A DNA stretch of 64,000 nt from an uncultured Eubacteriales bacterium (GTDB lineage: Bacteria; Bacillota; Clostridia; Oscillospirales; Oscillospiraceae): the NCBI GenBank assembly GCA_900319635.1, contig ONPF01000019.1:38638-102637 (forward strand), written 5' to 3'. Position numbers and translations under genes: made by a program. Below, piece after piece: positions 1 to 64,000 of the stretch. Under the pieces are notes generated by a model. That model was not told where the DNA came from, searched no databases, and saw only the letters and a program-made list of their open reading frames with translations. How positions within the stretch are numbered: position 1 is the stretch's first letter; each line of letters begins with the position of its first letter.

Positions 1-657
1 CTGGGCGCCCTGGCCGGCTGGGTGCTGACCCTGCTGGAGCGGCTCTTCCACTCCAACCGCAACCGGGTGGCCATGACCATCGGCTTCGTGTTTCTGACGG
101 TGGCGCTCTCCAAGCTGGATCTGCCTCTGGGCAAGGCCACCCTGGGCTTCTCGCCGCTGCTGGTGTGCATGATGCTGGGCAGCGTCTTCTGCAACCTCTG
201 CCCCCTGTCCGACGAGATCATGGAGCGGGCGGACAAGTGGTCCTCGCCGCTGATGGTGCTGTTCTTCGTGCTCTCCGGCGCCGAGCTGGAGCTGGGGGTC
301 TTCGCCAAGCTCAGCTCCGTGCTCATCGGCCTGGTATATATTCTCTCCCGCTGCCTGGGCAAGTACTTCGGGGCCCGGGAGTCCAGCCGGATGATGGGCT
401 GCGAGCACAAGGTGGTCAAGTATCTGGGCATCACCCTCTGGCCCCAGGCGGGCGTGGCCCTGGGCATGTGCGTCACCGCCTCCCAACTGCCGGACGGCGC
501 GCTGATCCGCAACATCGTGCTTTTCGCCGTGCTGGTCTATGAGCTGGCCGGCCCTGTGATGACCAAGTGGGCCCTCACCAAGGCGGGCGACATCAAGCCC
601 AAGAGCGACGAGATTCTGCACCGCCGGGAGAAGAAGCTGGCCGCTGTGGGGAAATAA
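1..657 (+). CDS. Cation:proton antiporter, C-terminal part (gene begins before the window)
   Basis: The frame is open from base 1 and ends at TAA 655-657, so the 5' part of the gene lies outside the window. The visible 218 residues form about six hydrophobic membrane segments, with the small/polar pattern of CPA2/Kef-type Na+(K+)/H+ exchangers (for example PQAGVALG, typical of the core transport domain). The last ~30 residues are hydrophilic and basic and probably cytoplasmic. No TrkA/RCK nucleotide-binding domain follows. A GC-rich hairpin (678-703) lies just after the stop. Assignment to the antiporter superfamily is fairly firm; ion specificity cannot be told. Confidence 0.75.
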   Translation: MGALAGWVLTLLERLFHSNRNRVAMTIGFVFLTVALSKLDLPLGKATLGFSPLLVCMMLGSVFCNLCPLSDEIMERADKWSSPLMVLFFVLSGAELELGVFAKLSSVLIGLVYILSRCLGKYFGARESSRMMGCEHKVVKYLGITLWPQAGVALGMCVTASQLPDGALIRNIVLFAVLVYELAGPVMTKWALTKAGDIKPKSDEILHRREKKLAAVGK

Positions 658-677
658 GCGAATCGCTTCCGCAAAGA

Positions 678-703
678 ATTGCCGCATCGAACGATGCGGC
701 AAT
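678..703 (+). terminator. Hairpin after the antiporter gene
   Basis: Perfect 11-bp stem (ATTGCCGCATC and its complement) with a GAAC loop, 20 bases after the stop. It has no T-tract, so it may act as an RNA 3'-end structure rather than a full intrinsic terminator. Confidence 0.5.
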
Positions 704-1199
704 CAGACTGTAGACAACCCTTCGCCCATGCAGCAAGGTACCGACACGCATGGGGGGATTGTGAAGGGGGGGATGGGAGTCCCCCCTTCACGTTCAATCT
801 ACGCAAGAATGGGAACTTTTTTCGGAAGTTCCCATTCTTGCTTTCAAGCTGTCGACACTTTGTCGCCGTTTTCCTGTGCTTCCCCCCAGCGGGGACTTTT
901 GCCGCCCGCAAAAGCTGCCGGTGGCAGGTTTTGCAGGCAAAAGAGGCGCGCAGCGTCACTCCCCCAGTGCGCACACTGGGGGTGATGAGGGAGAGCCTTG
1001 GACAAAAGCCAACGCAGGAACAGAACGCTCTCCCTCGTCCGTCATCCGCCTCGCGTGGGATCGGCGGATGCCACCTTCCCCCGCTGGGGGAAGGACAAAA
1101 ACGATCGGCAAAAAAATATCGCCCCCGTGTGAGACATTTCCCGCTGAACCGATAGTAATAAGGGTGAGAGGCGTGAGCGCTCCGCCTCTGGGAAAGGAC
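704..1199. repeat. Repeat- and hairpin-rich intergenic region
   Basis: No convincing gene is seen in about 500 bases. The region holds a TGTAGACAA motif (711-719, also found at both ends of the 42.1-42.45 kb element), a hairpin at 761-791 (GTGAAGGGGGG and its complement), a perfect 16-bp hairpin at 803-841, a nested cruciform at 896-943, and a TCCGTCA/GGGGAAGG repeat unit at about 951-1096. ORFs called across it are shadows of these palindromes. Confidence 0.6.
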
Positions 1200-1208
1200 G
1201 TGACAAGA

Positions 1209-1763
1209 TTGGACGACAAGGAGATTCTCGATCTCTACTGGGCCCGCTCGGAGCAGGCCATCGAGGAGACCGGGCGCAAGTACGGCGCCGCGCTGCGCCG
1301 GGTGGCCCGGAACATCCTGGGAGACGAGCAGGAGAGCGAGGAGTGCGTCAACGACACCTGGCTTGCCGCCTGGAACAGCATCCCGCCCCGGCGACCGGAT
1401 CCTCTGCTGACTTACCTCTGCAAGATCACCCGCAACGGGGCGCTGAGCCGCCGCCGGCAGAGCCTTGCCAAAAAGCGCAACAGCAGCTTCGATGTGGCGC
1501 TGGATGAGCTGGAGGAGGTGCTGGCCGCCCCCGGAAGCCCCGAGCGGGACTATGAGTCCCGGGAGCTGGCCGCCGCGGTGAACGGCTTTCTGGCCGGGCT
1601 CTCTCGGGAGGATCGCTTCGCCTTCCTCCGCCGCTACTGGTACGGCGATCCGGTGAAGCGCATCGCCGCCCAGCTCAACAGCGGGGAGCACCGCCTCTCC
1701 GTCCGCCTTTCCCGTATTCGGAAAAATCTGAAAAACCATCTGGAAAAGGAGGGCTTGCTATGA
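1209..1763 (+). CDS. ECF-type RNA polymerase sigma factor
   Basis: A sigma-70 family extracytoplasmic-function sigma factor of ~184 aa. Region 2 is visible as the helix around LRRVARNILGDEQESEECVNDTWLAAWNSIPP, broken here by description: ARNILGDEQESEECV, then NDTWLAAWNSIPP. The C-terminal region 4-like helix-turn-helix follows FLRRYWYG...RIAAQL...VRLSRIRKNL. I chose TTG 1209 because the GGAAAGG at 1191-1197 is well spaced from it; GTG 1200 in the same frame is possible but too close. The stop overlaps the next gene start (ATGA at 1760-1763), so the two are translationally coupled. Its target promoters are unknown; the downstream membrane protein is the likely regulator. Confidence 0.85.
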   Translation: MDDKEILDLYWARSEQAIEETGRKYGAALRRVARNILGDEQESEECVNDTWLAAWNSIPPRRPDPLLTYLCKITRNGALSRRRQSLAKKRNSSFDVALDELEEVLAAPGSPERDYESRELAAAVNGFLAGLSREDRFAFLRRYWYGDPVKRIAAQLNSGEHRLSVRLSRIRKNLKNHLEKEGLL

Positions 1764-2980
1764 ATCGGGATCAGATCCTGCAGCTTCTGGACGCCGTGGA
1801 CGACCGCTTTGTGACCGAGAGCACCCGCTTCGATCCCGCACAGCGGCCGACGGAAAGGAGCGCACACATGAAGTCCAAACGCATTTTGACCTTTGCCCTG
1901 GCGGCAGTTCTGCTGTTGGGCCTGGGTGCCGTGGCCTACGCCGCGGGCTGGATCGGGCCCCGTGCCATTGTCCTGGAGGGGAGAAGCGCCTACACCGCCC
2001 AGCGGCAGGAGGACGGCAGCGTCAGCGTCACGGATAACCCCGCGGGCGGCTGGGTCACCCTGTCCGAGCCCCAGGAGACGCCGGAGGATCTGGATCCGGC
2101 CATCCGGGAGAAGCTGGAGGCCAAGGAGGCCGCCTGGGCCGAGTGGGAGACCTATCTTGCGCAAAACGACTGGTCGGGCAGAGTTCCGGCGGCCTTCGTC
2201 TTCCCCGAGGGGGCGGACGCCAGCGCCGTGGAGGAAAACGACGACGGCAGCTTCACCGTGGTCTTCTACGAAAACGGAAGCGTGATCGAACGGCGCAGCA
2301 CCACCCGGGAGGAGGTGGACGCCTACAGCGCGGTCATGGACTCCATCATGCTCTACGAGGGCAAGTACGACTTCAACTACCACTGCTCCAGCCAGGAGGA
2401 CGAGGCGAAGCTGGAAGAGATCGCCGCGAAGTACGGCCTGCGCCTGCGCAGCGCCGGAAAGATTCTGTGGAGCGGAGATACCTGCCGCACCTCGGAGGCC
2501 TGGGCAAACGAGGCTCATGGCACCGACACCCACAACGACTTCACCGGTCCCCAGTTTTTGACGGACGCCCAGCTCACCGACCGCATCGCCCAGGAATGCT
2601 GCCACGGGGATTTCTTCTATGAGACGCCCCTGGGCTTCGACAAGTTCTACTACTTCGACGAGGGCAGCTTCGGGCTGAGCTGGTATGTGGTCTTTACGCC
2701 GGAGCGGCAGGTGACCTGCTATGTCTACAACGCCGCTTATGGCACCCTGGTCTCCGGCGATGAGGTCATCAGCATGACCGACGATCTCAGCGCCTTCTCC
2801 GAGCGCAGCCATAGCTGCCCCGACGGCACGGCGATCACCGTCCTGCAGAGCCCGGAGGGGAGCTACTTCTACGTCTACCTGGCAAACTCCTACCTCTGCG
2901 GCCACATCAACGGCAGCCTCTCGGAGAGCGAAGTGGACGCCGTGCTGGATTCCGTCTGCTGGAGCAGCATCGGGAAGTGA
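1760..2980 (+). CDS. Membrane-anchored partner of the ECF sigma factor (putative anti-sigma factor)
   Basis: 406 aa beginning at the ATG that overlaps the sigma factor stop. Residues 1-37 are hydrophilic and presumably cytoplasmic, residues ~38-60 are a single membrane segment (RILTFALAAVLLLGLGAV), and the remaining ~345 residues are extracytoplasmic and acidic with no family I recognise. This topology and the 4-bp overlap fit an anti-sigma/sensor partner. No zinc anti-sigma HxxxCxxC motif is visible in the short N-terminus, so the role is inferred from position rather than homology. An internal ATG at 1868 (MKSKRIL) could also serve as a start, giving a simple secreted protein. Confidence 0.6.
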   Translation: MNRDQILQLLDAVDDRFVTESTRFDPAQRPTERSAHMKSKRILTFALAAVLLLGLGAVAYAAGWIGPRAIVLEGRSAYTAQRQEDGSVSVTDNPAGGWVTLSEPQETPEDLDPAIREKLEAKEAAWAEWETYLAQNDWSGRVPAAFVFPEGADASAVEENDDGSFTVVFYENGSVIERRSTTREEVDAYSAVMDSIMLYEGKYDFNYHCSSQEDEAKLEEIAAKYGLRLRSAGKILWSGDTCRTSEAWANEAHGTDTHNDFTGPQFLTDAQLTDRIAQECCHGDFFYETPLGFDKFYYFDEGSFGLSWYVVFTPERQVTCYVYNAAYGTLVSGDEVISMTDDLSAFSERSHSCPDGTAITVLQSPEGSYFYVYLANSYLCGHINGSLSESEVDAVLDSVCWSSIGK

Positions 2981-3033
2981 TAAGACCGAAGCGGCACCCG
3001 CAGGGGCGGCTATCTGCCGCCCGCCGTCTCTCC

Positions 3034-3209
3034 GTAGGGAGCGATCCCCAGATCGCTCCGCGTATAGGGCGGAAGAGCGAACAGCGGAGCCATGAAGGCA
3101 TGGCTCCCTACGGCGCAGACAGTACGGTTCCACCGTAGGGGCGACCATGGGTCGCCCGCTCTGTTCCGACGCTGTACCGTGTGGGCGGACGAGCGGTGCT
3201 CGTCCCTAC
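3034..3209. repeat. Two GTAG-headed REP pairs (family A)
   Basis: Four short palindromes in two inverted pairs: 3034-3060 and 3085-3111 (GTAGGGAGCGATC type), then 3135-3157 and 3187-3209 (GTAGGGGCGACC / GGACGAGC type). Each begins or ends with GTAG/CTAC at the stem base, and each pair is bounded by CCGTAGGG...CCCTACGG. This matches the known design of REP sequences acted on by REP-associated tyrosine transposases; such a gene lies at 30877-31371. Confidence 0.75.
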
Positions 3210-3299
3210 GGAATGGTCTCTGCGACTTTCTATTTGACGAAAGGGCTGGGCGGGGCTATAATGGCAATAACTTAGCCTGTGTTGAAACGGAAGATTGCC

Positions 3300-4001
3300 A
3301 TGAAACGACTCTTTTGCATCGTCATAGCCCTTGCCCTCTGCCTCTCCCTCTGCGCCTGCGGCAGCGCGGGCGAGGAGGAGCCCGCCCCGACGGAGGAGGG
3401 CCTGGAGCAGACCCTGATCCTGCCCCGGCCGGAGGAGGGAAGCGCCGCCCCCGAAGAGGGGGAGAGCGCGGTGACGCCGCCTCCCACGCCGGACGCCCGC
3501 CCCTGGCACCGGGTGGAGATCACCGCCGATAACTGGAGCCAGTACTTCCAGCTCCGGGAGATCCCCCTCTATTCCATCACCAGTTCCGGCGTCATCGCCC
3601 AGGTCTATCAGACCTACTGCGTGGTGCTGCGGGACGAGTATCTGGATCAGGTGAAGAGCGACGGGGACTATCAGGTGCAGTTCAGCTTCAGCTTTGACCT
3701 CTACTACAACACCCTGGACATCGACACCAAGAACTATCAGTACCGGCATACGGATGATTACGGCTTCCCCGGCAACCCGATGAAGGAGGCCACGGCCACC
3801 AAGTCCGCCGTGTTTGACCGCTACGCCCTGCGCTACAGCGCCTACGGCACGGACTACAGCCGCTACAGCGGCTACTCCAACGCCTTCTTCGCCGGCTGGG
3901 CCAACATCAATGTGGAGTCCAAGGTCTGGTCGGGCTTCTACATCGACCTGAACCAGGTGCGGCTGGAGAGCGTCTCCGGCTACCTGCAGCTGGCGGACTG
4001 A
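3300..4001 (+). CDS. Lipoprotein of unknown function
   Basis: About 233 aa with a lipoprotein signal peptide: basic start MKRLF, hydrophobic core, and lipobox LCAC-G with Cys at about residue 17-18. A Pro/Glu-rich linker (residues ~20-60) leads to a Tyr-rich globular region without a recognised domain. ATG 3300 is preferred over the upstream in-frame codon at 3279 because GGAAG precedes it and the signal peptide is then of normal length. It probably sits on the outer face of the cytoplasmic membrane. It stands alone and converges with the B12 uptake genes across a shared hairpin. Confidence 0.65.
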   Translation: MKRLFCIVIALALCLSLCACGSAGEEEPAPTEEGLEQTLILPRPEEGSAAPEEGESAVTPPPTPDARPWHRVEITADNWSQYFQLREIPLYSITSSGVIAQVYQTYCVVLRDEYLDQVKSDGDYQVQFSFSFDLYYNTLDIDTKNYQYRHTDDYGFPGNPMKEATATKSAVFDRYALRYSAYGTDYSRYSGYSNAFFAGWANINVESKVWSGFYIDLNQVRLESVSGYLQLAD

Positions 4002-4041
4002 GGGCGGTTTTGAGATTTGAAATTTGAGCTTTGAGAAAAGG

Positions 4042-4072
4042 AAAGCGCAAGGGCGTTCAGCCCTTGCGCTTT
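4042..4072. terminator. Bidirectional terminator between convergent genes
   Basis: Stem AAAGCGCAAGGGC with perfect complement, loop of five. On the + strand it is followed by TTTTGGTTT (ends the lipoprotein transcript). On the - strand the stop codon of the ECF S component lies inside the stem and CCTTTTCTC follows. Confidence 0.8.
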
Positions 4073-4587
4073 TGGTTTACAAATCGCTCCATGAGCGGGT
4101 AGAGGCGGGGGTAGAGCACCAGCGTCAGCACGAAATTGCTGGCGCAGTGGGTGAGATCGAAGGGGATTCCGGCGATCCACATGGCAAAGTAGCCCTTCCA
4201 GCCGCCCATGATGCAAAACCAGGGGATGTACATCAAGGGGCCGAACAGCAGCCCCCAGAAGCCTGCGATCACCGCCCAGAGCAGGGCGGAGCGGTTTTGG
4301 CGGAACAGCATGGCCACCACCACCAGCAGCGGCCAGATGAACACATAGCTGAGCCACCAGGTGCTGAAGCCGAAGATCAGCCCCTCCAGCAGCACATAGA
4401 TCCACACCGTGGCCAGCGCCTTCCAGCCGAAAAACACCGTGGTCAGGATGATCAGCACCGCGTTCAGCTGAACGTTGGGGATGGCGGACAGCGCCGCCTT
4501 GACCGCGAAGATCAGCGCCCCCATCAGGGCGAGGGCGGCGATCTCCCAGGCGGAAAACTTACCAGCCGGTCGTGAGCGTGAACTCAT
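4057..4587 (-). CDS. ECF transporter S component, probably cobalamin-related
   Basis: 176-aa integral membrane protein with about five to six hydrophobic segments and the S-component pattern of energy-coupling-factor importers: N-terminal amphipathic stretch, then ALMGALIF, PNVQLNAVLIIL, and FGPLMYIPW. S components bind the vitamin and dock on shared EcfAA'T modules, none of which is in this window. The substrate is inferred as cobalamin (CbrT-like) because the operon starts with a B12 riboswitch. Its start lies inside the end of the upstream DUF4430 gene (29-bp overlap), indicating one transcript. Queuosine or another pteridine-like substrate cannot be excluded by sequence alone. Confidence 0.75.
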   Translation of the reverse strand: MSSRSRPAGKFSAWEIAALALMGALIFAVKAALSAIPNVQLNAVLIILTTVFFGWKALATVWIYVLLEGLIFGFSTWWLSYVFIWPLLVVVAMLFRQNRSALLWAVIAGFWGLLFGPLMYIPWFCIMGGWKGYFAMWIAGIPFDLTHCASNFVLTLVLYPRLYPLMERFVNQKRKG

Positions 4588-4978
4588 AATGCTCGCCGTC
4601 GGCGATCACGGTGTCGTCCACTCCCGTGGCGGTCATCTCGCCGTCCTTGGTCAGGCACCACCACTGCTGCTGGGCCTCGTCGGCGGTCTCGCCGTCCACG
4701 GTGAGCACATAGAGGCCGTACTCGCTCTCGTTGCCCTCGATCAGCTTTTCCTGCTCCAGAGCTCCGCGCAGGGTGACCTCGTCCGTGGCGATGGCAAACT
4801 CCTTCTCGCTGCCGTCTCCGTGCACCACCACGAGGGTGATGTGGGTCTTTCCGGCATCGGCTGCCTCAGCGGCGCGCTTCTGCGCCGGGGGACCCCACAG
4901 GAAATAAGCGCCTACGGCTGCCGCAACGACCACAAGCAGAAGGACGACGGCAAGAATGGTTTTGGTTTTTTTGGACAT
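4559..4978 (-). CDS. DUF4430 (transcobalamin-like) membrane-anchored protein
   Basis: 139 aa: N-terminal signal anchor (residues ~5-25, AVVLLLVVVAAAVGAYFL) followed by a ~110-residue extracellular DUF4430 domain. Recognisable features are the VHGDGSEKEF strand, the ALEQEKLI helix, YGLYVLTVDGE, and the aromatic WWCLTKDGE strand. The fold is related to the C-terminal domain of intrinsic factor/transcobalamin. It is first in a two-gene operon under a B12 riboswitch and overlaps the S-component gene, so I infer it captures or presents corrinoid at the cell surface to the ECF importer. ATG 4978 is preferred to the longer frame, which would run into the leader. Confidence 0.8.
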   Translation of the reverse strand: MSKKTKTILAVVLLLVVVAAAVGAYFLWGPPAQKRAAEAADAGKTHITLVVVHGDGSEKEFAIATDEVTLRGALEQEKLIEGNESEYGLYVLTVDGETADEAQQQWWCLTKDGEMTATGVDDTVIADGEHYEFTLTTGW

Positions 4979-5044
4979 CAAACATCTCTCCTTTCTTTGT
5001 TCGGGGCTTATGCCCCATCGGAAATCGCACAAAGAAAAAGAGAG

Positions 5045-5073
5045 GGCGGGCATGGCAAAGCCAGGCCGCGCCA
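5045..5073 (-). terminator. Probable riboswitch expression-platform terminator
   Basis: GC-rich interrupted stem (GGC/GCC blocks) followed on the - strand by CTCTCTTTTTCTTTG, placed between the B12 aptamer and the DUF4430 start. It fits transcription termination when B12 is bound. Confidence 0.55.
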
Positions 5074-5117
5074 TACTTTGACCGGGTTCCGCGGTTCCTT
5101 GTACGACACAGCGTTAT

Positions 5118-5285
5118 CAAAAATTCACTGTCCGGGCAGGTTTTCTGACTTCGGGAAAACGGATTGCCACGGGCCTTGCGGCCCTCGCAATGACGGTCTT
5201 CCGCTTCACAGTGGCGGCCCCGCCAGGGATTTTCACCCAGATTCCCCTGTTGAGTACGGCTGCGCGTACATCCCGGTCCGATTTG
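5118..5285 (-). promoter_or_regulatory. Cobalamin (AdoCbl-type) riboswitch
   Basis: The - strand carries the conserved B12-box sequences in order: GGTGAAAATCCC (5226-5237), GCCGCCACTGTGA around the core (5208-5214 CCACTG), and AGTCAG...ACCTGCC (5135-5150). It precedes the DUF4430/ECF S component operon, so B12 would repress uptake genes. The variable arm at 5156-5194 is formed by a GTCATTGCGAG...GGCAATCCGTTTTC repeat unit also found at 42130-42232. A TTGTAA-17-TATACT promoter lies just upstream, with the -10 near 5300. Confidence 0.93.
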
Positions 5286-5335
5286 CTTGCGGGGAGAGTA
5301 TAGCATGAATAAGCAGCATTTACAAGCAAAACAGA

Positions 5336-5373
5336 GCCTCCGGCGTTGTATCAAAACACACAACGCTGGAGGC
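5336..5373 (-). terminator. Terminator after the restriction-modification operon
   Basis: Stem GCCTCCGGCGTTGT paired with ACAACGCTGGAGGC (one mismatch), about 55 bases after the endonuclease stop on the - strand. Confidence 0.6.
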
Positions 5374-5429
5374 TGAATTCTAACTTAACCTTTTCTAGAA
5401 AATTCGCAAAATGGAAATACCTTGAAAGT

Positions 5430-6179
5430 TCAATCGTCATAGCCGCTGTTAAATTTGACTAATTTATCCCAGTTAATACCCCCATCTGCATCACAAAAGA
5501 GAGTGATAAATTGCTTAACAAGGCGATTGCTTGCTTTGTTGTAACTCTCCCTGTACTTTTCAAGATAAATCTCAGGTTTCTTCCCCATGTATCCTATGAT
5601 TTTTATGTAAAACTCCCTATCACCAGTTAGTTCTTCCCAAAAGGCTTGACCTGCGAGTTCTCTGTATATCGTAGGACGGCCTTTCCCTGTTTGACGTTTT
5701 TTCCCGTAGCTGTATCCGATGATGGGTTCAAATCGTGCTTTTGCCTGTTGCACCAGTTTTTGCGCAGCAAGAAAATTCTGCTCCTGCCGCTTCTTGCTGT
5801 CGGCATTGAAGACAGACGGGCCGCTTTTCACGGCAATAGCATAGATTGTGTTGCTTTCCTTGTCCTCAACCATAATATCAACGCCCTCTGCAAGGGCTTT
5901 ATTTCCGCCACTTGCTGCGATTGCGAGAGGCTCAAAGAAACAATTTCCAAATATTGTTTCCTCGCTGCTAGAAACAGTGGCAGACAAAACGCTATCTACG
6001 ATTTCAGCGGCGCTTTCTATGGCTTTTGCCCTATATAGATACGGGTTTTTGCGCTTCATGATATCCCCAATGCTTATAGTATCAATTTTAGACAAAAGGG
6101 AAGTATAAAACTCCTCTAGTGCATTCCCAATGGCACGTTCAATCTCTTTGGAATCTACACCGTGTTTGCAAATTGCCAT
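5430..6179 (-). CDS. Type II restriction endonuclease, PmeII family
   Basis: 249 aa resembling the PmeII-type endonucleases: MKRKNPYLYRAK near residue 41, the SSSEETIFGN block near residue 72, then a PD-(D/E)XK-like core with GVDIMVED (~residue 100) and AVKSGPSVF (~residue 114), and the conserved end FCDADGGINWDKLVKFNSG. It would cut DNA at the site protected by the adjacent m5C methylase. It lies 16 bp after the methylase stop on the same strand with its own GAGGTG site, so the methylase is translated first, a normal safe order. GC content is clearly lower than in the neighbours, which points to horizontal acquisition. Confidence 0.85.
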   Translation of the reverse strand: MAICKHGVDSKEIERAIGNALEEFYTSLLSKIDTISIGDIMKRKNPYLYRAKAIESAAEIVDSVLSATVSSSEETIFGNCFFEPLAIAASGGNKALAEGVDIMVEDKESNTIYAIAVKSGPSVFNADSKKRQEQNFLAAQKLVQQAKARFEPIIGYSYGKKRQTGKGRPTIYRELAGQAFWEELTGDREFYIKIIGYMGKKPEIYLEKYRESYNKASNRLVKQFITLFCDADGGINWDKLVKFNSGYDD

Positions 6180-6195
6180 CTATATCACCTCAAAA

Positions 6196-7287
6196 TCAAT
6201 TGATTGTCTTGTGTGCAGAAGTTCCTCTTGTACGCTTTGTAAACACTTCAGCATCCCCGTTAGCAGTAGCAATAAGCGCCCTTCCCACAGCTTCTGCTAA
6301 CCCGGTAGGGACAGCGTTTCCAATTTGCTTATATATGTTAGTGATGGTTCCGGCTATTTTCCATCCTTCAGGAAATTGCTGAATACGCGCATATTCTCTG
6401 ACAGATAAAGGCCGATCTTTCGTTGGATGACACATCATTGTTGCTTTTTGAACCGGAGAAGTAACAATAGTGGGGGAAGGTTGAGAATAAGATAAACGCC
6501 TGTAAAACCCCACTTTTCCACCGCCGCTTTTCCACGCACCTCCCATTGCTATGGGTTGAACCGCTAATGGCAGATCACGCCAATTTCCTCCCTCTGGTAC
6601 CATTCGTAAGTAGCGAAGCCGTTCTTCGGAAAAATGCATACATGGCTCTGGGTAGTTTTCTATGTCCTTTATCGTTTCACCAAGCGTACGCCATCTCATT
6701 TGCGGGAGTTGATGTTTCATGAAGTGCGTTTGAGCGGGAAGGAATATTTCTTCGTTATCGCGGCTTCCTAAAATGATTAATCTCTCGCGAAACTGCGGAA
6801 CTCCAAAATTTACAGCATCAAGAACACCGAAAACGGTTTTGTAGCCGATTTTTCTAAATTCTTCAAGAATAATGTCCAAAACACCGCCGGGTGCGCCGCC
6901 TTTATCAACCGCAATACTGGTAAGTCCTTTGACATTTTCAAAAACAAAAAAGCGAGGACGCGTATCGTTTACAACACGTATAAATTCCATAAAAAGAGAT
7001 CCTCGAGGGTCATTAATCCCGAGCCGCTTTCCTGCGGTCGAGAAAGGCTGGCAGGGAGGACCACCACAAAGCAAAAAAGCTGCATTCTGTTTTATTCCTG
7101 CTCGCTCCAGTATTGTCATCGAATCGATCTGACGGATGTCTCCGTCTATGGCGGGTTTGCCATTTCTTAACATTGTTTCATAGCATGATGGATCAAAATC
7201 CTGGCAAAGCTTTATATCAATCCCTGCTTTTTCAAGTCCAAGGTCTAAGCCCATTGCGCCAGAAAAAAGTGAAATAGACTCATACAT
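6196..7287 (-). CDS. DNA (cytosine-5-)-methyltransferase
   Basis: 363 aa with the ordered m5C methylase motifs: I (LFSGAMGLDLGLEKAG, SAM binding), IV (CGGPPCQPFS with the catalytic Cys), VI (FFVFENVKGL), VIII (QFRERLIILGSR) and X near the C-terminus (YKQIGNAVP). The variable target-recognition region is at about residues 190-290. It modifies one cytosine in the site cut by the downstream PmeII-like enzyme. ATG 7287 has AGGGG upstream; the longer frame would include the promoter. Direct repeats flank the -10 element, suggesting autoregulation. Low GC matches the endonuclease, so the pair moved together. Confidence 0.95.
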   Translation of the reverse strand: MYESISLFSGAMGLDLGLEKAGIDIKLCQDFDPSCYETMLRNGKPAIDGDIRQIDSMTILERAGIKQNAAFLLCGGPPCQPFSTAGKRLGINDPRGSLFMEFIRVVNDTRPRFFVFENVKGLTSIAVDKGGAPGGVLDIILEEFRKIGYKTVFGVLDAVNFGVPQFRERLIILGSRDNEEIFLPAQTHFMKHQLPQMRWRTLGETIKDIENYPEPCMHFSEERLRYLRMVPEGGNWRDLPLAVQPIAMGGAWKSGGGKVGFYRRLSYSQPSPTIVTSPVQKATMMCHPTKDRPLSVREYARIQQFPEGWKIAGTITNIYKQIGNAVPTGLAEAVGRALIATANGDAEVFTKRTRGTSAHKTIN

Positions 7288-7305
7288 GATAGACACCCCT
7301 TGCAG

Positions 7306-7336
7306 ATGAATGAACAGATTATACCATGAATGAACA
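7306..7336 (-). promoter_or_regulatory. R-M promoter with two direct repeats
   Basis: ATGAATGAACA occurs at 7306-7316 and 7326-7336, 20 bp apart, with a - strand TATAAT (7318-7323) between them. This is the expected geometry for a repressor binding twice on one DNA face. Confidence 0.55.
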
Positions 7337-7577
7337 TGCTTGTGTAGTCCCTTTGCAAAAAAAGCGAGAAATAAAGCCGAAAAATATGGATAACACAAGC
7401 TTTTCTTTGTAATAGTCCATCAAATTACACACAATTAGTGTGTTCCGATAGAGCAATATGATTAGTCCACATGAAAACAATGGTAGCAATCACAATCCAT
7501 AGACCAAAATGCGATGAGATTTGGGCTATTTTCGGATAGAAAATCGGCGCGACCTGGATAGTCACGCCGAGCACATT
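7337..7577. other. Intergenic spacer between R-M operon and ATPase gene
   Basis: AT-rich; no gene or known RNA recognised. A hairpin at 7545-7569 (GGCGnGAC/GTCnCGCC) followed by ATTTTCT on the - strand probably ends the ATPase transcript. Confidence 0.5.
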
Positions 7578-8282
7578 TCAAAAGCCCTCCTTTGTGAAGG
7601 CCTCCCAGCTGCGGTGCATGTAGGTCTCCAGGGCGAGCGCCTCGCCCACAAAGCGGGGATCGGGCCCGTCGGCCAGAAATTCCTCCAGAAATTCCCGCCG
7701 CCCGGTGGTCAGCGCCACACCCAGGCCGGAGAGGCGGGAGGTCTCCCGGATCACCTCATAGCCCCGGCGCAGATCCTCGGCGCTTGCGAAGTTCAGGAGG
7801 TTGGAGTTATTCACCAGCGCCGTCACCGGGAGCCGGGCAAAGCCCTCCAGCTGCTCCTTCAGCTTCAGGATCTTCTCCGGGGTCTCGGACATGGGGCGGA
7901 ACACGTTCACAATGTCCCAGACGTCCAGTTCCCCCTCCCAGGCGGCAAAGTCCGGGTGATAGCGCCCCAGGGACAGGGCGCCGGCGGCGTCCCCGCCCAC
8001 GTCGAAGATCACCAGATCCCAGCCGTCGGTAAAGGCGGAGGCCACGGCGGCGGACATGCTGCTGGGGGTCACCCCCTGGCCGGCGAAGGTGGGCGAGACC
8101 AGGTTGATCTGCTTTTGGGCCAGCAGGGAGACCTTGTCCGACATGCGGAAGTAGTCGTTGACCTTGTCCAGGTCGATGACCAGGGTGCGCAGCCCCTCCC
8201 CCGCGGCCTTCACCGCCAGGTTGATGGCGATCTCGGTCTTGCCGGAGCCGTAGTTGCCCACCAGGACGATCATGCGTCTCAT
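7578..8282 (-). CDS. ParA/MinD-like P-loop ATPase of unknown role
   Basis: 234 aa with a Walker A motif GNYGSGKTE at residues ~8-16, LVIDLDKVND (Walker A' region) and DLVIFDVGGD (Walker B), characteristic of SIMIBI-class ATPases. No partner such as ParB or a flagellar gene is adjacent, so the cargo is unknown. The start ATG overlaps the stop of the DUF896 gene (ATGA), so the two are coupled. Use as a general NTPase is safe; a partition role is only one possibility. Confidence 0.7.
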   Translation of the reverse strand: MRRMIVLVGNYGSGKTEIAINLAVKAAGEGLRTLVIDLDKVNDYFRMSDKVSLLAQKQINLVSPTFAGQGVTPSSMSAAVASAFTDGWDLVIFDVGGDAAGALSLGRYHPDFAAWEGELDVWDIVNVFRPMSETPEKILKLKEQLEGFARLPVTALVNNSNLLNFASAEDLRRGYEVIRETSRLSGLGVALTTGRREFLEEFLADGPDPRFVGEALALETYMHRSWEAFTKEGF

Positions 8283-8491
8283 TTTTTCTCGCCCTTCTTC
8301 TGCAGCTTGCGCTTTTTCCCGTCCGGGCCCACCACATAGGTGTTCTCCAGCACCTGGATAGCGCCCTGACGCCACTCGGCGATGTATTCCTTGCGCAGCA
8401 TGTCCCGCTCGCCCAGTTCTTCCTCGGTCAGCGCCCGGACCTTGGCCAGCGCGGCCAGCTCGTTGATGCGATTCAGCTTGCTGTTTTCCAT
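8279..8491 (-). CDS. DUF896 (YnzC-like) protein
   Basis: 70 aa with the DUF896 signature: RINELAALAKVRALTEEE followed by ERDMLRKEYI. Small cytosolic alpha-hairpin proteins of this family are widespread in Bacillota; B. subtilis YnzC belongs to an SOS-induced operon, but most copies have no known function. It ends in a Lys-rich tail and overlaps the start of the ATPase gene by 4 bp. Confidence 0.9.
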   Translation of the reverse strand: MENSKLNRINELAALAKVRALTEEELGERDMLRKEYIAEWRQGAIQVLENTYVVGPDGKKRKLQKKGEKK

Positions 8492-8536
8492 TGGTATGTT
8501 CTCCTGTACCTAAAAAACTGTCGTCCCCTCGTCCTC

Positions 8537-8556
8537 TGAAAACTCAAAACTCAAAA
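8537..8556 (-). repeat. TTTTGAG heptamer repeat abutting a stop codon (family D)
   Basis: Read on the - strand, the YfbR stop TAG is followed at once by TTTTGAG-TTTTGAG-TTTTCAG. Same arrangement as at 4011, 11749, 22868, 23121, 26303, 26596 and 36175. Confidence 0.7.
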
Positions 8557-9144
8557 CTACTCGATCGTCCCCAGTTCGTCCAGGGTCAGCTCGAAGGCGG
8601 GGATGAAGTGCTCCAGAAAATAGGCCACCTCGGGCAGGCCGCTCTCCTCCAGGATCTGCCGGGTCTGCTTCTCGGCGGAGAGGAACTCGTCGTTGCCGGC
8701 CTTGCGCTCCTCGATGCACTTGATGTAGGCGGAGAGCTTGTCCGCCGCCTTCACCAGATCGTGAAGCCGCTCCTGGGTCTCGCCGGAGAGCAGCTCCTCA
8801 TAGGCCGGGCGCAGCGCCGCAGGCAGGGTGTCCAGCAGCTTGTGGCAGGCCAGGGCCTCCACCTGCTTGTAGGCGTCCCGGATCTCGGGGCTGTGGTACT
8901 TGATGGGGGTGGGCAGGTCGCCGGTGAGGATCTCGCTGCTGTCGTGGTAAAGGGCCACGGCGGCGGCCTCGTTGGGGTCGCAGGGGACGCCGAACACGTC
9001 CCGCCGGATGACGCCCAGGGCGTGGGCCAGCACCGCCACCATATGGCTGTGCTCCTGGATGTTCTCCGGAAGGGAGTTGCGCATCAGGCTCCAGCGGCCG
9101 ATGTAGCGCATCCGGGAGATGTAGGCAAAAAAGTTCTCACTCAT
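8557..9144 (-). CDS. YfbR-like 5'-deoxynucleotidase (HD domain)
   Basis: 195 aa HD-superfamily hydrolase. Metal ligands are visible as EHSHMVAVLAHAL (~residue 31) and ALYHDSSEILTGDLPTPIKY (~residue 68), the latter being the YfbR signature for dephosphorylating dNMPs. A second conserved block is KAADKLSAYIKC. ATG 9144 begins MSENFFAY, usual for the family. It acts in nucleotide pool control. Its stop codon TAG runs directly into a TTTTGAG heptamer repeat. Confidence 0.88.
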   Translation of the reverse strand: MSENFFAYISRMRYIGRWSLMRNSLPENIQEHSHMVAVLAHALGVIRRDVFGVPCDPNEAAAVALYHDSSEILTGDLPTPIKYHSPEIRDAYKQVEALACHKLLDTLPAALRPAYEELLSGETQERLHDLVKAADKLSAYIKCIEERKAGNDEFLSAEKQTRQILEESGLPEVAYFLEHFIPAFELTLDELGTIE

Positions 9145-9213
9145 CGAATCGTTCCTTTCTGTTTCTGCGGCGATTGTACCACGAAGAGGGCGGGATTGCA
9201 ATGGAGCTTTCCC

Positions 9214-9462
9214 AATGAAGGAATGAAGGAATGAAGAAATGAAGGAATGAAGACCCCTTCCGACCTCGCCGCAAGCGGCTCAGCCACCTCCCCCAAAGGG
9301 GGAGGCAAGACGCGGTCTTGCATCCCGCGAGGGGGAGCCCAGGGGCGCGGCCTTGCTTCCCCCTGAGGGGGAATAGGGGAAATTTCATTCCTTCGCGCAG
9401 CGACAGCACAATTTCTTCATTTCTTCATTAGCGAAGCGAGCTTCATTTCTTCATTTCTTCCA
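9214..9462. repeat. ATGAAG-bounded element containing family B hairpins
   Basis: About 250 bases bounded by inverted arrays of GGAATGAAG/GAAATGAAG (9214-9251) and CTTCATTTCTTC (9430-9462). The interior holds two copies of a CCTCCCCC/GGGGGAGG-type hairpin (9285-9375). The right end forms the last codons of the aspartokinase gene. No ORF is credible. The structure resembles a non-autonomous element with terminal inverted repeats. Confidence 0.6.
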
Positions 9463-10417
9463 GCACTGCCCGGTGGCAGAGCTCCAGCGCCGGCAGCAGC
9501 TGCGCCGGGGCGACCGTCAGCGTCACGCAGCTCTCGCCGGTCTCGGCGCCCCGCACCGGGATCCCGCTGTGCTCCAGCTGTTCTGCCAGGACGCGCAGCA
9601 GGGCCTCGTTCGCCGCCCGCCCCACCAGGGTGACGGCGCTGCGCCCCTCGTCCCGGGTGACCCCGGCGAGGGCAGGGCGCTCCGCCTCCGCAAGCCGGCG
9701 CACCAGGGAGCCCTCCCCCGCCCGGAAGGACGAGAGCAGATGCAGGGGCAGCCCCTTTTCCATGGCCAGGCGCACCGAGCCCGGGTGCAGCACCTGGGAG
9801 CCTGCCTCCGCCAGGCGCAGCATATCCCGGCAGTCGATCTCCCGCAGGAGCCTTGCGCTGGGGAGCAGGCGGGGGTCGGCGGTGTAAATGCCGTCCACAT
9901 CGGTGTAGATTTCACAGCGCTCCGCGTCCAGGGCGGCGGCCAGCGCCACCGCCGTGGTGTCGGAGCCGCCGCGGCCCAGGGTGGTCACATCCTCCGCGGG
10001 CGAGATGCCCTGGAAGCCCGCCACCACGGCGACCTCCCCGGCGTCCAGAGAAGCCCGGAGACGGGCGGGGTCGATCTCCCGGATGGCGGCCTCGCCGTGA
10101 CGGGCGTCGGTATGGATCCCGGCCTGCCAGCCGGAAAAGGAGCGGGCGGGGAGCCCCAGGCTCAAAAGCTGGATGGCCATCAGGGCGGCGGAGCGCTGCT
10201 CGCCGGTGGCCATCAGGGCGTCCAGCTCCCGCCGGGGCGGATGGGGGTGGATCCGGCGGGCGGTCTCCAGCAGCTCATCGGTGCTGTCCCCCGCGGCGGA
10301 GACCACCACGACCAGCGCATTCCCCCGCCGCCGCGCCTCGGCGCAGATCCCTGCCGCCCGGCGCAGCCGCGCCCCGTCCGCCAGGGAACTGCCGCCGAAT
10401 TTTTGTACGATCAACAT
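9443..10417 (-). CDS. lysC: Aspartate kinase, short form
   Basis: 324 aa. The kinase domain is complete: KFGGSSL at the N-terminus, VVVVSAAG, LDALMATGEQRS, LGRGGSDTTAVALAAAL and YTDVDGIYTADPR. It makes aspartyl phosphate for the Lys/Thr/Met pathway. After ~residue 245 only about 80 residues remain, containing one recognisable ACT-like unit (ALAGVTRDEG...ALLRVLAEQLEHSGI); typical enzymes have ~400 aa with two ACT domains, so feedback control may differ. The last codons (EEMKK) are made of the ATGAAG repeat element, suggesting the 3' end was replaced by its insertion. A GC-rich hairpin stands just before the ribosome binding site. Confidence 0.85.
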   Translation of the reverse strand: MLIVQKFGGSSLADGARLRRAAGICAEARRRGNALVVVVSAAGDSTDELLETARRIHPHPPRRELDALMATGEQRSAALMAIQLLSLGLPARSFSGWQAGIHTDARHGEAAIREIDPARLRASLDAGEVAVVAGFQGISPAEDVTTLGRGGSDTTAVALAAALDAERCEIYTDVDGIYTADPRLLPSARLLREIDCRDMLRLAEAGSQVLHPGSVRLAMEKGLPLHLLSSFRAGEGSLVRRLAEAERPALAGVTRDEGRSAVTLVGRAANEALLRVLAEQLEHSGIPVRGAETGESCVTLTVAPAQLLPALELCHRAVLEEMKK

Positions 10418-10423
10418 GGGAAT

Positions 10424-10454
10424 TCCTCCAGTGGCCGGAAGCTCCGGCCACTCC
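10424..10454 (-). promoter_or_regulatory. Hairpin adjoining the aspartokinase ribosome binding site
   Basis: A 9-bp perfect stem (AGTGGCCGG and complement, loop AGCTT) ends directly at the GGAGG of the aspartokinase gene. It could modulate translation. No lysine-riboswitch core or T-box was found. Confidence 0.45.
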
Positions 10455-10528
10455 ATTCTATACAAAACGCGCGAAATCCGTGCGGCGCATAAAACAAAGA
10501 CCGGCTGGAAAACTAAACTGGAAAAACA

Positions 10529-10650
10529 CCTCATCCGTCATCCGGCTTGCGTGAGACGCCGGATGCCACCTTCCCCTCAAGGGGAAGGCAAAGCGGAAAC
10601 GGGGGGAATCTCATCCGTCAGCCGCCTTCCGTGGGACGGCGTGACCGGAG
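10529..10650. repeat. Family B repeat (TCCGTCAnCCGC ... GGGGAAGG)
   Basis: Contains TCATCCGTCATCCGG, a CCTTCCCCTCAAGGGGAAGG hairpin and a second TCATCCGTCAGCCGCC half. Related units are at 1029-1096, 20773-20834 and 47217-47368. Confidence 0.65.
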
Positions 10651-10676
10651 CGCTTTGATTTTGGGGAGGCGAGGGC

Positions 10677-11747
10677 ATGGAGCAGCAGGCACGAAAGCTT
10701 TTGAATCTGGCGCTGCGCCTGGGGCTTGTCGTAGGCACGCTGTGGCTCACGGCGCGCTTTCTGCTGCCCTGGGCGGCGCCGCTGCTGCTGTCCTTCGCCA
10801 TCGCCGGGGCGATGGAGCCCCTGGTGCGGCTGCTGGTGCGCCACCGCTGGCGGCGGGGACTGGCGGCGGGGCTCACCAGTCTCACGGTGCTGGCGCTGCT
10901 GATCTGGGGGCTCAGCGCCCTGGCCGCCTGGGGCGCGTCCGCCGCCGGCGAGCTGGCCGGACGGCTCCCCTCCCTGCTGGCGGGGCTCTCGGAGAGCCTG
11001 GATCGGCAGGAGGAGCGGCTTTTGCGCCTGATCGCCCAGGCGCCGGAGGAGCTGTCCGACACGCTGCGCCTGGCGCTGGACGCCATGGGGGACTGGCTTT
11101 ACAGCCTGCCGGCGGAGCTGGGCCGCTGGGCGCTGGACGCCCTGCGGCGCCTTGCCCAGCGCAGCCCGGACGTGCTGCTCTTCGCCGTCACCGCCGGGAT
11201 CGGCAGCTATTTCTGCTCCGCCTCCTGGCCGCGGCTGCTGGCCTTTCTGGCCGCCCAGATCCCGGAGGACTGGAAGCGGCGGCTGAGCGGCCTGGGCGCC
11301 GATCTGAAGGGGAGCCTGGGGGGCTGGCTCCGGGCGCAGCTCATTTTGATGGGCATCACCTTCTGCGAGCTGCTGGCGGCCTTCTGGCTGCTGGGGATCG
11401 GAAGCGCCCCGGGGATGGCGGCACTCACCGCCTTTGTGGACGCGCTGCCCCTCTTCGGCACGGGGATCATCCTGGCGCCCTGGGCGCTGGGCTGCCTGCT
11501 GCTGGGGCAGAGCTCCCGGGGCCTGGGGCTGCTGATCGCCTGGATCGCGGTGAGCCTGGTGCGCAACTGCATCGAGGCCAAGCTCCTGGGCGATCAGATC
11601 GGCCTGCACCCCCTGGCCTCTCTCGCGGCCATGTATGTGGGCTGGCAGGTCTGGAGCGTGTGGGGGATGCTGCTTTTCCCGGTGCTGCTGGTGACGGCCC
11701 AGCAGCTCAACGATCGGGGCGTCGTGCGGTTATGGCGGAAGGTTTAA
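10677..11747 (+). CDS. AI-2E/YtvI-family membrane protein
   Basis: 356 aa with about seven to eight membrane segments. N-terminal pair (residues ~13-80), a soluble middle (~90-170), then a C-terminal bundle with ALTAFVDALPLFGTGIILAPWAL and LVRNCIEAKLLGDQIGLHPL, the conserved blocks of the AI-2E family and its sporulation member YtvI. Such proteins are thought to be exporters or ion exchangers. With spo0A in the window a sporulation role is plausible but not shown. The stop is followed by a heptamer-like TTCAG repeat and a terminator at 11791-11835. Confidence 0.8.
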   Translation: MEQQARKLLNLALRLGLVVGTLWLTARFLLPWAAPLLLSFAIAGAMEPLVRLLVRHRWRRGLAAGLTSLTVLALLIWGLSALAAWGASAAGELAGRLPSLLAGLSESLDRQEERLLRLIAQAPEELSDTLRLALDAMGDWLYSLPAELGRWALDALRRLAQRSPDVLLFAVTAGIGSYFCSASWPRLLAFLAAQIPEDWKRRLSGLGADLKGSLGGWLRAQLILMGITFCELLAAFWLLGIGSAPGMAALTAFVDALPLFGTGIILAPWALGCLLLGQSSRGLGLLIAWIAVSLVRNCIEAKLLGDQIGLHPLASLAAMYVGWQVWSVWGMLLFPVLLVTAQQLNDRGVVRLWRKV

Positions 11748-11790
11748 GGTTTCAGTTTTCAGAGTTCAGAAAGAGCCGGCTGGATAAGCA

Positions 11791-11835
11791 AAATAGACAG
11801 CGGGGATCGTGAAAACACATCCTCGCTGTCTATTT
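11791..11835. terminator. Bidirectional terminator
   Basis: AAATAGACAGCG paired with CGCTGTCTATTT (12 bp). It ends the YtvI-like gene (+) and contains the stop codon of the XRE gene (-). Confidence 0.75.
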
Positions 11836-12051
11836 GTTCCGCCTGGGATTGTTGGTCTGCTTGAGCAGGTAGTCGATACTGACCTTGTAGTAATCGGCCA
11901 GCCGGATCAGAAGCTCGTCCGTCAGCGGCTGGGTACCGGTCTCCACATAGCTGTATTTTCGCTGCGTGATCCCGATGGCATCCGCGATCTGCTGCTGCGT
12001 CAGATCCGCGTCCTCCCGCAGATCTTTTATTCTGTTCGGCGTCATAGGCAT
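11830..12051 (-). CDS. XRE-family HTH regulator
   Basis: 73 aa, essentially one Cro/CI helix-turn-helix domain: RIKDLREDADLTQQQIADAIG, then ITQRKYSYVETG (recognition helix) and the dimer-like end IRLADYYKVSIDYLL. It binds DNA as a repressor. Two inverted repeats sharing TAGATA/TATCTA lie between it and the divergent small gene and are its likely operators. The exact start is uncertain: GTG 12054, ATG 12051 and ATG 12045 are in frame, with weak SD sequence. Confidence 0.85.
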   Translation of the reverse strand: MPMTPNRIKDLREDADLTQQQIADAIGITQRKYSYVETGTQPLTDELLIRLADYYKVSIDYLLKQTNNPRRNK

Positions 12052-12081
12052 CACCCAAGCATAGGATGCTCAAACTATAGC

Positions 12082-12128
12082 ATAGATAAAAATTATCTAT
12101 TGACTTTTAGATAAAATCTATCTAAAAT
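12082..12128. promoter_or_regulatory. Divergent operator/promoter with two inverted repeats
   Basis: Operator 1 at 12082-12100 (ATAGATAA-aaa-TTATCTAT), operator 2 at 12105-12127 (TTTTAGATA-aaatc-TATCTAAAA). A + strand promoter TTGACT (12100-12105), 17-bp spacer, TAAAAT (12123-12128) is fully covered by operator 2, so the XRE protein would repress the 74-aa gene. Confidence 0.75.
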
Positions 12129-12227
12129 TGGGGTGCAGAGCGAGGGGAAAGCAAAGTCTTTCCCCCGGTTTTGCCGTGAAATAGGGCGGCACGGGATTCT
12201 GCTCAAAACAAGAGAGGAGAAAGAAAA

Positions 12228-12452
12228 ATGGATCTATTCGGAGATTTCTGGTATGTATGGGTACTGCCCTTTGTCGGCGGCATCATCTGGTATCTGATCA
12301 CCAAGGCGGCCGCCTGCGGCGCACCCTCTTCCGTGTCTCCTGCCGGAGACGGCGGCAAGCTCTGCCAGTGGATCGCCACCAGCTACCACATCGCGTTGCT
12401 CTTTGACGCAAACGACGTCTGCACCGGCATCACCCACGAGGTAAAGGTCTGA
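12228..12452 (+). CDS. Small membrane protein under XRE control
   Basis: 74 aa with a strong ribosome binding site (GAGAGGAG, 12 bases before ATG). Residues ~7-26 (YVWVLPFVGGIIWYLITKAA) form one membrane helix; the rest is a short soluble tail. No homologous family is recognised. It is divergent from a small XRE repressor with paired operators, a layout common to phage-derived, toxin-antitoxin and stress genes. Toxin function is speculation. Confidence 0.6.
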   Translation: MDLFGDFWYVWVLPFVGGIIWYLITKAAACGAPSSVSPAGDGGKLCQWIATSYHIALLFDANDVCTGITHEVKV

Positions 12453-12497
12453 AAGAACCGGCGATCCCGGAACAAAATTCCATCCATTTCGTCCAAT

Positions 12498-12527
12498 ATC
12501 CGGTACTCCCGACAGGGGGTACCGGAT
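12498..12527. terminator. Hairpin before the stator operon
   Basis: ATCCGGTAC..CCC with GGG..GTACCGGAT, about 45 bases after the 74-aa gene; it overlaps the -35 of the next promoter. No T-tract beyond TTT. Confidence 0.4.
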
Positions 12528-12556
12528 TTGACACGTTGCGCGCTTTTTGCTACAAT
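12528..12556 (+). promoter_or_regulatory. Consensus sigma-A promoter of the stator operon
   Basis: TTGACA (12528-12533), 17-bp spacer, TACAAT (12551-12556), 30 bases before the start at 12587. Confidence 0.8.
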
Positions 12557-12586
12557 AAAGAAACTTTCAGACAGGAGGGATTGCCG

Positions 12587-13552
12587 ATGAACAATCTGGG
12601 AAATATGCCGACCGCCGGCCTGGTGGTCATGATCATCATTGGGCTGCTGTTTATCCTGGCGGTGCTGCTGCTGTTCCACGTCTATCTGCGCTATAAGCTG
12701 CTGGCGGGCAAGGCCAAGGGCGACCCGGAGAAGGTGCGCGGCTTCCGCGCCGCGGTGCTGGCGGAATATACCAACGCCTACCAGAAATACGGCCAGGACA
12801 CCAACACCCCCGCCATCATCACCGACACCGTGGCGGCCAAGCTCTCGGGACTGCTGTTCTGCGAGCGCTTTCTGAATAATGCCGTGTCCCTTTTCGTCAC
12901 CCTGGGTCTCTTCGGCACCTTCCTTGGTCTGAGCCTTTCGGTGGCCTCGCTGACGGAGCTGCTGCGCTACTCCAGCGGGGAGGACTGGCTCTCCGTCATG
13001 GACAGCGTGGGCGGCGGCCTGCTCTCCGCCCTGTCGGGCATGGGCGTGGCCTTCTACACCTCCCTGGTGGGCGCGGGCTGCTCGATTCTGCTCACGATCC
13101 TGAAGACCGTCTTCAACCCCCAGGCCGCCCGGGAGCAGATGGAGACCCGGATGGAGCTCTGGCTTGACACCGAAGTAGCCCCCGAGCTCTACACCGAGGC
13201 CGCCAAGAACGACTCTGACCTGGTACGGCGCATGATCGCGGCGCTCAAGTCCGCCTCCGACGATTTCGGCACCGCCACCAAGGGCGCCTCGCTTGCCCTG
13301 GTGCAGGCCGCCAAGGAGAACCGGGACGCGCTGACCGCCTGGGACAAGAGCCTGGAGAAATTCAACGAGGGCGTCCACGACTTTGCCGAGGTGGACTATA
13401 ACCTGCGCGGCAGCGTGGAGCGCATGGATCTTGCGGTGCGGGATCTGGCCGGCGCCATGCGGGAAATCAACCGCCGCATGGAGGGCGGCAGCGGAAGCGG
13501 CAAGCACGCCAAGCCCGCGGAGCCTGCGCCCAGCGGAGGGCCCCAGGCATGA
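12587..13552 (+). CDS. MotA/TolQ/ExbB-type proton channel protein (ZorA-like)
   Basis: 321 aa with three membrane segments: residues ~10-30, ~100-125 and ~150-185 (GLFGTFLGLSLSVASL and GGGLLSALSGMGVAFYTSLVGAG). The last two contain the small-residue channel motifs of the MotA/ExbB family. A long cytoplasmic tail (~residue 195 to end) is alpha-helical and ends in a Ser/Gly/Pro-rich stretch. It would form the ring of an ion-driven motor with the OmpA/MotB-like protein whose start overlaps its stop (ATGA). No flagellar, Tol or Exb genes, and no ZorC/ZorD/ZorE, are adjacent, so the work it powers is unknown. Confidence 0.82.
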   Translation: MNNLGNMPTAGLVVMIIIGLLFILAVLLLFHVYLRYKLLAGKAKGDPEKVRGFRAAVLAEYTNAYQKYGQDTNTPAIITDTVAAKLSGLLFCERFLNNAVSLFVTLGLFGTFLGLSLSVASLTELLRYSSGEDWLSVMDSVGGGLLSALSGMGVAFYTSLVGAGCSILLTILKTVFNPQAAREQMETRMELWLDTEVAPELYTEAAKNDSDLVRRMIAALKSASDDFGTATKGASLALVQAAKENRDALTAWDKSLEKFNEGVHDFAEVDYNLRGSVERMDLAVRDLAGAMREINRRMEGGSGSGKHAKPAEPAPSGGPQA

Positions 13553-14643
13553 GAAGGCAGTTTAAGGGCCGCTCCGAGGCCTTTGTCCGCTCCAACGACG
13601 GGGAACAGGGCTTCTGGCCCAGCTACGCGGACATGATGTCCGCCGTGGCGCTGATCCTGTTTTTCGTGATGCTGCTGAGCTACATCCAGAACCTCATCAC
13701 CGGCAACAACCTGCAGAACACCAAGGCCGCTCTGGAGGAGACGGAGGAGCGTCTGACCGCCACCCAGACCCTGCTGACGGAGACGCGCCTGCATCTGACC
13801 GAGACCCAGGAGGAGCTGCGGGGCACCCAGGAGGAGCTCTCCGCCACGCAGATCGAGCTGCAGGACACCCAGGCAAGCCTTTCGCTGACCCTGCAGCAGG
13901 TGGCGGACGCCCAGGCACAGCTGGACAAGGTCACGGTGGATCTGGACGCCGCCAAGCTCACCTTGGTTCAGCAGCAGCAGGAGCTGGCCGGCCAGAACCG
14001 GCTGCTGAACGAGCAGCGGGCGCTGATCGCCGACCAGGAGGAGTACATGAAGGCCGCCGCCGAGGAGCTGATGGCCATGCGCAGCCAGATGCAGACCATC
14101 GCGGTGCTGCGCCTGTCGATCCTGGAGCAGATCCGGGACAGCATGGTGAGGGTCATGGGCGACGCCTCCAAGGTCACCATCGGGGATAACGGCAACATCA
14201 TGCTCAGCGAGAGCATTCTTTTCGACGTGGGCTCCTCCGAGATCAAGGAGGAGGCCAAGCCCGCCCTGGATCAGCTGATCGACGTGTTTGTGGTCTTCCT
14301 CTCCGACGAGGAAAACGCCAAATATGTGGACACCATCGTCATTTCCGGCCACACGGACAGCACCGGGACGGACGAAAGCAACCGCATCCTCTCCACCGAC
14401 CGGGCCAACGCCGTGCTGGGCTATCTGCTGACGGGCAAGAACGGCAAGCTGAACCCCTACGCCCGCTACTTCTGCGCCTCCGGCTACGGCGAGACCCGCC
14501 CCGTGCAGTCCAACGCCACCGATGCCGGTCGCGCCGCCAACCGGCGCATCGAGATCTCCGTTATCCTGCGGGACGACAGCGTCATGCAGATCGTGGAGAG
14601 CTACCTGGACATCGAGCCGCCCAAGCTGCCCGGCGGGAATTAA
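13549..14643 (+). CDS. OmpA/MotB-like peptidoglycan-binding stator protein (ZorB-like)
   Basis: 364 aa: short cytoplasmic N-terminus, one membrane helix (~residues 25-50) starting with SYADMM, whose Asp matches the proton-carrying Asp of MotB. About 140 residues of coiled coil with repeating T(Q/E)xxLxxTQEEL heptads follow. The C-terminal OmpA domain has ESILFDVGSSEIKEEA, VISGHTDSTGTDESN and ATDAGRAANRRIEI, the peptidoglycan-binding signature. Partner of the upstream channel protein by overlap and family. The long extracytoplasmic coiled coil would span much of a thick Gram-positive wall. Followed by a strong terminator. Confidence 0.85.
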   Translation: MRRQFKGRSEAFVRSNDGEQGFWPSYADMMSAVALILFFVMLLSYIQNLITGNNLQNTKAALEETEERLTATQTLLTETRLHLTETQEELRGTQEELSATQIELQDTQASLSLTLQQVADAQAQLDKVTVDLDAAKLTLVQQQQELAGQNRLLNEQRALIADQEEYMKAAAEELMAMRSQMQTIAVLRLSILEQIRDSMVRVMGDASKVTIGDNGNIMLSESILFDVGSSEIKEEAKPALDQLIDVFVVFLSDEENAKYVDTIVISGHTDSTGTDESNRILSTDRANAVLGYLLTGKNGKLNPYARYFCASGYGETRPVQSNATDAGRAANRRIEISVILRDDSVMQIVESYLDIEPPKLPGGN

Positions 14644-14656
14644 ATGATTTGACCGG

Positions 14657-14690
14657 AAAAGGAGGTGCGGTTCCCCGCAGCTCCTTTTTT
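14657..14690 (+). terminator. Terminator of the stator operon
   Basis: AAAAGGAGgTGCGG paired with CCGCaGCTCCTTTT, followed by T's, 14 bases after the stop. Confidence 0.8.
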
Positions 14691-14759
14691 CGCGGCACGC
14701 GGGAAAAACCCGGTGCATTTTTTGCACTGCTGTGGTATGCTGGTATTGAGGTGAAGCCA

Positions 14760-15434
14760 ATGAGACTTCTGTATGCCGAGGATGAAAAATCCCTGGCCAG
14801 GGCGGTCTGCGCCATCCTGGTGAAGAACAACTATTCCGTGGACGTAGTCTACGACGGTCTCAGCGCCTTGGACTATCTGGAGACGGAGAACTACGACGGG
14901 GCGATCCTGGACGTGATGATGCCGAAGCTGGACGGGATCCAGGTGCTCCGGCGGATGCGTGCCCGGGGGGACAGGACCCCTGTGCTGCTGCTCACCGCCA
15001 AGTCCGAGATCGACGACCGGGTGGAGGGGCTGGACAGCGGCGCAAACGACTATCTGACCAAGCCCTTTGACATGAAGGAGCTGCTGGCGCGGATCCGGGC
15101 GATGACCCGGGTGCTCTCCGTCCAGCCGGACAAGACCATCCGCTTCGGCAGCGTCAGCCTGGACTGTGAGAGCTTTGATCTCGCCGGCCCCGGCGGCAGC
15201 TGCAAGCTGGCGGGCAAGGAATTTCAGATGATGGAGATGCTGATGCGCAATCCTCGGAAGCTGATCTCCACCGAGGCCTTCATGGATCGGATCTGGGGCT
15301 ATGACAGCGAGGCGGAGCTGAACATCGTCTGGGTCTACATCTCCATGCTGCGCAAGAAACTGAAGAGTATTGACGCGGACATCGAGATCAAGGCCCAGCG
15401 GGGCCTGGGCTATTACCTGGAGGCGCAGAAATGA
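14760..15434 (+). CDS. OmpR-family response regulator
   Basis: 224 aa. The receiver has the acidic pair (YAEDE), phospho-acceptor Asp in AILDVMMPKLDG (~residue 51), the switch Thr in LLLTAKSE and Lys in LTKPFDM. A winged-helix DNA-binding domain (residues ~125-222) contains LIRKLISTEAFMDRIWGY-like helix and the terminal wing GLGYYLE. GAGGTGAAG precedes ATG 14760. The stop overlaps the histidine kinase start by 4 bp. It faces the VTC/DUF4956 operon, its most likely nearby target. Confidence 0.92.
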   Translation: MRLLYAEDEKSLARAVCAILVKNNYSVDVVYDGLSALDYLETENYDGAILDVMMPKLDGIQVLRRMRARGDRTPVLLLTAKSEIDDRVEGLDSGANDYLTKPFDMKELLARIRAMTRVLSVQPDKTIRFGSVSLDCESFDLAGPGGSCKLAGKEFQMMEMLMRNPRKLISTEAFMDRIWGYDSEAELNIVWVYISMLRKKLKSIDADIEIKAQRGLGYYLEAQK

Positions 15435-16729
15435 TCCGAAAGCTGCGCAAAAAATTTCTCCTGGCGGCCCTTGTCGCCGTATTTCTGGTGCTGCTGGTGC
15501 TGATCGGCGCCATCAATATCCTCAACTACCGGAGCCTTGTGGCCGAGGCGGACGAGACCCTGCAGATCCTGGCTTCCAACGGGGGTGCCTTCCCCCGGCA
15601 GATGTTCCGGGAGCAGGATCTGCCTCCCGCGCCGGGGGAGGGACAGGAGCCCCTGAGCCCTCCGCCGGAGGACGGGCGGGAGCCCTTTGAGGAGCGGCGG
15701 GGCGGCTACGGGGAGCTGGCCTACCAGTCCCGCTTTTTTACCGCCTGGTTCGACGGGGAGGGGGCCCTCTCCCGCCTGGATCTGGAGAATCTGGCCTCTC
15801 TGACGGAGGCGGAGGCCGCTTCGCTTGCGGAGGAGGTCTACGCTGCCGGCCGGGAGCGGGGCTTCTCCGGGGACTATCGCTACTGCCGCACGGAGCTCGG
15901 CGGGGAGACCATGCTGCTGCTGCTCAACTGCCAGCGGGAGCTCGCCACCTTCCGCAGCTTCCTCTATGCCAGCGTCGGGATCTCCCTGGCGGGCGTCCTG
16001 GGGGTCTTCCTGCTGCTGTGGCTCTTCTCCGGCCGGATCGTGCGCCCCATCGCGGAGAGCTACGAGAAGCAGCGCCGCTTCATCACCGACGCGGGGCACG
16101 AGCTGAAGACCCCCATCGCCATCATCCAGGCGGACGCGGATGTGCTGGAGTCCGAGCAGGAGGGGGAAAACGAGTGGATCTCCGACATCCGCAGGCAGAC
16201 CCGGCGGCTCACGGAGCTCACCGCCGATCTCGTTTACCTCTCCCGCATGGAGGAGGAGAAGCCCAGCCTTCGGATGCAGGAGCTCTCCCTCTCCGAGCTC
16301 GTGGAGGAGACCGCCCGCTCCTTCCAGGCGCCGGCGCGTGCAAAGGGCAAGCGCTTTCAGTCCGCCGTCGCGCCGGATCTGCACATGACCGGCGACGCAA
16401 ACGCCCTGGCAAAGCTGGCCTCCATCCTGCTGGACAACGCCATGAAATATTCCCCCGAGGGCGGCAGCGTGGAGCTGCGCCTGGAGAGAAGCGGCAAAAA
16501 CGCCCGGCTCTCGGTGAAAAACAGCACGGCGCCCCGGGAAAAGGGGAACGCCGACCAGCTCTTTGCCCGCTTTACCCGGGAGGACGAGTCCCGCAGCTCG
16601 GAGACCGGCGGCTTCGGCCTGGGCCTTGCCATCGCCAAGGCCGTGACGGAGGCGCACCGGGGCAGGATCCACGCCCAGTCCGAGGACGGCGCCTCTCTCA
16701 CCGTGACGGCGGAGCTGCCGCTGGCATAG
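15431..16729 (+). CDS. Sensor histidine kinase
   Basis: 432 aa. Membrane segments at residues ~10-33 and ~180-203 enclose a ~145-residue extracytoplasmic sensor region rich in Pro/Glu. The H-box is FITDAGHELKTPIAII (His ~227), followed by N-box LLDNAMKYSPEGG, and G-box GGFGLGLAIAKAV. It autophosphorylates and signals to the response regulator whose gene overlaps it. No recognised ligand domain. No HAMP domain is evident between TM2 and the H-box, which are close together. Confidence 0.92.
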   Translation: MIRKLRKKFLLAALVAVFLVLLVLIGAINILNYRSLVAEADETLQILASNGGAFPRQMFREQDLPPAPGEGQEPLSPPPEDGREPFEERRGGYGELAYQSRFFTAWFDGEGALSRLDLENLASLTEAEAASLAEEVYAAGRERGFSGDYRYCRTELGGETMLLLLNCQRELATFRSFLYASVGISLAGVLGVFLLLWLFSGRIVRPIAESYEKQRRFITDAGHELKTPIAIIQADADVLESEQEGENEWISDIRRQTRRLTELTADLVYLSRMEEEKPSLRMQELSLSELVEETARSFQAPARAKGKRFQSAVAPDLHMTGDANALAKLASILLDNAMKYSPEGGSVELRLERSGKNARLSVKNSTAPREKGNADQLFARFTREDESRSSETGGFGLGLAIAKAVTEAHRGRIHAQSEDGASLTVTAELPLA

Positions 16730-16736
16730 AATACGA

Positions 16737-16769
16737 AAACGGGATCCGGAGCGAATCCGGATCCCGTTT
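16737..16769. terminator. Bidirectional terminator
   Basis: AAACGGGATCCGGA with perfect complement, GCGAA loop, between convergent kinase and beta-helix lipoprotein genes. Confidence 0.85.
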
Positions 16770-16783
16770 GCTGTGTGTTTTGT

Positions 16784-18250
16784 TCAGCGCCATCCGCCTG
16801 GGCCGCCGCCCTGACCGCCGTAGCCGCCGCCAAAGCCGCCCTGGCCGCCGGGGCCACCGGGGCCGCCGCCGAAGCCGCCCATGCCGCCGCCCATCATCTG
16901 GTTGGGGAGGGTCGTGACCTGCTGGCCGTTCACATAGACGGTGCCGCCGGTGAAGGTGGCCGTGCCGTCGTAGTCGAAGGGGGAGTTTGCGTACACGGAG
17001 ACGGTGCCGCCGGTGATGATGATAGTACCGTTGGAGTCGATACCGTCGGTGTCGCCCTGCCCCATGGTGATAGTGACCGTGCCGCCGGTGATCTCCACGG
17101 TGGGAGTATAGGCGGAGGACTTCCGGGCAGCGTTGATGCCGTCGTCGGAGGCCGCGATGGTGATCTCGCCCCCGCTGATGCGGATGTAGGTGGCCTCGAT
17201 GCCCTCATAGGCCGTGATGTTCAGCGTGCCGCCGCTGATCTCCGCCAGCTCGTTTGCGTGGATGCCGTCGTCCCCGCTCTGGAGGGTGAAGCTGCCGCCG
17301 CTGATCGAGACCGAGCCGTTTGCGTGGATGGCGTCGTCCGCCGCGTCGATCTGGAAGCTGCCGCCGTCTATGACGACGGAGGCGCCGGCCTTGATGCCCT
17401 TGCAGGACTCGGTGCCGCTGCGCACGCCGCTGCCGCCGCCGGCGGTAATGACAAGATTCGCGTTTTCGGCGTAGAAGGCGGTTTCCGCCTGGATGCCGTC
17501 CTTGCCGGAGACGATGGTGACGCTGGAATCAACGATTGAGACGTAGCCCCGATCCTCCTCCGCGCTGTTTTCGGAGCGGATGCCGTCGCTGCCCGCCGTG
17601 ATGCTGACCGTGGCCTCGGAGAGCTTTACTGCGTCCTTGCCGTCGAGACCCACGTTCGCCGCGTTCACGGTGAGAGCCTTCGCCGTGACCACCAGGTCGT
17701 CCTTGGAGACCACTGCGTGCTTATAATTGCCGGTGATCGTGAGGGCGCCGGCACCGTTTATTGTGAGATCCGCCTTGCTGAACACCGCGGCGTCCAGGCT
17801 TGTCTCCCCGTCGGTGAGGCTGTAGTCCGCCCCGTCGGAAATCGTGTTCACCGTGCCCTCGGCGGCGGTGAGAAAGACCTTGTCCGCGCTGCGGATATAG
17901 AGGGCGGGGCCGTTTTCATTGGAGAGCTCCGCGTTTTGCAGCACCAGCTGCACCTTGTCCTCCTCGCCGGCCTCGATGAGGATCATGCCCTCGTAGCGGC
18001 CGGAGAGCAGGTACACCCCGGCCTCGGTGATGGTGAGATCCCCCGTCGCATCGAGGCTCACCGCCTCGGCGGCGTCGTATTCGCCGGCGGCGTCCCGGTC
18101 GGACACCGCGGCGTCGACCTCTACAGAGAGGGTCGCGGCGCCGGCTGTGACGACTGCTTCGCCGGAGGCGTCGGCGTTTGTCCGGGTGAAGCCGCAGCCC
18201 GTCAGCAGAAAGAGCGCCAGGGCCAGTGTGATTTTCAGCGTATTTTTCAT
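16784..18250 (-). CDS. Lipoprotein with carbohydrate-binding (DUF4353-like) beta-helix repeats
   Basis: 488 aa. Signal peptide with lipobox LLTGC-G (Cys ~19). Residues ~60-430 consist of repeated short strands such as LTINGAGALTITG, DGIHANELAEISGGTLNI, DDGINAARK and ISGGEITI, a right-handed beta-helix pattern shared with carbohydrate-binding domain-containing proteins. The last ~40 residues are almost pure Gly/Gln/Met (GGGMGGFGGG type). Third gene of an operon with a VTC-domain enzyme and DUF4956 protein; the start overlaps the DUF4956 stop by 4 bp. Comparable clusters carry CotH or similar surface proteins. Ligand unknown. Confidence 0.75.
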   Translation of the reverse strand: MKNTLKITLALALFLLTGCGFTRTNADASGEAVVTAGAATLSVEVDAAVSDRDAAGEYDAAEAVSLDATGDLTITEAGVYLLSGRYEGMILIEAGEEDKVQLVLQNAELSNENGPALYIRSADKVFLTAAEGTVNTISDGADYSLTDGETSLDAAVFSKADLTINGAGALTITGNYKHAVVSKDDLVVTAKALTVNAANVGLDGKDAVKLSEATVSITAGSDGIRSENSAEEDRGYVSIVDSSVTIVSGKDGIQAETAFYAENANLVITAGGGSGVRSGTESCKGIKAGASVVIDGGSFQIDAADDAIHANGSVSISGGSFTLQSGDDGIHANELAEISGGTLNITAYEGIEATYIRISGGEITIAASDDGINAARKSSAYTPTVEITGGTVTITMGQGDTDGIDSNGTIIITGGTVSVYANSPFDYDGTATFTGGTVYVNGQQVTTLPNQMMGGGMGGFGGGPGGPGGQGGFGGGYGGQGGGPGGWR

Positions 18251-18915
18251 AATTCTTCTCCTCCTTCCGCTGCGACCAAAAGCGCAAGCTCCAGATTCCC
18301 GTTCCGGCAGCGCAGCGCGTCCAGAAATTCCTGCGCGGCGGCGGGGTCTCTCAGTTCCAGTTTGTAATCCAGCTTGTACAGGCTCCCCATGTTGGAGGTC
18401 TTCGCCTTCACCAGCTGCCAGGAGCGGGTGTATTGGGTGAAGAGATCGTCGAAGGCGTGTGCAAAGTGGAGCGATTCGGGGACGGTGATGTGCAGCTCCA
18501 TGAAGCGCTCGCAGCGCATGGGGATGCGGGAGAGCAGCAGCATCAGCCCGGATGCGAGAACCGTGAAGATCAGGGCGATGGCGAGGTAGCCCGCGGCGCA
18601 GGCCAGACCCGCCGTCATCACCAGGAAGATGGCGGAGATGTCCCGCGCCTTGCCCGCCGCGCTGCGGAAGCGCACCAGGGAGAAGGCCCCCGCCACGGCG
18701 ATGCCCGTGCCCACGTTGCCGTTCACCATGAGGACTACGGTGGTGACGGCGATGGGCAGCACCACCAGGGAGATGAGAAAGCTGCGGGTGGCCGCGCGCT
18801 CCCGGGAGAGGGCCAGGGCGGCGATGCCGCCGCAGAGCCCGGCAAAGAGCAGGCAGAGCAGGTAGAGCCCCACCGAAAAGCCATCGGTCAAGATGGAATC
18901 AAAGATTGACGACAT
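18247..18915 (-). CDS. DUF4956 membrane protein
   Basis: 222 aa with about four membrane segments in the first 130 residues, including the family motif NGNVGTGIAVAGAFSLVRFRS and GKARDISAIFLVMTAGLACAAGYL. The C-terminal ~90 residues form a soluble domain. DUF4956 proteins usually neighbour VTC polyphosphate-polymerase-domain genes, as here (17-bp overlap with the upstream gene, 4-bp overlap with the next). Function is undefined; a membrane partner of the VTC enzyme is a reasonable inference. Confidence 0.85.
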   Translation of the reverse strand: MSSIFDSILTDGFSVGLYLLCLLFAGLCGGIAALALSRERAATRSFLISLVVLPIAVTTVVLMVNGNVGTGIAVAGAFSLVRFRSAAGKARDISAIFLVMTAGLACAAGYLAIALIFTVLASGLMLLLSRIPMRCERFMELHITVPESLHFAHAFDDLFTQYTRSWQLVKAKTSNMGSLYKLDYKLELRDPAAAQEFLDALRCRNGNLELALLVAAEGGEEL

Positions 18916-19642
18916 GTTTGTTTCCTCCTTCTATGGAAATGAAAGGGACGCGTTTTTCCTCCAGACTCCGGGTGTAGGCGGCGCCGTACTTGGAGAAGCT
19001 GCCCGGAAGGATGCCCTCCGCGTCCAGGGCGGCGGCCAGCCACAGGGGCATGGCGCCGCCGGTTTTGATCTCCAGCAGCACCGTCTCCTCCGGCAGCAGC
19101 GTCCGTCCCGCGGCGCCCCGCTCCAGGCGGAGCTCCGTCTCCCGGTAGCGGATGTTCCGGTCAAAGGTCAGGCGGAGATCCGGGTGCTCCTCGTCAAACC
19201 AGGCCTCCCGCTCGCAGGCGATGAGCGTGGCGGGCTGGGGACGCCCGTAGAGCTGCATGGCCCAGTCGATCTCGGAGAGGATCTGGCTCTCGAAGGGCTT
19301 GACGCCCCGCTGCAGATAGCCCTCCGCCTCCGGAAGGCGCATGGCCGCCCGGCGCTTGTAGACCACGCCGCCGAACTTTTTCTTCAGCTCCAGGAAGACG
19401 GTGGAGTCCGGCGTGGCCGTGCCGTAGCAGCGGAGGCGGAGCTTTTCCTTGTAGTCCACGGCCTCGATGGAGCTGCGGATGATGCGCCGGTCCGGCGTGT
19501 CCAGATAGAGGCTCATCACCGTGCTGCGGCCGTGTTCGTCCGGCCGCAGATGTTGGCCGATCCGGTTCAGCAGCCTATTATACTGCGCCTCGGTCAAAAG
19601 GTACTTCTTCTCGACCCTCTTGAAAATGCAGATCGTATCCAT
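18899..19642 (-). CDS. VTC-domain polyphosphate polymerase-like protein
   Basis: 247 aa, a tunnel-fold VTC domain. Matching blocks are FKRVEKKYLLT (basic first strand), SLYLDTPDRR, KEKLRLRCYG, FLELKKKFGGVVYKRR, and LLEIKTGGAMPL with the metal-binding Glu. In eukaryotes this domain makes polyphosphate from ATP; bacterial copies in VTC-DUF4956 clusters are of uncertain activity. ATG 19642 is preceded by GGAGG. First gene of a three-gene operon that faces a two-component system. Confidence 0.85.
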   Translation of the reverse strand: MDTICIFKRVEKKYLLTEAQYNRLLNRIGQHLRPDEHGRSTVMSLYLDTPDRRIIRSSIEAVDYKEKLRLRCYGTATPDSTVFLELKKKFGGVVYKRRAAMRLPEAEGYLQRGVKPFESQILSEIDWAMQLYGRPQPATLIACEREAWFDEEHPDLRLTFDRNIRYRETELRLERGAAGRTLLPEETVLLEIKTGGAMPLWLAAALDAEGILPGSFSKYGAAYTRSLEEKRVPFISIEGGNKHVVNL

Positions 19643-19720
19643 GGGGATGACCTCCTTCCTTGTTTCTGTGCCCATCATAGACCATGAAACTAAATCGAAC
19701 TTAAAAGAAAATAAAATCTT

Positions 19721-19906
19721 TCAGCGGCGGGGACAGCGGCCGCTCCCCTGCCCGCCGCGCCGGGAGCAGCGCCCCTGCCGGGGCATCAGCTTTACGCCGC
19801 TGGCCTCCGCCGTCTCCCGGGGCGGCCTTGCCGCCGTCACCCGCTCCCATACCGCCTCAAAATGTGAAAGTCCCCGGGCAAAGTCCCGGCTGCGCCGCTG
19901 TTCCAT
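19721..19906 (-). CDS. Small basic protein of unknown function
   Basis: 61 aa starting MEQRRSRDFARGLSHFEAVW. It has a very good ribosome binding site (GAGGGAGGG, 7 bases before ATG 19906), which is the main support. The N-terminal half could form an amphipathic helix; the C-terminal half is Arg/Gly/Cys-rich. No family recognised with certainty. It lies upstream of the VTC operon in the same direction but 78 bases away. Confidence 0.5.
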   Translation of the reverse strand: MEQRRSRDFARGLSHFEAVWERVTAARPPRETAEASGVKLMPRQGRCSRRGGQGSGRCPRR

Positions 19907-20017
19907 GTGGTACCCTCCCTCGGTTTTTCCTGTGCTCCAGACTATGCCCGCTCTTGCAAAGCGGTGAAAACTGTGCCATAATATACAGGGATACTTGATA
20001 ATGGGGTGGGATGCGAC

Positions 20018-20749
20018 ATGGCAAGATTTTTCATGGCGGGAACCAATCTGGGCGGCGGCACGGTGATCATCCGGGGCCGGGACGCGGAGCATGTGAAGGT
20101 GCTGCGCCTCAAGCCCGGGGAGGACGTTGTGATCTGCGACGGACAGGGTACCGACTACAAGTGCCGCCTGGTCATGGCCGACAAGGAACAGGCCCAGGTG
20201 GAGGTGGTGGAGGTCGTCCCCTGCCGGGGCGAGCCCAGTGTGAAGGTCACGGTGCTCTGCTCTCTGCCCAAGGGCGATAAGACCGAGTATATCATCCAGA
20301 AATGCGTGGAGGCCGGCGCTCACGAGATCCTGTTCTTCCAGTCCAACCGCTGCGTCGCCCGGCCGGAGGCGCCGGAGAAGAAGCTGGAGCGCTGGCAGCG
20401 CATCAGCGAGGAGGCCGCCAAGCAGTCCGGCCGGGGCATCATCCCCAAGGTGGACTGGATCGGCGAGTTTGCCGACGCGCTGAACGTGGCCGTTCAGAAG
20501 GATCTGGGCCTCTTCCTCTACGAGACCGGGGAGCGGGAGAGCCTGAACACCGTGCTGGAGAGCAACAAGCGCATCGAGACCCTGGCGCTGATCACCGGAC
20601 CCGAGGGCGGCTTTGCCCCCTTCGAGGCGGATCTGGCGCGGATCACGGGGCTGCACCTCTGCTCCATGGGGGAGCGGATCCTCCGCTGCGAGACGGCGCC
20701 GGTGGTGGCGCTGACCGCGGCCATGTACGCCACCGGGAATCTTGGTTAA
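20018..20749 (+). CDS. rsmE: 16S rRNA (uracil(1498)-N(3))-methyltransferase
   Basis: 243 aa SPOUT-class methylase. N-terminal PUA-like part (ARFFMAG...DAEHVKVLRLKPGE) followed by the knot: KCVEAGAHEILFFQSNRC, RISEEAAKQSGR, and the SAM-binding ALITGPEGGF and MGERILRCETAP. It methylates U1498 of 16S rRNA. ATG 20018 follows GGGGTGGG; the in-frame GTG 20006 overlaps that site. A TTGCAA-17-CATAAT promoter lies about 40 bases upstream. prmA, often its partner, is absent. Confidence 0.93.
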   Translation: MARFFMAGTNLGGGTVIIRGRDAEHVKVLRLKPGEDVVICDGQGTDYKCRLVMADKEQAQVEVVEVVPCRGEPSVKVTVLCSLPKGDKTEYIIQKCVEAGAHEILFFQSNRCVARPEAPEKKLERWQRISEEAAKQSGRGIIPKVDWIGEFADALNVAVQKDLGLFLYETGERESLNTVLESNKRIETLALITGPEGGFAPFEADLARITGLHLCSMGERILRCETAPVVALTAAMYATGNLG

Positions 20750-20772
20750 AGAGGATGCGGGGATGAGGGAAC

Positions 20773-20834
20773 AACCCCTCAGTCATCCGCCTTGCGTGAG
20801 ACGGCGGCTGACAGCTCCCCTTGCAGGGGAGCCT
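20773..20834. repeat. Family B repeat
   Basis: CCCCTCAGTCATCCGCC ... GGCGGCTGACAGCTCCCC-TTGCA-GGGGAGC, matching the units at 10529 and 47217. Confidence 0.6.
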
Positions 20835-20851
20835 ATAAGGAAGGGATAGAT

Positions 20852-21886
20852 ATGAAAAAGTTTGACGAGAAGTACTGTATCGAGATCTTTGAAAAGCTGC
20901 TGGCGGTGGACAGCACCACCGGCTTTTATGAGGAGAGCCAGCGGCAGCTCTGCCGACTTCTGGAGGAGCTGGGCTATCCCTATGAGACCATCCGCAAGGG
21001 CGGCGTCATCGCCGACCTGGGCGGGGAGGGGGACGCCCTCTGCATCACCGCCCACCTGGACGACATCGGCCTCATGGTGCGGCACCTGAACGCCGACGGG
21101 ACCCTGAACGTCTGCCCCGTGGGCGGGCTCTACCCCTTCTACTGCATGATGGAGAACGTCCGCGTTCACACCCGGGAGGGGAAGGTCTACACCGGCTCCG
21201 TATGCCGCACACCCAACTCCGTCCACGTCACCGAGGAGGAGCTGCGCGTCACCCCGCCGGATTTTCGCAGCAATGTCTGCGTGGTGCTGGATGAGGATGT
21301 GCACAGCGCCGCGGAGGTCCGCGCGCTCGGCATCGAAACCGGGGACAGCATCGCCCTGGAGCCCCGCTTCATCTACGCAAACGGCTATCTCAAGAGCCAT
21401 TTTGTGGACGACAAGGCCTGCGCCGCCGTGCTGCTGACCTTGATGAAGGCGCTGAAGGAGGAGGGCGTCGTTCTGAACCGCAAGGTCTACGCCTACTTCG
21501 CCTATTACGAGGAGATCGGCCACGGCACCACCGTGCTGCCGGAGGATGTGACGGATATGATCGCCGTGGACATCGCCCCCACCGGCCCGGATCAGAATTC
21601 CGACGAGCGGAAGGTGTCCATCTTCGCCAAGGACTCCCGCTTCCCCTACCACTGGGGTCTGACCAACGAGCTGCGGCAGGCCGCCATCGACGCCGGCGTG
21701 GACTATGTGATGGATATTTTCACCCCCCACTACGGTACGGACTGCGACCCCAGCGTGGTGGCCGGCTACGACATCCGCCACGCGGCCATCGGCCCCGGCA
21801 CCTTAAACTCCCACGGCTATGAGCGCACCCATATCGACGGCCTCCGGGCATGCTACGAGCTGCTGGCGGCCTACCTGAAACGGTAA
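20852..21886 (+). CDS. M42-family metallo-aminopeptidase
   Basis: 344 aa. Di-metal ligands: TAHLDDIGLM (~residue 67, His/Asp), HFVDDKACAA (~residue 180, bridging Asp), catalytic EE in YYEEIGHGT (~residue 213), then AVDIAPTG and the C-terminal HIDG. These tetrahedral cytosolic peptidases trim peptide N-termini; some family members act on glycans. ATG 20852 has AAGGAAGGGATA upstream. It is followed 42 bases later by the Ptb-like gene in the same direction. Confidence 0.88.
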   Translation: MKKFDEKYCIEIFEKLLAVDSTTGFYEESQRQLCRLLEELGYPYETIRKGGVIADLGGEGDALCITAHLDDIGLMVRHLNADGTLNVCPVGGLYPFYCMMENVRVHTREGKVYTGSVCRTPNSVHVTEEELRVTPPDFRSNVCVVLDEDVHSAAEVRALGIETGDSIALEPRFIYANGYLKSHFVDDKACAAVLLTLMKALKEEGVVLNRKVYAYFAYYEEIGHGTTVLPEDVTDMIAVDIAPTGPDQNSDERKVSIFAKDSRFPYHWGLTNELRQAAIDAGVDYVMDIFTPHYGTDCDPSVVAGYDIRHAAIGPGTLNSHGYERTHIDGLRACYELLAAYLKR

Positions 21887-21928
21887 GAACAAAACTGTGT
21901 CATAAATGCAAGCAGGGAGGAAAAAGCC

Positions 21929-22864
21929 ATGAGTGAAACCTACGCGAAAGAATTTGACGGGATCGTCGCCAAGGCCAGGGCAGCGCAGAAGCCCATGCGG
22001 GTGGCTGTGGCCGGCGCCGCGGCGGAGAACATCCTGAAGGGCGTGTTTGACGCCCAGGCCGACGGCTTTGTGGAGCCGATCCTCATCGGCAAGGAAGCCA
22101 AGATCCGGGAGCTGCTGAAGCAGCTGGGGCTGGAGGATCGCCCCTGCCGGATCCAGAATCTGGACAGCAGCGTGAACCCCGTGCAGTACGCCATCGAGAT
22201 GATCCGCGCCGGCGGCGCCGACGCGCTGATGCGCGGCAACACCCAGACTCGGGACTTTCTGATGCCGGTGCTGAACAAGGCAAACCACCTGGTACGGGAG
22301 GACGCCCTGGTCACCCATGTGGTGTTTCTGAAGGTGCCCGGCTATCCCAAGCTCCTGGCCGTGTCGGACGTGACGCTGCTCATCAATCCCAACATGGAGA
22401 CCCGCCGCGAAGTCGTGGCCAACATGGCCCGGGCCCTGAACGTCTTCGACGTGCAGAAGCCCAACATCGCCCTGCTGAGCCTGGTGGAGACCCCCAGCTT
22501 CCAGATGCGGGACACCGTGGAGGACGAGACCATGGTGCGCCAGCACGCCTACCGCCCCATTGCCGACTGCAATCTGGTGGGCCCCATCGCCTATGACCTG
22601 ATCATGAGCAAGGAGGCCGCCCGCCTGAAGGGCTATGACTGCCCCTACTGCGGCGACTTTGACGGCATCGTGGCACCCAACCTGATGGCCGGCAATCTGC
22701 TGGTCAAGGTGCTGCAGCGCAATGCCGGCGCTACCGGCTGCGGCATTCTGGTGGGGGCGAAGATCCCCATCGCCATCTCCTCCCGCAGCGACGCGCCGGA
22801 GCAGACCTATCTGTCTCTTGCCGCCTGCACGGCCATGTGGGCCAGCGGGAAGTACTTTAAGTGA
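21929..22864 (+). CDS. Phosphate butyryltransferase-like enzyme
   Basis: 311 aa of the phosphate acetyl/butyryl-transferase family. Visible blocks are MRVAVAGAAAENIL, EPILIGKEAKIREL, GGADALMRGNTQTRDFLMPVL, LLAVSDVTLLINPN, and GDFDGIVAPNLMAGNLLVKVLQ. It exchanges CoA and phosphate on butyryl (or another short acyl) group in fermentation. GGGAGG precedes ATG 21929. No butyrate or acetate kinase is adjacent, so substrate length is inferred from similarity to Ptb more than Pta. The stop runs into a TTTTGAG heptamer repeat. Confidence 0.85.
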   Translation: MSETYAKEFDGIVAKARAAQKPMRVAVAGAAAENILKGVFDAQADGFVEPILIGKEAKIRELLKQLGLEDRPCRIQNLDSSVNPVQYAIEMIRAGGADALMRGNTQTRDFLMPVLNKANHLVREDALVTHVVFLKVPGYPKLLAVSDVTLLINPNMETRREVVANMARALNVFDVQKPNIALLSLVETPSFQMRDTVEDETMVRQHAYRPIADCNLVGPIAYDLIMSKEAARLKGYDCPYCGDFDGIVAPNLMAGNLLVKVLQRNAGATGCGILVGAKIPIAISSRSDAPEQTYLSLAACTAMWASGKYFK

Positions 22865-23121
22865 GCAGTTTTGAGATTTGAGTTTTGAGGAGCTGTAGGG
22901 GAGGAGCTTGCCCCTTCCGGCAGCCTCCGGCAGGGTTTACAAGAAAAAGCGCAGCGAATTCGGCTTATTCTGCAAATTCGCTGCGCTTTTTGCGGTGTTC
23001 AAGATCCCACCGGGAGAGAGCAAGGCCTCCCCTGCGGCTGATACCGGGAACGCTGCTTCCGTTTCGTTTTTTTTGCTGCAGGCTCGTCTGCTTTCTCTGC
23101 TGAAAACTCAAATCTCAAAAC
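22865..23121. repeat. Element bounded by inverted TTTTGAG heptamers (family D)
   Basis: The interval between two convergent genes begins with AGTTTTGAGATTTGAG after the Ptb stop and ends with the same repeat inverted, abutting the HD-gene stop. Inside are a GTAGGGGAGGAGC REP-like half (22895-22919) and a strong hairpin (22944-22991). No gene. Confidence 0.6.
22944..22991. terminator. Bidirectional terminator
   Basis: AAAAAGCGCAGCGAATT with its perfect complement (17 bp), followed by T's on both strands. Confidence 0.8.
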
Positions 23122-23700
23122 TCAAGACTGCGCGCACGCTTCCGTGCCCTGGAGACCCAGCTCTTCCGCGTGGGGGCGCATGCCCTCAAGGCAGAGCTCC
23201 GTCACCTCCCGGAGCTCCATCCCCAGCATCTCGCAGCCCCGCAGGATCACCTCCCGGTCGCATTTGGCGGCAAATTTCTTGTCCTTGAACTTCTTCAGCA
23301 CGCTCTTGGCCTCCAGATCCAGCAGCCCGTGGGGGCGCATCCGGGCGCAGGCCTGGATGATGCCGGTGAGCTCGTCCACGGTAAAGAGGCTCTTTTCCAG
23401 GTTTGTCTCGGGCTTCACGTCGCTGCACTGGCCCCAACCGTGGCTGAGAATGGCGCGCACGTCCTCCGGCGCGACTCCGGCGGCCAGCAGCGGCTCCTCC
23501 GTGTGCTGCAGATGCTCCTCCGGGTATTTCTCATAGTCGTAATCGTGCAGCATGCCGATGGCCTGCCAGCGCTCCGGCTCTTCCCCGAAGTGGGCGGCCA
23601 TGGCGCCCATGGCGTAGCAGACGTTCTTCTCGTGCAGCAGCAGGTTTTCCTGGCTGACCATGGTGGCGTTCAGCTCCCTGGCTCTCTCCAGTGTGAGCAT
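23122..23700 (-). CDS. HD-domain phosphohydrolase
   Basis: 192 aa. The HD motif is MLHDYDYEKYPEEH (~residue 51), preceded by the first His in LHEKNVCYAMGAMAAHFG, and followed by ILSHGWG and VDELTGIIQACA. This is a compact stand-alone HD hydrolase often annotated as a predicted hydrolase; the substrate is unknown. ATG 23700 begins MLTLERAREL; the longer frame extends into the promoter region. Its stop TGA fuses with the heptamer repeat (TCTTGAGTTTTGAG). Confidence 0.8.
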   Translation of the reverse strand: MLTLERARELNATMVSQENLLLHEKNVCYAMGAMAAHFGEEPERWQAIGMLHDYDYEKYPEEHLQHTEEPLLAAGVAPEDVRAILSHGWGQCSDVKPETNLEKSLFTVDELTGIIQACARMRPHGLLDLEAKSVLKKFKDKKFAAKCDREVILRGCEMLGMELREVTELCLEGMRPHAEELGLQGTEACAQS

Positions 23701-23789
23701 GGCGATCTCTCCTTTTCCTCCGGGCGCCGCCCGTTTTTTCTTTATTATACAAAAGCAGCGGGAAATTGCAAGCCCCGCCCGTGACAAGA

Positions 23790-23819
23790 ACTGCCCGCCG
23801 GCTTTTGCCGGCGGGCAGT
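23790..23819 (-). terminator. Terminator after the aminotransferase gene
   Basis: ACTGCCCGCCGGC stem with perfect complement and AAAA/TTTT loop, 18 bases after the aminotransferase stop. Confidence 0.75.
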
Positions 23820-23837
23820 GTGCTCATAATGAAAAGC

Positions 23838-25022
23838 TCAGCAGAGGCCGTATTCCTCGGCCAGCTTCCGGAAGGCGGGCATGGAGCGGCGGATCTGATC
23901 GGCGGAGACGCAGTAGGCGATGCGGACATAGCCGGGGACGCCGAAATCGTCGCTGGGCACCAGCAGCAGCTCGTACTGCTTGGCCTGCTCGGCAAAGGCC
24001 TTGGCGTCGGGCTCCGGGGTCTTCACGAAGAGGTAGAAGGCGCCGTCGGGGTACACGCAGTCAAAGCCCAGCTCCTTCAGACCGTTGTAGAGCAGATCCC
24101 GGTTTATTTTGTACTGGGAGATGTCGGAGGTCTTGTCGATGCACTTTTCCACCACCCGCTGCATCAGGCTGGGGGCGTTGACAAAGCCGCAGACCCGGCC
24201 GCCGCCGCAGATGGCGGCGAAGATGGTGGCCGCGTCCTGCATCCGGGTGCTGACGGCGAGATAGCCGATGCGCTCACCCGGCAGGGACAGGGACTTGCTG
24301 TAGGAGTAGTCCAGGATGGCGTTGTCGTAGTAGTGCAGCACGGAGGGCACCTTCTGTCCGTCGTAGACCAGCTCCCGGTAGGGCTCGTCGGAGATCAGGT
24401 AAATGGGATGGCCGAAGCGCAGCTCCGCCTCGTGCAGGATGCCGGTGAGCTTCTTCAGACTCTCCTCCGAGAGGATGACGCCGGAGGGGTTGTTGGGGGT
24501 GTTGACGATGACGAGCTTGGTCTTCTCCGTGATGCTGCGCTCCAGCGCTTCCAGATCCGGCTGGAGCTTTTCCGTGGGCGGAACGGGGACCAGCTTGCCG
24601 CCCACGCCCTCGGTGAACATGCGGTACTCGGGGAAAAAGGGGGCGAAGGCGATGACCTCCTCGCCGGGGAGCAGCAGGGCGTGCATGCAGATGGCAAGAC
24701 CCGCAGCGGCGCCGCAGGTGACGTAGATCAGATCCTCCCGGGCGGGCAGCTCGAAGCGGGTCTGCAGGTCATGGGCGATGGTTTTGCGCAGGCTGGGCAG
24801 GCCAACGGCGGCGGTGTAGCCGTGGAGCTGGATGCTGTCCAGGCTCAGCAGCTCGCGGATGGCCTCCTCCACGCAGGCCGGCGCCGGGATGCTGGGGTTG
24901 CCCAGGCTGAAGTCGAAGACTTGATCCGCGCCGATTTCCGCCTTGCGCTTGGCGCCGTAGGCGGCCAGCTCGCGGATGCAGCTCTTGCTGAGACCGAAAC
25001 CGAGAATCTTGTTTGGAAGCAT
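23838..25022 (-). CDS. PLP-dependent aminotransferase, class I
   Basis: 394 aa fold-type I aminotransferase. N-terminal FDFSLGNPSIPAP, LHGYTAAVGLPSLRKTIA, the PLP-phosphate block YVTCGAAAGL, NTPNNPSGVILS, DEPYRELVYDG, and the Schiff-base Lys in DYSYSKSLSLPGERIGYLA. The C-terminal part ends with VRIAYCVS (substrate carboxylate Arg). It resembles aspartate/aromatic aminotransferases of Clostridia, but the exact amino acid cannot be set. A TTGCCA-17-TATAAT promoter lies upstream (~25060-25095). Confidence 0.9.
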   Translation of the reverse strand: MLPNKILGFGLSKSCIRELAAYGAKRKAEIGADQVFDFSLGNPSIPAPACVEEAIRELLSLDSIQLHGYTAAVGLPSLRKTIAHDLQTRFELPAREDLIYVTCGAAAGLAICMHALLLPGEEVIAFAPFFPEYRMFTEGVGGKLVPVPPTEKLQPDLEALERSITEKTKLVIVNTPNNPSGVILSEESLKKLTGILHEAELRFGHPIYLISDEPYRELVYDGQKVPSVLHYYDNAILDYSYSKSLSLPGERIGYLAVSTRMQDAATIFAAICGGGRVCGFVNAPSLMQRVVEKCIDKTSDISQYKINRDLLYNGLKELGFDCVYPDGAFYLFVKTPEPDAKAFAEQAKQYELLLVPSDDFGVPGYVRIAYCVSADQIRRSMPAFRKLAEEYGLC

Positions 25023-25144
25023 AGTGATGGTTCTCCCTTTCCTGTTATTTCAAGCTCATGTCTGCATTATACGGCGTATGAGACAAAATGGCAAGAGCTT
25101 TATGAATCCTGCCCAAAAGTCCGGGAAAATAGGCAAAAAAATGA

Positions 25145-25173
25145 TTGACTTCAACTAAAAAATAAGGTATGCT
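25145..25173 (+). promoter_or_regulatory. Promoter of the galactokinase gene
   Basis: TTGACT (25145-25150), 17-bp spacer, TATGCT (25168-25173), 50 bases before the GTG start. Confidence 0.65.
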
Positions 25174-25222
25174 TTTCTTGTTAGAAAATGGAAATGCAGG
25201 GGATTGAAGCGGGGAGAACAGT

Positions 25223-26302
25223 GTGAAAAAAACCTTCCATGTGTCCGGCAGGACGGAGCTTGCCGGCAATCATACCGACCACCAGAACGGCCGTATTTTG
25301 GCCTCCACCGTGCAGATGGAGCTCACTGCCCGGGTGGAGCCCAACGACAGCGGCCTGATCCGGGTGAAAAGCCAGGGCTTCGGCCCTCGGGAAGTGAATC
25401 TTGCCCAGCTGGGCGTGCGGCCCCGGGAGTTTGGCTCGCCGGAGGCGCTGATCCGGGGCGTGGCGGCCTCCTTCCGGGAGCTGGGGCTGACGGTGGGCGG
25501 CTTCGACGCGGAGCTGCGCAGCACGCTGCCGGTGGGAGTGGGGCTCTCATCCTCGGCGGCCTTCTCGGTGATGATCGGCCGGATCCTCAGCGAGCTCTAC
25601 AACGGCGGCCAAGTGGCGCCTCTGGTCATCGCCCGGGCGGGGCAGCAGGCGGAAAACCGCTTTTTCGGCAAGCCCTGCGGGTTGATGAGCCAGCTGGTCT
25701 GCGCCCTTGAGCACACGGTGTATGTGGATTTCAAGACCATGGAGATCCGCCGGGTGGACGCGGACTTTGCCGCCATGGGGCTCACCCTGTGCCTGACGGA
25801 TACCGGCGGCAGCCACGCGGGATTGGACAGCTCCTATGCCCGCATCCCGGCGGACATGGTGTATATCGCCAATCTCTTTGACAAGGGCGTGCTGGGGGAT
25901 GTGGATCCGGCGGCATTTCGCGCCAAGGGCTGGGATCCCTCCAACCGTCCCGTGCGCCGGGCCATGCACTTTTTTGATGAGAACGAGCGGGTTCCCCTCA
26001 TGCGGGACGCGCTGGAGCGGCGGGACGGGGAGAGCTATCTGCGCCTGATGAACGAATCCGGCCGCTCCTCGGAGAAGCTGCTGAACAACATCGTCACCAG
26101 CGCCACCGGGGACGAGAAGCTGGCCCAGGGCCTGGAGCGCAGCGCCGCGCTTCTGGAGGGGAAGGGCGCCTGGCGGGTGCACGGCGGCGGCTTTGCCGGC
26201 TGCGTGCAGGCGCTGATGCCCACGGATTATTTTGAGGCCTACAAGGCGGAGATGGAGAAGAGCTTCGGCCCCGGCTCCTGCCGGGAGATCCGCCTGAGCT
26301 AG
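25223..26302 (+). CDS. galK: Galactokinase-family GHMP kinase
   Basis: 359 aa. The galactokinase signature appears as GRTELAGNHTDHQNG (normally GRVNLIGEHTDY), the GHMP ATP loop as LPVGVGLSSSAAF, and motif 3 as GAWRVHGGGFAGCVQAL. It phosphorylates galactose (or a related sugar) with ATP at C1. The start is GTG 25223 (VKKTFHVSG). No other Leloir gene is adjacent, and Glu in the substrate motif is Asn (GNHTD), so a different sugar is possible. The stop TAG is followed at once by TTTTGAG. Confidence 0.87.
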   Translation: MKKTFHVSGRTELAGNHTDHQNGRILASTVQMELTARVEPNDSGLIRVKSQGFGPREVNLAQLGVRPREFGSPEALIRGVAASFRELGLTVGGFDAELRSTLPVGVGLSSSAAFSVMIGRILSELYNGGQVAPLVIARAGQQAENRFFGKPCGLMSQLVCALEHTVYVDFKTMEIRRVDADFAAMGLTLCLTDTGGSHAGLDSSYARIPADMVYIANLFDKGVLGDVDPAAFRAKGWDPSNRPVRRAMHFFDENERVPLMRDALERRDGESYLRLMNESGRSSEKLLNNIVTSATGDEKLAQGLERSAALLEGKGAWRVHGGGFAGCVQALMPTDYFEAYKAEMEKSFGPGSCREIRLS

Positions 26303-26596
26303 TTTTGAGCAAACGGGCGCGTTGCAAAGTGCGAAACAGATGCGAAAACCCTGGTTGTATCGTAGGGGAGGGCCTTGTGCCCTCCCGGCGGGCCAGCGCT
26401 CGTATAGCAAAGAAATGTTCGGTGAATTCGTACAATCTGCGAATTCGCCGAACATTTTTTAGACAATACCCCGTGCTGCCGGGAGGGGAGCGTACCCATG
26501 AAGGTTAGCCCCTTACGGTGGTGACTGGGCTATGAGCGTATTTTGCAACAGCCTCGTTTTTGCTCTTCTCAAAACTCAAAACTGCAAACTCAAAAC
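26303..26596. repeat. Family D element with REP half and terminator
   Basis: Starts TTTTGAG after the galactokinase stop, ends with inverted heptamers after the M15 peptidase stop. Contains a GTAGGGGAGGGCC REP hairpin (26362-26386), an 18-bp hairpin (26413-26457) with T's on both strands and a CCCTTACGG end (26510-26519). No gene. Confidence 0.6.
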
Positions 26597-27313
26597 TTAA
26601 TTCAGCTTGCCGTTTTCCGGGATGTAGACGGCGTTGGGGTCGTAGAGCATCAGAAACTCCTCCAGGCAGAGGTCGTGCTCCGTCATGTACTTGGCGGCCT
26701 CCACACCCACATAGCGGAAATGGGCATGGGGACAGGCCACGCCGTAGAACTCCTCCTTCCCCTCCGGGAAGCGCAGCACGAAGCCGTAGTCCGGCGCGTG
26801 CTCCAGCAGCCAGGCGTAGAGCTCGCTGTCGAAGATCTCGGGATCCTCAAAGATCTCGTAGTTGGCGGAATGCTTCGGATTGTCGGTAAAATCAATGGCC
26901 AGGCCGATCTGGTGCTCGTTCACGCCGATGCCCGGGAAGGTCTTGGCAGTGAGCACCGGGTCGCGCTCACAGCGGACAAAGGTGCGCAGGTAGTTGGTTT
27001 CGATCCATTCGATGTTCCGGTAGGCCTGGGCCATGTAGATGGTGTAGCCCTCGGCCCGGGCGTCCGCCAGCAGAGCCTTGGCCGCATCCACCACCCGGGG
27101 ATCCAGACCCTGCCCCTCGATGGGGCCGTACTCGGGGGTGTACCAGGCCACGGAGTTGTAGGCGTTGCAGAGCCGGAACTCCCAGCTGGTGATGTCGATG
27201 TCTGGCAGATCCTCCGGCCGGTCACCGGCGGGCTCCTCCGCCGCAGCGCCGGTGACGCACAGCGTCAGCAGCAGCACGGAGGCCAGAAGAAGGGAAAGAA
27301 AACGGTGCTTCAT
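26597..27313 (-). CDS. Secreted M15-family D-Ala-D-Ala carboxypeptidase-like protein
   Basis: 238 aa with a cleavable signal peptide (LLLASVLLLTLCVTGAAA). VanY/M15B zinc ligands are present: EHQIGLAIDF (HxxxxxxD, ~residue 133) and CPHAHFRYVG (final His, ~residue 196), plus the YMAQAYRN block. It probably trims the terminal D-Ala of peptidoglycan stems outside the cell. Tandem paralogue of the next gene (both carry the phrase DITSWEF and end xxFRYVGVEAA.YMT), 10 bp apart on the same strand. Confidence 0.85.
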   Translation of the reverse strand: MKHRFLSLLLASVLLLTLCVTGAAAEEPAGDRPEDLPDIDITSWEFRLCNAYNSVAWYTPEYGPIEGQGLDPRVVDAAKALLADARAEGYTIYMAQAYRNIEWIETNYLRTFVRCERDPVLTAKTFPGIGVNEHQIGLAIDFTDNPKHSANYEIFEDPEIFDSELYAWLLEHAPDYGFVLRFPEGKEEFYGVACPHAHFRYVGVEAAKYMTEHDLCLEEFLMLYDPNAVYIPENGKLN

Positions 27314-27323
27314 GTGATCCTCC

Positions 27324-28265
27324 TTATTCCACCCCGTAGAGGGCCAGGAATTCCTCCAGCGTCAGGTGGTTTGCGGTCATATACTGTGCGGCCTCCACGC
27401 CCACATAGCGGAAGTGCCAGGGTTCGTACATGACGCCGGTGACGTCCTCCTTCCCGGCGGGGAAGCGCTGAACAAAGCCGTACTCCGCGCAGTGCTCGTT
27501 GAGCCACTGGTAGGTGGCGGTCTGCTCGATGGAGGAGTCCTTGATCTGGTAATAGCGGTCGGTGATGTCGCAGCAGAGCGCCAGCTGGTGCTCGCTGCAG
27601 CCGGCGGGCATGGTGATATAGTGGCCTGCGCCGTCCTTGCCGTCGGTGATGCCGTTATTCTGGCAGATGCGGGTGAAGTTTGCCGCCTGGTCGCTGTAGC
27701 TGCGGTAGCCGGAGGAGAGGAACACGGTGAGTCCCGCCTCCTTGCAGCCCAGGCCGAAGGCGATCAGCGGCTCGGCAATGCGGGCGTCCACCGGGCAGCG
27801 GTTGCCGTTATAGGCGGTCTGAATATCCGTCTCCGCCAGGGTCTGGTTCAGATAGGCCAGCTGCTCCGGCTCATAGCGGTCGATGGAGTGGTCGCCGTTA
27901 ACCAGGGTGAACTCCCAGCTGGTGATGTCCACATCCGGGGGCGTGGGCAGCCCCTGGGCGCTGGCGTTGGCGATGGCCTTGCCGTAGGGGGAGTTGGGAT
28001 CCACCGTGGGGGCGGGCGTGGCGAGTTCGCCTTCCGGCTGCCCGGGGGCAAGGATGATCTGCCCCGGCGTCTCGGTCTGGGTCTGCGGCGCGGCGGGATC
28101 GGCATTCTCCGTCTCCGTCTGGGCCGTTTCGGCCGGCGCGGTCTGGGCCTTCTGCCCGGGGAGCTTCAGGATGCTGAAGCCTGCGATCTGAAGATATGAA
28201 TAGGCAGCAAAGATCACCAGCACCAGAAAGGCCAGGACGATCCTTGTGCCGCGGGTGTAACGCAT
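27324..28265 (-). CDS. Membrane-anchored M15-family D-Ala-D-Ala carboxypeptidase
   Basis: 313 aa. N-terminal signal anchor (residues ~8-24), then a ~75-residue Pro/Thr/Gln/Glu linker, then the M15B domain with LSSGYRSYSDQ, SEHQLALCCDI (zinc His/Asp) and MYEPWHFRYVG (zinc His). It is the usual DacY-like wall-facing enzyme. ATG 28265 has GGAGG at the right distance. Upstream gene of a tandem pair; the linker should let the domain reach the wall. Confidence 0.87.
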   Translation of the reverse strand: MRYTRGTRIVLAFLVLVIFAAYSYLQIAGFSILKLPGQKAQTAPAETAQTETENADPAAPQTQTETPGQIILAPGQPEGELATPAPTVDPNSPYGKAIANASAQGLPTPPDVDITSWEFTLVNGDHSIDRYEPEQLAYLNQTLAETDIQTAYNGNRCPVDARIAEPLIAFGLGCKEAGLTVFLSSGYRSYSDQAANFTRICQNNGITDGKDGAGHYITMPAGCSEHQLALCCDITDRYYQIKDSSIEQTATYQWLNEHCAEYGFVQRFPAGKEDVTGVMYEPWHFRYVGVEAAQYMTANHLTLEEFLALYGVE

Positions 28266-28336
28266 AGCATAGTCCTCCGGAATTTGATCTCCGTTTATTT
28301 TACCATTCTGCGCCTTGCGGGTCAACAAAATTTTTG

Positions 28337-28365
28337 TTGAAGGCCCTGCGGCCATCTGGTATAAT
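28337..28365 (+). promoter_or_regulatory. Promoter of the MBL-fold gene
   Basis: TTGAAG (28337-28342), 17-bp spacer, TATAAT (28360-28365). Confidence 0.75.
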
Positions 28366-28397
28366 GGCGGCAGTAACGAAAATTGGAGGGCTGTGCG

Positions 28398-29012
28398 ATG
28401 AAGCTCACCTGGTACGGACATTCCTGTTTTTTGGTGGAGACGGCGGAGGGCTCCGTTCTGCTGGATCCCTATTCCCCCGGCAGCGTTCCGGGGCTGCAGC
28501 TGCCGGCGCTCACGGCGGATCTGGTGCTGTGCAGCCACGGCCACCGTGATCACGGCTACCGGGAGGGCGTGAAGCTCAGCGGCAGGACTCCCGCGCTGCG
28601 CGTGCAGCGGCTGGAGACCTTCCATGACGAGAAGGGCGGCGCCCTGCGCGGCCCGAACACCGTCCACATCCTGGAGGCGGAGGGGCTGCGCGTCGTCCAC
28701 CTGGGCGACCTGGGGCATATGCTGAGCCCGGAGCAGATCGCCGCCCTGGGGCGGGTGGATCTGCTGCTGATCCCCGTGGGCGGTCACTATACCATTGACG
28801 GGTCAACCGCGGCGAAGCTGGCCTCTGCCATCGGCGCGGGCATCACAGTGCCCATGCACTACCGGGGCGAGGGCTTTGGCTACGACGTCATCGGCACGGT
28901 GGAGCCCTTCCTGTCGCGGCAGGGAGAAGTCCAGCGGCTGGACAGCAATGTGCTGACGCCTAAGCGGCGGGAGACGCCGGTGACGGTTGTGCTCCGCTGC
29001 CCGGTGAAGTAA
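28398..29012 (+). CDS. MBL-fold metallo-hydrolase (UlaG-like)
   Basis: 204 aa. Begins with the UlaG-type strand KLTWYGHSCFLVE and LLDPYSPG; metal ligands CSHGHRDHGY (HxHxDH), HLGDLGH, and PMHYRGEG. Proteins like this are predicted Zn/Mn-dependent hydrolases, often called L-ascorbate-6-P lactonase-like without proof. Start ATG 28398 with GGAGGG; the in-frame TTG upstream overlaps this site. The next gene follows after 22 bp. Confidence 0.85.
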   Translation: MKLTWYGHSCFLVETAEGSVLLDPYSPGSVPGLQLPALTADLVLCSHGHRDHGYREGVKLSGRTPALRVQRLETFHDEKGGALRGPNTVHILEAEGLRVVHLGDLGHMLSPEQIAALGRVDLLLIPVGGHYTIDGSTAAKLASAIGAGITVPMHYRGEGFGYDVIGTVEPFLSRQGEVQRLDSNVLTPKRRETPVTVVLRCPVK

Positions 29013-29034
29013 AAGGCGGAAAGGAACGAGAGAG

Positions 29035-29586
29035 ATGCAAGTTCGCTACAAATGGTCGGCGCTGCTGCTGATCCTGGCGCTGCTGGCCTCGCTGCTTTGC
29101 GCCTGCGGGGTGACGCCCGCGTCCCCCCGGCCGGAGCAGGAAGACCTGGTGCTGCTCCAGGATACCCCCGCGCCTGCCCCGGGCACGGCGCAGGAGGAGC
29201 AGGAGATATCCGCCCCAGACGCGGCGCAGGAGACGCCGCTGCCGGAGGACGGCAGCTATACCACCAAGGAGGACGTCTGCGCCTACCTGATCGCCTACGG
29301 CCGCCTGCCCTCCAACTTTATCACCAAAAACGAGGCCCGCGCCGCCGGTTGGGAGGGCGGGGCTCTGGAGCCCTACTGCCCCGGCAAGTGCATCGGGGGC
29401 GACCGCTTCGGCAACCGGGAGGGGCTGCTGCCCTCCGCCAGGGGCCGGGTCTGGACGGAGTGCGACATCAACACCCTGGGCGCCCGCTCCCGGGGCGCGG
29501 AGCGTCTGGTGTTCTCCAACGACGGTCTCATTTATTACACCGGGGATCACTACGAGAGCTTTGAGCTGCTCTACGGCGAACCCTGA
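29035..29586 (+). CDS. Barnase-like extracellular ribonuclease lipoprotein
   Basis: 183 aa: lipoprotein signal (LLCAC-G, Cys ~24), acidic Pro-rich linker (~residues 30-75), then a complete barnase/N1-type guanyl-specific RNase domain. It aligns with barnase through VCAYLIAYGRLPSNFITKNEA, GGDRFGNREG, and the catalytic triad: Glu in GRVWTECDI, Arg in AERLVFSNDG, His in TGDHYESF. It would cut RNA after G outside the cell or at the surface. No barstar-like inhibitor is adjacent. Followed by a terminator. Confidence 0.85.
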   Translation: MQVRYKWSALLLILALLASLLCACGVTPASPRPEQEDLVLLQDTPAPAPGTAQEEQEISAPDAAQETPLPEDGSYTTKEDVCAYLIAYGRLPSNFITKNEARAAGWEGGALEPYCPGKCIGGDRFGNREGLLPSARGRVWTECDINTLGARSRGAERLVFSNDGLIYYTGDHYESFELLYGEP

Positions 29587-29593
29587 ACCGAAT

Positions 29594-29616
29594 CCCGCCT
29601 CTTTATCGGAGGCGGG
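29594..29616 (+). terminator. Intrinsic terminator
   Basis: CCCGCCTC-tttatcg-GAGGCGGG followed by TCTTTCTTTT. Confidence 0.9.
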
Positions 29617-29634
29617 TCTTTCTTTTGACAGCTT

Positions 29635-29748
29635 TTCGACAAAATTCGACAAATTATTTTTGCACAGACTGCAAAAATATGTCGAACCAGCTTGCTCCTT
29701 GTAGAAGAATCAGATATTATGTCAACAAATAATCCACGCGGTTCGACA
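29635..29748 (+). promoter_or_regulatory. Cluster of 0A boxes before spo0A
   Basis: Four exact Spo0A boxes (TGTCGAA or its complement TTCGACA): 29635-29641, 29645-29651, 29680-29686, 29742-29748; a near match TGTCAAC at 29720. This implies direct autoregulation of spo0A. Confidence 0.85.
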
Positions 29749-29863
29749 GAATACTCTTGTGGCGAAAGTGCGCGGTATGGTAAATTTACAGCGACAAAAC
29801 GGTGAAACTGCTTCCGGAAATTCCGAAGTACCCTACATACCGCAATGATGGGAGGAACAAGTT

Positions 29864-30661
29864 ATGGAAACTACTATTCGCATCCTGCTGGCAGACGCAA
29901 ATGCCGATTTCGGAAAGCTGCTCAGCGAGCGCTTTGCCGCCGAGCGAGGATTCGAGCTGGTGGGGATCGCCGCGGACGGCCAGGAGGCGCTGGACATGGT
30001 GAGCCAGCTGCGGCCGGATCTGCTGCTGACGGAACTGGTGCTGCCAAAGCTGGACGGGCTGGAGCTGCTGCGCCGCCTGCCGGAGACCGGCGTCCGCTGC
30101 CGCTGCATCGTGCTCTCCGGCTTCATCAACAACAAGGTGATCGCAGACTGCGCGGCGCGGGGTGCGGATTATTTCATGCCCAAGCCCTGCGACCTGGGCG
30201 CGCTGCTGGAGCGGGTGCGCCAGCTGGCCGACGGGGAGGGGGAAGAGCTGCCCCTGGAGGGGATCGACTGCCGCCCCGCCGCCCGCATCAGCCGCCAGGA
30301 GGCGGATCTGGAGGCGACGGTCACCGACATCATCCACGAGATCGGCGTGCCCGCCCACATCAAGGGCTATCAGTATCTGCGGGAGGCCATCATCCTCACC
30401 ATCCAGGATATGGACGTGATCAACGCCGTCACCAAGGTGCTCTATCCCGAGGTGGCCAAGCGCTTTGCCACCACGCCCAGCCGGGTGGAGCGGGCCATCC
30501 GCCACGCCATCGAGGTGGCCTGGGACCGGGGCGACATCGAGGTGCTGCAGAAGTACTTCGGCTACACGGTGTCGAATATCAAGGGAAAGCCCACCAATAG
30601 CGAGTTCATCGCCATGATCGCGGACTCTTTGACCCTGCGGCAGAAGCAGGCGAGACGGTGA
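29864..30661 (+). CDS. spo0A: Stage 0 sporulation protein A with altered phosphorylation site
   Basis: 265 aa. The C-terminal effector domain is canonical: [18 protein letters not shown] and [20 protein letters not shown]. The receiver aligns to B. subtilis Spo0A throughout, but the phospho-acceptor Asp is Glu57 ([13 protein letters not shown]; codon GAA at 30032-30034), and the second acidic-pocket Asp is Ala12 (LLADAN). The Thr/Ser (VLSGF) and Lys (MPKPCD) positions remain. Either it works without phosphorylation, with Glu as a partial mimic, or it is controlled otherwise. 0A boxes upstream show that its binding sites persist. GGAGGAAC precedes the ATG. Confidence 0.95.
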
Positions 30662-30876
30662 CCGTTTGTAGGGGCCGACGCCCTCGGCGGCCCGCAAAAT
30701 CGGCTTTTCCCGCACAAATTCTCCAATTTTGCGGACCGGGCGAATTATCGAAAAACCAACGAACACTGTAAAAGTATGCGTGATAATCGCCTGAGATACC
30801 AATAAACTTTTTTGCCCGAACCAATGAAGTTCCCCTGTTTGCTGCCTCTTGAAAAAACCAGCAAACAGGGGGATTT
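30662..30876. other. Intergenic region with REP unit and terminator
   Basis: A GTAGGGGCCGACG REP hairpin at 30668-30693, an AT-rich stretch without features, and a terminator at 30832-30871 (CCCCTGTTTGCTG with complement, then ATTTTTAT) that serves spo0A and, on the other strand, the RAYT gene. Confidence 0.65.
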
Positions 30877-31371
30877 TTATAGTGGATAATACCGATCCTC
30901 AACCCAGCGGGCGGGATTGTTTTCAATGTACTCACAGATTTCATTGTAATCTTTCTCGTTTCGGATCACATGCTCATAGTACCCGCGCTGCCAGAGCGAC
31001 CCCGTCAAACCTTTTTCCCTACAGTGGTTCGCAGAAAGCGATTTCAGTGCACCGACGATCCGTCCAAGCGTAGGGGCGACCCTTGTGGTCGCCCGCGTCT
31101 GGCCGATCAAGCAAATGAAATGGATATGGTTAGGCATGATAACAAAGGGCTTGATCTGAACAGCATAAAGATTTTTCGTCTGTTTTAAACATTGTTCCAC
31201 GAGCTTTCCATGTTCGGTCAGTGTCAGGGACGGGCGACCGCAAGGGTCGCCCCTACAGACAGACGACAAGATGCAACGCCGGTCGTGGGTGCAAATTGTG
31301 ACAAAATAGGCGCCGAGGGCGCTGTAATCGTAGTCCGGCAGGCGGATTTGTTTCCGCTTCGGCAAGTCCAT
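30877..31371 (-). CDS. REP-associated tyrosine transposase (RAYT, Y1/HUH superfamily)
   Basis: 164 aa. The HUH motif is PNHIHFICL, and the likely catalytic Tyr lies in the C-terminal helix NEKDYNEICEYIEN; FVTICTHDR near the N-terminus is typical of transposase_17/TnpA_REP. It would nick and join single-stranded REP hairpins. Two of its own family A repeats lie in frame within the coding sequence (31070-31095, 31232-31256), encoding RATTRVAP and RGDPCGRPSL inserts. ATG 31371 has GGAGGTG. Two more REPs lie just upstream and one downstream. Confidence 0.9.
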   Translation of the reverse strand: MDLPKRKQIRLPDYDYSALGAYFVTICTHDRRCILSSVCRGDPCGRPSLTLTEHGKLVEQCLKQTKNLYAVQIKPFVIMPNHIHFICLIGQTRATTRVAPTLGRIVGALKSLSANHCREKGLTGSLWQRGYYEHVIRNEKDYNEICEYIENNPARWVEDRYYPL

Positions 31372-31394
31372 GGAACTCACACCTCCGATTATCT

Positions 31395-31462
31395 GTAGGG
31401 GCCGGCGTCCCCGACGGCCTGGCCCCTGTCTCCCGTGTAGGGGCCGGCGTCCTCGACGGCCC
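31395..31462. repeat. Tandem pair of REP units upstream of RAYT
   Basis: Two copies of GTAGGGGCCGGCGTCC.CGACGGCC (31395-31420, 31437-31462), the same GTAG-headed palindrome as at 30668. Confidence 0.8.
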
Positions 31463-31545
31463 GTTTTGTCCATTATATCACACATTCGGCAAAGAAAACC
31501 GGCGTCCTTGCACATCGTGGAACATCTCGGAACATCTATGAAGAG

Positions 31546-31574
31546 GATGGAGAGAAAACGCACATCTCTCCATC
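31546..31574 (+). terminator. Orphan terminator hairpin
   Basis: GATGGAGAGA and complement followed by ATTTTTTTAC. No + strand gene precedes it, so a short unannotated transcript may end here. Confidence 0.55.
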
Positions 31575-31605
31575 ATTTTTTTACATCTTCCAAGAGGAAA
31601 AGCGA

Positions 31606-31634
31606 TTGCTTTCTGCGGCTTGATATGCTACAAT
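31606..31634 (+). promoter_or_regulatory. Promoter of the structured leader RNA
   Basis: TTGCTT (31606-31611), 17-bp spacer, TACAAT (31629-31634). The predicted start is at about 31640, exactly the first base of the structured element. Confidence 0.7.
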
Positions 31635-31638
31635 AATC

Positions 31639-31798
31639 CTGCCACGCAATTTCATACTATTACACTACAGGTATGTGTTTTTTCTTTGGTAAAAACACAT
31701 GCCCTTTTCGGCATACCTGTGGTGTGAAGAAATTGCGTGGCAGCAAACGGGGCCGCTGTGTTTTTCGTGCGTGGTTCCGTTTGGGCCACGCACTTTTT
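31639..31798 (+). ncRNA. Structured leader RNA with terminator: candidate orphan riboswitch
   Basis: P1: 31639-31653 pairs perfectly (15 bp) with 31729-31743. Inside, CACTACAGGTATG (31663-31675) pairs with CATACCTGTGGTG (31712-31724); a 10-bp hairpin ATGTGTTTTT/AAAAACACAT (31673-31700) and a small GCC/GGC hairpin make a multi-branched fold. An intrinsic terminator follows: GTGCGTGG (31767-31774) with CCACGCAC (31786-31793), then T5. The P1 3' strand TGCGTGG (31734-31740) plus AAACGG (31745-31750) can instead pair with CCGTTT (31777-31782) and CCACGCA (31786-31792), an exclusive antiterminator. I do not recognise the aptamer class. A stand-alone small RNA is the alternative. Confidence 0.7.
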
Positions 31799-31850
31799 AT
31801 TTTCCCGAAAAATGTGTGGTGAGAATAAAAATGAAAGAGAGGTAAGGGGA

Positions 31851-32438
31851 ATGGAAGAAAAAACTATTGTCGTAGGAAAACCCAGCGTTACACTTATGCC
31901 GATTATTGGAACGGCTATCGGAATTCTGCTGCTTGTCTTGAACTTTTCGGGAGTTTTCGGTGGATCCTATCGTTACAATTCTCACTATGAGCGAATCGGT
32001 TTTACTCCTCCTATTGCTATTACTCTCGTCGGCGCCTTCTTTATCGTCGCTTCGATTGTGCTCTTTCTCTATGCAAGAAACTGTGAAATTCAGGTAACCG
32101 AGAAGAGAGTTTTTGGGAAAGCCGCATTTGGAAAAAGGGTAGACATCCCTGTAGATTCGATTTCTGCTGTTGGAACGATCGGAATCCTAAAAGGAATCTC
32201 CGTCGCAAGCGCTGCTGGCGCTATTCAGTTTTTATATCTTGCCAATGTAGACGAAGTTCATAATGCGTTAAGCAAGCTTGTTGTTGAAAGGCAAGGAAAA
32301 CAGCCTACGATGACAATTAAGCAAGAAATCCCCCAAAGCAACGCCGACGAGTTGGCAAAATATAAGGATCTACTTGATAAGGGCATCATTTCACAGGAAG
32401 AGTTTGACGCAAAGAAAAAGCAATTATTAGGGCTGTAA
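31851..32438 (+). CDS. Membrane protein with PH-like and SHOCT domains
   Basis: 195 aa. Two membrane helices (residues ~12-32 and ~55-80) are followed by a bacterial PH-like strand set (CEIQVTEKRVFGKAAFGKRVDIPVD), and a C-terminal SHOCT motif (DELAKYKDLLDKGIISQEEFDAKKKQLL). SHOCT modules mediate interactions; the function of the whole is unknown. GAGGTAAGGGG precedes the ATG. It is the only gene downstream of the structured leader, 50 bases after the leader terminator. GC content is well below the local average, suggesting acquisition. Confidence 0.8.
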   Translation: MEEKTIVVGKPSVTLMPIIGTAIGILLLVLNFSGVFGGSYRYNSHYERIGFTPPIAITLVGAFFIVASIVLFLYARNCEIQVTEKRVFGKAAFGKRVDIPVDSISAVGTIGILKGISVASAAGAIQFLYLANVDEVHNALSKLVVERQGKQPTMTIKQEIPQSNADELAKYKDLLDKGIISQEEFDAKKKQLLGL

Positions 32439-32447
32439 TAAAGCAAC

Positions 32448-32472
32448 GGCAGGGAGCAAATCACTCCCTGCC
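32448..32472 (+). terminator. Terminator after the SHOCT gene
   Basis: GGCAGGGAG-caaatca-CTCCCTGCC followed by TTTTT. Confidence 0.9.
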
Positions 32473-32476
32473 TTTT

Positions 32477-32934
32477 TCATCCCTCCAACAGTCCAATGTA
32501 TTTATACGCTGTGGTCCTGCTGATATCGCAAATCCTCGCCAATTCCGTAAGATTGAATGCTCCCTTCTTATACTGCGGATAGTGCCGAAGGAAGTTAGCG
32601 GGAAGTTCGTCAAGCGTGGTCTGCGGTCTGCCGATCCGCCTTGCGGTACCCGAAAAACGCTTCGGGCTTGCGCTGATCCTCGCGTTTTTCGACCGCTGCG
32701 GAAATTGCGGCCTTGCTGAATCTGCCACCGGCAGCGCAAGGCCGCAATTCCCTTCGCCCTCGTGTTCCGCATACCTGAACGCACACGCTCGCGGATGATC
32801 CGCAACTCCAACTCCGCGAATACGCCCGACATTTGGATGAACGCATTGGTCATCGGGTCGAGTTCCCCATTGGAGCAATCTACCTGAATGTTGTCTACGA
32901 TGGAGAGATCGCGGGTGTTTTTGTTGTGTTGCAC
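32477..32934 (-). pseudogene. Serine recombinase remnant, truncated and interrupted
   Basis: The - strand encodes the end of a resolvase catalytic domain (NAFIQMSGVFAELELRII, RERVRSGMRNTRAKG) in one frame, and the resolvase C-terminal part (GRPQTTLDELP, LTELARICDISRTTAYKYI) in another. Between them (about 32640-32755) sits a palindromic insert of two hairpins that breaks the frame. The catalytic Ser region at the N-terminus is missing altogether. An intact protein would be ~190 aa, like small Tn3-type resolvases/invertases. A lipoprotein gene now begins where the 5' end should be. Confidence 0.8.
32645..32752. repeat. Palindromic insert inside the recombinase remnant
   Basis: Two adjacent hairpins: CGAAAAACGC/GCGTTTTTCG (about 32651-32691) and GGAAATTGCGGCCTTGC/GCAAGGCCGCAATTCCC (about 32698-32752). 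Confidence 0.65.
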
Positions 32935-32996
32935 CTGATGTTATGGTAAAATAATAAAAAAGTTCCCAGATAACAAGAAAGGAAGGATCTTGAGAA

Positions 32997-33320
32997 ATGA
33001 AAAAGTGCATTGCGCTGCTGCTTGCTTTGACCATGGTGCTCGCTCTGTGCGCCTGCGGAGCCGCTAAGGGCCCGAAGGGAACCTATACCATGTACAGCGA
33101 CAACATCGAGATGGGACGGCTGGAGTTTTCGGGGAACAAGGTCGTGCTCGTCATCGGACGGGAAGAATTCGGCTATGTATCCAGATCCGAGGGCACCTTT
33201 ACCTATGAGGACGGCAAGATCTTCTGTACCTTTGACGACGGAAAGGATGAATTCAGTTACGACGAGGCAACGGACAGCATTGATATTTACGGAGTTATGC
33301 AGGCCAGGAAAGATCGCTGA
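32997..33320 (+). CDS. Small lipoprotein of unknown function
   Basis: 107 aa with a lipoprotein signal: MKKCIALLLALTMVLALCAC-G (Cys ~20). The mature ~85 residues are predicted beta-rich (GTYTMYSDN, MGRLEFSGNKVVLVIGREEF, GTFTYEDGKIFCTFDDG), like small lipocalin-type or DUF5640-like surface lipoproteins. AAGGAAGGA precedes the ATG. A terminator follows (33364-33396). Function unknown. Confidence 0.7.
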   Translation: MKKCIALLLALTMVLALCACGAAKGPKGTYTMYSDNIEMGRLEFSGNKVVLVIGREEFGYVSRSEGTFTYEDGKIFCTFDDGKDEFSYDEATDSIDIYGVMQARKDR

Positions 33321-33363
33321 CGGTGAAGGCGTCTGAAAAGGATACGGAATCGGGCATGCAAAA

Positions 33364-33396
33364 GCGGCAGGGAGCGATGGGCTCCCTGCCGTTTTT
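33364..33396 (+). terminator. Intrinsic terminator
   Basis: CGGCAGGGAGC-gatgg-GCTCCCTGCCG then TTTTT; nearly the same stem as at 32448-32472. Confidence 0.9.
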
Positions 33397-33508
33397 GCAT
33401 CGAATGATTCAAAAAATGAAAGGAAAAGCACTGGTCAAGAATCGGTGCGCGTGGTATATTAGAGACGTTGAACGAACGTCGAAGCAAAGCCGGAGAGGAG
33501 GCAGGCGG

Positions 33509-34726
33509 ATGCAGGAAAAGGAACAAAAGCCCAGATCCTGGGTGTTGCCCCGGCACAGGCTGGGGCGCAAGCTGGTCTGGCTGCCGGCCTGGCTCCTGAC
33601 GCGCCTGCGCTACGGGGTGAAGGTCACGCCCTGGCCGGACGATGGGCAGGCGCTGATCCTCTACAACCACCAGACCGGGCTGGATCAGTTCCTGGTGGGG
33701 CTGAATTTCCGGCAGCCGGTGTACTATGTGGCCTCGGAGGATCTGTTCTCCGCGGGTCTGCCGGCGCGGATCATGCAGTATCTGGTGGCGCCCATCCCCA
33801 TCAAAAAGCAGGTCACGGACATCCGGGCGGTAAAGACCTGCCTGCGGGTGGCCCGGGAGGGCGGCAGCATCGCCATCGCGCCGGAGGGCAACCGCACATA
33901 CAGCGGCCTCCCCTGCGCCATGAACCCGGCCATCGGGTCGTTGGCCAAGAAGCTGGGGCTGCCGGTGCTGCTGCTGCGCATCGAGGGCGGCTACGGCGTC
34001 CAGCCCCGGTGGAGCGACAGTGTGCGGCGGGGCCCCATGACGGCCCGCGTGGCGGAGCGGATCGGGCCGGAGGAGCTGCGGCAGCTCAGCGCGGCGCAGG
34101 TCTATGAGCGGATCCGGCAGGGGCTTTGGGTGGACGAGACCAAAAGCGGCGGCGAATACCGGGGCGGCAGACGGGCGGAGTATCTGGAGCGGATGCTGTA
34201 TCTCTGCCCCGGCTGCGGCCCCGCCCGGCTGGAGAGCCGGGGGAACCTGCTCCGCTGCCCGAATTGCGGCCTTACGGTGGAATACATGCCGGACAAGACC
34301 CTCAAAAGCGCCGACCCGGCCTTCCCCTTCCGCTTTGCGGCGGACTGGTACCGGGCGCAGGAGGACTATGTGAACGCCCTGGACACCCGGGAGCATACCC
34401 GGGAACCCCTGTTCCGGGATGAGGCGCGCCTCTCGCAGGTGCTCCTCTACAAGCGGAAGGAGACCCTGCGCAAGCGCACGTCGCTGGCGCTTTACGGGGA
34501 TCGGATCGTGCTGGACGAGGGGACGGAGCGGGAGCTGCGCCTGCCCTTTGCCGAGCTCGGCACCGTGACGGTACTGGGGAAGAACAAGCTGAACCTTTAT
34601 CACGGGGAGACCCTTTATCAGCTCAAGGGCGACAAGCGCTTTAACGCCCTGAAATACGTGCAGATTTTTACGAGAAGTCAGAATATAGCCAGGGGGGATT
34701 TCGATGCAAAATTTTTGGGACTCTAA
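33509..34726 (+). CDS. 1-acylglycerol-3-phosphate acyltransferase-like protein with zinc ribbon and C-terminal domain
   Basis: 405 aa. The first ~210 residues are a PlsC-type acyltransferase: block 1 YNHQTGLDQF (HxxxxD, His ~53) and block 3 APEGNRTYSG. It is unusually extended: a zinc ribbon (CPGCGPARL...LRCPNCG, residues ~233-255), and a ~100-residue C-terminal region with strands like a PH domain (TSLALYGDRIVLDEG, LGKNKLNLYHGETLYQLKGD). It would transfer acyl groups in membrane lipid synthesis. ATG 33509 follows GGAGAGGAGGCAGG. Its end overlaps the symporter start by 23 bp. Confidence 0.8.
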   Translation: MQEKEQKPRSWVLPRHRLGRKLVWLPAWLLTRLRYGVKVTPWPDDGQALILYNHQTGLDQFLVGLNFRQPVYYVASEDLFSAGLPARIMQYLVAPIPIKKQVTDIRAVKTCLRVAREGGSIAIAPEGNRTYSGLPCAMNPAIGSLAKKLGLPVLLLRIEGGYGVQPRWSDSVRRGPMTARVAERIGPEELRQLSAAQVYERIRQGLWVDETKSGGEYRGGRRAEYLERMLYLCPGCGPARLESRGNLLRCPNCGLTVEYMPDKTLKSADPAFPFRFAADWYRAQEDYVNALDTREHTREPLFRDEARLSQVLLYKRKETLRKRTSLALYGDRIVLDEGTERELRLPFAELGTVTVLGKNKLNLYHGETLYQLKGDKRFNALKYVQIFTRSQNIARGDFDAKFLGL

Positions 34727-36089
34727 CGTCTGGGGGCTTTTCAACATCGTCGCGGTGCTGCTGGTGAGCCTGCTTGCGGCAAACGCGCTGAAGCGAGCCT
34801 TCCGCTTCCTGGAGGCCTCTCTGATCCCCACCTCGGTGCTGGCGGGCGCGCTGCTGCTGCTCCTTTCCGAGGGCATCCGCATTTGCAGCGGCGTGGACAT
34901 CTTTGAAACCGACTTTTTTAACGGCAGCGGCGTTGAGACCATGGAGCTGCTGACCTACCACATGCTGGGGCTGGGCTTTGTGGCCTCCACCTTCAAGGGC
35001 GCCGGCGGAAAGCTCGGCAAAAAGCGCACCGGGGAGATCTTCGACACCGGCGTCACCACCGTTTCCAGCTACCTGATCCAGGGGGTGCTGGGCCTGAGCA
35101 TCACCCTGCTCGCGGTGCTGGTGATAAAGGATTTCTTCCCGGCGGCGGGGGTGCTGCTGCCCTTCGGCTACGGCCAGGGCACCGGCCAGGCCATGAATTA
35201 CGGCAATATCTATGAGACGGAGTACGGCTTCGCAGGGGGCAAGAGCTTCGGCCTGACCATCGCGGCGCTGGGCTTCCTCTCCGCCAGCATCGGGGGCGTC
35301 ATCCATCTGAACCTGCTGCGCCGCCGGGGCAAGCTCCCGGGCGGGAAGCTTCAGGAGGGCGGTCTTCGCTCCGAGCAGGTGCAGCAGGCCAACGAGATCC
35401 CCATGATGGACAGCATCGACAAAATGACCGTCCAGGTGGCGCTGGTGTTTGCGGCCTATCTGCTGGCCTATCTGTTCATGCTGGGGCTGGGGGCCCTGCT
35501 GCCCGGGATGAAGGCGGTGATCTACGGCTTCAACTTCCTGCTGGGCGTGCTGGCCGCGTCCCTGGTCAAGCTCGCCCTGCGGCTGCTGAAAAAGGCGGGG
35601 GTGGTGAAGCGGGACTATGTGAACAGCTTCCTCATGACCCGGGTCAGCAACTTCTGCTTTGACCTGATGGTGGTGGCGGGCATCGCGGCCATCCGGCTGG
35701 GCGTGCTGGAGAATTACTGGGGCGTCATCCTCATCCTGGGCGTCCTGGGCGCGGTGCTGACCTACTACTACAATCTCTTCGTGGCGAAAAAGCTGTTTCC
35801 GGAATACGAGCAGGAGCAGTTTCTCATGATGTACGGCATGCTCACCGGCACCGCCAGCACGGGCACCATCCTCCTGCGGGAGATCGACCCGGATTTCCGC
35901 ACGCCCGCCGCGGACAACATGGTGTACCAGAACTTCCCCGCCATCGTCTTCGGCTTTCCCATGATGCTGCTGGCTACCCTGGCTCCGAAGAGGCCGGTGC
36001 TGACGCTGGGGATCCTGGCGCTGTTCTTCCTGGGGATGAACCTGATCCTCTTCCGGCGCAGCATCTTCAAGCGCCGGCGCAAGTCCTGA
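34704..36089 (+). CDS. GltS-like sodium/glutamate-type symporter
   Basis: 461 aa with about ten membrane segments and two pseudo-symmetric halves, each with a Gly-rich re-entrant loop: FGYGQGTGQAMNYG (~residue 155) and MLTGTASTGTILLREIDP (~residue 380), the latter a hallmark of the ESS/GltS family. SLIPTSVLAGALLLL near the N-terminus also fits. The substrate is a small dicarboxylate/amino acid by family inference. GGGGG precedes the ATG inside the end of the acyltransferase gene. Confidence 0.83.
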   Translation: MQNFWDSNVWGLFNIVAVLLVSLLAANALKRAFRFLEASLIPTSVLAGALLLLLSEGIRICSGVDIFETDFFNGSGVETMELLTYHMLGLGFVASTFKGAGGKLGKKRTGEIFDTGVTTVSSYLIQGVLGLSITLLAVLVIKDFFPAAGVLLPFGYGQGTGQAMNYGNIYETEYGFAGGKSFGLTIAALGFLSASIGGVIHLNLLRRRGKLPGGKLQEGGLRSEQVQQANEIPMMDSIDKMTVQVALVFAAYLLAYLFMLGLGALLPGMKAVIYGFNFLLGVLAASLVKLALRLLKKAGVVKRDYVNSFLMTRVSNFCFDLMVVAGIAAIRLGVLENYWGVILILGVLGAVLTYYYNLFVAKKLFPEYEQEQFLMMYGMLTGTASTGTILLREIDPDFRTPAADNMVYQNFPAIVFGFPMMLLATLAPKRPVLTLGILALFFLGMNLILFRRSIFKRRRKS

Positions 36090-36111
36090 GCCTCACAAAA
36101 AAAGAAAAGCA

Positions 36112-36139
36112 GAGCGCCCCGGCGAAAGCCGGGGCGCTC
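36112..36139. terminator. Terminator between convergent genes
   Basis: GAGCGCCCCGGC-GAAA-GCCGGGGCGCTC then CTCTTTTCTC. Confidence 0.9.
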
Positions 36140-36146
36140 CTCTTTT

Positions 36147-36175
36147 CTCAAAACTCAATACTGATAGCTCAAAAC
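36147..36175 (-). repeat. Family D heptamer repeat after the DAK2 gene stop
   Basis: On the - strand: stop TGA then GTTTTGAGCTATCAGTATTGAG and a further TTTTGAG. Same sense and position as the other family D copies. Confidence 0.65.
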
Positions 36176-37879
36176 TCACTCCACAGAGATCATGTAATAG
36201 TAGACCGGCTGGCCGCCCTCCACCACGCTCACCTCCGCGTCGGGGAAGTTGCCGCTGATGGTCTCGGAGGCGGCGTTGGCCTCCGCCTCGGTCACATCCT
36301 CGCCGTAGTAGACGGTGATGAACTCGGGATGGTAGTCGTCAAAGGCCCAGGTCAGCTCCTTGAACAGGGTCTTCAGATTGGTGTAGCTGCCAACCAGCGC
36401 CCCGTCCAGCAGGGCCAGATACTCGCCCGCGCGGATGGCGTGGCCGCCGAAGTCCGAATCCCGGGCGGCGTAGGTCACCATGGCGGTGTGCACCTTGCCG
36501 ATGGCCTCGCCCATGGCGCCCACCAGAGAGGCCTCCGGCTCGTCCGGCGCGAAGTTCAGCATGGCGGAAATGCCCTGGGGCACGGTCTTGGTGGGCATGA
36601 CGATCACATGCTTCTGCGTCAGCGGCGCGCACTGCTCCGCCGCCATGATGATGTTCTTGTTGTTGGGGAAGACGAACACCGTGGAGGCGGGGGTGGCCTT
36701 CACGGCCCGCAGAATGTCGTCGGTAGAGGGGTTCATGGTCTGCCCGCCGGTGACCACCTGGTCCACGCCCAGATCCTTGAACAGGGTCTCCAGCCCCGCG
36801 CCGGCACACACGGCCACCACGCCGTATTCCTTCTCCGGCTCGGCCTCCTCCGGCTCCTCGGGCTGGGGATCACCCATGTCCTCCTGGGCTTCCAGCTCCT
36901 TCTCCACATCGGCGAGGCTGTCGGTGCTGTTGGGCGTTTTGCCGCCGATCATGTCCAGCGCCTGCAGGCGCATGTTCTCGATCTTGGCCACATCCAGGTC
37001 GCCGTACTTCTGGCTCTCGGCCAGGGCCTTGCCGGGGATGTCGGTGTGGACATGGACCTTGAAGATCTCGTCGTCCTCATTGATGACCAGGGAATCCCCG
37101 ATGCTGTCCAGATACATCCGCAGGGGCAGCAGGTTCACGTTGGGATCCTTCTTGCGCACCACATACACGGTGTCAAAGATGTTGACCTCCGGCACGAACA
37201 CGTTCTCGGCGGTGAAAACGGGCTTCTTCTCCGGCGCGGGGGCAGCCGCCGCGGCGGCGATGACCTCGCCCCGCAGAGAAGCGAGAATGGCCTTGAGGAT
37301 GACCATGTAGCCCTTGCCGCCGGCGTCGATGACGCCGGCCTTTTTCAGCACCGGGTTCTGGTTCATGGTGTCGTCCAGCGCCACATCCCCTGCGTCGATA
37401 CCGGCGACGAGGGCGGCCTCCAGATCCGCGCCGCCCTTGGCGGCCTTGCCCGCGGCGGCGGAGGCCAGGCGGGAGACGGTGAGGATGGTGCCCTCGGCGG
37501 GCTTCATCACGGCCTTGTAGGCGGCCTCCACGCCGTCGTTCATGGCGGCGGTGAAATCGGCGGCGCCGGCGGTGTCCATGCCCTTGAGACGCTTGGAGAT
37601 GCCCCGGAACAGCAGGGACAGAATCACGCCGGAGTTGCCCCGGGCGCCCCGAAGCATGGCGGAGGCCACGCAGTCCGCCGCGGCGGCGACGGTGTCAAAA
37701 TCCCGCTTGCGCAGCTCGGCGGCGGCGTTCTGGATGGTCAGTCCCATGTTGGTGCCGGTGTCGCCGTCCGGCACGGGGAACACGTTCAGATCGTTGATGG
37801 CCTGAATATTGGCCTGCAGAGCCGCATCCGCGCAGAGGATCATCTCCTTGAAGGCTGCGGCGTCAATATACTCTCTCAT
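36176..37879 (-). CDS. DAK2-domain protein, FakA/YloV-like kinase
   Basis: 567 aa. N-terminal DAK2 (DhaL-like) kinase domain with NDLNVFPVPDGDTGTNM (metal/ATP loop, ~residue 30), RGARGNSGVILS and PAEGTILTVSR. A middle part, an acidic Glu/Pro linker (~residues 335-365) and a C-terminal DegV-related domain (VTGGQTMNPSTDDIL, FPNNKNI) complete the YloV/FakA layout. With FakB it phosphorylates exogenous fatty acids; no fakB is adjacent. It follows the Asp23/Gls24 gene by 13 bp, the conserved order in Bacillota. ATG 37879 begins MREYIDAAAF. Confidence 0.9.
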   Translation of the reverse strand: MREYIDAAAFKEMILCADAALQANIQAINDLNVFPVPDGDTGTNMGLTIQNAAAELRKRDFDTVAAAADCVASAMLRGARGNSGVILSLLFRGISKRLKGMDTAGAADFTAAMNDGVEAAYKAVMKPAEGTILTVSRLASAAAGKAAKGGADLEAALVAGIDAGDVALDDTMNQNPVLKKAGVIDAGGKGYMVILKAILASLRGEVIAAAAAAPAPEKKPVFTAENVFVPEVNIFDTVYVVRKKDPNVNLLPLRMYLDSIGDSLVINEDDEIFKVHVHTDIPGKALAESQKYGDLDVAKIENMRLQALDMIGGKTPNSTDSLADVEKELEAQEDMGDPQPEEPEEAEPEKEYGVVAVCAGAGLETLFKDLGVDQVVTGGQTMNPSTDDILRAVKATPASTVFVFPNNKNIIMAAEQCAPLTQKHVIVMPTKTVPQGISAMLNFAPDEPEASLVGAMGEAIGKVHTAMVTYAARDSDFGGHAIRAGEYLALLDGALVGSYTNLKTLFKELTWAFDDYHPEFITVYYGEDVTEAEANAASETISGNFPDAEVSVVEGGQPVYYYMISVE

Positions 37880-37892
37880 CTCTGTGCTTCCT

Positions 37893-38249
37893 TCACCCGA
37901 TAATGGTGTCAACGTAAACGTCGACGCTCTTCACCGGCACGCCGGTGGCCTTGAACAGCTTGTAGCTGACTTCCTTCATAATGCTGCGGGAAACGGCGGA
38001 GATGTTCACGCCCTGATCCACCCCGATGTGCAGCTCCAGAGACACGCTCTCATCGTCGTTATAATGCACCTCCACGCCCTTGGACATGGATTCCCGGCGC
38101 AGAAGCTGGAAGGGGCCGCTGTCCTTCGCACGGCCGACCATGCCCTTCACACCGAAGCAACTGGTAGCGGCCTTGCCGGCCAGATTGGTAAAGACCTCGT
38201 TGGTGACGCAGATCCTGCCCTTGTTGTTTGCGAGAGTCACCATACTCAT
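37893..38249 (-). CDS. Asp23/Gls24-family envelope stress protein
   Basis: About 118 aa with the family core GRICVTNEVFTNLAGKAATSC, YNDDESVSLELHIGVDQGVNI and SVDVYVDTI. These small proteins are linked with cell-envelope homeostasis and are commonly cotranscribed with yloV/fakA, as here. Three ATGs (38252, 38249, 38243) follow AAAGGAG; spacing favours 38249 or 38243. A - strand promoter TTGTAC-17-TATAAT lies at 38309-38337. Confidence 0.9.
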   Translation of the reverse strand: MSMVTLANNKGRICVTNEVFTNLAGKAATSCFGVKGMVGRAKDSGPFQLLRRESMSKGVEVHYNDDESVSLELHIGVDQGVNISAVSRSIMKEVSYKLFKATGVPVKSVDVYVDTIIG

Positions 38250-38443
38250 CATCGCTCCTTTCCGCTGGAGATCGCGATTTTTTCCAATTGATACAAAACC
38301 GAGTATACATTATACCGTAAAACTTCAAAAAGTACAAGGGGAAATTGCAAAGCCGGGAGACCCTTTCCCGGAATTCCGTCCCTTTGACGGTTTTCGCGGG
38401 AAAAGACCGGCAACAGCTTCCCGTATTTTGGCAGACTTTCTTG

Positions 38444-38472
38444 TTGCCTTTTTGACAAAAGAATGGTAAACT
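38444..38472 (+). promoter_or_regulatory. Probable PFOR promoter
   Basis: TTGCCT (38444-38449), 17-bp spacer, TAAACT (38467-38472), 65 bases before the start. Confidence 0.5.
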
Positions 38473-38536
38473 TACTCTGTCATATAGCGTGCGCCCTTTG
38501 GCGTTCGCATGAAATCTATACATGGAGATGAAAGAT

Positions 38537-42049
<3,513 letters not shown>

Positions 42050-42081
42050 GCCGAAAGCAAAGACAAACTAAGACACAGCAA

Positions 42082-42107
42082 GAGCCCGCCGGATTCCCGG
42101 CGGGCTC
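42082..42107 (+). terminator. PFOR terminator hairpin
   Basis: GAGCCCGCCGG-attc-CCGGCGGGCTC, 33 bases after the PFOR stop; no T-run follows (AACGTG). Confidence 0.65.
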
Positions 42108-42456
42108 AACGTGTAGACAAACCCAAAACATGTCATTGCGAGCCGTAGGGAGCGATCCCCTGATCGCTCCGCCGTTCAACGCTCGATTCACGGAGGCATC
42201 TGGGGATGCCTCCCTACGGCGCGGCAATCCGTTCTTCTTCAAAAAGCTGTGTTTTCAGGGGTTAAGGATGCGGATCGCCCCTAAAGGGACTAGGCACAAA
42301 GAGGGCGCGGGCTTACGCCCTCGGCAATGTGCCGTCGCCACACCGTAGGGACGAGCATTGCTCGTCCGTGGATTCCGGCGCGGTGTGGACAGACGGACGA
42401 CCAATGGTCGTCCCTACTGGTTCGCGATGACAGAAAACCTGCTTTGTCTACAGTCT

Positions 42457-42482
42457 GAGCCCGCCGGTTTCCCGGCGGGCTC
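42457..42482. terminator. Second copy of the GAGCCCGCCGG hairpin
   Basis: Same stem as 42082-42107, followed by GTTTTT; also ends the 58-aa gene on the - strand. Confidence 0.7.
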
Positions 42483-42490
42483 GTTTTTGC

Positions 42491-42667
42491 CTATGGCAGG
42501 AGGGTTTCGTCCTCATCTGCCTCCATGCTGAGAAAGAATTCCTCACATTCTGCCTGAGCGTCCTGCAGGATCTGCTGTGCTTCCGCATTTTGTCCGACCT
42601 CCAGTCGACGGATCGCATCTGTCGCCCGGTTGAACAGATGCAGGTACATTTTCTTATAGCAGTTCAT
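42491..42667 (-). CDS. Small acidic helical protein
   Basis: 58 aa (MNCYKKMYLHLFNRATDAI...). Predicted all-helical with an acidic C-terminus (MEADEDETLLP). ATG 42667 has a G-rich SD (GGGGGGGAG). A clear - strand promoter TTGTAA-17-TATAAT overlaps the TGTACA boxes. It is divergent from a ribbon-helix-helix regulator. No family is recognised with confidence. Confidence 0.6.
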   Translation of the reverse strand: MNCYKKMYLHLFNRATDAIRRLEVGQNAEAQQILQDAQAECEEFFLSMEADEDETLLP

Positions 42668-42690
42668 GTGCTCCCCCCCTTTTTTAAGTG

Positions 42691-42760
42691 TGTACAAATA
42701 TGTGTACAAACATGTACATTATATTGCAATCTCATTATGCTTACAATATGGAGCGGAGGG
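42691..42760. promoter_or_regulatory. Divergent control region with three TGTACA boxes
   Basis: TGTACA at 42691-42696, 42703-42708 and 42713-42718 (12- and 10-bp steps), between the 58-aa and RHH genes. They lie at or just after the predicted start of the - strand transcript and upstream of a + strand TACAAT (42742-42747), so the RHH protein probably represses both. Confidence 0.65.
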
Positions 42761-42766
42761 GAGCGC

Positions 42767-42946
42767 ATGGATAAATTTATTCTGGATACGGAAGATCACA
42801 AAATGTCCACGGTCAGCCGCACGATCCGCATGAAGGAAGAGACCTTCGATCGCATCTATGAGATAAACCGAAAAACCGGGGTGTCATTTAACAAGATCGT
42901 CAATCAGTGCATTGAATACGCACTGGAGCACTATGAAGAGTTATAA
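42767..42946 (+). CDS. Ribbon-helix-helix (Arc/CopG-type) regulator
   Basis: 59 aa. STVSRTIRMKEETFDRIYEINRKTGVSFNKIVNQCIEYALE, split here as strand VSRTIRM, helix ETFDRIYEINRKTG, helix FNKIVNQCIEYAL, is a complete RHH fold. It should bind DNA as a dimer; TGTACA boxes stand next to it. ATG 42767 follows GCGGAGGGGAG. A terminator (42954-42982) ends it before the metK leader. Confidence 0.82.
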   Translation: MDKFILDTEDHKMSTVSRTIRMKEETFDRIYEINRKTGVSFNKIVNQCIEYALEHYEEL

Positions 42947-42953
42947 AACCCAA

Positions 42954-42982
42954 GAGCCCGCGGGATTTTCTCCCGTGGGCTT
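42954..42982 (+). terminator. Terminator after the RHH gene
   Basis: AGCCCGCGGGA-tttc-TCCCGTGGGCT then TGTT. Confidence 0.75.
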
Positions 42983-43020
42983 GTTGCGCGGATAATCTTC
43001 CCTTTGCCCCGGAAAACAGC

Positions 43021-43048
43021 TTGACATTTGGCGGAATCCTGCTATAAT
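43021..43048 (+). promoter_or_regulatory. metK promoter
   Basis: TTGACA (43021-43026), 16-bp spacer, TATAAT (43043-43048), both perfect. Confidence 0.85.
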
Positions 43049-43068
43049 CATCCCCACAACTGAACACC

Positions 43069-43210
43069 CAGCCATTATCAAGAGCGGTGGAGGGAACGGC
43101 CCTGTGAAGCCCGGCAACCTGTGGAAACATAAGGTGCCAAATCCGGCGGTGAGACGAAAGATGAGGCTTTTTTGCTTTGATTGACGCGCGCTGTCCGGGA
43201 CAGCGCGCGT
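43069..43210 (+). promoter_or_regulatory. SAM-I (S-box) riboswitch with terminator, upstream of metK
   Basis: S-box core in order: TTATCAAGAGCGGTGGAGGG (split of a longer run), then ACGGCCCTGTGAAGCCCGGCA, ACC...AAGGTGCCAA, and GAAAGATGAG closing P1. An intrinsic terminator follows at 43184-43210 (ACGCGCGCTGTCC and complement, then TTTCCTTTTT). High SAM would stop metK expression. Confidence 0.95.
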
Positions 43211-43259
43211 TTTCCTTTTTCCGCTCTGAAACAGAAAAACCAAAACAAGGAGAAATAAA

Positions 43260-44416
<1,157 letters not shown>

Positions 44417-44420
<4 letters not shown>

Positions 44421-45205
44421 GCCCCCGGGACATTCTCGCCGCCATCCAGGCGGCGGAGCGGGAGGCCGCCGGTCTGATGCTGCAGGCCCATGACATCCTG
44501 GCCGAGTGCAAGACCGGCCACCGGGACGTGGTCACGGACTACGACCGCCGGGTGCAGGCGCTGCTGATGGAGCGGCTGGGGGAGGCCGTCCCCGGCGCCC
44601 GCTTCTTCTGCGAGGAGAACGACCGGCACGACGATCTCCTGGCCGAGCACCTCTTCATCATCGACCCCATCGACGGCACCATGAACTTCGTCCACCGCCT
44701 GAACCACAGCTGCATCTCCGTGGCCTATACCCACTTTGGCGTGCCGGAGGCAGGGGCGGTGTACAACCCCTATGTGGACGAGATGTTCACCGCCGTGCAG
44801 GGGGAGGGCGCCTTCCTCAACGGGCGGCGGCTCCGGGTGGACGAGGCGCCCCTTTCGGAGACGCTGATCTGCTTCGGCACCGCGCCCTACGAGCCCGCGC
44901 TGATCGGGCAGAGCTTCGCTCTGGCGGAAAAGGCCTGCCGGGCGGGGCTGGACGTGCGGCGGCAGGGCTCGGCGGCGCTGGATCTGTGCAGCGTGGCCGC
45001 CGGCCGCGCCGGGGTCTACTTCGAGCTGCAGGTCTCCCTCTGGGACTATGCCGCCGGGGCGCTGATCGTCTCGGAGGCCGGCGGGCAGGTCGCCTGTGTG
45101 GACGGCAGCCCCCTGCCCTGGCGGGGCGTCAAGACCTCCATCCTGGCGGCAAGCCCGGAGAACGCCAAGGCCTTTCTGAAAATGGCGGAATCTGAAGAAT
45201 TCTGA
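44417..45205 (+). CDS. Inositol monophosphatase family protein
   Basis: 262 aa Li+-sensitive phosphatase-fold enzyme. Metal sites: [10 protein letters not shown] (Glu), [14 protein letters not shown] (DPIDGT), and C-terminal [17 protein letters not shown] (WDxAAG). Substrate may be inositol-1-P, 3'-phosphoadenosine phosphate or a sugar phosphate. Cotranscribed with metK: the link could be removal of PAP or turnover of SAM-pathway nucleotides, but this is inference. Confidence 0.88.
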
Positions 45206-45228
45206 ATTATCCCGCCTTATCCTTGACA

Positions 45229-45275
45229 AAAAACGCAGAAGCTTTCAAAATGTTGATGAAAGCTTCTGCGTTTTT
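45229..45275 (+). terminator. Terminator after metK operon
   Basis: AAAAACGCAGAAGCTTTC with perfect complement (18 bp). Confidence 0.9.
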
Positions 45276-45334
45276 GAAACCTTTTGACCAGCTCATCCGT
45301 TATACAGGCAGAGACCTAACAAGGAGGGCGAAGC

Positions 45335-46804
45335 ATGGAAAACGAAAAACGAAAGGGAAACCGCGGCCGCCTGCTGGGACTGATCCCGGCGCTGCTGCTG
45401 GCGGTACTGGCCGCGGGGCTGCTGCTCACGCCGAAAAGAGAGCCGGACGGGGAGCATGGAGACCGGACGGCGGAGGCTGCCGCGCCTTATCTGGTGGAAG
45501 AAGAGTCCTTTTTCTCGGATTATGAGGTGGTGGACGATCATGTGTACTTCCTCTGCCGCCTGACAGTCCGCAACCCTTCCGAAACGCCGCTGCCCGTGAA
45601 GATCAGCGGGGACTTCTCTGCCGACGCTATGAGCGGCCTGATCCTGGGACAGGGTCTGCCCGCCCTTCGGCTGAACGGGGGAACAGGCGCCGACTTCCTT
45701 GCCCTGGACGCGACGGAGCAGGAGACCATTGTGCGTGATCGATCAAGGCTGCCGTTCCTGCTGCAGCCGGGGGATAATGCCTTTTGGGTGGTTTTTTCTG
45801 GCTTGCACGGGGAGGCTTCGGTCAAGCAGGATCGGCTTTTGCCCAAGATCCACTTCTCCCCACTGGTAGACGTGACCCCGGAGGCGGTGTCCGCGGCCAT
45901 GGACTGCCGGATCTTCAAGGACCCGGATGAATGCGACGCTTTTCTGCTGGACGGGGAGGAGCTCTTCGCCCTGGGCTTCGGCTTCGGCGGCTACGGCTTT
46001 ACCAGCGCTGTCCCCTTCGAGTATGGCTTCAATGAAGTCCCGGATCTGCTGTTCACCTATTCCTGGGGCTCCGGGATGCACCGCTCCCACCTGGCCCTGT
46101 TCGACCGGACGACAAAGGAGGAGCAGGAGCTGTACGTCTACTACCCCTCCGGCGGGGGCGAAGATCTGCTGGTGGAGTTGGACCCGGACGGCTACCCGGC
46201 CATCGTCTATACGGCAGACGTCACGGTGAACGGCGAAGGCTTTACTGACCTGCGCTTTACGAAGCGGGAAAAAGCGGGCGAAGTGATCTTCGTGCTGTCC
46301 GAAGATGAAGCTCTCAGCGGGCCGCGCTTCTTTCCCGACGAGGATTTCCACGGCCTCTCCGACATGCCGGAAGGGATCCCCGCGCCAACCTTGCCCCCAG
46401 ACGCGCCGGAGCGTGAGGGCTTTGGCTGCGAGGTGGAGTTCGGCGGAGAGACCGGCTGGTTTCAGGGCGAGACGGCGGAGAAGCTATTTCGAATCTGCCG
46501 GGGCGCAATGGAGCTTGGCGAACTGATCTTGCCCCCCTCGATCCCGGCCTGGGAATCCAGCCCTCCGCTGCGCCTGGCCTTCCGCGTGATCCCGTCCTCC
46601 GGCGCGCCGGAAGATACGGATTTCTTCTCGTATGCCGGGACTTTTTTGGTCTACCGCGGCTTTGATGACGATTTTGCTCTGTTCTCCCCCAATCCCTATG
46701 CGTCCATCAACGCCTGGTACCGCTTCCCCGCCGGAACCTATGATGCGCTGATGGAGGTGCTGACGGAGCTGGGTGAGGATACGGAGACGCTCCCGCTGCC
46801 GTAG
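45335..46804 (+). CDS. Membrane-anchored extracytoplasmic protein of unknown function
   Basis: 489 aa: basic N-terminus, one membrane helix (~residues 13-31, LLGLIPALLLAVLAAGLLL), then a ~450-residue outer part rich in beta strands and aromatic residues. Residues ~55-100 resemble the DUF4352-like/immunoglobulin strand set (DHVYFLCRLTVRNPSETPLPV). No catalytic motif is recognised. AAGGAGGGCGAAGC precedes the ATG. The small membrane protein gene follows after 12 bp, so they are probably cotranscribed. Confidence 0.55.
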   Translation: MENEKRKGNRGRLLGLIPALLLAVLAAGLLLTPKREPDGEHGDRTAEAAAPYLVEEESFFSDYEVVDDHVYFLCRLTVRNPSETPLPVKISGDFSADAMSGLILGQGLPALRLNGGTGADFLALDATEQETIVRDRSRLPFLLQPGDNAFWVVFSGLHGEASVKQDRLLPKIHFSPLVDVTPEAVSAAMDCRIFKDPDECDAFLLDGEELFALGFGFGGYGFTSAVPFEYGFNEVPDLLFTYSWGSGMHRSHLALFDRTTKEEQELYVYYPSGGGEDLLVELDPDGYPAIVYTADVTVNGEGFTDLRFTKREKAGEVIFVLSEDEALSGPRFFPDEDFHGLSDMPEGIPAPTLPPDAPEREGFGCEVEFGGETGWFQGETAEKLFRICRGAMELGELILPPSIPAWESSPPLRLAFRVIPSSGAPEDTDFFSYAGTFLVYRGFDDDFALFSPNPYASINAWYRFPAGTYDALMEVLTELGEDTETLPLP

Positions 46805-46816
46805 AGGAGGAAGCGC

Positions 46817-47194
46817 ATGAAAACGAGAAAAACGCTTCGAACCACCGGCTGGATCCAGCTTGCCTGCTGCCTGATCCTGCTGCTTGACCTCGGCTTCTCG
46901 GCCTATGCCGCCAACCAGGCGATCCCCGTTTCCGGGGATTCGCTCTGGTTCGAGCTTTGGGATTCTTTCGGAGGGCTCGGGACGATCCTGTGGTTTACGC
47001 CGGTGGCGATCGTATGTCTTGCCGTCAATCTTTTTGTTTTTCTGAGAGAGCGAAAAGATCCGGAGCAGCGCAGGCGCATCGGTCTGCGCTGGCTGTGGAT
47101 CCCGGCAACCTTTCTGGGGACCCTCGCGGTGAAATGGCTGTACCTCTGGCTGGTGGTGGCGGTGATCCTGTACCCGGACCGTTTCCCGGTATGA
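46817..47194 (+). CDS. Small multi-pass membrane protein
   Basis: 125 aa with three hydrophobic segments (residues ~11-32, ~52-76 and ~93-118) and short charged loops (RERKDPEQRRR inside). GAGGAGGAAGCGC precedes the ATG. Unknown family; probably works with, or is simply cotranscribed with, the preceding membrane-anchored protein. Confidence 0.6.
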   Translation: MKTRKTLRTTGWIQLACCLILLLDLGFSAYAANQAIPVSGDSLWFELWDSFGGLGTILWFTPVAIVCLAVNLFVFLRERKDPEQRRRIGLRWLWIPATFLGTLAVKWLYLWLVVAVILYPDRFPV

Positions 47195-47216
47195 GGGCCG
47201 GAGGACTGTGCGCCTT

Positions 47217-47368
47217 GTGCTTCCCCCAGCGGGGGAAGCTGGCGCGGCGCGATCCCCCGCAAGCGCCGTGACTGATGAGGGAGAAGCCCGAACGAGCAAA
47301 TGCCCGGATCGAAGATTCTCCCTCATCACCCGCTTCGCGGGAGCTTCCCCCGCTGGGGGAAGCACAGC
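47217..47368. repeat. Inverted pair of family B repeats
   Basis: Two GCTTCCCCCAGCGGGGGAAGC hairpins point outward around GACTGATGAGGGAGAA...TTCTCCCTCATCACCC, giving a ~150-base palindromic unit. No gene. Confidence 0.65.
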
Positions 47369-47418
47369 GGGGGCGGCAGTCCCTACGCAGGAGCTGCCCT
47401 CTCTCCTGGACGAAAAAA

Positions 47419-47446
47419 CGCTCCCTCGGGAAATCCCGAGGGAGCG
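47419..47446 (-). terminator. Terminator of rpsF-ssb-rpsR
   Basis: CGCTCCCTCGGG-attt-CCCGAGGGAGCG followed on the - strand by TTTTTT. Confidence 0.92.
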
Positions 47447-47471
47447 AAAGCTTTTTGTACGATGGTACGAA

Positions 47472-47711
47472 TTAATCCAGCACGTAGGGCAGGAGAGCGA
47501 TCTGGCGGGAACGCTTGATCGCCTCGGTCAGCTCGCGCTGATGCATGGCGCAGGTACCGGTGGTACGGCGGGGCAGGATCTTGCCGCGCTCGGACAGGTA
47601 GCGGCGCAGCTTGGCGGTGTCCTTATAATCAATATAAGTCGCCTTGTCCACGCAGAACTGGCAAACTTTTCTGCGCTTGCGGTTCTTGGGGTTGTTCTTA
47701 TCGAAAGCCAA
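47472..47711 (-). CDS. rpsR: 30S ribosomal protein S18
   Basis: 79 aa. Recognised by [31 protein letters not shown], given here as [39 protein letters not shown] and [13 protein letters not shown]. Binds 16S rRNA with S6 in the platform. Contains three Cys, including CQFC, of the zinc-binding (C+) S18 type. Last gene of the conserved rpsF-ssb-rpsR operon. Confidence 0.98.
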
Positions 47712-47737
47712 AGCGGTATCCTCCTTTTATAGTATCA

Positions 47738-48214
47738 TTAGAACGGCAGTTCGCCGTCGTCATCGCCCAGCTCCGTGAAGGGATTTGCCTGGGCGGGTGC
47801 GGAAGCGCTGCGATTGCTCTCGTAGCTGTTTCCGCCGTAGCTGTTGGCAGAGTAGTTCCCGCCGTAGCTGTCGCGATTCTCATCCTCGCGGCGGCGGCTC
47901 TCGCCAAAGTAGACACTGTCCGCGCTGATCTCCCAGTTGGTGCGGTTGTTGCCGTCCCGATCCTGCCACTTGCGGCTCTGCAGGCGGCCGGAGACGACGA
48001 TCATGCTGCCCTTCCGGAAGTATTTGGACACGAACTCGCCGGTCTGGCGCCAGGCGGAGCAGTCGATGAAATCGGTCTGCTTCTCGCCGCCGTCGCGGCC
48101 GCCGAAGTCGCGGTCAACCGCCACGGTGAAGGACGCCACGGGCACCTGCGCCTGCGTATAACGCAGCTCGGGATCCCGGGTCAGCCGGCCCATGATGACA
48201 ATGTGATTGAGCAT
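47738..48214 (-). CDS. ssb: Single-stranded DNA-binding protein
   Basis: 158 aa. OB fold (MLNHIVIMGRLTRDPELRYT, FIDCSAWRQTGEFVSKYFRKG, VSGRLQSRKWQDRDG), a Ser/Tyr/Asn/Gly-rich flexible region (~residues 108-145), and the acidic partner-binding tip DDDGELPF. Works in replication, recombination and repair. Between rpsF and rpsR as in most Bacillota. Confidence 0.98.
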   Translation of the reverse strand: MLNHIVIMGRLTRDPELRYTQAQVPVASFTVAVDRDFGGRDGGEKQTDFIDCSAWRQTGEFVSKYFRKGSMIVVSGRLQSRKWQDRDGNNRTNWEISADSVYFGESRRREDENRDSYGGNYSANSYGGNSYESNRSASAPAQANPFTELGDDDGELPF

Positions 48215-48225
48215 CTTGTCTCTCC

Positions 48226-48522
48226 TTACTCAGCCCGCAGGGTGATCAGGCGACGCAGGATGCCGTCGGTGATACCGAGGATACGGTCCAGCTCCGCAGG
48301 GAACTCGGGGCCGCTCTGGAACTTCATCAGCACATAGTAGCCTTCGGAAATGTAGTTGATCTCATAAGCCAGCTTGCGCTTGCCCATTTCCTCCAACTCT
48401 TCCAGGGTACCATTTGCCTCAACAAGTGCCTTGAACTTCTCAACAACCGCCGCGGTCTCCTCCTCGGAGAAATTGGGGTTGATGATGTACATTACTTCGT
48501 ACTTCTCGCTTGCTTTTGCCAT
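48226..48522 (-). CDS. rpsF: 30S ribosomal protein S6
   Basis: 98 aa. YEVMYIINPNFSEEE, GKRKLAYEINYISEGYYVLM and DGILRRLITLR are typical. ATG 48522 follows GGAGGTGCAACC. First gene of the operon; a perfect promoter (TTGACA 48624-48629 reverse, 16-bp spacer, TATAAT 48602-48607) lies upstream. The ~75-base leader has a GCTCCCGC/GCGGGGGC hairpin that may be the S6:S18 autoregulatory site. Confidence 0.96.
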   Translation of the reverse strand: MAKASEKYEVMYIINPNFSEEETAAVVEKFKALVEANGTLEELEEMGKRKLAYEINYISEGYYVLMKFQSGPEFPAELDRILGITDGILRRLITLRAE

Positions 48523-48540
48523 GGTTGCACCTCCTTCTGG

Positions 48541-48629
48541 TCTATTGGCCCCCGCTCGCAGGCGGGAGCAAGGAAACTTACCCGTTTGCACAGGCCACAT
48601 TATTATAGCGGGTTTTTGGGAATTGTCAA
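48541..48629 (-). promoter_or_regulatory. rpsF promoter and leader
   Basis: Consensus promoter (-35 at 48624-48629, -10 at 48602-48607) and a GC-rich hairpin (about 48547-48570) before the SD, in the position of the S6:S18 leader motif. The CCG-bulge consensus could not be verified by eye. Confidence 0.65.
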
Positions 48630-48636
48630 GTAAAAA

Positions 48637-48796
48637 ATGAAGAAATGAAGCTCACTTCGCGAATGAAGAAATGAAGGGCCTTTGGCCAATTGCGGTGTGC
48701 CGCGATGCGGCACGGATTTATAATCTTCGGCGGAGCCGATACCATAATTCCTTCATTTTGCTTCATTAGGCGCAGCCGTCTTCACTCCTTCATTCC
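48637..48796. repeat. ATGAAG-bounded element (family C)
   Basis: Left end AATGAAGAAATGAAG repeated around CTCACTTCGCG; right end the inverse (CTTCATTTTGCTTCATTA ... CACTCCTTCATTCC), abutting the greA stop. The interior has a GTGCCGC-gat-GCGGCAC hairpin (48697-48713). About 160 bases, no gene. Confidence 0.6.
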
Positions 48797-48798
48797 AC

Positions 48799-49302
48799 TC
48801 AATATTCCATCAGCGGGGCGGAGCCGTCGTCCTCGCCCTTGGTGATGCTGCGGATCTCCGCCTCGTAGCTGTAGGTGTCGCTGACCTGGACGGTGAAGCG
48901 ATCCCCCACCTTTTTGCCCAGGACGGTCTTGCCGAAGGGCGATTCCTTGCTGATGAGCCCCTTCCGGGGGTCGCAGCGCACGGTGGTCACCACCTGGATG
49001 ATCTCGGTCTCGTCGTCCTCGGGCATGTAGATCTCCACCTTGTCGAAGAGCCCCACGCTGTCCGCCCCGGAGCGATCCTCAAAGACCCGGGCGGTCTTGA
49101 TCATGCCCTCCAGATAGCGGATGCGGCTGCGGTTCTTGTTCTGGGCCTGCTTGGCGGCCTTGTATTCAAAATTCTCGCTGAGGTCGCCGAAGGCGCGGGT
49201 GCGCTTGACCTCCTCGATGAGCTCGGGCATCAGCGTGAGCCGCCGGTAGTCCAGCTCCTCCTGCATCTTGCGCAGGTCTTCCCTTGTCAGTTCGTCGTTC
49301 AT
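48799..49302 (-). CDS. greA: Transcription elongation factor GreA/GreB family
   Basis: 167 aa. N-terminal coiled coil with the acidic tip pair (RTRAFGDLSENFEYKAAKQAQ: Asp and Glu before the second helix) that enters the polymerase secondary channel and rescues backtracked complexes. The C-terminal FKBP-like domain has GLISKESPFGKTVLGKKVGD. 3 bp separate it from the upstream 136-aa gene, so they share a transcript. Confidence 0.93.
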   Translation of the reverse strand: MNDELTREDLRKMQEELDYRRLTLMPELIEEVKRTRAFGDLSENFEYKAAKQAQNKNRSRIRYLEGMIKTARVFEDRSGADSVGLFDKVEIYMPEDDETEIIQVVTTVRCDPRKGLISKESPFGKTVLGKKVGDRFTVQVSDTYSYEAEIRSITKGEDDGSAPLMEY

Positions 49303-49305
49303 TGC

Positions 49306-49716
49306 TTACTCCAAGTCCATGTGGACGGCGCTGAGACCGCTGCGGTCAAACTCGTCCAGATATTCGTCCATGCGGGCGTTGAGCTCGGTGTAATCCTCCG
49401 GCTCGTGGTCCTCCAGGCCCAGATCCCGCCGGGCCAGCTCCTCGGCCAGGATGTCGAAGAACACCGCGTCCTCGTAATCGGCAATGGCCTCGTGGATGCC
49501 GCCCTCCTCATAGGCCTTGGAGGGGAAGATGTGCCCGTGCCAGCGCTGGGCCAGAGAGGGCATTCCCGCGCCAGAGGAGAGGGCAAAGAGCTTCTCCTGC
49601 AGCAGGTCGTAGTCCTCAAAGCGGTCTTCTCCCCGGGCGGAGTTCAAAATCCAGTTGCCGATATAGACCAGATCCAGCAGCCGCCGGTATTCTTTTTCTG
49701 TCAGTTCGATTTGCAT
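49306..49716 (-). CDS. Conserved acidic protein of unknown function
   Basis: 136 aa, strongly acidic and mostly helical: QIELTEKEYRRLLDLVYIGNWILN, YEDAVFFDILAEELARRD, MDEYLDEFDRSGL. GGGAGGCGAG precedes ATG 49716. It is the first gene of a two-gene unit with greA. I do not recognise a domain; the LTEKEYRRLLDLVYIG start is shared by Oscillospiraceae proteins as far as I recall, without a known role. Confidence 0.7.
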   Translation of the reverse strand: MQIELTEKEYRRLLDLVYIGNWILNSARGEDRFEDYDLLQEKLFALSSGAGMPSLAQRWHGHIFPSKAYEEGGIHEAIADYEDAVFFDILAEELARRDLGLEDHEPEDYTELNARMDEYLDEFDRSGLSAVHMDLE

Positions 49717-49831
49717 GTTCTCGCCTCCCAGCACAGCGTAGATTCTTATTATAAACCTTTTTTCCAAAAGAACAAGCCCAAAAAAAGGAAGCCGCCCGAT
49801 GGGGCTGCAGGGGAGCAAAATGGCGCCGGAC

Positions 49832-50482
49832 TCAGCAGAGGCAAAAGTGGGATTTCCGCACCCGGATCAGCCCCTCCCGCTGCATCCGCCCCAGCTCCTT
49901 GGAGAGGGCGGTGCGCTCCAGGTTCAGATAATCGGCCAGCTGCTGCCGGTCAAAGGGAATGTCAAATTCCCGGCTCTGCTTCTGCAGGGACACCGTGTTC
50001 AGGTAAGCCATGACCCGCCCCCGGGCGGTCTTGGGCGAGGTGTGGAAGCTCCGCTGGGAGAGCTGCAGGTTCTTCTGGGTGGAGATCCGCAGCAGGTTCA
50101 CCGCCAGCTTCTGCGCCCAGGGCTCCCCGGTCTCCAGCGCCTCCGTCCCGTCCAGATGGAAAAAGAGGACCCGGCTTGCTTCGTTTGCCCGCACGTCCAC
50201 CAGCAGCGGCTCCCCGGCCAGCAGCGCGTAGCTCTCCGCAAAAAACTGCAGCTGCCCCACATGGCTCAGGAGCGTCCGGTTGCCCCAGAGGTCGTTGCTC
50301 TCCACGGTGACGCTGCCCTCCAGCACCAGGCCGATCCTGTCCGTCCGATCCCCGGCGCGGAGCAGCAGCTGCCCCTTCTGAACCCGCTTTTCCTCCGCCC
50401 GCAGGGCGGCCAGGGCGGCGCTCAGCTCCGCCTCCGTCATCCCCCGGAAGAGCAGGGAGCTTCGCAGCAGGGAAAGATCCAT
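49832..50482 (-). CDS. Crp/Fnr-family transcription regulator
   Basis: 216 aa. N-terminal cyclic-nucleotide-binding-like beta roll (KGQLLLRAGDRTDRIGLVLEGSVTVESND), dimer helix, and C-terminal winged helix with RQQLADYLNLERTALSKELGRMQREG. No N-terminal Cys cluster, so it is not an FNR-type Fe-S sensor. A near-perfect 18-bp palindrome lies 26 bases upstream, between it and the divergent ferredoxin gene. This resembles regulators paired with hcp/ferredoxin genes in Clostridia (nitrosative or redox stress), but hcp is absent here. Confidence 0.88.
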   Translation of the reverse strand: MDLSLLRSSLLFRGMTEAELSAALAALRAEEKRVQKGQLLLRAGDRTDRIGLVLEGSVTVESNDLWGNRTLLSHVGQLQFFAESYALLAGEPLLVDVRANEASRVLFFHLDGTEALETGEPWAQKLAVNLLRISTQKNLQLSQRSFHTSPKTARGRVMAYLNTVSLQKQSREFDIPFDRQQLADYLNLERTALSKELGRMQREGLIRVRKSHFCLC

Positions 50483-50507
50483 AATACCCACCTCTTTTTT
50501 CACTGAA

Positions 50508-50525
50508 ATGTGGTTTTAACCACAT
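50508..50525. promoter_or_regulatory. Crp/Fnr-type operator
   Basis: ATGTGGTTTTAACCACAT: 16 of 18 bases symmetric, between divergent Crp/Fnr and ferredoxin genes; probable binding site controlling both. Confidence 0.75.
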
Positions 50526-50582
50526 ACTTCTGCCCGCGAGTATAGTAGAATATTCCCAGAAAAGCAAGGGAGGCATTGAAAA

Positions 50583-51290
50583 ATGGTTCGGAAAATTATC
50601 CATATCGACGAGGAAAAGTGCAACGGCTGCGGCCTCTGCGCCAAGGCCTGCCATGAGGGCGCCATTGACATGGTGGACGGCAAGGCCAAGCTGGTGCGGG
50701 AGCATTTCTGCGACGGCTTCGGCGACTGCCTGCCGGGCTGTCCCACCGGCGCCATCCGCTTTGAGGAGCGGGAAGCGCCCGCCTATGACGAGGCGGCGGT
50801 GAAGGCCAGCCAGCAGAAGAAGGCGGAGGCGCCCCGGCCCGCCGGCGGCTGCCCCGGCTCCCGGATGATGGCGCTGCGGGGCGGAGAGGATACCCCGGAG
50901 GCGGCTCCTGTCGGCCTTCGCCCGGTCTCCCGGCTGGGACAGTGGCCCTGCCAGATCAAGCTCCTGCCCGTCAAGGCGCCCTTTTTCGACGGGGCAAAGC
51001 TCCTCATCGCGGCGGACTGCACCGCCTACGCCTATGCAAATATCCACGAGGACTTCATGAAAGGCAAGGTCACGCTGATCGGCTGCCCCAAGCTGGACGC
51101 GGTGGACTATACGGAGAAGCTGACCGCCATCCTGCGGGAAAACGAGGTGAAGAGCCTGACCGTCCTGCGCATGGAGGTCCCCTGCTGCGGCGGGCTGCAG
51201 CGGGCGGCGGAGAACGCCCTGCGCAGCAGCGGCAAGTTCATCCCCTGGCAGGTGGTCACCGTCTCCCGGGACGGCCGCATCCTGGACTGA
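50583..51290 (+). CDS. 4Fe-4S ferredoxin-like protein with C-terminal extension
   Basis: 235 aa. Two iron-sulfur Cys sets: CNGCGLCAKACHEGAI and CDGFGDCLPGCPTGAI (residues ~14-60). A Pro/Ala linker is followed by a ~130-residue C-terminal domain with further Cys (ADCTAYAY, LIGCPKLDAVDY, PCCGGLQ) that may bind another cofactor. Members with this layout accompany hybrid cluster protein in Clostridia; here it stands alone and divergent from a Crp/Fnr regulator. GGGAGGCATTGAAAA precedes the ATG. Confidence 0.85.
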   Translation: MVRKIIHIDEEKCNGCGLCAKACHEGAIDMVDGKAKLVREHFCDGFGDCLPGCPTGAIRFEEREAPAYDEAAVKASQQKKAEAPRPAGGCPGSRMMALRGGEDTPEAAPVGLRPVSRLGQWPCQIKLLPVKAPFFDGAKLLIAADCTAYAYANIHEDFMKGKVTLIGCPKLDAVDYTEKLTAILRENEVKSLTVLRMEVPCCGGLQRAAENALRSSGKFIPWQVVTVSRDGRILD

Positions 51291-51299
51291 GAAGAACAC

Positions 51300-51478
51300 A
51301 GAATATCCCCGATCGCCAAGCCCTGCAGCCTGATTGCGGCTGCAGCGGCTGCACCGGCGGAACGAAGGGAACGCTGCAGGAATAGGAAGAAACGAACAGA
51401 AGAAAAGAACGGCAGCGTCTCATAATCCTCCGGGTCAAGCCCGGCGTTTTCCAGCTCGTACTCTCTGTCAAAATCCAT
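51300..51478 (-). pseudogene. Truncated paralogue of the 440-aa gene at 61087-62409
   Basis: From ATG 51478 the - strand reads MDFDREYELENAGLDPEDYETLPF, matching the start of the 440-aa protein (MDFDREYELENAGIDAF...) fused to its later LDPEGYEALPFVSS segment; ~50 intervening residues are deleted. It then loses similarity and would run antisense through the ferredoxin gene. The 180-base upstream leader is also conserved between the two loci. Remnant of a segmental duplication. Confidence 0.7.
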
Positions 51479-51660
51479 GCACGCGCCCCCTTTCCCTGTG
51501 TTGGCTATCGCTGCGCCATGCCGTTCGGATCGTTCCGTTATTGTCGGCATGGCGTTTTTTCACGTATTCATAGGAGGCGTGGGCGTTGAATTGATTCCCC
51601 GGCCCGAGCCGGTCAGCGGCAGACCCGTTCGACCGTGCTCGGAACGTATGACCGCGCATC
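51479..51660. repeat. Duplicated leader region, copy 1
   Basis: About 180 bases similar to 62410-62580: shared CCCCCTTTCC, a CGCCATGCCG/CGGCATGGCG inverted repeat, TTGAATTG.TTCCCCGGCCC, GTTCGACCGTGCTCG and AACGTATG.CCGCG. A common leader or element of unknown role. Confidence 0.7.
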
Positions 51661-51675
51661 CGCAGGGTTTATCTC

Positions 51676-52308
51676 TCATGTTCTTCGCGCCGCTTCCTTC
51701 TCAAACGCCATCTCCGTCAGGGCCAAAGGAAGCAGCACATGGGGATTCACCGTCGGATCGATCCATTTGTCGATGGCCGTCTCCGGGAGAAGGAAGGGCA
51801 TGCGGTCATGGAGGAAGGCGATGGACTCCCCCGGCTCCCGTGTCAGGATCACGAAATGGGGGTAGCTGCTCTCCATGCGGTAGATCCCGCAGAGCCAGGT
51901 CATGCCTTCCTCCCTGGGCATGACGGCGTATTTTTCGCCCGTCTTTGCCTTGCCCGCGGGAGAGACCGTGTGCTCCCACTCGTAATACCAGGAGGCGGGA
52001 ATGACGCAGCGGTGCGTCGCCCAGCCGTCCTTGAAGGCGGGCTTCTCCGCCGCGGTCTCGGAGCGGGCGTTGGCAATGGGGCGCTTGATCCCTTCGATGT
52101 TGTAGCCCCAGATCATCGGGAATACGGTCTTTTCCCCGGCCCTGTTGGAAGCCAGCACCGGCACCAGCATGTTGGGAAACACCTCCCCCTCGGTGGTCAG
52201 AGGCTTTGCGATGCGCGCGATGTTCTTCTGATAGAGCCCGGAGCGCTGCGCGGCCTCTACGATCGGGCGCAGCTCCGGCGACATCTCCATGTAGTAGCGA
52301 CAGCACAT
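51676..52308 (-). CDS. SOS response-associated peptidase (SRAP/YedK/HMCES family)
   Basis: 210 aa. The catalytic Cys2 (MCCRYY, mature N-terminus after Met removal), IANARSET (Asn/Arg pocket), RCVIPASWYYEWEH (active-site Glu) and the C-terminal HDRMPFLLP (His) are all present. The enzyme crosslinks to abasic sites in single-stranded DNA. Cotranscribed with YolD and a Y-family polymerase, it forms a DNA-damage tolerance operon. Confidence 0.95.
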   Translation of the reverse strand: MCCRYYMEMSPELRPIVEAAQRSGLYQKNIARIAKPLTTEGEVFPNMLVPVLASNRAGEKTVFPMIWGYNIEGIKRPIANARSETAAEKPAFKDGWATHRCVIPASWYYEWEHTVSPAGKAKTGEKYAVMPREEGMTWLCGIYRMESSYPHFVILTREPGESIAFLHDRMPFLLPETAIDKWIDPTVNPHVLLPLALTEMAFEKEAARRT

Positions 52309-52312
52309 GTTA

Positions 52313-52804
52313 TCATTCCTCCTCGGTAGACGGCTCTATTCGGATTGCGGCGATATCCGCAAAATCGATCCTCGTGTCGGCGATCTGCAGGGACCGGGTC
52401 AGCACGGGGTCGACCTTCCGTACCGTGCCCCTCAGCGTCTCATAGGATCCGCGAAGGCCGTAGGCTTCATGGTGCTCGTCCGGGCACGGCACATAGTAGG
52501 TCACGGAGGCCGCCACAGGAGCCTCCGTGGCCGCGCGGCGCCTTTGCGTCCGCTCGTGCAGCTCTGTAAGAACCAGGTTGAGCTGCGCCTGCTCCTCCTC
52601 GGTCAGCTCCCGCTTCTCGACGTAGCGCACGAGCTTGTCGTCGATGGCCTCGGAAAAGCCCGCCAGGGCGTCGAAGGGGGAGAAGATCTTGGCGCGTTGC
52701 CCCAGCTGCATTTTGGGGTGCCGGAGGGAGAACTCGTCATAGGGCCCGTGCTCCGGCCGCCCGCGCCGCAAAGCCTCCCGGTATTTGCTTTCCACAGATT
52801 CCAT
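52313..52804 (-). CDS. YolD-like protein
   Basis: 163 aa with the YolD core RAKIFSPFDALAGFSEAI (~residue 36), then a charged coiled region and a Cys/Pro strand segment ending in a YolD-type beta half (RGTVRKVDPVLTRSLQIADTRIDFADIAAI). YolD-like proteins accompany UvrX/UmuC-type polymerases in Bacillota and may act as UmuD stand-ins. 6 bp after the polymerase stop, 4 bp before SRAP. Confidence 0.88.
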   Translation of the reverse strand: MESVESKYREALRRGRPEHGPYDEFSLRHPKMQLGQRAKIFSPFDALAGFSEAIDDKLVRYVEKRELTEEEQAQLNLVLTELHERTQRRRAATEAPVAASVTYYVPCPDEHHEAYGLRGSYETLRGTVRKVDPVLTRSLQIADTRIDFADIAAIRIEPSTEEE

Positions 52805-52810
52805 AGCTTT

Positions 52811-54223
52811 TTACGCCCGATGGCCGCCGATTTGGGAGTTTCGCTCGATGGCGGTGGCTCCCTCCCGAAAGTTCAGACCCCTGAGGAGCGCATTGGCTCC
52901 GTACTTTTTGCGCACCTCCAGCATGGCGGCCGCGCGTCTGCGCTCCTTTTCCAGGGCCGCGCAGTCCGAGAACAGATCGAGCTGGAAGGCGCTGTCGTCG
53001 ATGTGCACGTCCGCGGCGCAGATACCGAGACGGCGGAACAGGAGCGCGTGATCCGTTTTCGCGTCAAAGGAGGCGAGAACCGCGGGCGCGATCACGCTCA
53101 GCGCGTTCGTCCTGCCGCGGAGGCGCACGGTGCCGTTATGGTGCGCGGGGTGCAGCCGCCCGTAAAAATCCAGCTTGACGGGGCCGGAGTAGGCGGGATG
53201 GGCCTCCAGACTCTTGTGGTCATAGGATACCCACCAGCTCAGCGCCGACGTGGTCAAATTCTTGGTAAAAAGATCCGCACAGAGCAGATCCAGCATCTCC
53301 TGAAAAACCACCCGCGCCTCCTGAAACTTGTAAGGCCGCGGCAGGACCTGCCCCGTGGAAAGGCTGTTGGCGCTGGTCTTGTAAGATTTGATGTCCTCCA
53401 TCCGCACCGGCTCAAGGCCCCAGGCGTGGTCGATCAGGATCTCCCCGTCGATCCCAAAGCTGCGGTAAAAGTATTCCTCATCGACAAGGGATCTCGTTGC
53501 GATGTCGCCCATGGTGTAGAGGTGGGAGTCCATCAGGCGCCGGGCCTTTCCGGGGCCGAGCTGCCAGAAATCGGTCAGCGGTCGGTGATCCCACAGCAAA
53601 TGCCGGTAGGAGATCTCGTCCAGCTCCGCGATGCGAACACCGTCCCGATCCGCCGGAGCCTTCTTGGCCACAATGTCCATCGCCACCTTGGCGAGATACA
53701 GATTCGTCCCGATGCCCACGGTCGCGGTGATCCCGGTGACTTCCAGCACCTCCCGGATCATGGTGCGGGCCATGACATGGGCAGGGCTGACGCCCTGGGC
53801 CCGCGCCTGCTGGGCATACCGGGCAAGATAGCAGGTGCAATCGATAAAAGCCTCGTCGATGCTGTAGATATGGATGTCCTCCGGCGCCACATGGTGCAGG
53901 TAGATCGAAAAGATCAGCGCGGAGATGCGCTCATACTCCGCCATGCGGGGCGGCGCGATATAGAACTGGGTCTTGGTGCGGTGGGCCGCGTCGTAGAGCC
54001 GGATCGCCTGCTTGGCTTCGAAGAGGCGGGGCCGGGAGGGGACGCCGATCGCCTTCAGCGCCGGAGAGACGGCCAGGCAGATCGTCTGATCCGAGCGGGT
54101 CTCGTCCGCCACCAGCAGCCGGGCCCGGAGCGGATCGAGTCCCCGCGCAACGCACTCCACCGAGGCATAGTAGCTTTTGAGATCGATGCAGATATAACAG
54201 CGCTTTTCCGCCGTGCTTGCCAT
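52811..54223 (-). CDS. Y-family DNA polymerase (UmuC/UvrX-like)
   Basis: 470 aa. Palm catalytic residues: CIDLKSYYASVEC (first Asp) and YSIDEAFIDCT (Asp-Glu). ATVGIGTNLYLAKVAMDIVAKK, FWQLGPGKARRL (HhH) and the little-finger region follow. Performs error-prone bypass of lesions. First gene of polymerase-YolD-SRAP. A - strand promoter TTGATT-17-TATAAT lies in the leader (about 54260-54292). No SOS box of the CGAAC-N4-GTTCG type was seen. Confidence 0.93.
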   Translation of the reverse strand: MASTAEKRCYICIDLKSYYASVECVARGLDPLRARLLVADETRSDQTICLAVSPALKAIGVPSRPRLFEAKQAIRLYDAAHRTKTQFYIAPPRMAEYERISALIFSIYLHHVAPEDIHIYSIDEAFIDCTCYLARYAQQARAQGVSPAHVMARTMIREVLEVTGITATVGIGTNLYLAKVAMDIVAKKAPADRDGVRIAELDEISYRHLLWDHRPLTDFWQLGPGKARRLMDSHLYTMGDIATRSLVDEEYFYRSFGIDGEILIDHAWGLEPVRMEDIKSYKTSANSLSTGQVLPRPYKFQEARVVFQEMLDLLCADLFTKNLTTSALSWWVSYDHKSLEAHPAYSGPVKLDFYGRLHPAHHNGTVRLRGRTNALSVIAPAVLASFDAKTDHALLFRRLGICAADVHIDDSAFQLDLFSDCAALEKERRRAAAMLEVRKKYGANALLRGLNFREGATAIERNSQIGGHRA

Positions 54224-54499
54224 GTGTCCGCCACCCTCTCTCTTAAAAGGATATCTGACTCTATTATATTATCCAAATAAGAGAAAATCAAGCTGAATAT
54301 CTCGTGCCTGGAGAAGGCGGCGGTCACAAAATCTGGGGATAGCCCATGCGCATACGAGCGGGTCAAAAACTTGTACGAAAAGACGCGAAGGCTTGGAATG
54401 GCAGGTTTTTGCCGCCGTGATCCGCTTCGGCGCTTCCTGTGACGGCAGAGCACATACCGGAAACCCTGTGCAGAGCTGCCGTTTCCCTGCGGAATCCCG

Positions 54500-54547
54500 T
54501 TGACAAGTGACCTTTCGTTCACTATAATAGAGAACGAAAGGTCACTT
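54500..54547 (+). promoter_or_regulatory. TetR operator over a consensus promoter
   Basis: Perfect 16-bp inverted repeat: 54505-54520 (AAGTGACCTTTCGTTC) and 54532-54547. It encloses the -10 TATAAT (54523-54528), and the -35 TTGACA is at 54500-54505, 17-bp spacer. Strong autorepression site for the TetR gene that follows. Confidence 0.9.
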
Positions 54548-54567
54548 TGCTGTGCGTGGAGGTATTT

Positions 54568-55170
54568 ATGGCGAACGACACGAAAGAGAGGATCCTGACT
54601 GCGGCGCTGGAGATGTTTTCCCAAAAGGGCTATGCGGGGACAAATATCCGGGAGCTGAGCGCCTCGCTGGGGCTTGTGAAGTCCGGGGTCTATAAGCACT
54701 ACGAGAGCAAGGAAGGGATCTGGAACGCGCTGCTGGATCAGATGATCGCCTATTACGGAGCGCGTTTCGGCTCGGCGGAGCAGCTCCCGCCCGCGCCGGA
54801 TTCCCTGGAGGGGCTGGTGGACATGACCATGCGGATGGTGAACTTTACGGTCCATGATGAAAAGATCGTGATGACGCGCAAGGTTCTGGCGCTGGAACAG
54901 TTCCGGGACGCGCGGGCACGGGAACTGGCAACAAAACACTTTCTGACCGGGCTCACGGACATGTTCGCACGGATATTCAAAGGCATGATGGAGAAAGAGC
55001 TTCTCCGGCAGGACGATCCCGAGATGCTGGCCTTTGCCTATACCGCGCCCATCTCGGCGCTCATTCACCTTTGCGACCGGGAGCCGAAGAGGACAGAGGA
55101 AGCCCTCGCCCAGGTCGAGGCGTTCAGTCGCCATTTCATCAAAACATATGGGATCCGGAACAAGGGATGA
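54568..55170 (+). CDS. TetR/AcrR-family regulator
   Basis: 200 aa. N-terminal HTH: RILTAALEMFSQKGYAGTNIRELSASLGLVKSGVYKHYESKEGIW, in parts. The C-terminal ligand domain is helical with no recognised pocket. GTGGAGG precedes ATG 54568. A perfect palindrome over its promoter indicates autoregulation. The isoprenylcysteine-methyltransferase-like gene follows after 26 bp and is probably in its regulon. Confidence 0.92.
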   Translation: MANDTKERILTAALEMFSQKGYAGTNIRELSASLGLVKSGVYKHYESKEGIWNALLDQMIAYYGARFGSAEQLPPAPDSLEGLVDMTMRMVNFTVHDEKIVMTRKVLALEQFRDARARELATKHFLTGLTDMFARIFKGMMEKELLRQDDPEMLAFAYTAPISALIHLCDREPKRTEEALAQVEAFSRHFIKTYGIRNKG

Positions 55171-55196
55171 ACGGCGGAAAAACAGGAGGAAGGAAA

Positions 55197-55868
55197 ATGG
55201 ATGCAAAACTGTTTTCACAGGCGATCGTGAAGTTCCTGAGCGGCCTTCTGCTCGTAGGCCTGCTCCTGTTCCTGCCGGCAGGGACATTTGCCTTCTGGCA
55301 GGCCTGGCTGCTCATGGGGATCCTTTTCGTCCCGATGTTCCTTGCGGGACTGGTCATGATGCAGAAATCCCCCGCGCTTCTGCGGAAGAGGCTGGACGCC
55401 AGAGAGGCGCAGTCCGAGCAGAGAGCGGTGATCGCCCTCAGCGGGCTGATGTTTCTTGCGGCATTTATTGTAGCCGGGCTGAATTTCAGGTTCGGCTGGA
55501 TCGTGATGCCTGCATGGGTGTCCTATGTGTCGGCAGTTGTCTTCCTGCTGGCCTATGGGCTGTATGCCGAGGTGCTGCGTGAGAATGTCTGGCTCTCCCG
55601 GACGGTGGAGGTGCAGGAGAACCAGAAGGTCATCGACACCGGGCTCTACGGCCTTGTCCGGCACCCGATGTACATGAGCACGCTTTTGCTGTTCCTTTCG
55701 ATGCCGCTGGTGCTGGGGTCTGTCATTTCCCTTGCGATCATGCTGGTGTATATCCCGATCATCGCAAAGCGCATCCGCAATGAAGAGCAGGTGCTGGAAA
55801 ACGGGCTGGAAGGATATACGGACTATAAGAAACGGGTCAGATATAAAGTGATCCCGTTTGTGTGGTGA
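55197..55868 (+). CDS. Isoprenylcysteine carboxyl methyltransferase-family membrane protein
   Basis: 223 aa with about five membrane segments. The C-terminal ICMT/PEMT signature is ENQKVIDTGLYGLVRHPMYMST (SAM-binding RHPxY), then RIRNEEQVLENGLEGYTDYKKRVRYKVIPFVW (ExxL..Y..Y). Bacterial relatives methylate small lipophilic or polyketide substrates; the true substrate is unknown. AGGAGGAAGGAAA precedes the ATG. Overlap context: the next gene begins 10 bases after its stop. Confidence 0.85.
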   Translation: MDAKLFSQAIVKFLSGLLLVGLLLFLPAGTFAFWQAWLLMGILFVPMFLAGLVMMQKSPALLRKRLDAREAQSEQRAVIALSGLMFLAAFIVAGLNFRFGWIVMPAWVSYVSAVVFLLAYGLYAEVLRENVWLSRTVEVQENQKVIDTGLYGLVRHPMYMSTLLLFLSMPLVLGSVISLAIMLVYIPIIAKRIRNEEQVLENGLEGYTDYKKRVRYKVIPFVW

Positions 55869-55878
55869 GGGGAAGAGA

Positions 55879-56409
55879 ATGAAGATCCTTGCCCCGAACG
55901 GAGGGATTTCTTGCATGGAGACGGAACGGCTGATCCTCGATCCCATCAAGGAATCCGACAAAGAGGACTACTTTTTCAACATCTCCCACGACAAAAAGGT
56001 GCTGGAAACCTTTATCTGCCGGTACGCGGAAACGATGGAGGCATTCGACTTTTCCGCCTATCCGGGACGGCGGGATCTGTTTGCGATCCGGCTGAAGGAG
56101 ACCGGACGTCTCATCGGGATCATCAATTCTTTTGATGAAACGGCGGATTCCTGCGAGATCGGCTACGGGATCGGCTCCGGGTACTGGAACCGGGGCTATG
56201 CAACGGAGGCGGTTCATCGCTTTCTGGAGTATCTGTTCCGGGAGAAGGGACTGAATACTGTCTATGCTTCTTTCTTCACCGGGAATGACGCCTCCCGCCG
56301 CGTGATGGAGAAATGCGGCATGCATTACAGCCATTTCGTGGAAAAAGAACTGATCTATCTGGATATCCCCCGGGATCTTACCTACTATGTGATACATGAC
56401 TCGAGGTAA
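55879..56409 (+). CDS. GNAT N-acetyltransferase (RimJ/RimL type)
   Basis: 176 aa. METERLILDPIKESD start and the acetyl-CoA loop region SGYWNRGYATEAVHRFLEYLF with VYASFFTGNDASRRVMEKCGM place it in the RimJ/RimL-like GNAT group. Acceptor unknown. ATG 55879 (after GAGGGGAAG) is preferred; ATG 55915 (METERL) is an alternative with the canonical family start. One of four GNATs in the 55.9-58.6 kb cluster. Confidence 0.83.
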   Translation: MKILAPNGGISCMETERLILDPIKESDKEDYFFNISHDKKVLETFICRYAETMEAFDFSAYPGRRDLFAIRLKETGRLIGIINSFDETADSCEIGYGIGSGYWNRGYATEAVHRFLEYLFREKGLNTVYASFFTGNDASRRVMEKCGMHYSHFVEKELIYLDIPRDLTYYVIHDSR

Positions 56410-56415
56410 TGGATC

Positions 56416-57189
56416 ATGAAAGAATATATTGCTTGCTGCGGGCTGGACTGCAAGAGCTGCGAAGCCAGGCTCGCAACCGTGAATGACGACGATTCCTTAA
56501 GGCAAAAGGTTGCGAGGGAGTGGTCCGAGCTGAACGGCGTGGAGATCACCCCGGAGATGATAAACTGCGTCGGCTGCCGGATCGACGGGGTCAAGACGCC
56601 CTACTGCGAATCGCTCTGCCCGATCCGTCAGTGTGCCATGGGGCGAGGCGTGGAGACCTGCGGAGACTGCGGCGAGATGGAGCGCTGCGAAAAGCTGGGT
56701 ATGATCGTAAAGAACAATCCGAACGCGCTGCAGAACTTGAAGGAATACGCTTTCGTTGCCTTGCGTGATCGCCCTGAACTGAAAGACCTGGCGGCAGCCT
56801 GGTTTCACGAAAAATGGGGCGTGCCGACAGAGGCCTATCTGGAATGCATGACGGCCTATCTGAACCGGGAGACGGAATACGGCTGGTATCTGTGCCTGGA
56901 CGGTGAGCGGATCGTCGGAGGGCTGGGGGTCATCGAAAACGACTTCCATGACCGCAAGGATCTCACGCCGAACGTCTGCGCGGTCTATACCGAGGAAGCC
57001 TGCCGCTGTCAGGGGATCGCCGGGCGGCTGCTGAACATGGCGGTGGAGGACATGCGCGCAAAAGGCGTCTCTCCGCTGTACCTTGTCACCGATCACAGCT
57101 CCTTTTACGAGCGCTACGGCTGGGAATTCCTCTGCATGGTGCAGGGCGACGGGGAGCCGGAGATGACAAGGATGTACATCCACCGATGA
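56416..57189 (+). CDS. DUF3795-GNAT fusion protein
   Basis: 257 aa. Residues 1-~110 are a Cys-rich DUF3795 domain: CCGLDCKSCEARLA, CVGCRIDG, CESLCPIRQCA, ETCGDCGEMERCEK, probably metal or Fe-S binding. Residues ~135-257 are a GNAT domain: GGLGVIENDFHDR, VCAVYTEEACRCQGIAGRLL (acetyl-CoA loop, with the RxxGxA as RCQGIA), LVTDHSSFYERYGWEF. The joined protein may couple a redox or metal signal to acetylation; no substrate is known. 6 bp after the preceding GNAT gene. Confidence 0.83.
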   Translation: MKEYIACCGLDCKSCEARLATVNDDDSLRQKVAREWSELNGVEITPEMINCVGCRIDGVKTPYCESLCPIRQCAMGRGVETCGDCGEMERCEKLGMIVKNNPNALQNLKEYAFVALRDRPELKDLAAAWFHEKWGVPTEAYLECMTAYLNRETEYGWYLCLDGERIVGGLGVIENDFHDRKDLTPNVCAVYTEEACRCQGIAGRLLNMAVEDMRAKGVSPLYLVTDHSSFYERYGWEFLCMVQGDGEPEMTRMYIHR

Positions 57190-57284
57190 GGGAGAAATCA
57201 TAAAGCCGAAAGGCTTGATGAAATATTTTTTTCAAGGAGCGTAGTGTTTGAAAACCTACACCACACCGGAGATTGCGGGCTGAC

Positions 57285-57318
57285 CGGGAGGTTTGCCGAC
57301 AATCGAACAAACCTCCCG
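57285..57318. terminator. Hairpin in the GNAT cluster
   Basis: CGGGAGGTTTG with perfect complement CAAACCTCCCG; no T-tract. Confidence 0.45.
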
Positions 57319-57360
57319 CTGCAAAGCAATTGAAGTCAACAATTTTCAGGAGGAAAAACA

Positions 57361-57986
57361 ATGAATACAAATGACGATACCATTCGCTTGGAAAACCCGA
57401 GGACTACAGAGAAGTTGAGAATCTCGTCAGAGAGGCGTTCTGGAACGTGTACCGCCCCGGCTGCAGCGAGCACTTTGTGATCCATGTGCTCCGGGACGAT
57501 CCGGCTTTTGTGAAGGAGCTGGACTTCGTCATGGAGCGGGACGGCGCGCTGATCGGGCAGAACATGTTCATGCGCACTGTCATCGAAGCCGACGACGGCC
57601 GGAGTATCGACGTTCTGACCATGGGGCCCATCGGCATCACGCCGGAGCTCAAGCGCCATGGCTACGGCAAAAAGCTGCTGGACTGCTCGCTGGAAAAGGC
57701 GACGGCCATGGGCTTCGGCGCGGTGCTGTTTGAGGGCAACATCGGCTTTTACGGCCACAGCGGCTTTGCCTATGCCCGCGCCTTCGGCATCCGCTATCAC
57801 GATCTGCCGGAGGGTGCGGACGACTCCTTTTTCCTCTGCAAGGAGCTGATCCCGGGCTATCTGGACGGGATCACCGGCGTCTACCAGACGCCCCCGGGCT
57901 ACTACGTGGACGATGCGGACGTGGAGGAATTCGACAAAGGCTTTCCCCCGAAGGTGAAGCTGAGGCTCCCGGGACAGCTTTTCTAA
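57361..57986 (+). pseudogene. GNAT acetyltransferase with a 1-bp frameshift near its start
   Basis: AGGAGGAAAAACA precedes ATG 57361, giving MNTNDDTIRLENP, then the frame is lost at 57394-57398 (CCCGAGG). Adding one G there would read on as EDYREVENLVREAFWNVYRPG and into the long frame (from 57447) with MGPIGITPELKRHGYGKKLLD (acetyl-CoA loop) and NIGFYGHSGF. All later parts are intact (~180 codons). Either a very recent inactivation, a phase-variable G tract, or a sequence error. Confidence 0.8.
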
Positions 57987-58009
57987 GCGAAGCGGTGAAC
58001 TGACAGCGG

Positions 58010-58041
58010 GAGCCGGTACATCCTGAGCGGTGTACCGGCTC
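58010..58041 (+). terminator. Intrinsic terminator-like hairpin
   Basis: GAGCCGGTACA with perfect complement, followed by TTGCG. Confidence 0.6.
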
Positions 58042-58084
58042 TTGCGAAATCAGAATTTCAAGAAAAGGGGGCGGAGAAACCGCC

Positions 58085-58585
58085 ATGTTTGATCTTTCGA
58101 AGCTGAGCACCCAATTTCATGTCCGTCCGATGAAGGAGGCCGACGCGGATGCGCTTTTGGCGTTCTGCCTACAGAACGATCAGTACTATCGGTATTGCGG
58201 CAAACAGCCGTCCCGGGAGCTGATCCTCCACGACCTGCGTATCACGCCGCCGAACACTTCCGCGGATGCCAAATACTACGTGGGGTTTTATGACGGGGAG
58301 ATCCTGGTGGCGATCCTGGATCTGATCGACGGCTATCCCGACAGCGAAACGGCCTTTGTCGGCTTCTTCATGATGAACCGGCAGCTCCAGGGGCGTCAGA
58401 TCGGGACTTCTGTTATTCAAGAGCTGTGCCTGTATTTGAAGGAAACGGGCCTGAAACGGGTCCTCCTGGGGATCGATAAAGACAATCCGCAGTCCAATGC
58501 CTTTTGGGCAAAGAACGGCTTTTCCGTGATCCGGGAGGTGGAGCAGGAGGAAGGCGCCATCCTGGTGGCAGAAAAGGGCCTGTGA
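58085..58585 (+). CDS. GNAT N-acetyltransferase
   Basis: 166 aa. VRPMKEADADALLAFC start, FVGFFMMNRQLQGRQIGTSVIQEL (acetyl-CoA loop QGRQIG) and LGIDKDNPQSNAFWAKNGF are classic. Acceptor unknown. AAAAGGGGGCGGAG precedes the ATG. It is the last of the GNAT cluster and converges with the Cas4-like gene. Confidence 0.87.
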   Translation: MFDLSKLSTQFHVRPMKEADADALLAFCLQNDQYYRYCGKQPSRELILHDLRITPPNTSADAKYYVGFYDGEILVAILDLIDGYPDSETAFVGFFMMNRQLQGRQIGTSVIQELCLYLKETGLKRVLLGIDKDNPQSNAFWAKNGFSVIREVEQEEGAILVAEKGL

Positions 58586-58625
58586 GAAGCCCCGTTTGAT
58601 TCAATTGATGCGGACAGTCCCTTCG

Positions 58626-59279
58626 CTATTCTCTGTGGCAATACCCATAGTACCAGCAGGCATACGGGCTTGTGCATTGTTCTCCCGGCTCCGTCTGGAT
58701 CTCCTCCGGCTGCTTCTGCATCCGGTTCAGATCCCAGATGTGGTCGTTGATCCACTTGTAATAGCCCTTCGCCTCTTTCGTCACGTCGACGGGGACGAAG
58801 GGCTTTTCCTCGTCCGGGCCGTGGATCACGATGAATATTTTCCCGATCTTCACCTGGCAGCGGGCCATGATGTAATACTGGAAGCCGGCGTCCTTGATAA
58901 ACTGCGGATGGACCTCCGGCGCGTTCTTTACCTCGTAGAAATCATAGCCAGCCTCTGTCTTGCGGAGGAGATCCACCGCGCAGTAGTTGTTGTAGTTGGA
59001 AAAGGCCGCCTCGCAGATGACTGGCGTCCCCGCCGCAAGGTGCTCCTGGGTGCGCCGCAGCATGGCCGCCTTGTCCGGAATCGTCGTGCCGGGACGGTAC
59101 ACGGTCATTTCCTCATAGGGCCCGAACATCGCCATGGCCCGGTCGCCAAAGTCGTTGCCCGCGTCCAGCTTCTCCTGGATCTCCGGCGGAATGACCTTCA
59201 GACCGGGCTTGTGCTTGTCCAGCCACAGCATCTTCGGGCACTGCATCCCGCGCATAAAATCTGTCTTAGTGATCGCCAT
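58626..59279 (-). CDS. Cas4-like PD-(D/E)XK nuclease with Fe-S cysteines
   Basis: 217 aa. First Cys in MQCPKMLWL (~residue 14), GNDFG region, catalytic CAVDLL (Asp), FYEVKNA (ExK) and FQYYIMA (QxxxY), then three Cys in GEQCTSPYACWYYGYC. This is the Cas4/RecB-like 4Fe-4S exonuclease layout and matches the N-terminal half of DUF2779 proteins, which normally continue for another ~250 residues. Here the protein stops right after the last Cys. No CRISPR array or cas gene is present. It may be a stand-alone nuclease or a truncated DUF2779 protein. Confidence 0.75.
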   Translation of the reverse strand: MAITKTDFMRGMQCPKMLWLDKHKPGLKVIPPEIQEKLDAGNDFGDRAMAMFGPYEEMTVYRPGTTIPDKAAMLRRTQEHLAAGTPVICEAAFSNYNNYCAVDLLRKTEAGYDFYEVKNAPEVHPQFIKDAGFQYYIMARCQVKIGKIFIVIHGPDEEKPFVPVDVTKEAKGYYKWINDHIWDLNRMQKQPEEIQTEPGEQCTSPYACWYYGYCHRE

Positions 59280-59397
59280 GCTTCAAACCCCTGTATGGAA
59301 TTTCTTGGAGGAAGAACAAAATGCGTTCTCCGCAGCAACCATCATGAAGGCCGTTTCTCGCGTCCCAGTGCGCGCCGCGTCCTTCGCTGTGTTTTCG

Positions 59398-60066
59398 TCA
59401 GATGACGCCCAGCGGAATCAAAACGACCAGCAGCAGCGCGACAAGACCCCAGACCGCAACAAGGAAGGCCCTTCTCTTCTTCGGCGCCATGTCCGGCACA
59501 TAGTTGCTGGCAAGGAAGAAGGGCACATAGGTCGTGAGGAACACCGGCAGCACGCCCCACCATTTGTAAACCCAGATAAAGGAGTGGTTGCTGGTTCCGG
59601 CAAGGAAGGACTCGAACAGCGCAAAGAGCAGCGCCATCTCAAGCGCGCCCACCAGCTTGCAGCTGACGCCCTTCCGCCCGTTCTTGGCAAAATAGCGCTT
59701 GTTGCGGTCCTGCGGCAGCATCTTGAAGGAGATGATGCCCGCCAGCGAGAACATCATCGACAGCTCCCAGCATACGCCGATGAGCAGGATGAAGGTGGTG
59801 GAGGCGTTGGACACCGACCACAGCGGATAGCCGAACACGTGGCCGATGATCGCGTTAGCGATCTCGTAGAGCCAGTGTACGCCGTACAGGGCCAGCCCCG
59901 CGTAGACCGCCTCATAATTCTTCTTGTTGATCTCCGTCCAATACACATAGAACACGACCGCGAGGATAAAAATGAACGTCCAGTTGAAGTTTTCCGTACT
60001 GCGCACCAGAATGGCGTCGACCAGACTTTTTGCCTCCTCTGACCCGTCGCCCCAGAATACAAACAT
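59398..60066 (-). CDS. Multi-pass membrane protein of unknown function
   Basis: 222 aa with about six hydrophobic segments (residues ~27-45, 52-72, 83-107, 128-150, 158-178, 195-220). AGGAGG stands 7 bases before ATG 60066. No transporter signature is recognised; the polar/aromatic motifs (NHSFIWVYKWWG, HWLYEIANAI) suggest a small-molecule-binding bundle. Unknown. Confidence 0.65.
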   Translation of the reverse strand: MFVFWGDGSEEAKSLVDAILVRSTENFNWTFIFILAVVFYVYWTEINKKNYEAVYAGLALYGVHWLYEIANAIIGHVFGYPLWSVSNASTTFILLIGVCWELSMMFSLAGIISFKMLPQDRNKRYFAKNGRKGVSCKLVGALEMALLFALFESFLAGTSNHSFIWVYKWWGVLPVFLTTYVPFFLASNYVPDMAPKKRRAFLVAVWGLVALLLVVLIPLGVI

Positions 60067-60221
60067 GATGAATCCTCCTTTCGTCCCTGTCAAACACCGG
60101 CCTCGTCTGTCTGAAAAGAGTATAGCACAGAATATGCCGGGGGTGAAAGGGGTTTTCCGCTTTCAGATCCTATGAATGCGATAAGATGGATCAAGACACA
60201 GCAGAGGGCTTATTTCCCTGT

Positions 60222-60335
60222 CGGATTTGTCCAAAAGGATGGGCTGGAAATAGTACATATCGACAGAAACCGGGCATTTTACCCTGTGCATCCGCACGGG
60301 GGGAAAATCTTGCACAAAGAGGTTCAAAGCCGTGA
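60222..60335 (+). repeat. Degenerate repeat G, copy 1
   Basis: Roughly 80% similar to 63350-63462 (shared CCAAAAGGATGGG.TGG, TAGTACATAT.GAC, AATCTTGCACAAAGAGG, TCAAAGCC). Both might derive from one coding remnant (GFxQKDGLE frame). No known family. Confidence 0.55.
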
Positions 60336-60370
60336 AAGGGCTGGATTTGCCATCTTGGATACAAGTGCTT

Positions 60371-61087
60371 TCAGGACTCTCGTGACAAAACCTTTTCTGC
60401 GTGCTGCAGGTCGAAGGGACAGGCGTCCGGGATCGTCTCCACCACGGCCTGCACGGTCACAGGGGATTCGCGGCCCGTTACCCGTACCCGATCGCCCACA
60501 CGCACACTGCTGGTACAAAGGTAATACAGCTTCCGCGTTTCGCCGGGAGCAAAAGCGATCACATAGCGAAGCGCCTCAGTCCGGACATGTTCCTGCGCCG
60601 ACTGTACAGGCGGCTGCGCGCTTTTTGCCGGCCCTGCAGGGGCGGCGGGCTTTTTCACGTCCAGCGCCTGCTCTGTGTAAAAGGGGTGGGGGCTCACGCC
60701 CGGCCGGATGCCGAATCGGGGATCCCGCTCCAGAGCGGCCGCCGCGCTGGCTTTGCCGATCAGGTCGGCACCGCCGCTCCCGCTGCCATAGGTGTTGGTG
60801 CCGAAGAACCCGGGAAGGGAGCTGCCGGCCTTTCGTCCGGAGGCATCGTAGTGATTGGCGCCGAAAAAGCCCTGGGAAGTGGCGCCGATCTTGTGCCCCT
60901 TTGCATCGTAACTGGTGTAGCCCAAAAAGCCGGGGCGGGTTTCGCCGATCCGGTGACCCTTGCTGTCGTAGTTGTTGTAGCCGCCAAATACGCTGGGAAC
61001 GCTCTCTCCGATCTTATGTCCTTTGCTGTCATAGTGCTTGATCGTTCCGAACAGGCCTTCGACGCTGTACCCTTCTTTTTTCGACAT
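60371..61087 (-). CDS. Protein with five YD-repeat units and a C-terminal beta domain
   Basis: 238 aa. Residues ~12-105 hold five ~20-residue repeats of the form YDxKGHKIGxxxPGFFG (HYDSKGHKIGESVPSVFG, NYDSKGHRIGETRPGFLG, SYDAKGHKIGATSQGFFG, HYDASGRKAGSSLPGFFG). A linker leads to a ~75-residue domain (YVIAFAPGETRKLYYLCTS, VGDRVRVTG, AEKVLSRE) that is also in the upstream 440-aa protein. Start and upstream stop overlap as TGATG. Cytosolic; function unknown, possibly binding or scaffolding. Confidence 0.7.
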   Translation of the reverse strand: MSKKEGYSVEGLFGTIKHYDSKGHKIGESVPSVFGGYNNYDSKGHRIGETRPGFLGYTSYDAKGHKIGATSQGFFGANHYDASGRKAGSSLPGFFGTNTYGSGSGGADLIGKASAAAALERDPRFGIRPGVSPHPFYTEQALDVKKPAAPAGPAKSAQPPVQSAQEHVRTEALRYVIAFAPGETRKLYYLCTSSVRVGDRVRVTGRESPVTVQAVVETIPDACPFDLQHAEKVLSRES

Positions 61088-62409
61088 CAGTGATTCCTTT
61101 CCCAATAGTCTTCCGCATCCTCATAGTCCCAGAAGTCGTCATAGTAATCGTAGTAGAAATCTTCGGGGTGGGAATAGTCGCTTGCGTGATAGGGATCGCT
61201 TGCAGCCGGTTTCGCCGTGGGCTTGGGCGTCGGGCGCGGCGTGGGCTTGGGCGTCGCACCCGGCGCTTTTTGCGTGGGGAGCCCGCCGCCATAGCGCTCC
61301 ATCCAGGAGCAGTAATCGCACAGGCTGTTCACCCCATTTTCTGTGTGGTAGCCGCAGTTTGTGCATTTGTTTTGCGCCGCTTTGAGCTCGATATCCTCCG
61401 CCGACGAATTCGGCCGCGTGCCGTGATACCCGGTTCCCTTGAGCCGTTCAGCCTGTTCCTTCGTCATGGCGAGCTCCCGGTTGATGGGCGGGCGAGCGGG
61501 GGTGGTGGAGCGAGCGCCGGAGGATGTATACGAAGACCCGTGCGAATACCGGCTCGATGTGTAAGAACTGGAGCCGCTTCTGACGGACGCGGGCCTTGAC
61601 ACCTGCCCGATCGCAAGGAAGAGCGCGACCACCGCGGCAAGGGCAAGGATCCACCAGGGGAAAGGCTTCTTTCCAAGTGTTGCAGGCGCGAAGGAAGGCG
61701 CCGCGATCGGCGTCGCCGGGATGACCGGAGCAGGCACTTCCGGCTCCCGAGATGCGGGAGCGGGGCCCTCTTGCGGGGCGGAAGGCTCGCTTTCGACCGG
61801 CGTTTCCCGGCGCAGGACGGTCTTGACCTTTTCTACCGGATAAGGAGCGGCTTCGGCGGTGTAGTCCCCGATGGAGACGACCTTTGCGGCCCTGGGAATA
61901 TTCTCCGGGCCGGAAGGCACGGTAACGGTATCCCCGAGGGAAAGCGCCAAGCCGTTTGTCAGATAGGCATAGCTGTGGGCGGATCCGGGGAAAATCACGC
62001 CGCAAATGCGATAGACCTTCGGCGGCTGCGGGGGAGGCGCTTCCTTCTTGGGCACTGCGGCTTGGGGTGGCTTTTGCTTCGGCGGCTGCGCCGGCGGAAC
62101 AAAGGGAATGCTGTAGGAATAGGAAGAAACGAAGGGCAGCGCCTCGTAACCCTCCGGGTCAAGCACGGCGTTTTCCAGCGTCTCGCGCTTTTCCTCCTCG
62201 TCCAAAAGATCCAGATCCCAGAGGCTCAGGCCGTTATCCTGCAGGGCAGACCAGGCGTCGAAGCTGCTGTCAAACTCGATCCCGTCATAATCCTCGGGAT
62301 CGAGTCCCGCGTCCCGGAGCGCTTCGGCTCGCTCCTCGTCGCCCATCAGGGAGAAATCAAAGGCGTCGATGCCGGCGTTCTCCAATTCATATTCTCTGTC
62401 AAAATCCAC
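61087..62409 (-). CDS. Multi-domain membrane protein of unknown function with zinc ribbon
   Basis: 440 aa. Residues 1-95 carry repeated short motifs of the LDPEDYD / LDPEGYE type. Then comes the ~75-residue domain shared with the next gene (YRICGVIFPGSAHSYAYL, LGDTVTVPSGPEN, VEKVKTVLRRE), a membrane helix (~residues 270-290, WWILALAAVVALFLAI), a Ser/Thr linker, a zinc ribbon (CTNCGYH...LCDYCSW), and a Pro/Thr/Lys plus Asp/Tyr-rich tail. The likely start is GTG 62409 (paralogue 51478 has ATG there), after AAAGGGGG. Cotranscribed with the YD-repeat gene. Confidence 0.72.
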   Translation of the reverse strand: MDFDREYELENAGIDAFDFSLMGDEERAEALRDAGLDPEDYDGIEFDSSFDAWSALQDNGLSLWDLDLLDEEEKRETLENAVLDPEGYEALPFVSSYSYSIPFVPPAQPPKQKPPQAAVPKKEAPPPQPPKVYRICGVIFPGSAHSYAYLTNGLALSLGDTVTVPSGPENIPRAAKVVSIGDYTAEAAPYPVEKVKTVLRRETPVESEPSAPQEGPAPASREPEVPAPVIPATPIAAPSFAPATLGKKPFPWWILALAAVVALFLAIGQVSRPASVRSGSSSYTSSRYSHGSSYTSSGARSTTPARPPINRELAMTKEQAERLKGTGYHGTRPNSSAEDIELKAAQNKCTNCGYHTENGVNSLCDYCSWMERYGGGLPTQKAPGATPKPTPRPTPKPTAKPAASDPYHASDYSHPEDFYYDYYDDFWDYEDAEDYWERNH

Positions 62410-62580
62410 GCTCGTGCCCCCTTTCCTTGTGCGGGCTGTCACGGCGCCATGCCGTTCGGCCTGTTCCGATAACGCCGGCATGGCGGTTTCCGTTTGCTTA
62501 TATGACGCGGGGGCTTTGAATTGGTTCCCCGGCCCGGGCAGATCCGTTCGACCGTGCTCGAAACGTATGCCCGCGCCGCC
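62410..62580. repeat. Duplicated leader region, copy 2
   Basis: Counterpart of 51479-51660, including the GCCATGCCG/CGGCATGGC inverted repeat and the TTCCCCGGCCC and GTTCGACCGTGCTCG blocks. Confidence 0.7.
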
Positions 62581-62581
62581 C

Positions 62582-62902
62582 TCAGCGTCCGTTGAAGTGG
62601 GACCGATGGCAGAGATAGTCCTCTTCTCCCGCCGCGTATTTTTCGTAATCGACCCGAAGAGGCGTCCCCTTCACATTCCCAGCGAAAGAGAAGGTCCAGT
62701 TGAACAGGGAGACGTAACAGACCGTCATATCGCTGCGAAGCGCCATCACATAGAACCAGGACATCTTGTCCAAGGAACTCCCGTCACAGCAGCAAAAGCC
62801 TTCTTCCCGCGCCTGTTGGAGAAACGCGTTCCCGGTTTCCTCGTTGTCCAGGAAGACCCAGACCTTTCCCTCATTTTCCACCAATTGTTTCAGTGTACGC
62901 AT
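62582..62902 (-). CDS. Unknown protein under a SAM-clan riboswitch
   Basis: 106 aa: MRTLKQLVENEGKVWVFLDN, EETGNAFLQQAREEGFCCCDG, VCYVSLFNWTFSF, LRVDYEKYAAGEEDYLC. Predicted alpha/beta, cytosolic, four or more Cys. It resembles small accessory proteins of gut Clostridia without known function. AAGGAGGGTACG precedes ATG 62902. The only gene behind a complete riboswitch and terminator, so its expression should fall when SAM is high; a link to methionine/SAM metabolism follows from that and not from homology. Confidence 0.7.
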   Translation of the reverse strand: MRTLKQLVENEGKVWVFLDNEETGNAFLQQAREEGFCCCDGSSLDKMSWFYVMALRSDMTVCYVSLFNWTFSFAGNVKGTPLRVDYEKYAAGEEDYLCHRSHFNGR

Positions 62903-62946
62903 TTTCGTACCCTCCTTAAAATGAATGTACCTAATAAGAGGGCAAG

Positions 62947-63066
62947 AAAAAATCCCATCGTCACCGATGGGAATACACAAACCCATCGGTCAAGCTTTAG
63001 CACCTTGCCTCTCGGTAGGTTGCTGTGCGGTCACAGAGCTTGTCTCTCGCGCACTCTTCATAGGTC
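62947..63066 (-). promoter_or_regulatory. SAM-clan (S-box core, no P4) riboswitch with terminator
   Basis: On the - strand: AAGAG-TGCGC-GAGAGACAAGCTC-TGTGA, CCGCA, CAGCAACCT, GAGAGGCAAGGTGCTAA, the ordered S-box core. P2 is GTGCG/CGCAC; the P2-loop CAAG(CT) pairs with AGCTTG just after GCTAA (the pseudoknot). P1 pairs GACCTAT (63060-63066) with ATGGGTT (62980-62986); there is no P4. Platform: antiterminator CCGATGGG (62982-62989) with CCCATCGG (62964-62971), or terminator CCCATCG-gtga-CGATGGG (62954-62971) then ATTTTTT. Promoter TTGACA-17-TATGAT just upstream. Confidence 0.85.
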
Positions 63067-63071
63067 AAAAT

Positions 63072-63100
63072 TATCATAACAGTAACGGTCTTCCTTGTCA
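63072..63100 (-). promoter_or_regulatory. Promoter of the SAM-riboswitch transcript
   Basis: On the - strand TTGACA, 17-bp spacer, TATGAT; transcription should begin a few bases before the aptamer. Confidence 0.75.
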
Positions 63101-63238
63101 AGCCATGCTGCAGACATCCTTTGGACGAGATAGAAGGCTGCCAATGGCGGCAGGAAGTCTTCCGCGCCAAACGCATAAGAAAAACCCTCCTGCAAATACT
63201 ATCCCTGACATGAGATAGAAACGCAGGAGGATTTTGCT

Positions 63239-63400
63239 ATGAAAGCGACTGGAATCGTGCGGCGCATCGACGACCTGGTCCGCCGCACACAGCGCCGTCG
63301 CGAGGGTGACCCGTCACAGACGACATTGGAAAAATGGCAAAAATTCAGCTTTTCTATGTTGGATTTGGCCAAAAGGATGGGTTGGAGTAGTACATATTGA
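63239..63400 (+). pseudogene. AbrB/SpoVT-type regulator remnant
   Basis: ATG 63239 after GCAGGAGG reads MKATGIVRRIDDL then VRRTQRRREGDP. Normal AbrB/SpoVT proteins read MKATGIVRRIDDLGRVVIPKEI, then RRTLRIREGDPLE, so about eight residues of the beta-hairpin core are deleted. After that the frame enters the degenerate repeat G and stops at 63398. 53 codons, almost certainly not functional. The ribosome binding site lies in a CCTCCTGC/GCAGGAGG inverted repeat (63187-63231). Confidence 0.7.
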
Positions 63401-63462
63401 CGGAAAATGCCCGTTCTACCATGCGCATCCGAGAGGGGTATAAAATCTTGCACAAAGAGGCT
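63350..63462 (+). repeat. Degenerate repeat G, copy 2
   Basis: Counterpart of 60222-60335, one base shorter in the TAGTACAT region, so any shared reading frame is broken here. Confidence 0.55.
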
Positions 63463-63888
63463 CAAAGCCTTGACAGTGCTTGCTTTTTACCTTCAGGATC
63501 TCCTTCAATGTTTTCAGTGATGGCAGATCGAATACTGGAAAACCTGTGCAGAATTACCAGAAAAATCCCCCAGGAAGGGCTTGAAACAACCCTCTCGGGG
63601 GATAATCTTTGTCGGCCGCCTGACACGAAAGGATCACACGAAGCTTGCATCACGTGGCGAACCATCTTTCCACATCCTCCGTCATCCCGATCGGCAGGAG
63701 ACGATGTTGGGATGGCACGCCTCCGCGGTCTACTCCCACTCCCTCCATCCAGAGACGTTCAGCCATTCGGAGACCGGTGTTTTGCTGTCCCCGACGCATT
63801 GGTTGAAGGATATATTGTTTCTCTTGTAAAGCGTGTTTTGCTCACGCCTCTGTTTTTGAGTCAAGTCCTTAATCCGACTCAATGTCTT
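63463..63888. other. Degenerate intergenic region
   Basis: No gene with codon bias or ribosome binding site is credible. Contains a - strand terminator-like hairpin (63565-63603, ATCCCCC..GGG / CCC..GGGGGAT). The ORF at 63581-63829 has no recognisable similarity. Confidence 0.5.
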
Positions 63889-63927
63889 AAAAAGAAGAAT
63901 GTCGAACCGCTCGACATTCTTCTTTTT
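63889..63927. terminator. Strong bidirectional terminator
   Basis: AAAAAGAAGAATGTCGA with perfect complement (17 bp) and T-tracts on both strands. The TGTCGAA within it matches a 0A box by chance of the stem. Confidence 0.85.
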
Positions 63928-63931
63928 ACAT

Positions 63932-63960
63932 TTGACTTTCTTCTTTTTGTTGGTTATACT
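63932..63960 (+). promoter_or_regulatory. Promoter of the gene leaving the window
   Basis: TTGACT (63932-63937), 17-bp spacer, TATACT (63955-63960). Confidence 0.7.
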
Positions 63961-63991
63961 ATATGCGAACCTTATGAAAAGGAGAATGCTT

Positions 63992-64000
63992 ATGCCGGAT
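63992..64000 (+). CDS. Start of a gene that continues beyond the window
   Basis: AAAAGGAGA followed by ATG CCG GAT at the window end (in-frame ATG also at 63986). Only the first codons are visible; product unknown. Called from the promoter, the SD and the preceding terminator. Confidence 0.5.

Follow-up and report, generated by a model that had tools for sequence, protein, structure and literature searches.

The locus described here occupies positions 31606–32438 of the window, by which we mean the whole 64,000-nucleotide stretch of DNA analyzed. It comprises a promoter, a structured leader RNA that ends in an intrinsic terminator, and a protein-coding gene. Its features, with the evidence for each, are as follows.

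31606–31634, + strand: promoter as a whole, from sequence and family register; −35 box TTGCTT at 31606–31611, 17-nt spacer, extended −10 TG-c-TACAAT with TACAAT at 31629–31634; +1 predicted near G31641, inside P1
31639–31653, + strand: P1 5′ strand, from sequence and fold; 13 of 13 model pairs double-changed
31668–31675, + strand: X, the P2 5′ strand, CAGGTATG, from sequence, fold and partner swapping; pairs with #2 (31712–31719) or, as 31670–31676, with #1 (31697–31703), from partner swapping
31674–31682, + strand: S1, UGUGUUUUU, which pairs with S2 in a local hairpin, from sequence, fold and partner swapping
31691–31699, + strand: S2, AAAAACACA, which pairs either locally with S1 or, in a long-range pseudoknot, with S3, from covariation and swapping
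31697–31703, + strand: strand #1, ACATGCC, the P3 extension, which competes with #2 for X, from partner swapping
31712–31719, + strand: strand #2, CATACCTG, the P2 3′ strand, from sequence and partner swapping
31729–31743, + strand: P1 3′ strand, from sequence, covariation and partner swapping
31734–31740, + strand: TGCGTGG within the P1 3′ strand; alternative partner 31786–31792 in the terminator 3′ arm, from sequence and swapping
31744–31756, + strand: antiterminator 5′ strand, 13 bp with 31771–31783, from the minimum-energy fold of the RNA as yet lacking the terminator 3′ arm
31757–31765, + strand: S3, UGUGUUUUU, linker partner of S2, from covariation and partner swapping
31767–31798, + strand: intrinsic terminator, stem 31767–31776 with 31784–31793 and T5 at 31794–31798, from sequence, covariation and a terminator scan
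31851–32438, + strand: downstream gene of 195 amino acids with hydrophobic stretches and a C-terminal SHOCT domain, from the ORF and Pfam

An earlier note on this DNA had described a 105-nt element closed by a perfect 15-bp P1 (31639–31653 with 31729–31743), and the sequence reads exactly so; CAAACGGGGCCGC, TGTGTTTTT and the terminator follow. TGCGTGG of the P1 3′ strand is indeed repeated in the terminator 5′ arm (31768–31774), and AAACGG (31745–31750) has the potential to pair with CCGTTT (31777–31782), as had been claimed. The terminator was recovered at its claimed position by a terminator scan in which shuffled sequences averaged 0.3 terminators. The fold of 31630–31810 reaches −77.9 kcal/mol, compared to −45.15 ± 3.81 for shuffled sequences (z −8.6; 0 of 200 as good). 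Instead of the multi-branch core that had been proposed, the energy fold gives a long P2/P3 arm and a small hairpin, and the S2–S3 helix (31691–31699 with 31757–31765) is an addition to the earlier description. Downstream, 52 nt separate the T tract from the ATG of a gene that had been called PH/SHOCT: Pfam assigns the SHOCT domain (1.5e-10) and finds no PH domain at E 0.001. Two SAM riboswitches and one cobalamin riboswitch lie elsewhere in the window, at 43072–43167 (+), 62952–63066 (−) and 5118–5291 (−).

By blastn, the window element has five further matches in its own genome, and 11 of 40 genomes were matched, its own included. We aligned 18 copies with MAFFT (A1) and built from them a covariance model, R1, of 166 positions and 23 pairs that cover P1 and the terminator only. 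In the large samples, where stricter filters and the scoring of few candidates per genome make the counts lower bounds, R1 matched 50 of 147 genomes of the order (E 1e-3), 73 of 291 of the class (E 1e-8) and 49 of 101 in a genus sample (E 1e-6), the window's own genome included each time, and 19 of the 34 genus genomes that are at least 90% complete (E 1e-6). Because R1 matches only part of the genus genomes, the element is accessory within the genus. The phylum sample, searched at E 1e-6, gave a single match among 299 genomes, the window's own; at least nine of the others belong to the same class or are nearer. A strict pattern led to 14 named contigs, all metagenome-assembled and labeled Clostridia, Clostridiales, Ruminococcaceae or Ruminococcus, and the titles of 10 of them indicate rabbit (Lapin), roe deer, sheep or yak gut. 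It is from these contig names that we take the class to be Clostridia. Eight carriers picked for high counts, for which more candidates were scored, hold 10 to 29 R1 matches each at E 1e-6, numbers that may include antisense matches of the palindrome. At one locus, a Gut-1 RNA (RF01706, 72.7 bits; L205:2892–2963, − strand) lies about 240 nt upstream of an element copy.

Of 123 matches we kept 82 as a first set of copies, leaving out two decayed ones (L003 and L004) and 39 antisense matches over kept copies of the palindrome. Alignment A3 holds 81 copies and A5 another 71, none of which was used in model building. Decayed copies at L003:1422–1545, L004:1500–1611 and L187:530–696 keep the terminator and have seemingly lost either the aptamer or else the 5′ strand of P1 together with the −10; they seem to be natural deletion mutants of the switch.

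Conservation and covariation among homologous copies, which the earlier note had proposed to examine, are strong for P1, the terminator and S2–S3 in both alignments. P1 is paired in 98.6% of cells in A3 and 98.0% in A5, with 13 of 13 pairs double-changed in each, and the terminator in 97.7% and 95.9%, with 9 of 10 pairs double-changed in each. S2–S3 joins GGUAAAAAYGCA inside P1 to UGYGUUUUUC in the linker, with AAAAAYGCA/UGYGUUUUU as its core; in these alignments, which were fitted to P1 and the terminator and not to S2–S3, it is paired in 95.3% of cells with 6 of 10 pairs double-changed (A3) and in 92.8% with 5 of 10 (A5). None of 500 shuffles attained any of five measures in the whole-structure test on either alignment, and sliding the partner strands abolished the pairing signal in both. 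Taken alone, S2–S3 was matched by 0 of 500 shuffles on four measures and by 7 of 500 on pair types. We also ranked 9695 A3 column pairs by a corrected G statistic, a comparison in which sequence relatedness is common to all pairs. Places 1–13 are all P1 or terminator pairs, place 14 is the column pair 111–251, which prolongs S2–S3 beyond an unpaired U, and S2–S3 pairs stand at 20, 21 and 43. Swapping partners between copies weakened S2–S3 (0/5000; 80 of 82 copies usable, with an S2 picker that misplaced S2 in a few copies, such as L087).

The same partner-swapping approach indicates that strands inside P1 have more than one partner. X paired better with its own #2 than with swapped ones (19.8 versus 11.3), as it did with #1 (12.5 versus 9.8), and S1 paired better with S2 (18.4 versus 16.0); the test thereby backs P2, P3 and P3-extension pairing (0/2000 each). 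P3 was assessed in this way because A1, by our reading, had lined up S1 poorly. As a control, #1 with #2 came out slightly above chance (71/2000).

Covariation support for the antiterminator is weak. Its cells are paired in 89.5% of cases versus 86.1% in shuffles, mostly by tolerance of G–U pairs, and its count of double-changed pairs was attained by 335 of 500 shuffles; in the A3 ranking two of its pairs stand at 28 and 59, and the other ranked ones range from 921 to 8677. Computed minimum-energy folds of the RNA cut just before the terminator 3′ arm contained the antiterminator for 60 of 81 copies, and P1 for all 81, which suggests that the antiterminator would be available before the terminator. 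Full-length folds gave the terminator in 58 of 81 copies and the antiterminator in 20, with the terminator not winning in 23 of 81. In the window, the early fold has a 13-bp antiterminator (31744–31756 with 31771–31783) that has 31771–31776 in common with the terminator and whose apex takes two bases of S3. Because this overlap amounts to only two pairs, the competition between S3 and the antiterminator in the window copy would be partly indirect.

The earlier note had also made the P1 3′ strand common to P1 and the antiterminator, an idea that holds modestly across the family. The P1 3′ strand scored 14.44 with its own terminator 3′ arm and 13.05 with swapped arms (0/5000), a modest advantage. 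Two control pairings were null, namely the P1 3′ strand with the terminator 5′ arm (2905/5000) and the P1 5′ strand with the terminator 3′ arm (820/5000). The P1 5′ strand with the terminator 5′ arm was above chance (40/5000), as would be expected if the P1 5′ strand resembles the terminator 3′ arm.

A strict consensus scan finds no promoter at the locus, and the promoter claimed earlier stands on its register in the family. Among the 152 copies with 60 upstream bases (one copy without them was dropped), a sigma-70-type promoter stands in a single register in 148, compared to 126 of 3040 places picked at random in these loci. The spacer is 17 nt long in 143 of these copies, the TG extension is present in 142, and the −10 ends 3 nt ahead of the model start in 135. 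A start 7 nt past the −10 would make the first nucleotide the G of the second model P1 pair. In the window this would be G31641, give or take a few nucleotides, which lies in the third P1 pair and not at the element's first base, where the start had been placed.

The family is likewise consistent in what lies beyond the terminator. An RBS-like sequence and an ATG follow within 60 nt in 94 of 153 copies, versus 4 of 153 on the antisense side and 174 of 3242 random places (about 5%); the other 59 have no such combination within 60 nt by the rule used. In the first set of copies, 44 of 71 picked ORFs begin 14–25 nt behind the element, and there is therefore no room for another promoter there. By covariation and placement, the element has two features of riboswitches, a conserved RNA structure and a position in the 5′ leaders of genes.

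Comparison of copies establishes P1, the terminator, S2–S3, both X pairings, the promoter register and the placement before genes, and on this sequence evidence we think it likely that the element is a cis-acting transcription attenuator of a new class of structured 5′ leader RNAs, most likely an orphan riboswitch and probably one with a broad regulon. The earlier note's reading of the locus as a candidate orphan riboswitch is strengthened by the covariation, the lack of an Rfam match and the regulatory placement. In the mechanism that we propose, transcription would start within the first P1 pairs, so that the 5′ end would be held in P1. In the arm inside P1, X would exchange #1 and #2, and S2 (AAAAAYGCA) would exchange the local S1 and the linker strand S3 (UGYGUUUUU), the latter pairing being a pseudoknot that spans P1. 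As the polymerase crosses the linker, an antiterminator hairpin would become possible whose 3′ strand is also part of the terminator and whose apex includes part of S3. With S1–S2 closed, S3 would be free, the antiterminator would form and the gene would be transcribed. A signal that stabilized P1 and S2–S3 would weaken the antiterminator, so that the terminator would form and transcription would stop before the start codon. Because the antiterminator apex uses S3 bases, S2–S3 would shorten the antiterminator and favor termination; S1–S2 would spare it. We infer that a ligand exists, that it favors S2–S3 and that its effect is OFF; the opposite polarity would also be compatible with the sequence.

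The downstream genes are diverse. In the window's own genome, SHOCT proteins lie behind the window copy, L002 and L003 (aptamer lost), a family 2 glycosyltransferase behind L004 (aptamer decayed), an AMP-binding enzyme behind L005 and a PASTA protein behind L006. We picked an ORF for 71 of the 82 copies of the first set and scanned 65 of the 71 against Pfam at E 0.01. These 65 proteins represent 60 families, none found in more than four proteins (LRR_5, SHOCT, Zn_ribbon_3), with AMP-binding in three. For the second set, 60 ORFs were picked from 71 copies and 46 were scanned; LRR_5 (BspA-type LRR) occurs in 17, Cu_amine_oxidN1 in 5 and MazE-type DNA-binding domains in 5, in a set skewed by the origin of 40 of the 60 loci in two genomes of one genus. 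A hydrophobic N-terminus, which is a crude proxy and is counted here over related LRR proteins that are not independent, is commoner in genes close behind the leader, where 49 of 92 have it, than among the remaining ORFs of these loci, where 43 of 179 do (Fisher p 3e-6). We rejected a single pathway behind the downstream genes, having found none in either Pfam-scanned set, and the absence of a common pathway is unusual for a metabolite riboswitch. In three genomes, leaders (L005, L067 and L068) stand ahead of similar AMP-binding ligases (M-Q-E...G-PSIDKPWLKYY start), which form a recurrent target.

Such a broad regulon would also suit an attenuator that is sensed by a protein or a tRNA instead of a small molecule. 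So would the P1 sequence, which is conserved despite being paired: at 7 of its 13 positions, 89% or more of the 81 copies have the same base, as protein contact would require. This conservation may, however, stem from the alternative pairing with the terminator arm. Among 25 of the 60 Pfam families of the first set and all 23 of the second, for the first downstream gene only, no RNA-binding family is prominent, and Rfam gave no T-box match on the element in the window or at 35 further loci, at gathering or lax settings. We consider sensing by a protein or tRNA unlikely.

A further possibility is that the terminated RNA is itself the product, with stable small RNAs acting in trans and nearby genes gaining only leaky readthrough. 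The element does have its own promoter (148 of 152 copies) and, nearly everywhere, a terminator, as a stand-alone small RNA has, and S2 is well conserved among the A3 copies. Tandem units without an intervening gene also exist: the eight high-count carriers contain ten tandem groups with starts about 200–270 nt apart, and L087 has three units in a row. Against a product acting in trans, an RBS and start codon stand behind the terminator far more often than at random places (94 of 153 versus about 5%), 44 of 71 picked ORFs begin within 14–25 nt, and the antiterminator and strand exchange would be needless for a plain small RNA, so that we judge this alternative improbable. Tandem pairs in L162, L164, L168 and L187 precede secreted-looking proteins; the second unit has its own promoter and is mostly diverged, and the linker is ATCAAGCTGCGTTTTTATT in L162, L164 and L187. 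These pairs are possible two-input gates.

A riboswitch reading raises the question of kinship with known classes, with which the element shares, in general terms, a closing helix, a pseudoknot and a terminator. At the gathering score, Rfam 15 places no family on the window element, and a lax search over 321 bases adds hits of just five microRNA models, each scoring far short of its threshold. Nor did Rfam match the element at 35 further loci (20 searched at gathering, 18 at lax E-values, three in both), in line with the earlier note, to which the core resembled no class it knew. Pseudoknotted riboswitches that terminate transcription include examples among the fluoride, preQ1 and SAM classes. 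Like them, the element has a P1-closed aptamer-like domain with a pseudoknot between an inner strand and the linker, has a terminator opposed by a putative antiterminator and is placed before a start codon. Unlike them, it has no covariance-model match, has a promoter in register with P1, and occurs with up to 29 matches per genome ahead of unrelated genes.

The c-di-GMP-I and -II riboswitches are broad-regulon switches that control surface genes in clostridia, and the element resembles them in its many copies per genome and in the surface and secreted genes downstream. In contrast to these switches, it drew no match from the c-di-GMP riboswitch models in Rfam, in the window or at the 35 loci, and 4 of 12 carriers (G000, G064, G161 and G435, 83–99% complete) have no GGDEF match at E 1e-8, whereas 8 do. 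One of the four, G435, has 29 element matches. The missing GGDEF matches argue against c-di-GMP as the signal, and c-di-GMP is an unlikely ligand. Given these and the empty Rfam searches, we regard it as very improbable that the element belongs, in highly diverged form, to a known riboswitch class.

Comparative-genomics motif screens (PMC11109978, PMC8632094 and PMC8040213) have found orphan structured leaders by covariation, some with terminators, as in the element; a term search of their text gave no motif of this anatomy or host range. Full-text literature searches yielded no description of the element, and a prior unnamed listing is possible in supplementary alignments, which lay outside this search. 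In kind, then, the element is a structured transcription attenuator. As far as is testable it is new as a class, in its promoter in register, its pseudoknot exchange, its high copy number and its tandem use.

The flanks of the copies bear on how the element has spread. In L007, L008 and L009, from the same genus, about 95–164 bp upstream and 45–61 bp downstream to the start codon are common, and the genes differ. The conserved upstream part contains a terminator-like hairpin, GATGGAGAGA...TCTCTCCATC, followed by a T tract, which in the window lies just before the promoter at 31546–31582; could it be an upstream insulator of the cassette? L077 and L079 have in common the leader and no less than 1.5 kb ahead of it (86% over 1654 bp), and their similarity ends immediately past the terminator, which raises the question of gene replacement behind a kept switch. 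Because copies with common flanks precede different genes, the promoter–leader–RBS unit appears to be re-used before new genes. The window copy has no blastn match in plasmid or phage collections, and two strict patterns have none in viral contigs; we rejected a phage or plasmid origin on these grounds.

A Y1_Tnp (IS200-like) transposase gene (30877–31563, − strand, PF01797), whose protein we take to resemble RAYT, lies just upstream of the leader in the window, and REP-like GTAGGGGCCGGCGTCC repeats (31227–31258 and 31395–31464) lie directly upstream. By eye, REP-like sequence is also present behind the terminator in L183 and L198. Behind the SHOCT gene is an apparent resolvase/invertase remnant (32461–32934, − strand; Pfam Resolvase, 39-residue match). 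REP palindromes are repeated palindromic elements with a RAYT-type transposase. The element too is palindromic and repeated, with a Y1_Tnp gene next to the window copy, whereas it differs from REP palindromes in its greater length, its promoter and terminator and its compensatory pair changes. A dispersed mobile or repeated element, a promoter-bearing palindrome without a regulatory role, would fit the many copies at unrelated genes (the earlier note had named a transposed repeat as a counter-explanation), the common flanks of L007–L009, the neighboring Y1_Tnp gene and the decayed copies L003, L004 and L187, yet the compensatory changes in three helices, the promoter register, the placement and orientation before start codons, the lack of plasmid, phage and viral matches and the upstream neighborhood kept by L077 and L079 better fit a regulatory leader and make such an element highly improbable.

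Returning to the attenuator, we note that broad-regulon leader RNAs usually report global signals. A more specific and more tentative proposal, which we put forward as a possibility only, is that the element constitutes a new riboswitch class for a global signal that is neither c-di-GMP nor the ligand of a known class. Throughout gut Clostridia, portable promoter-plus-switch cassettes would then have been placed ahead of as many as about two dozen unrelated genes in a genome, often genes for surface proteins, and would be used either singly or as tandem multi-input gates. The covarying S2–S3 and P1 strands provide ready-made mutants for tests of the mechanism, and the copies of the element list the genes that would be under the putative signal's control. 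With up to 29 matches per genome, no Rfam 15 match and a presence in a quarter of the class sample (73 of 291), the element points to an unrecognized signal in gut Clostridia.
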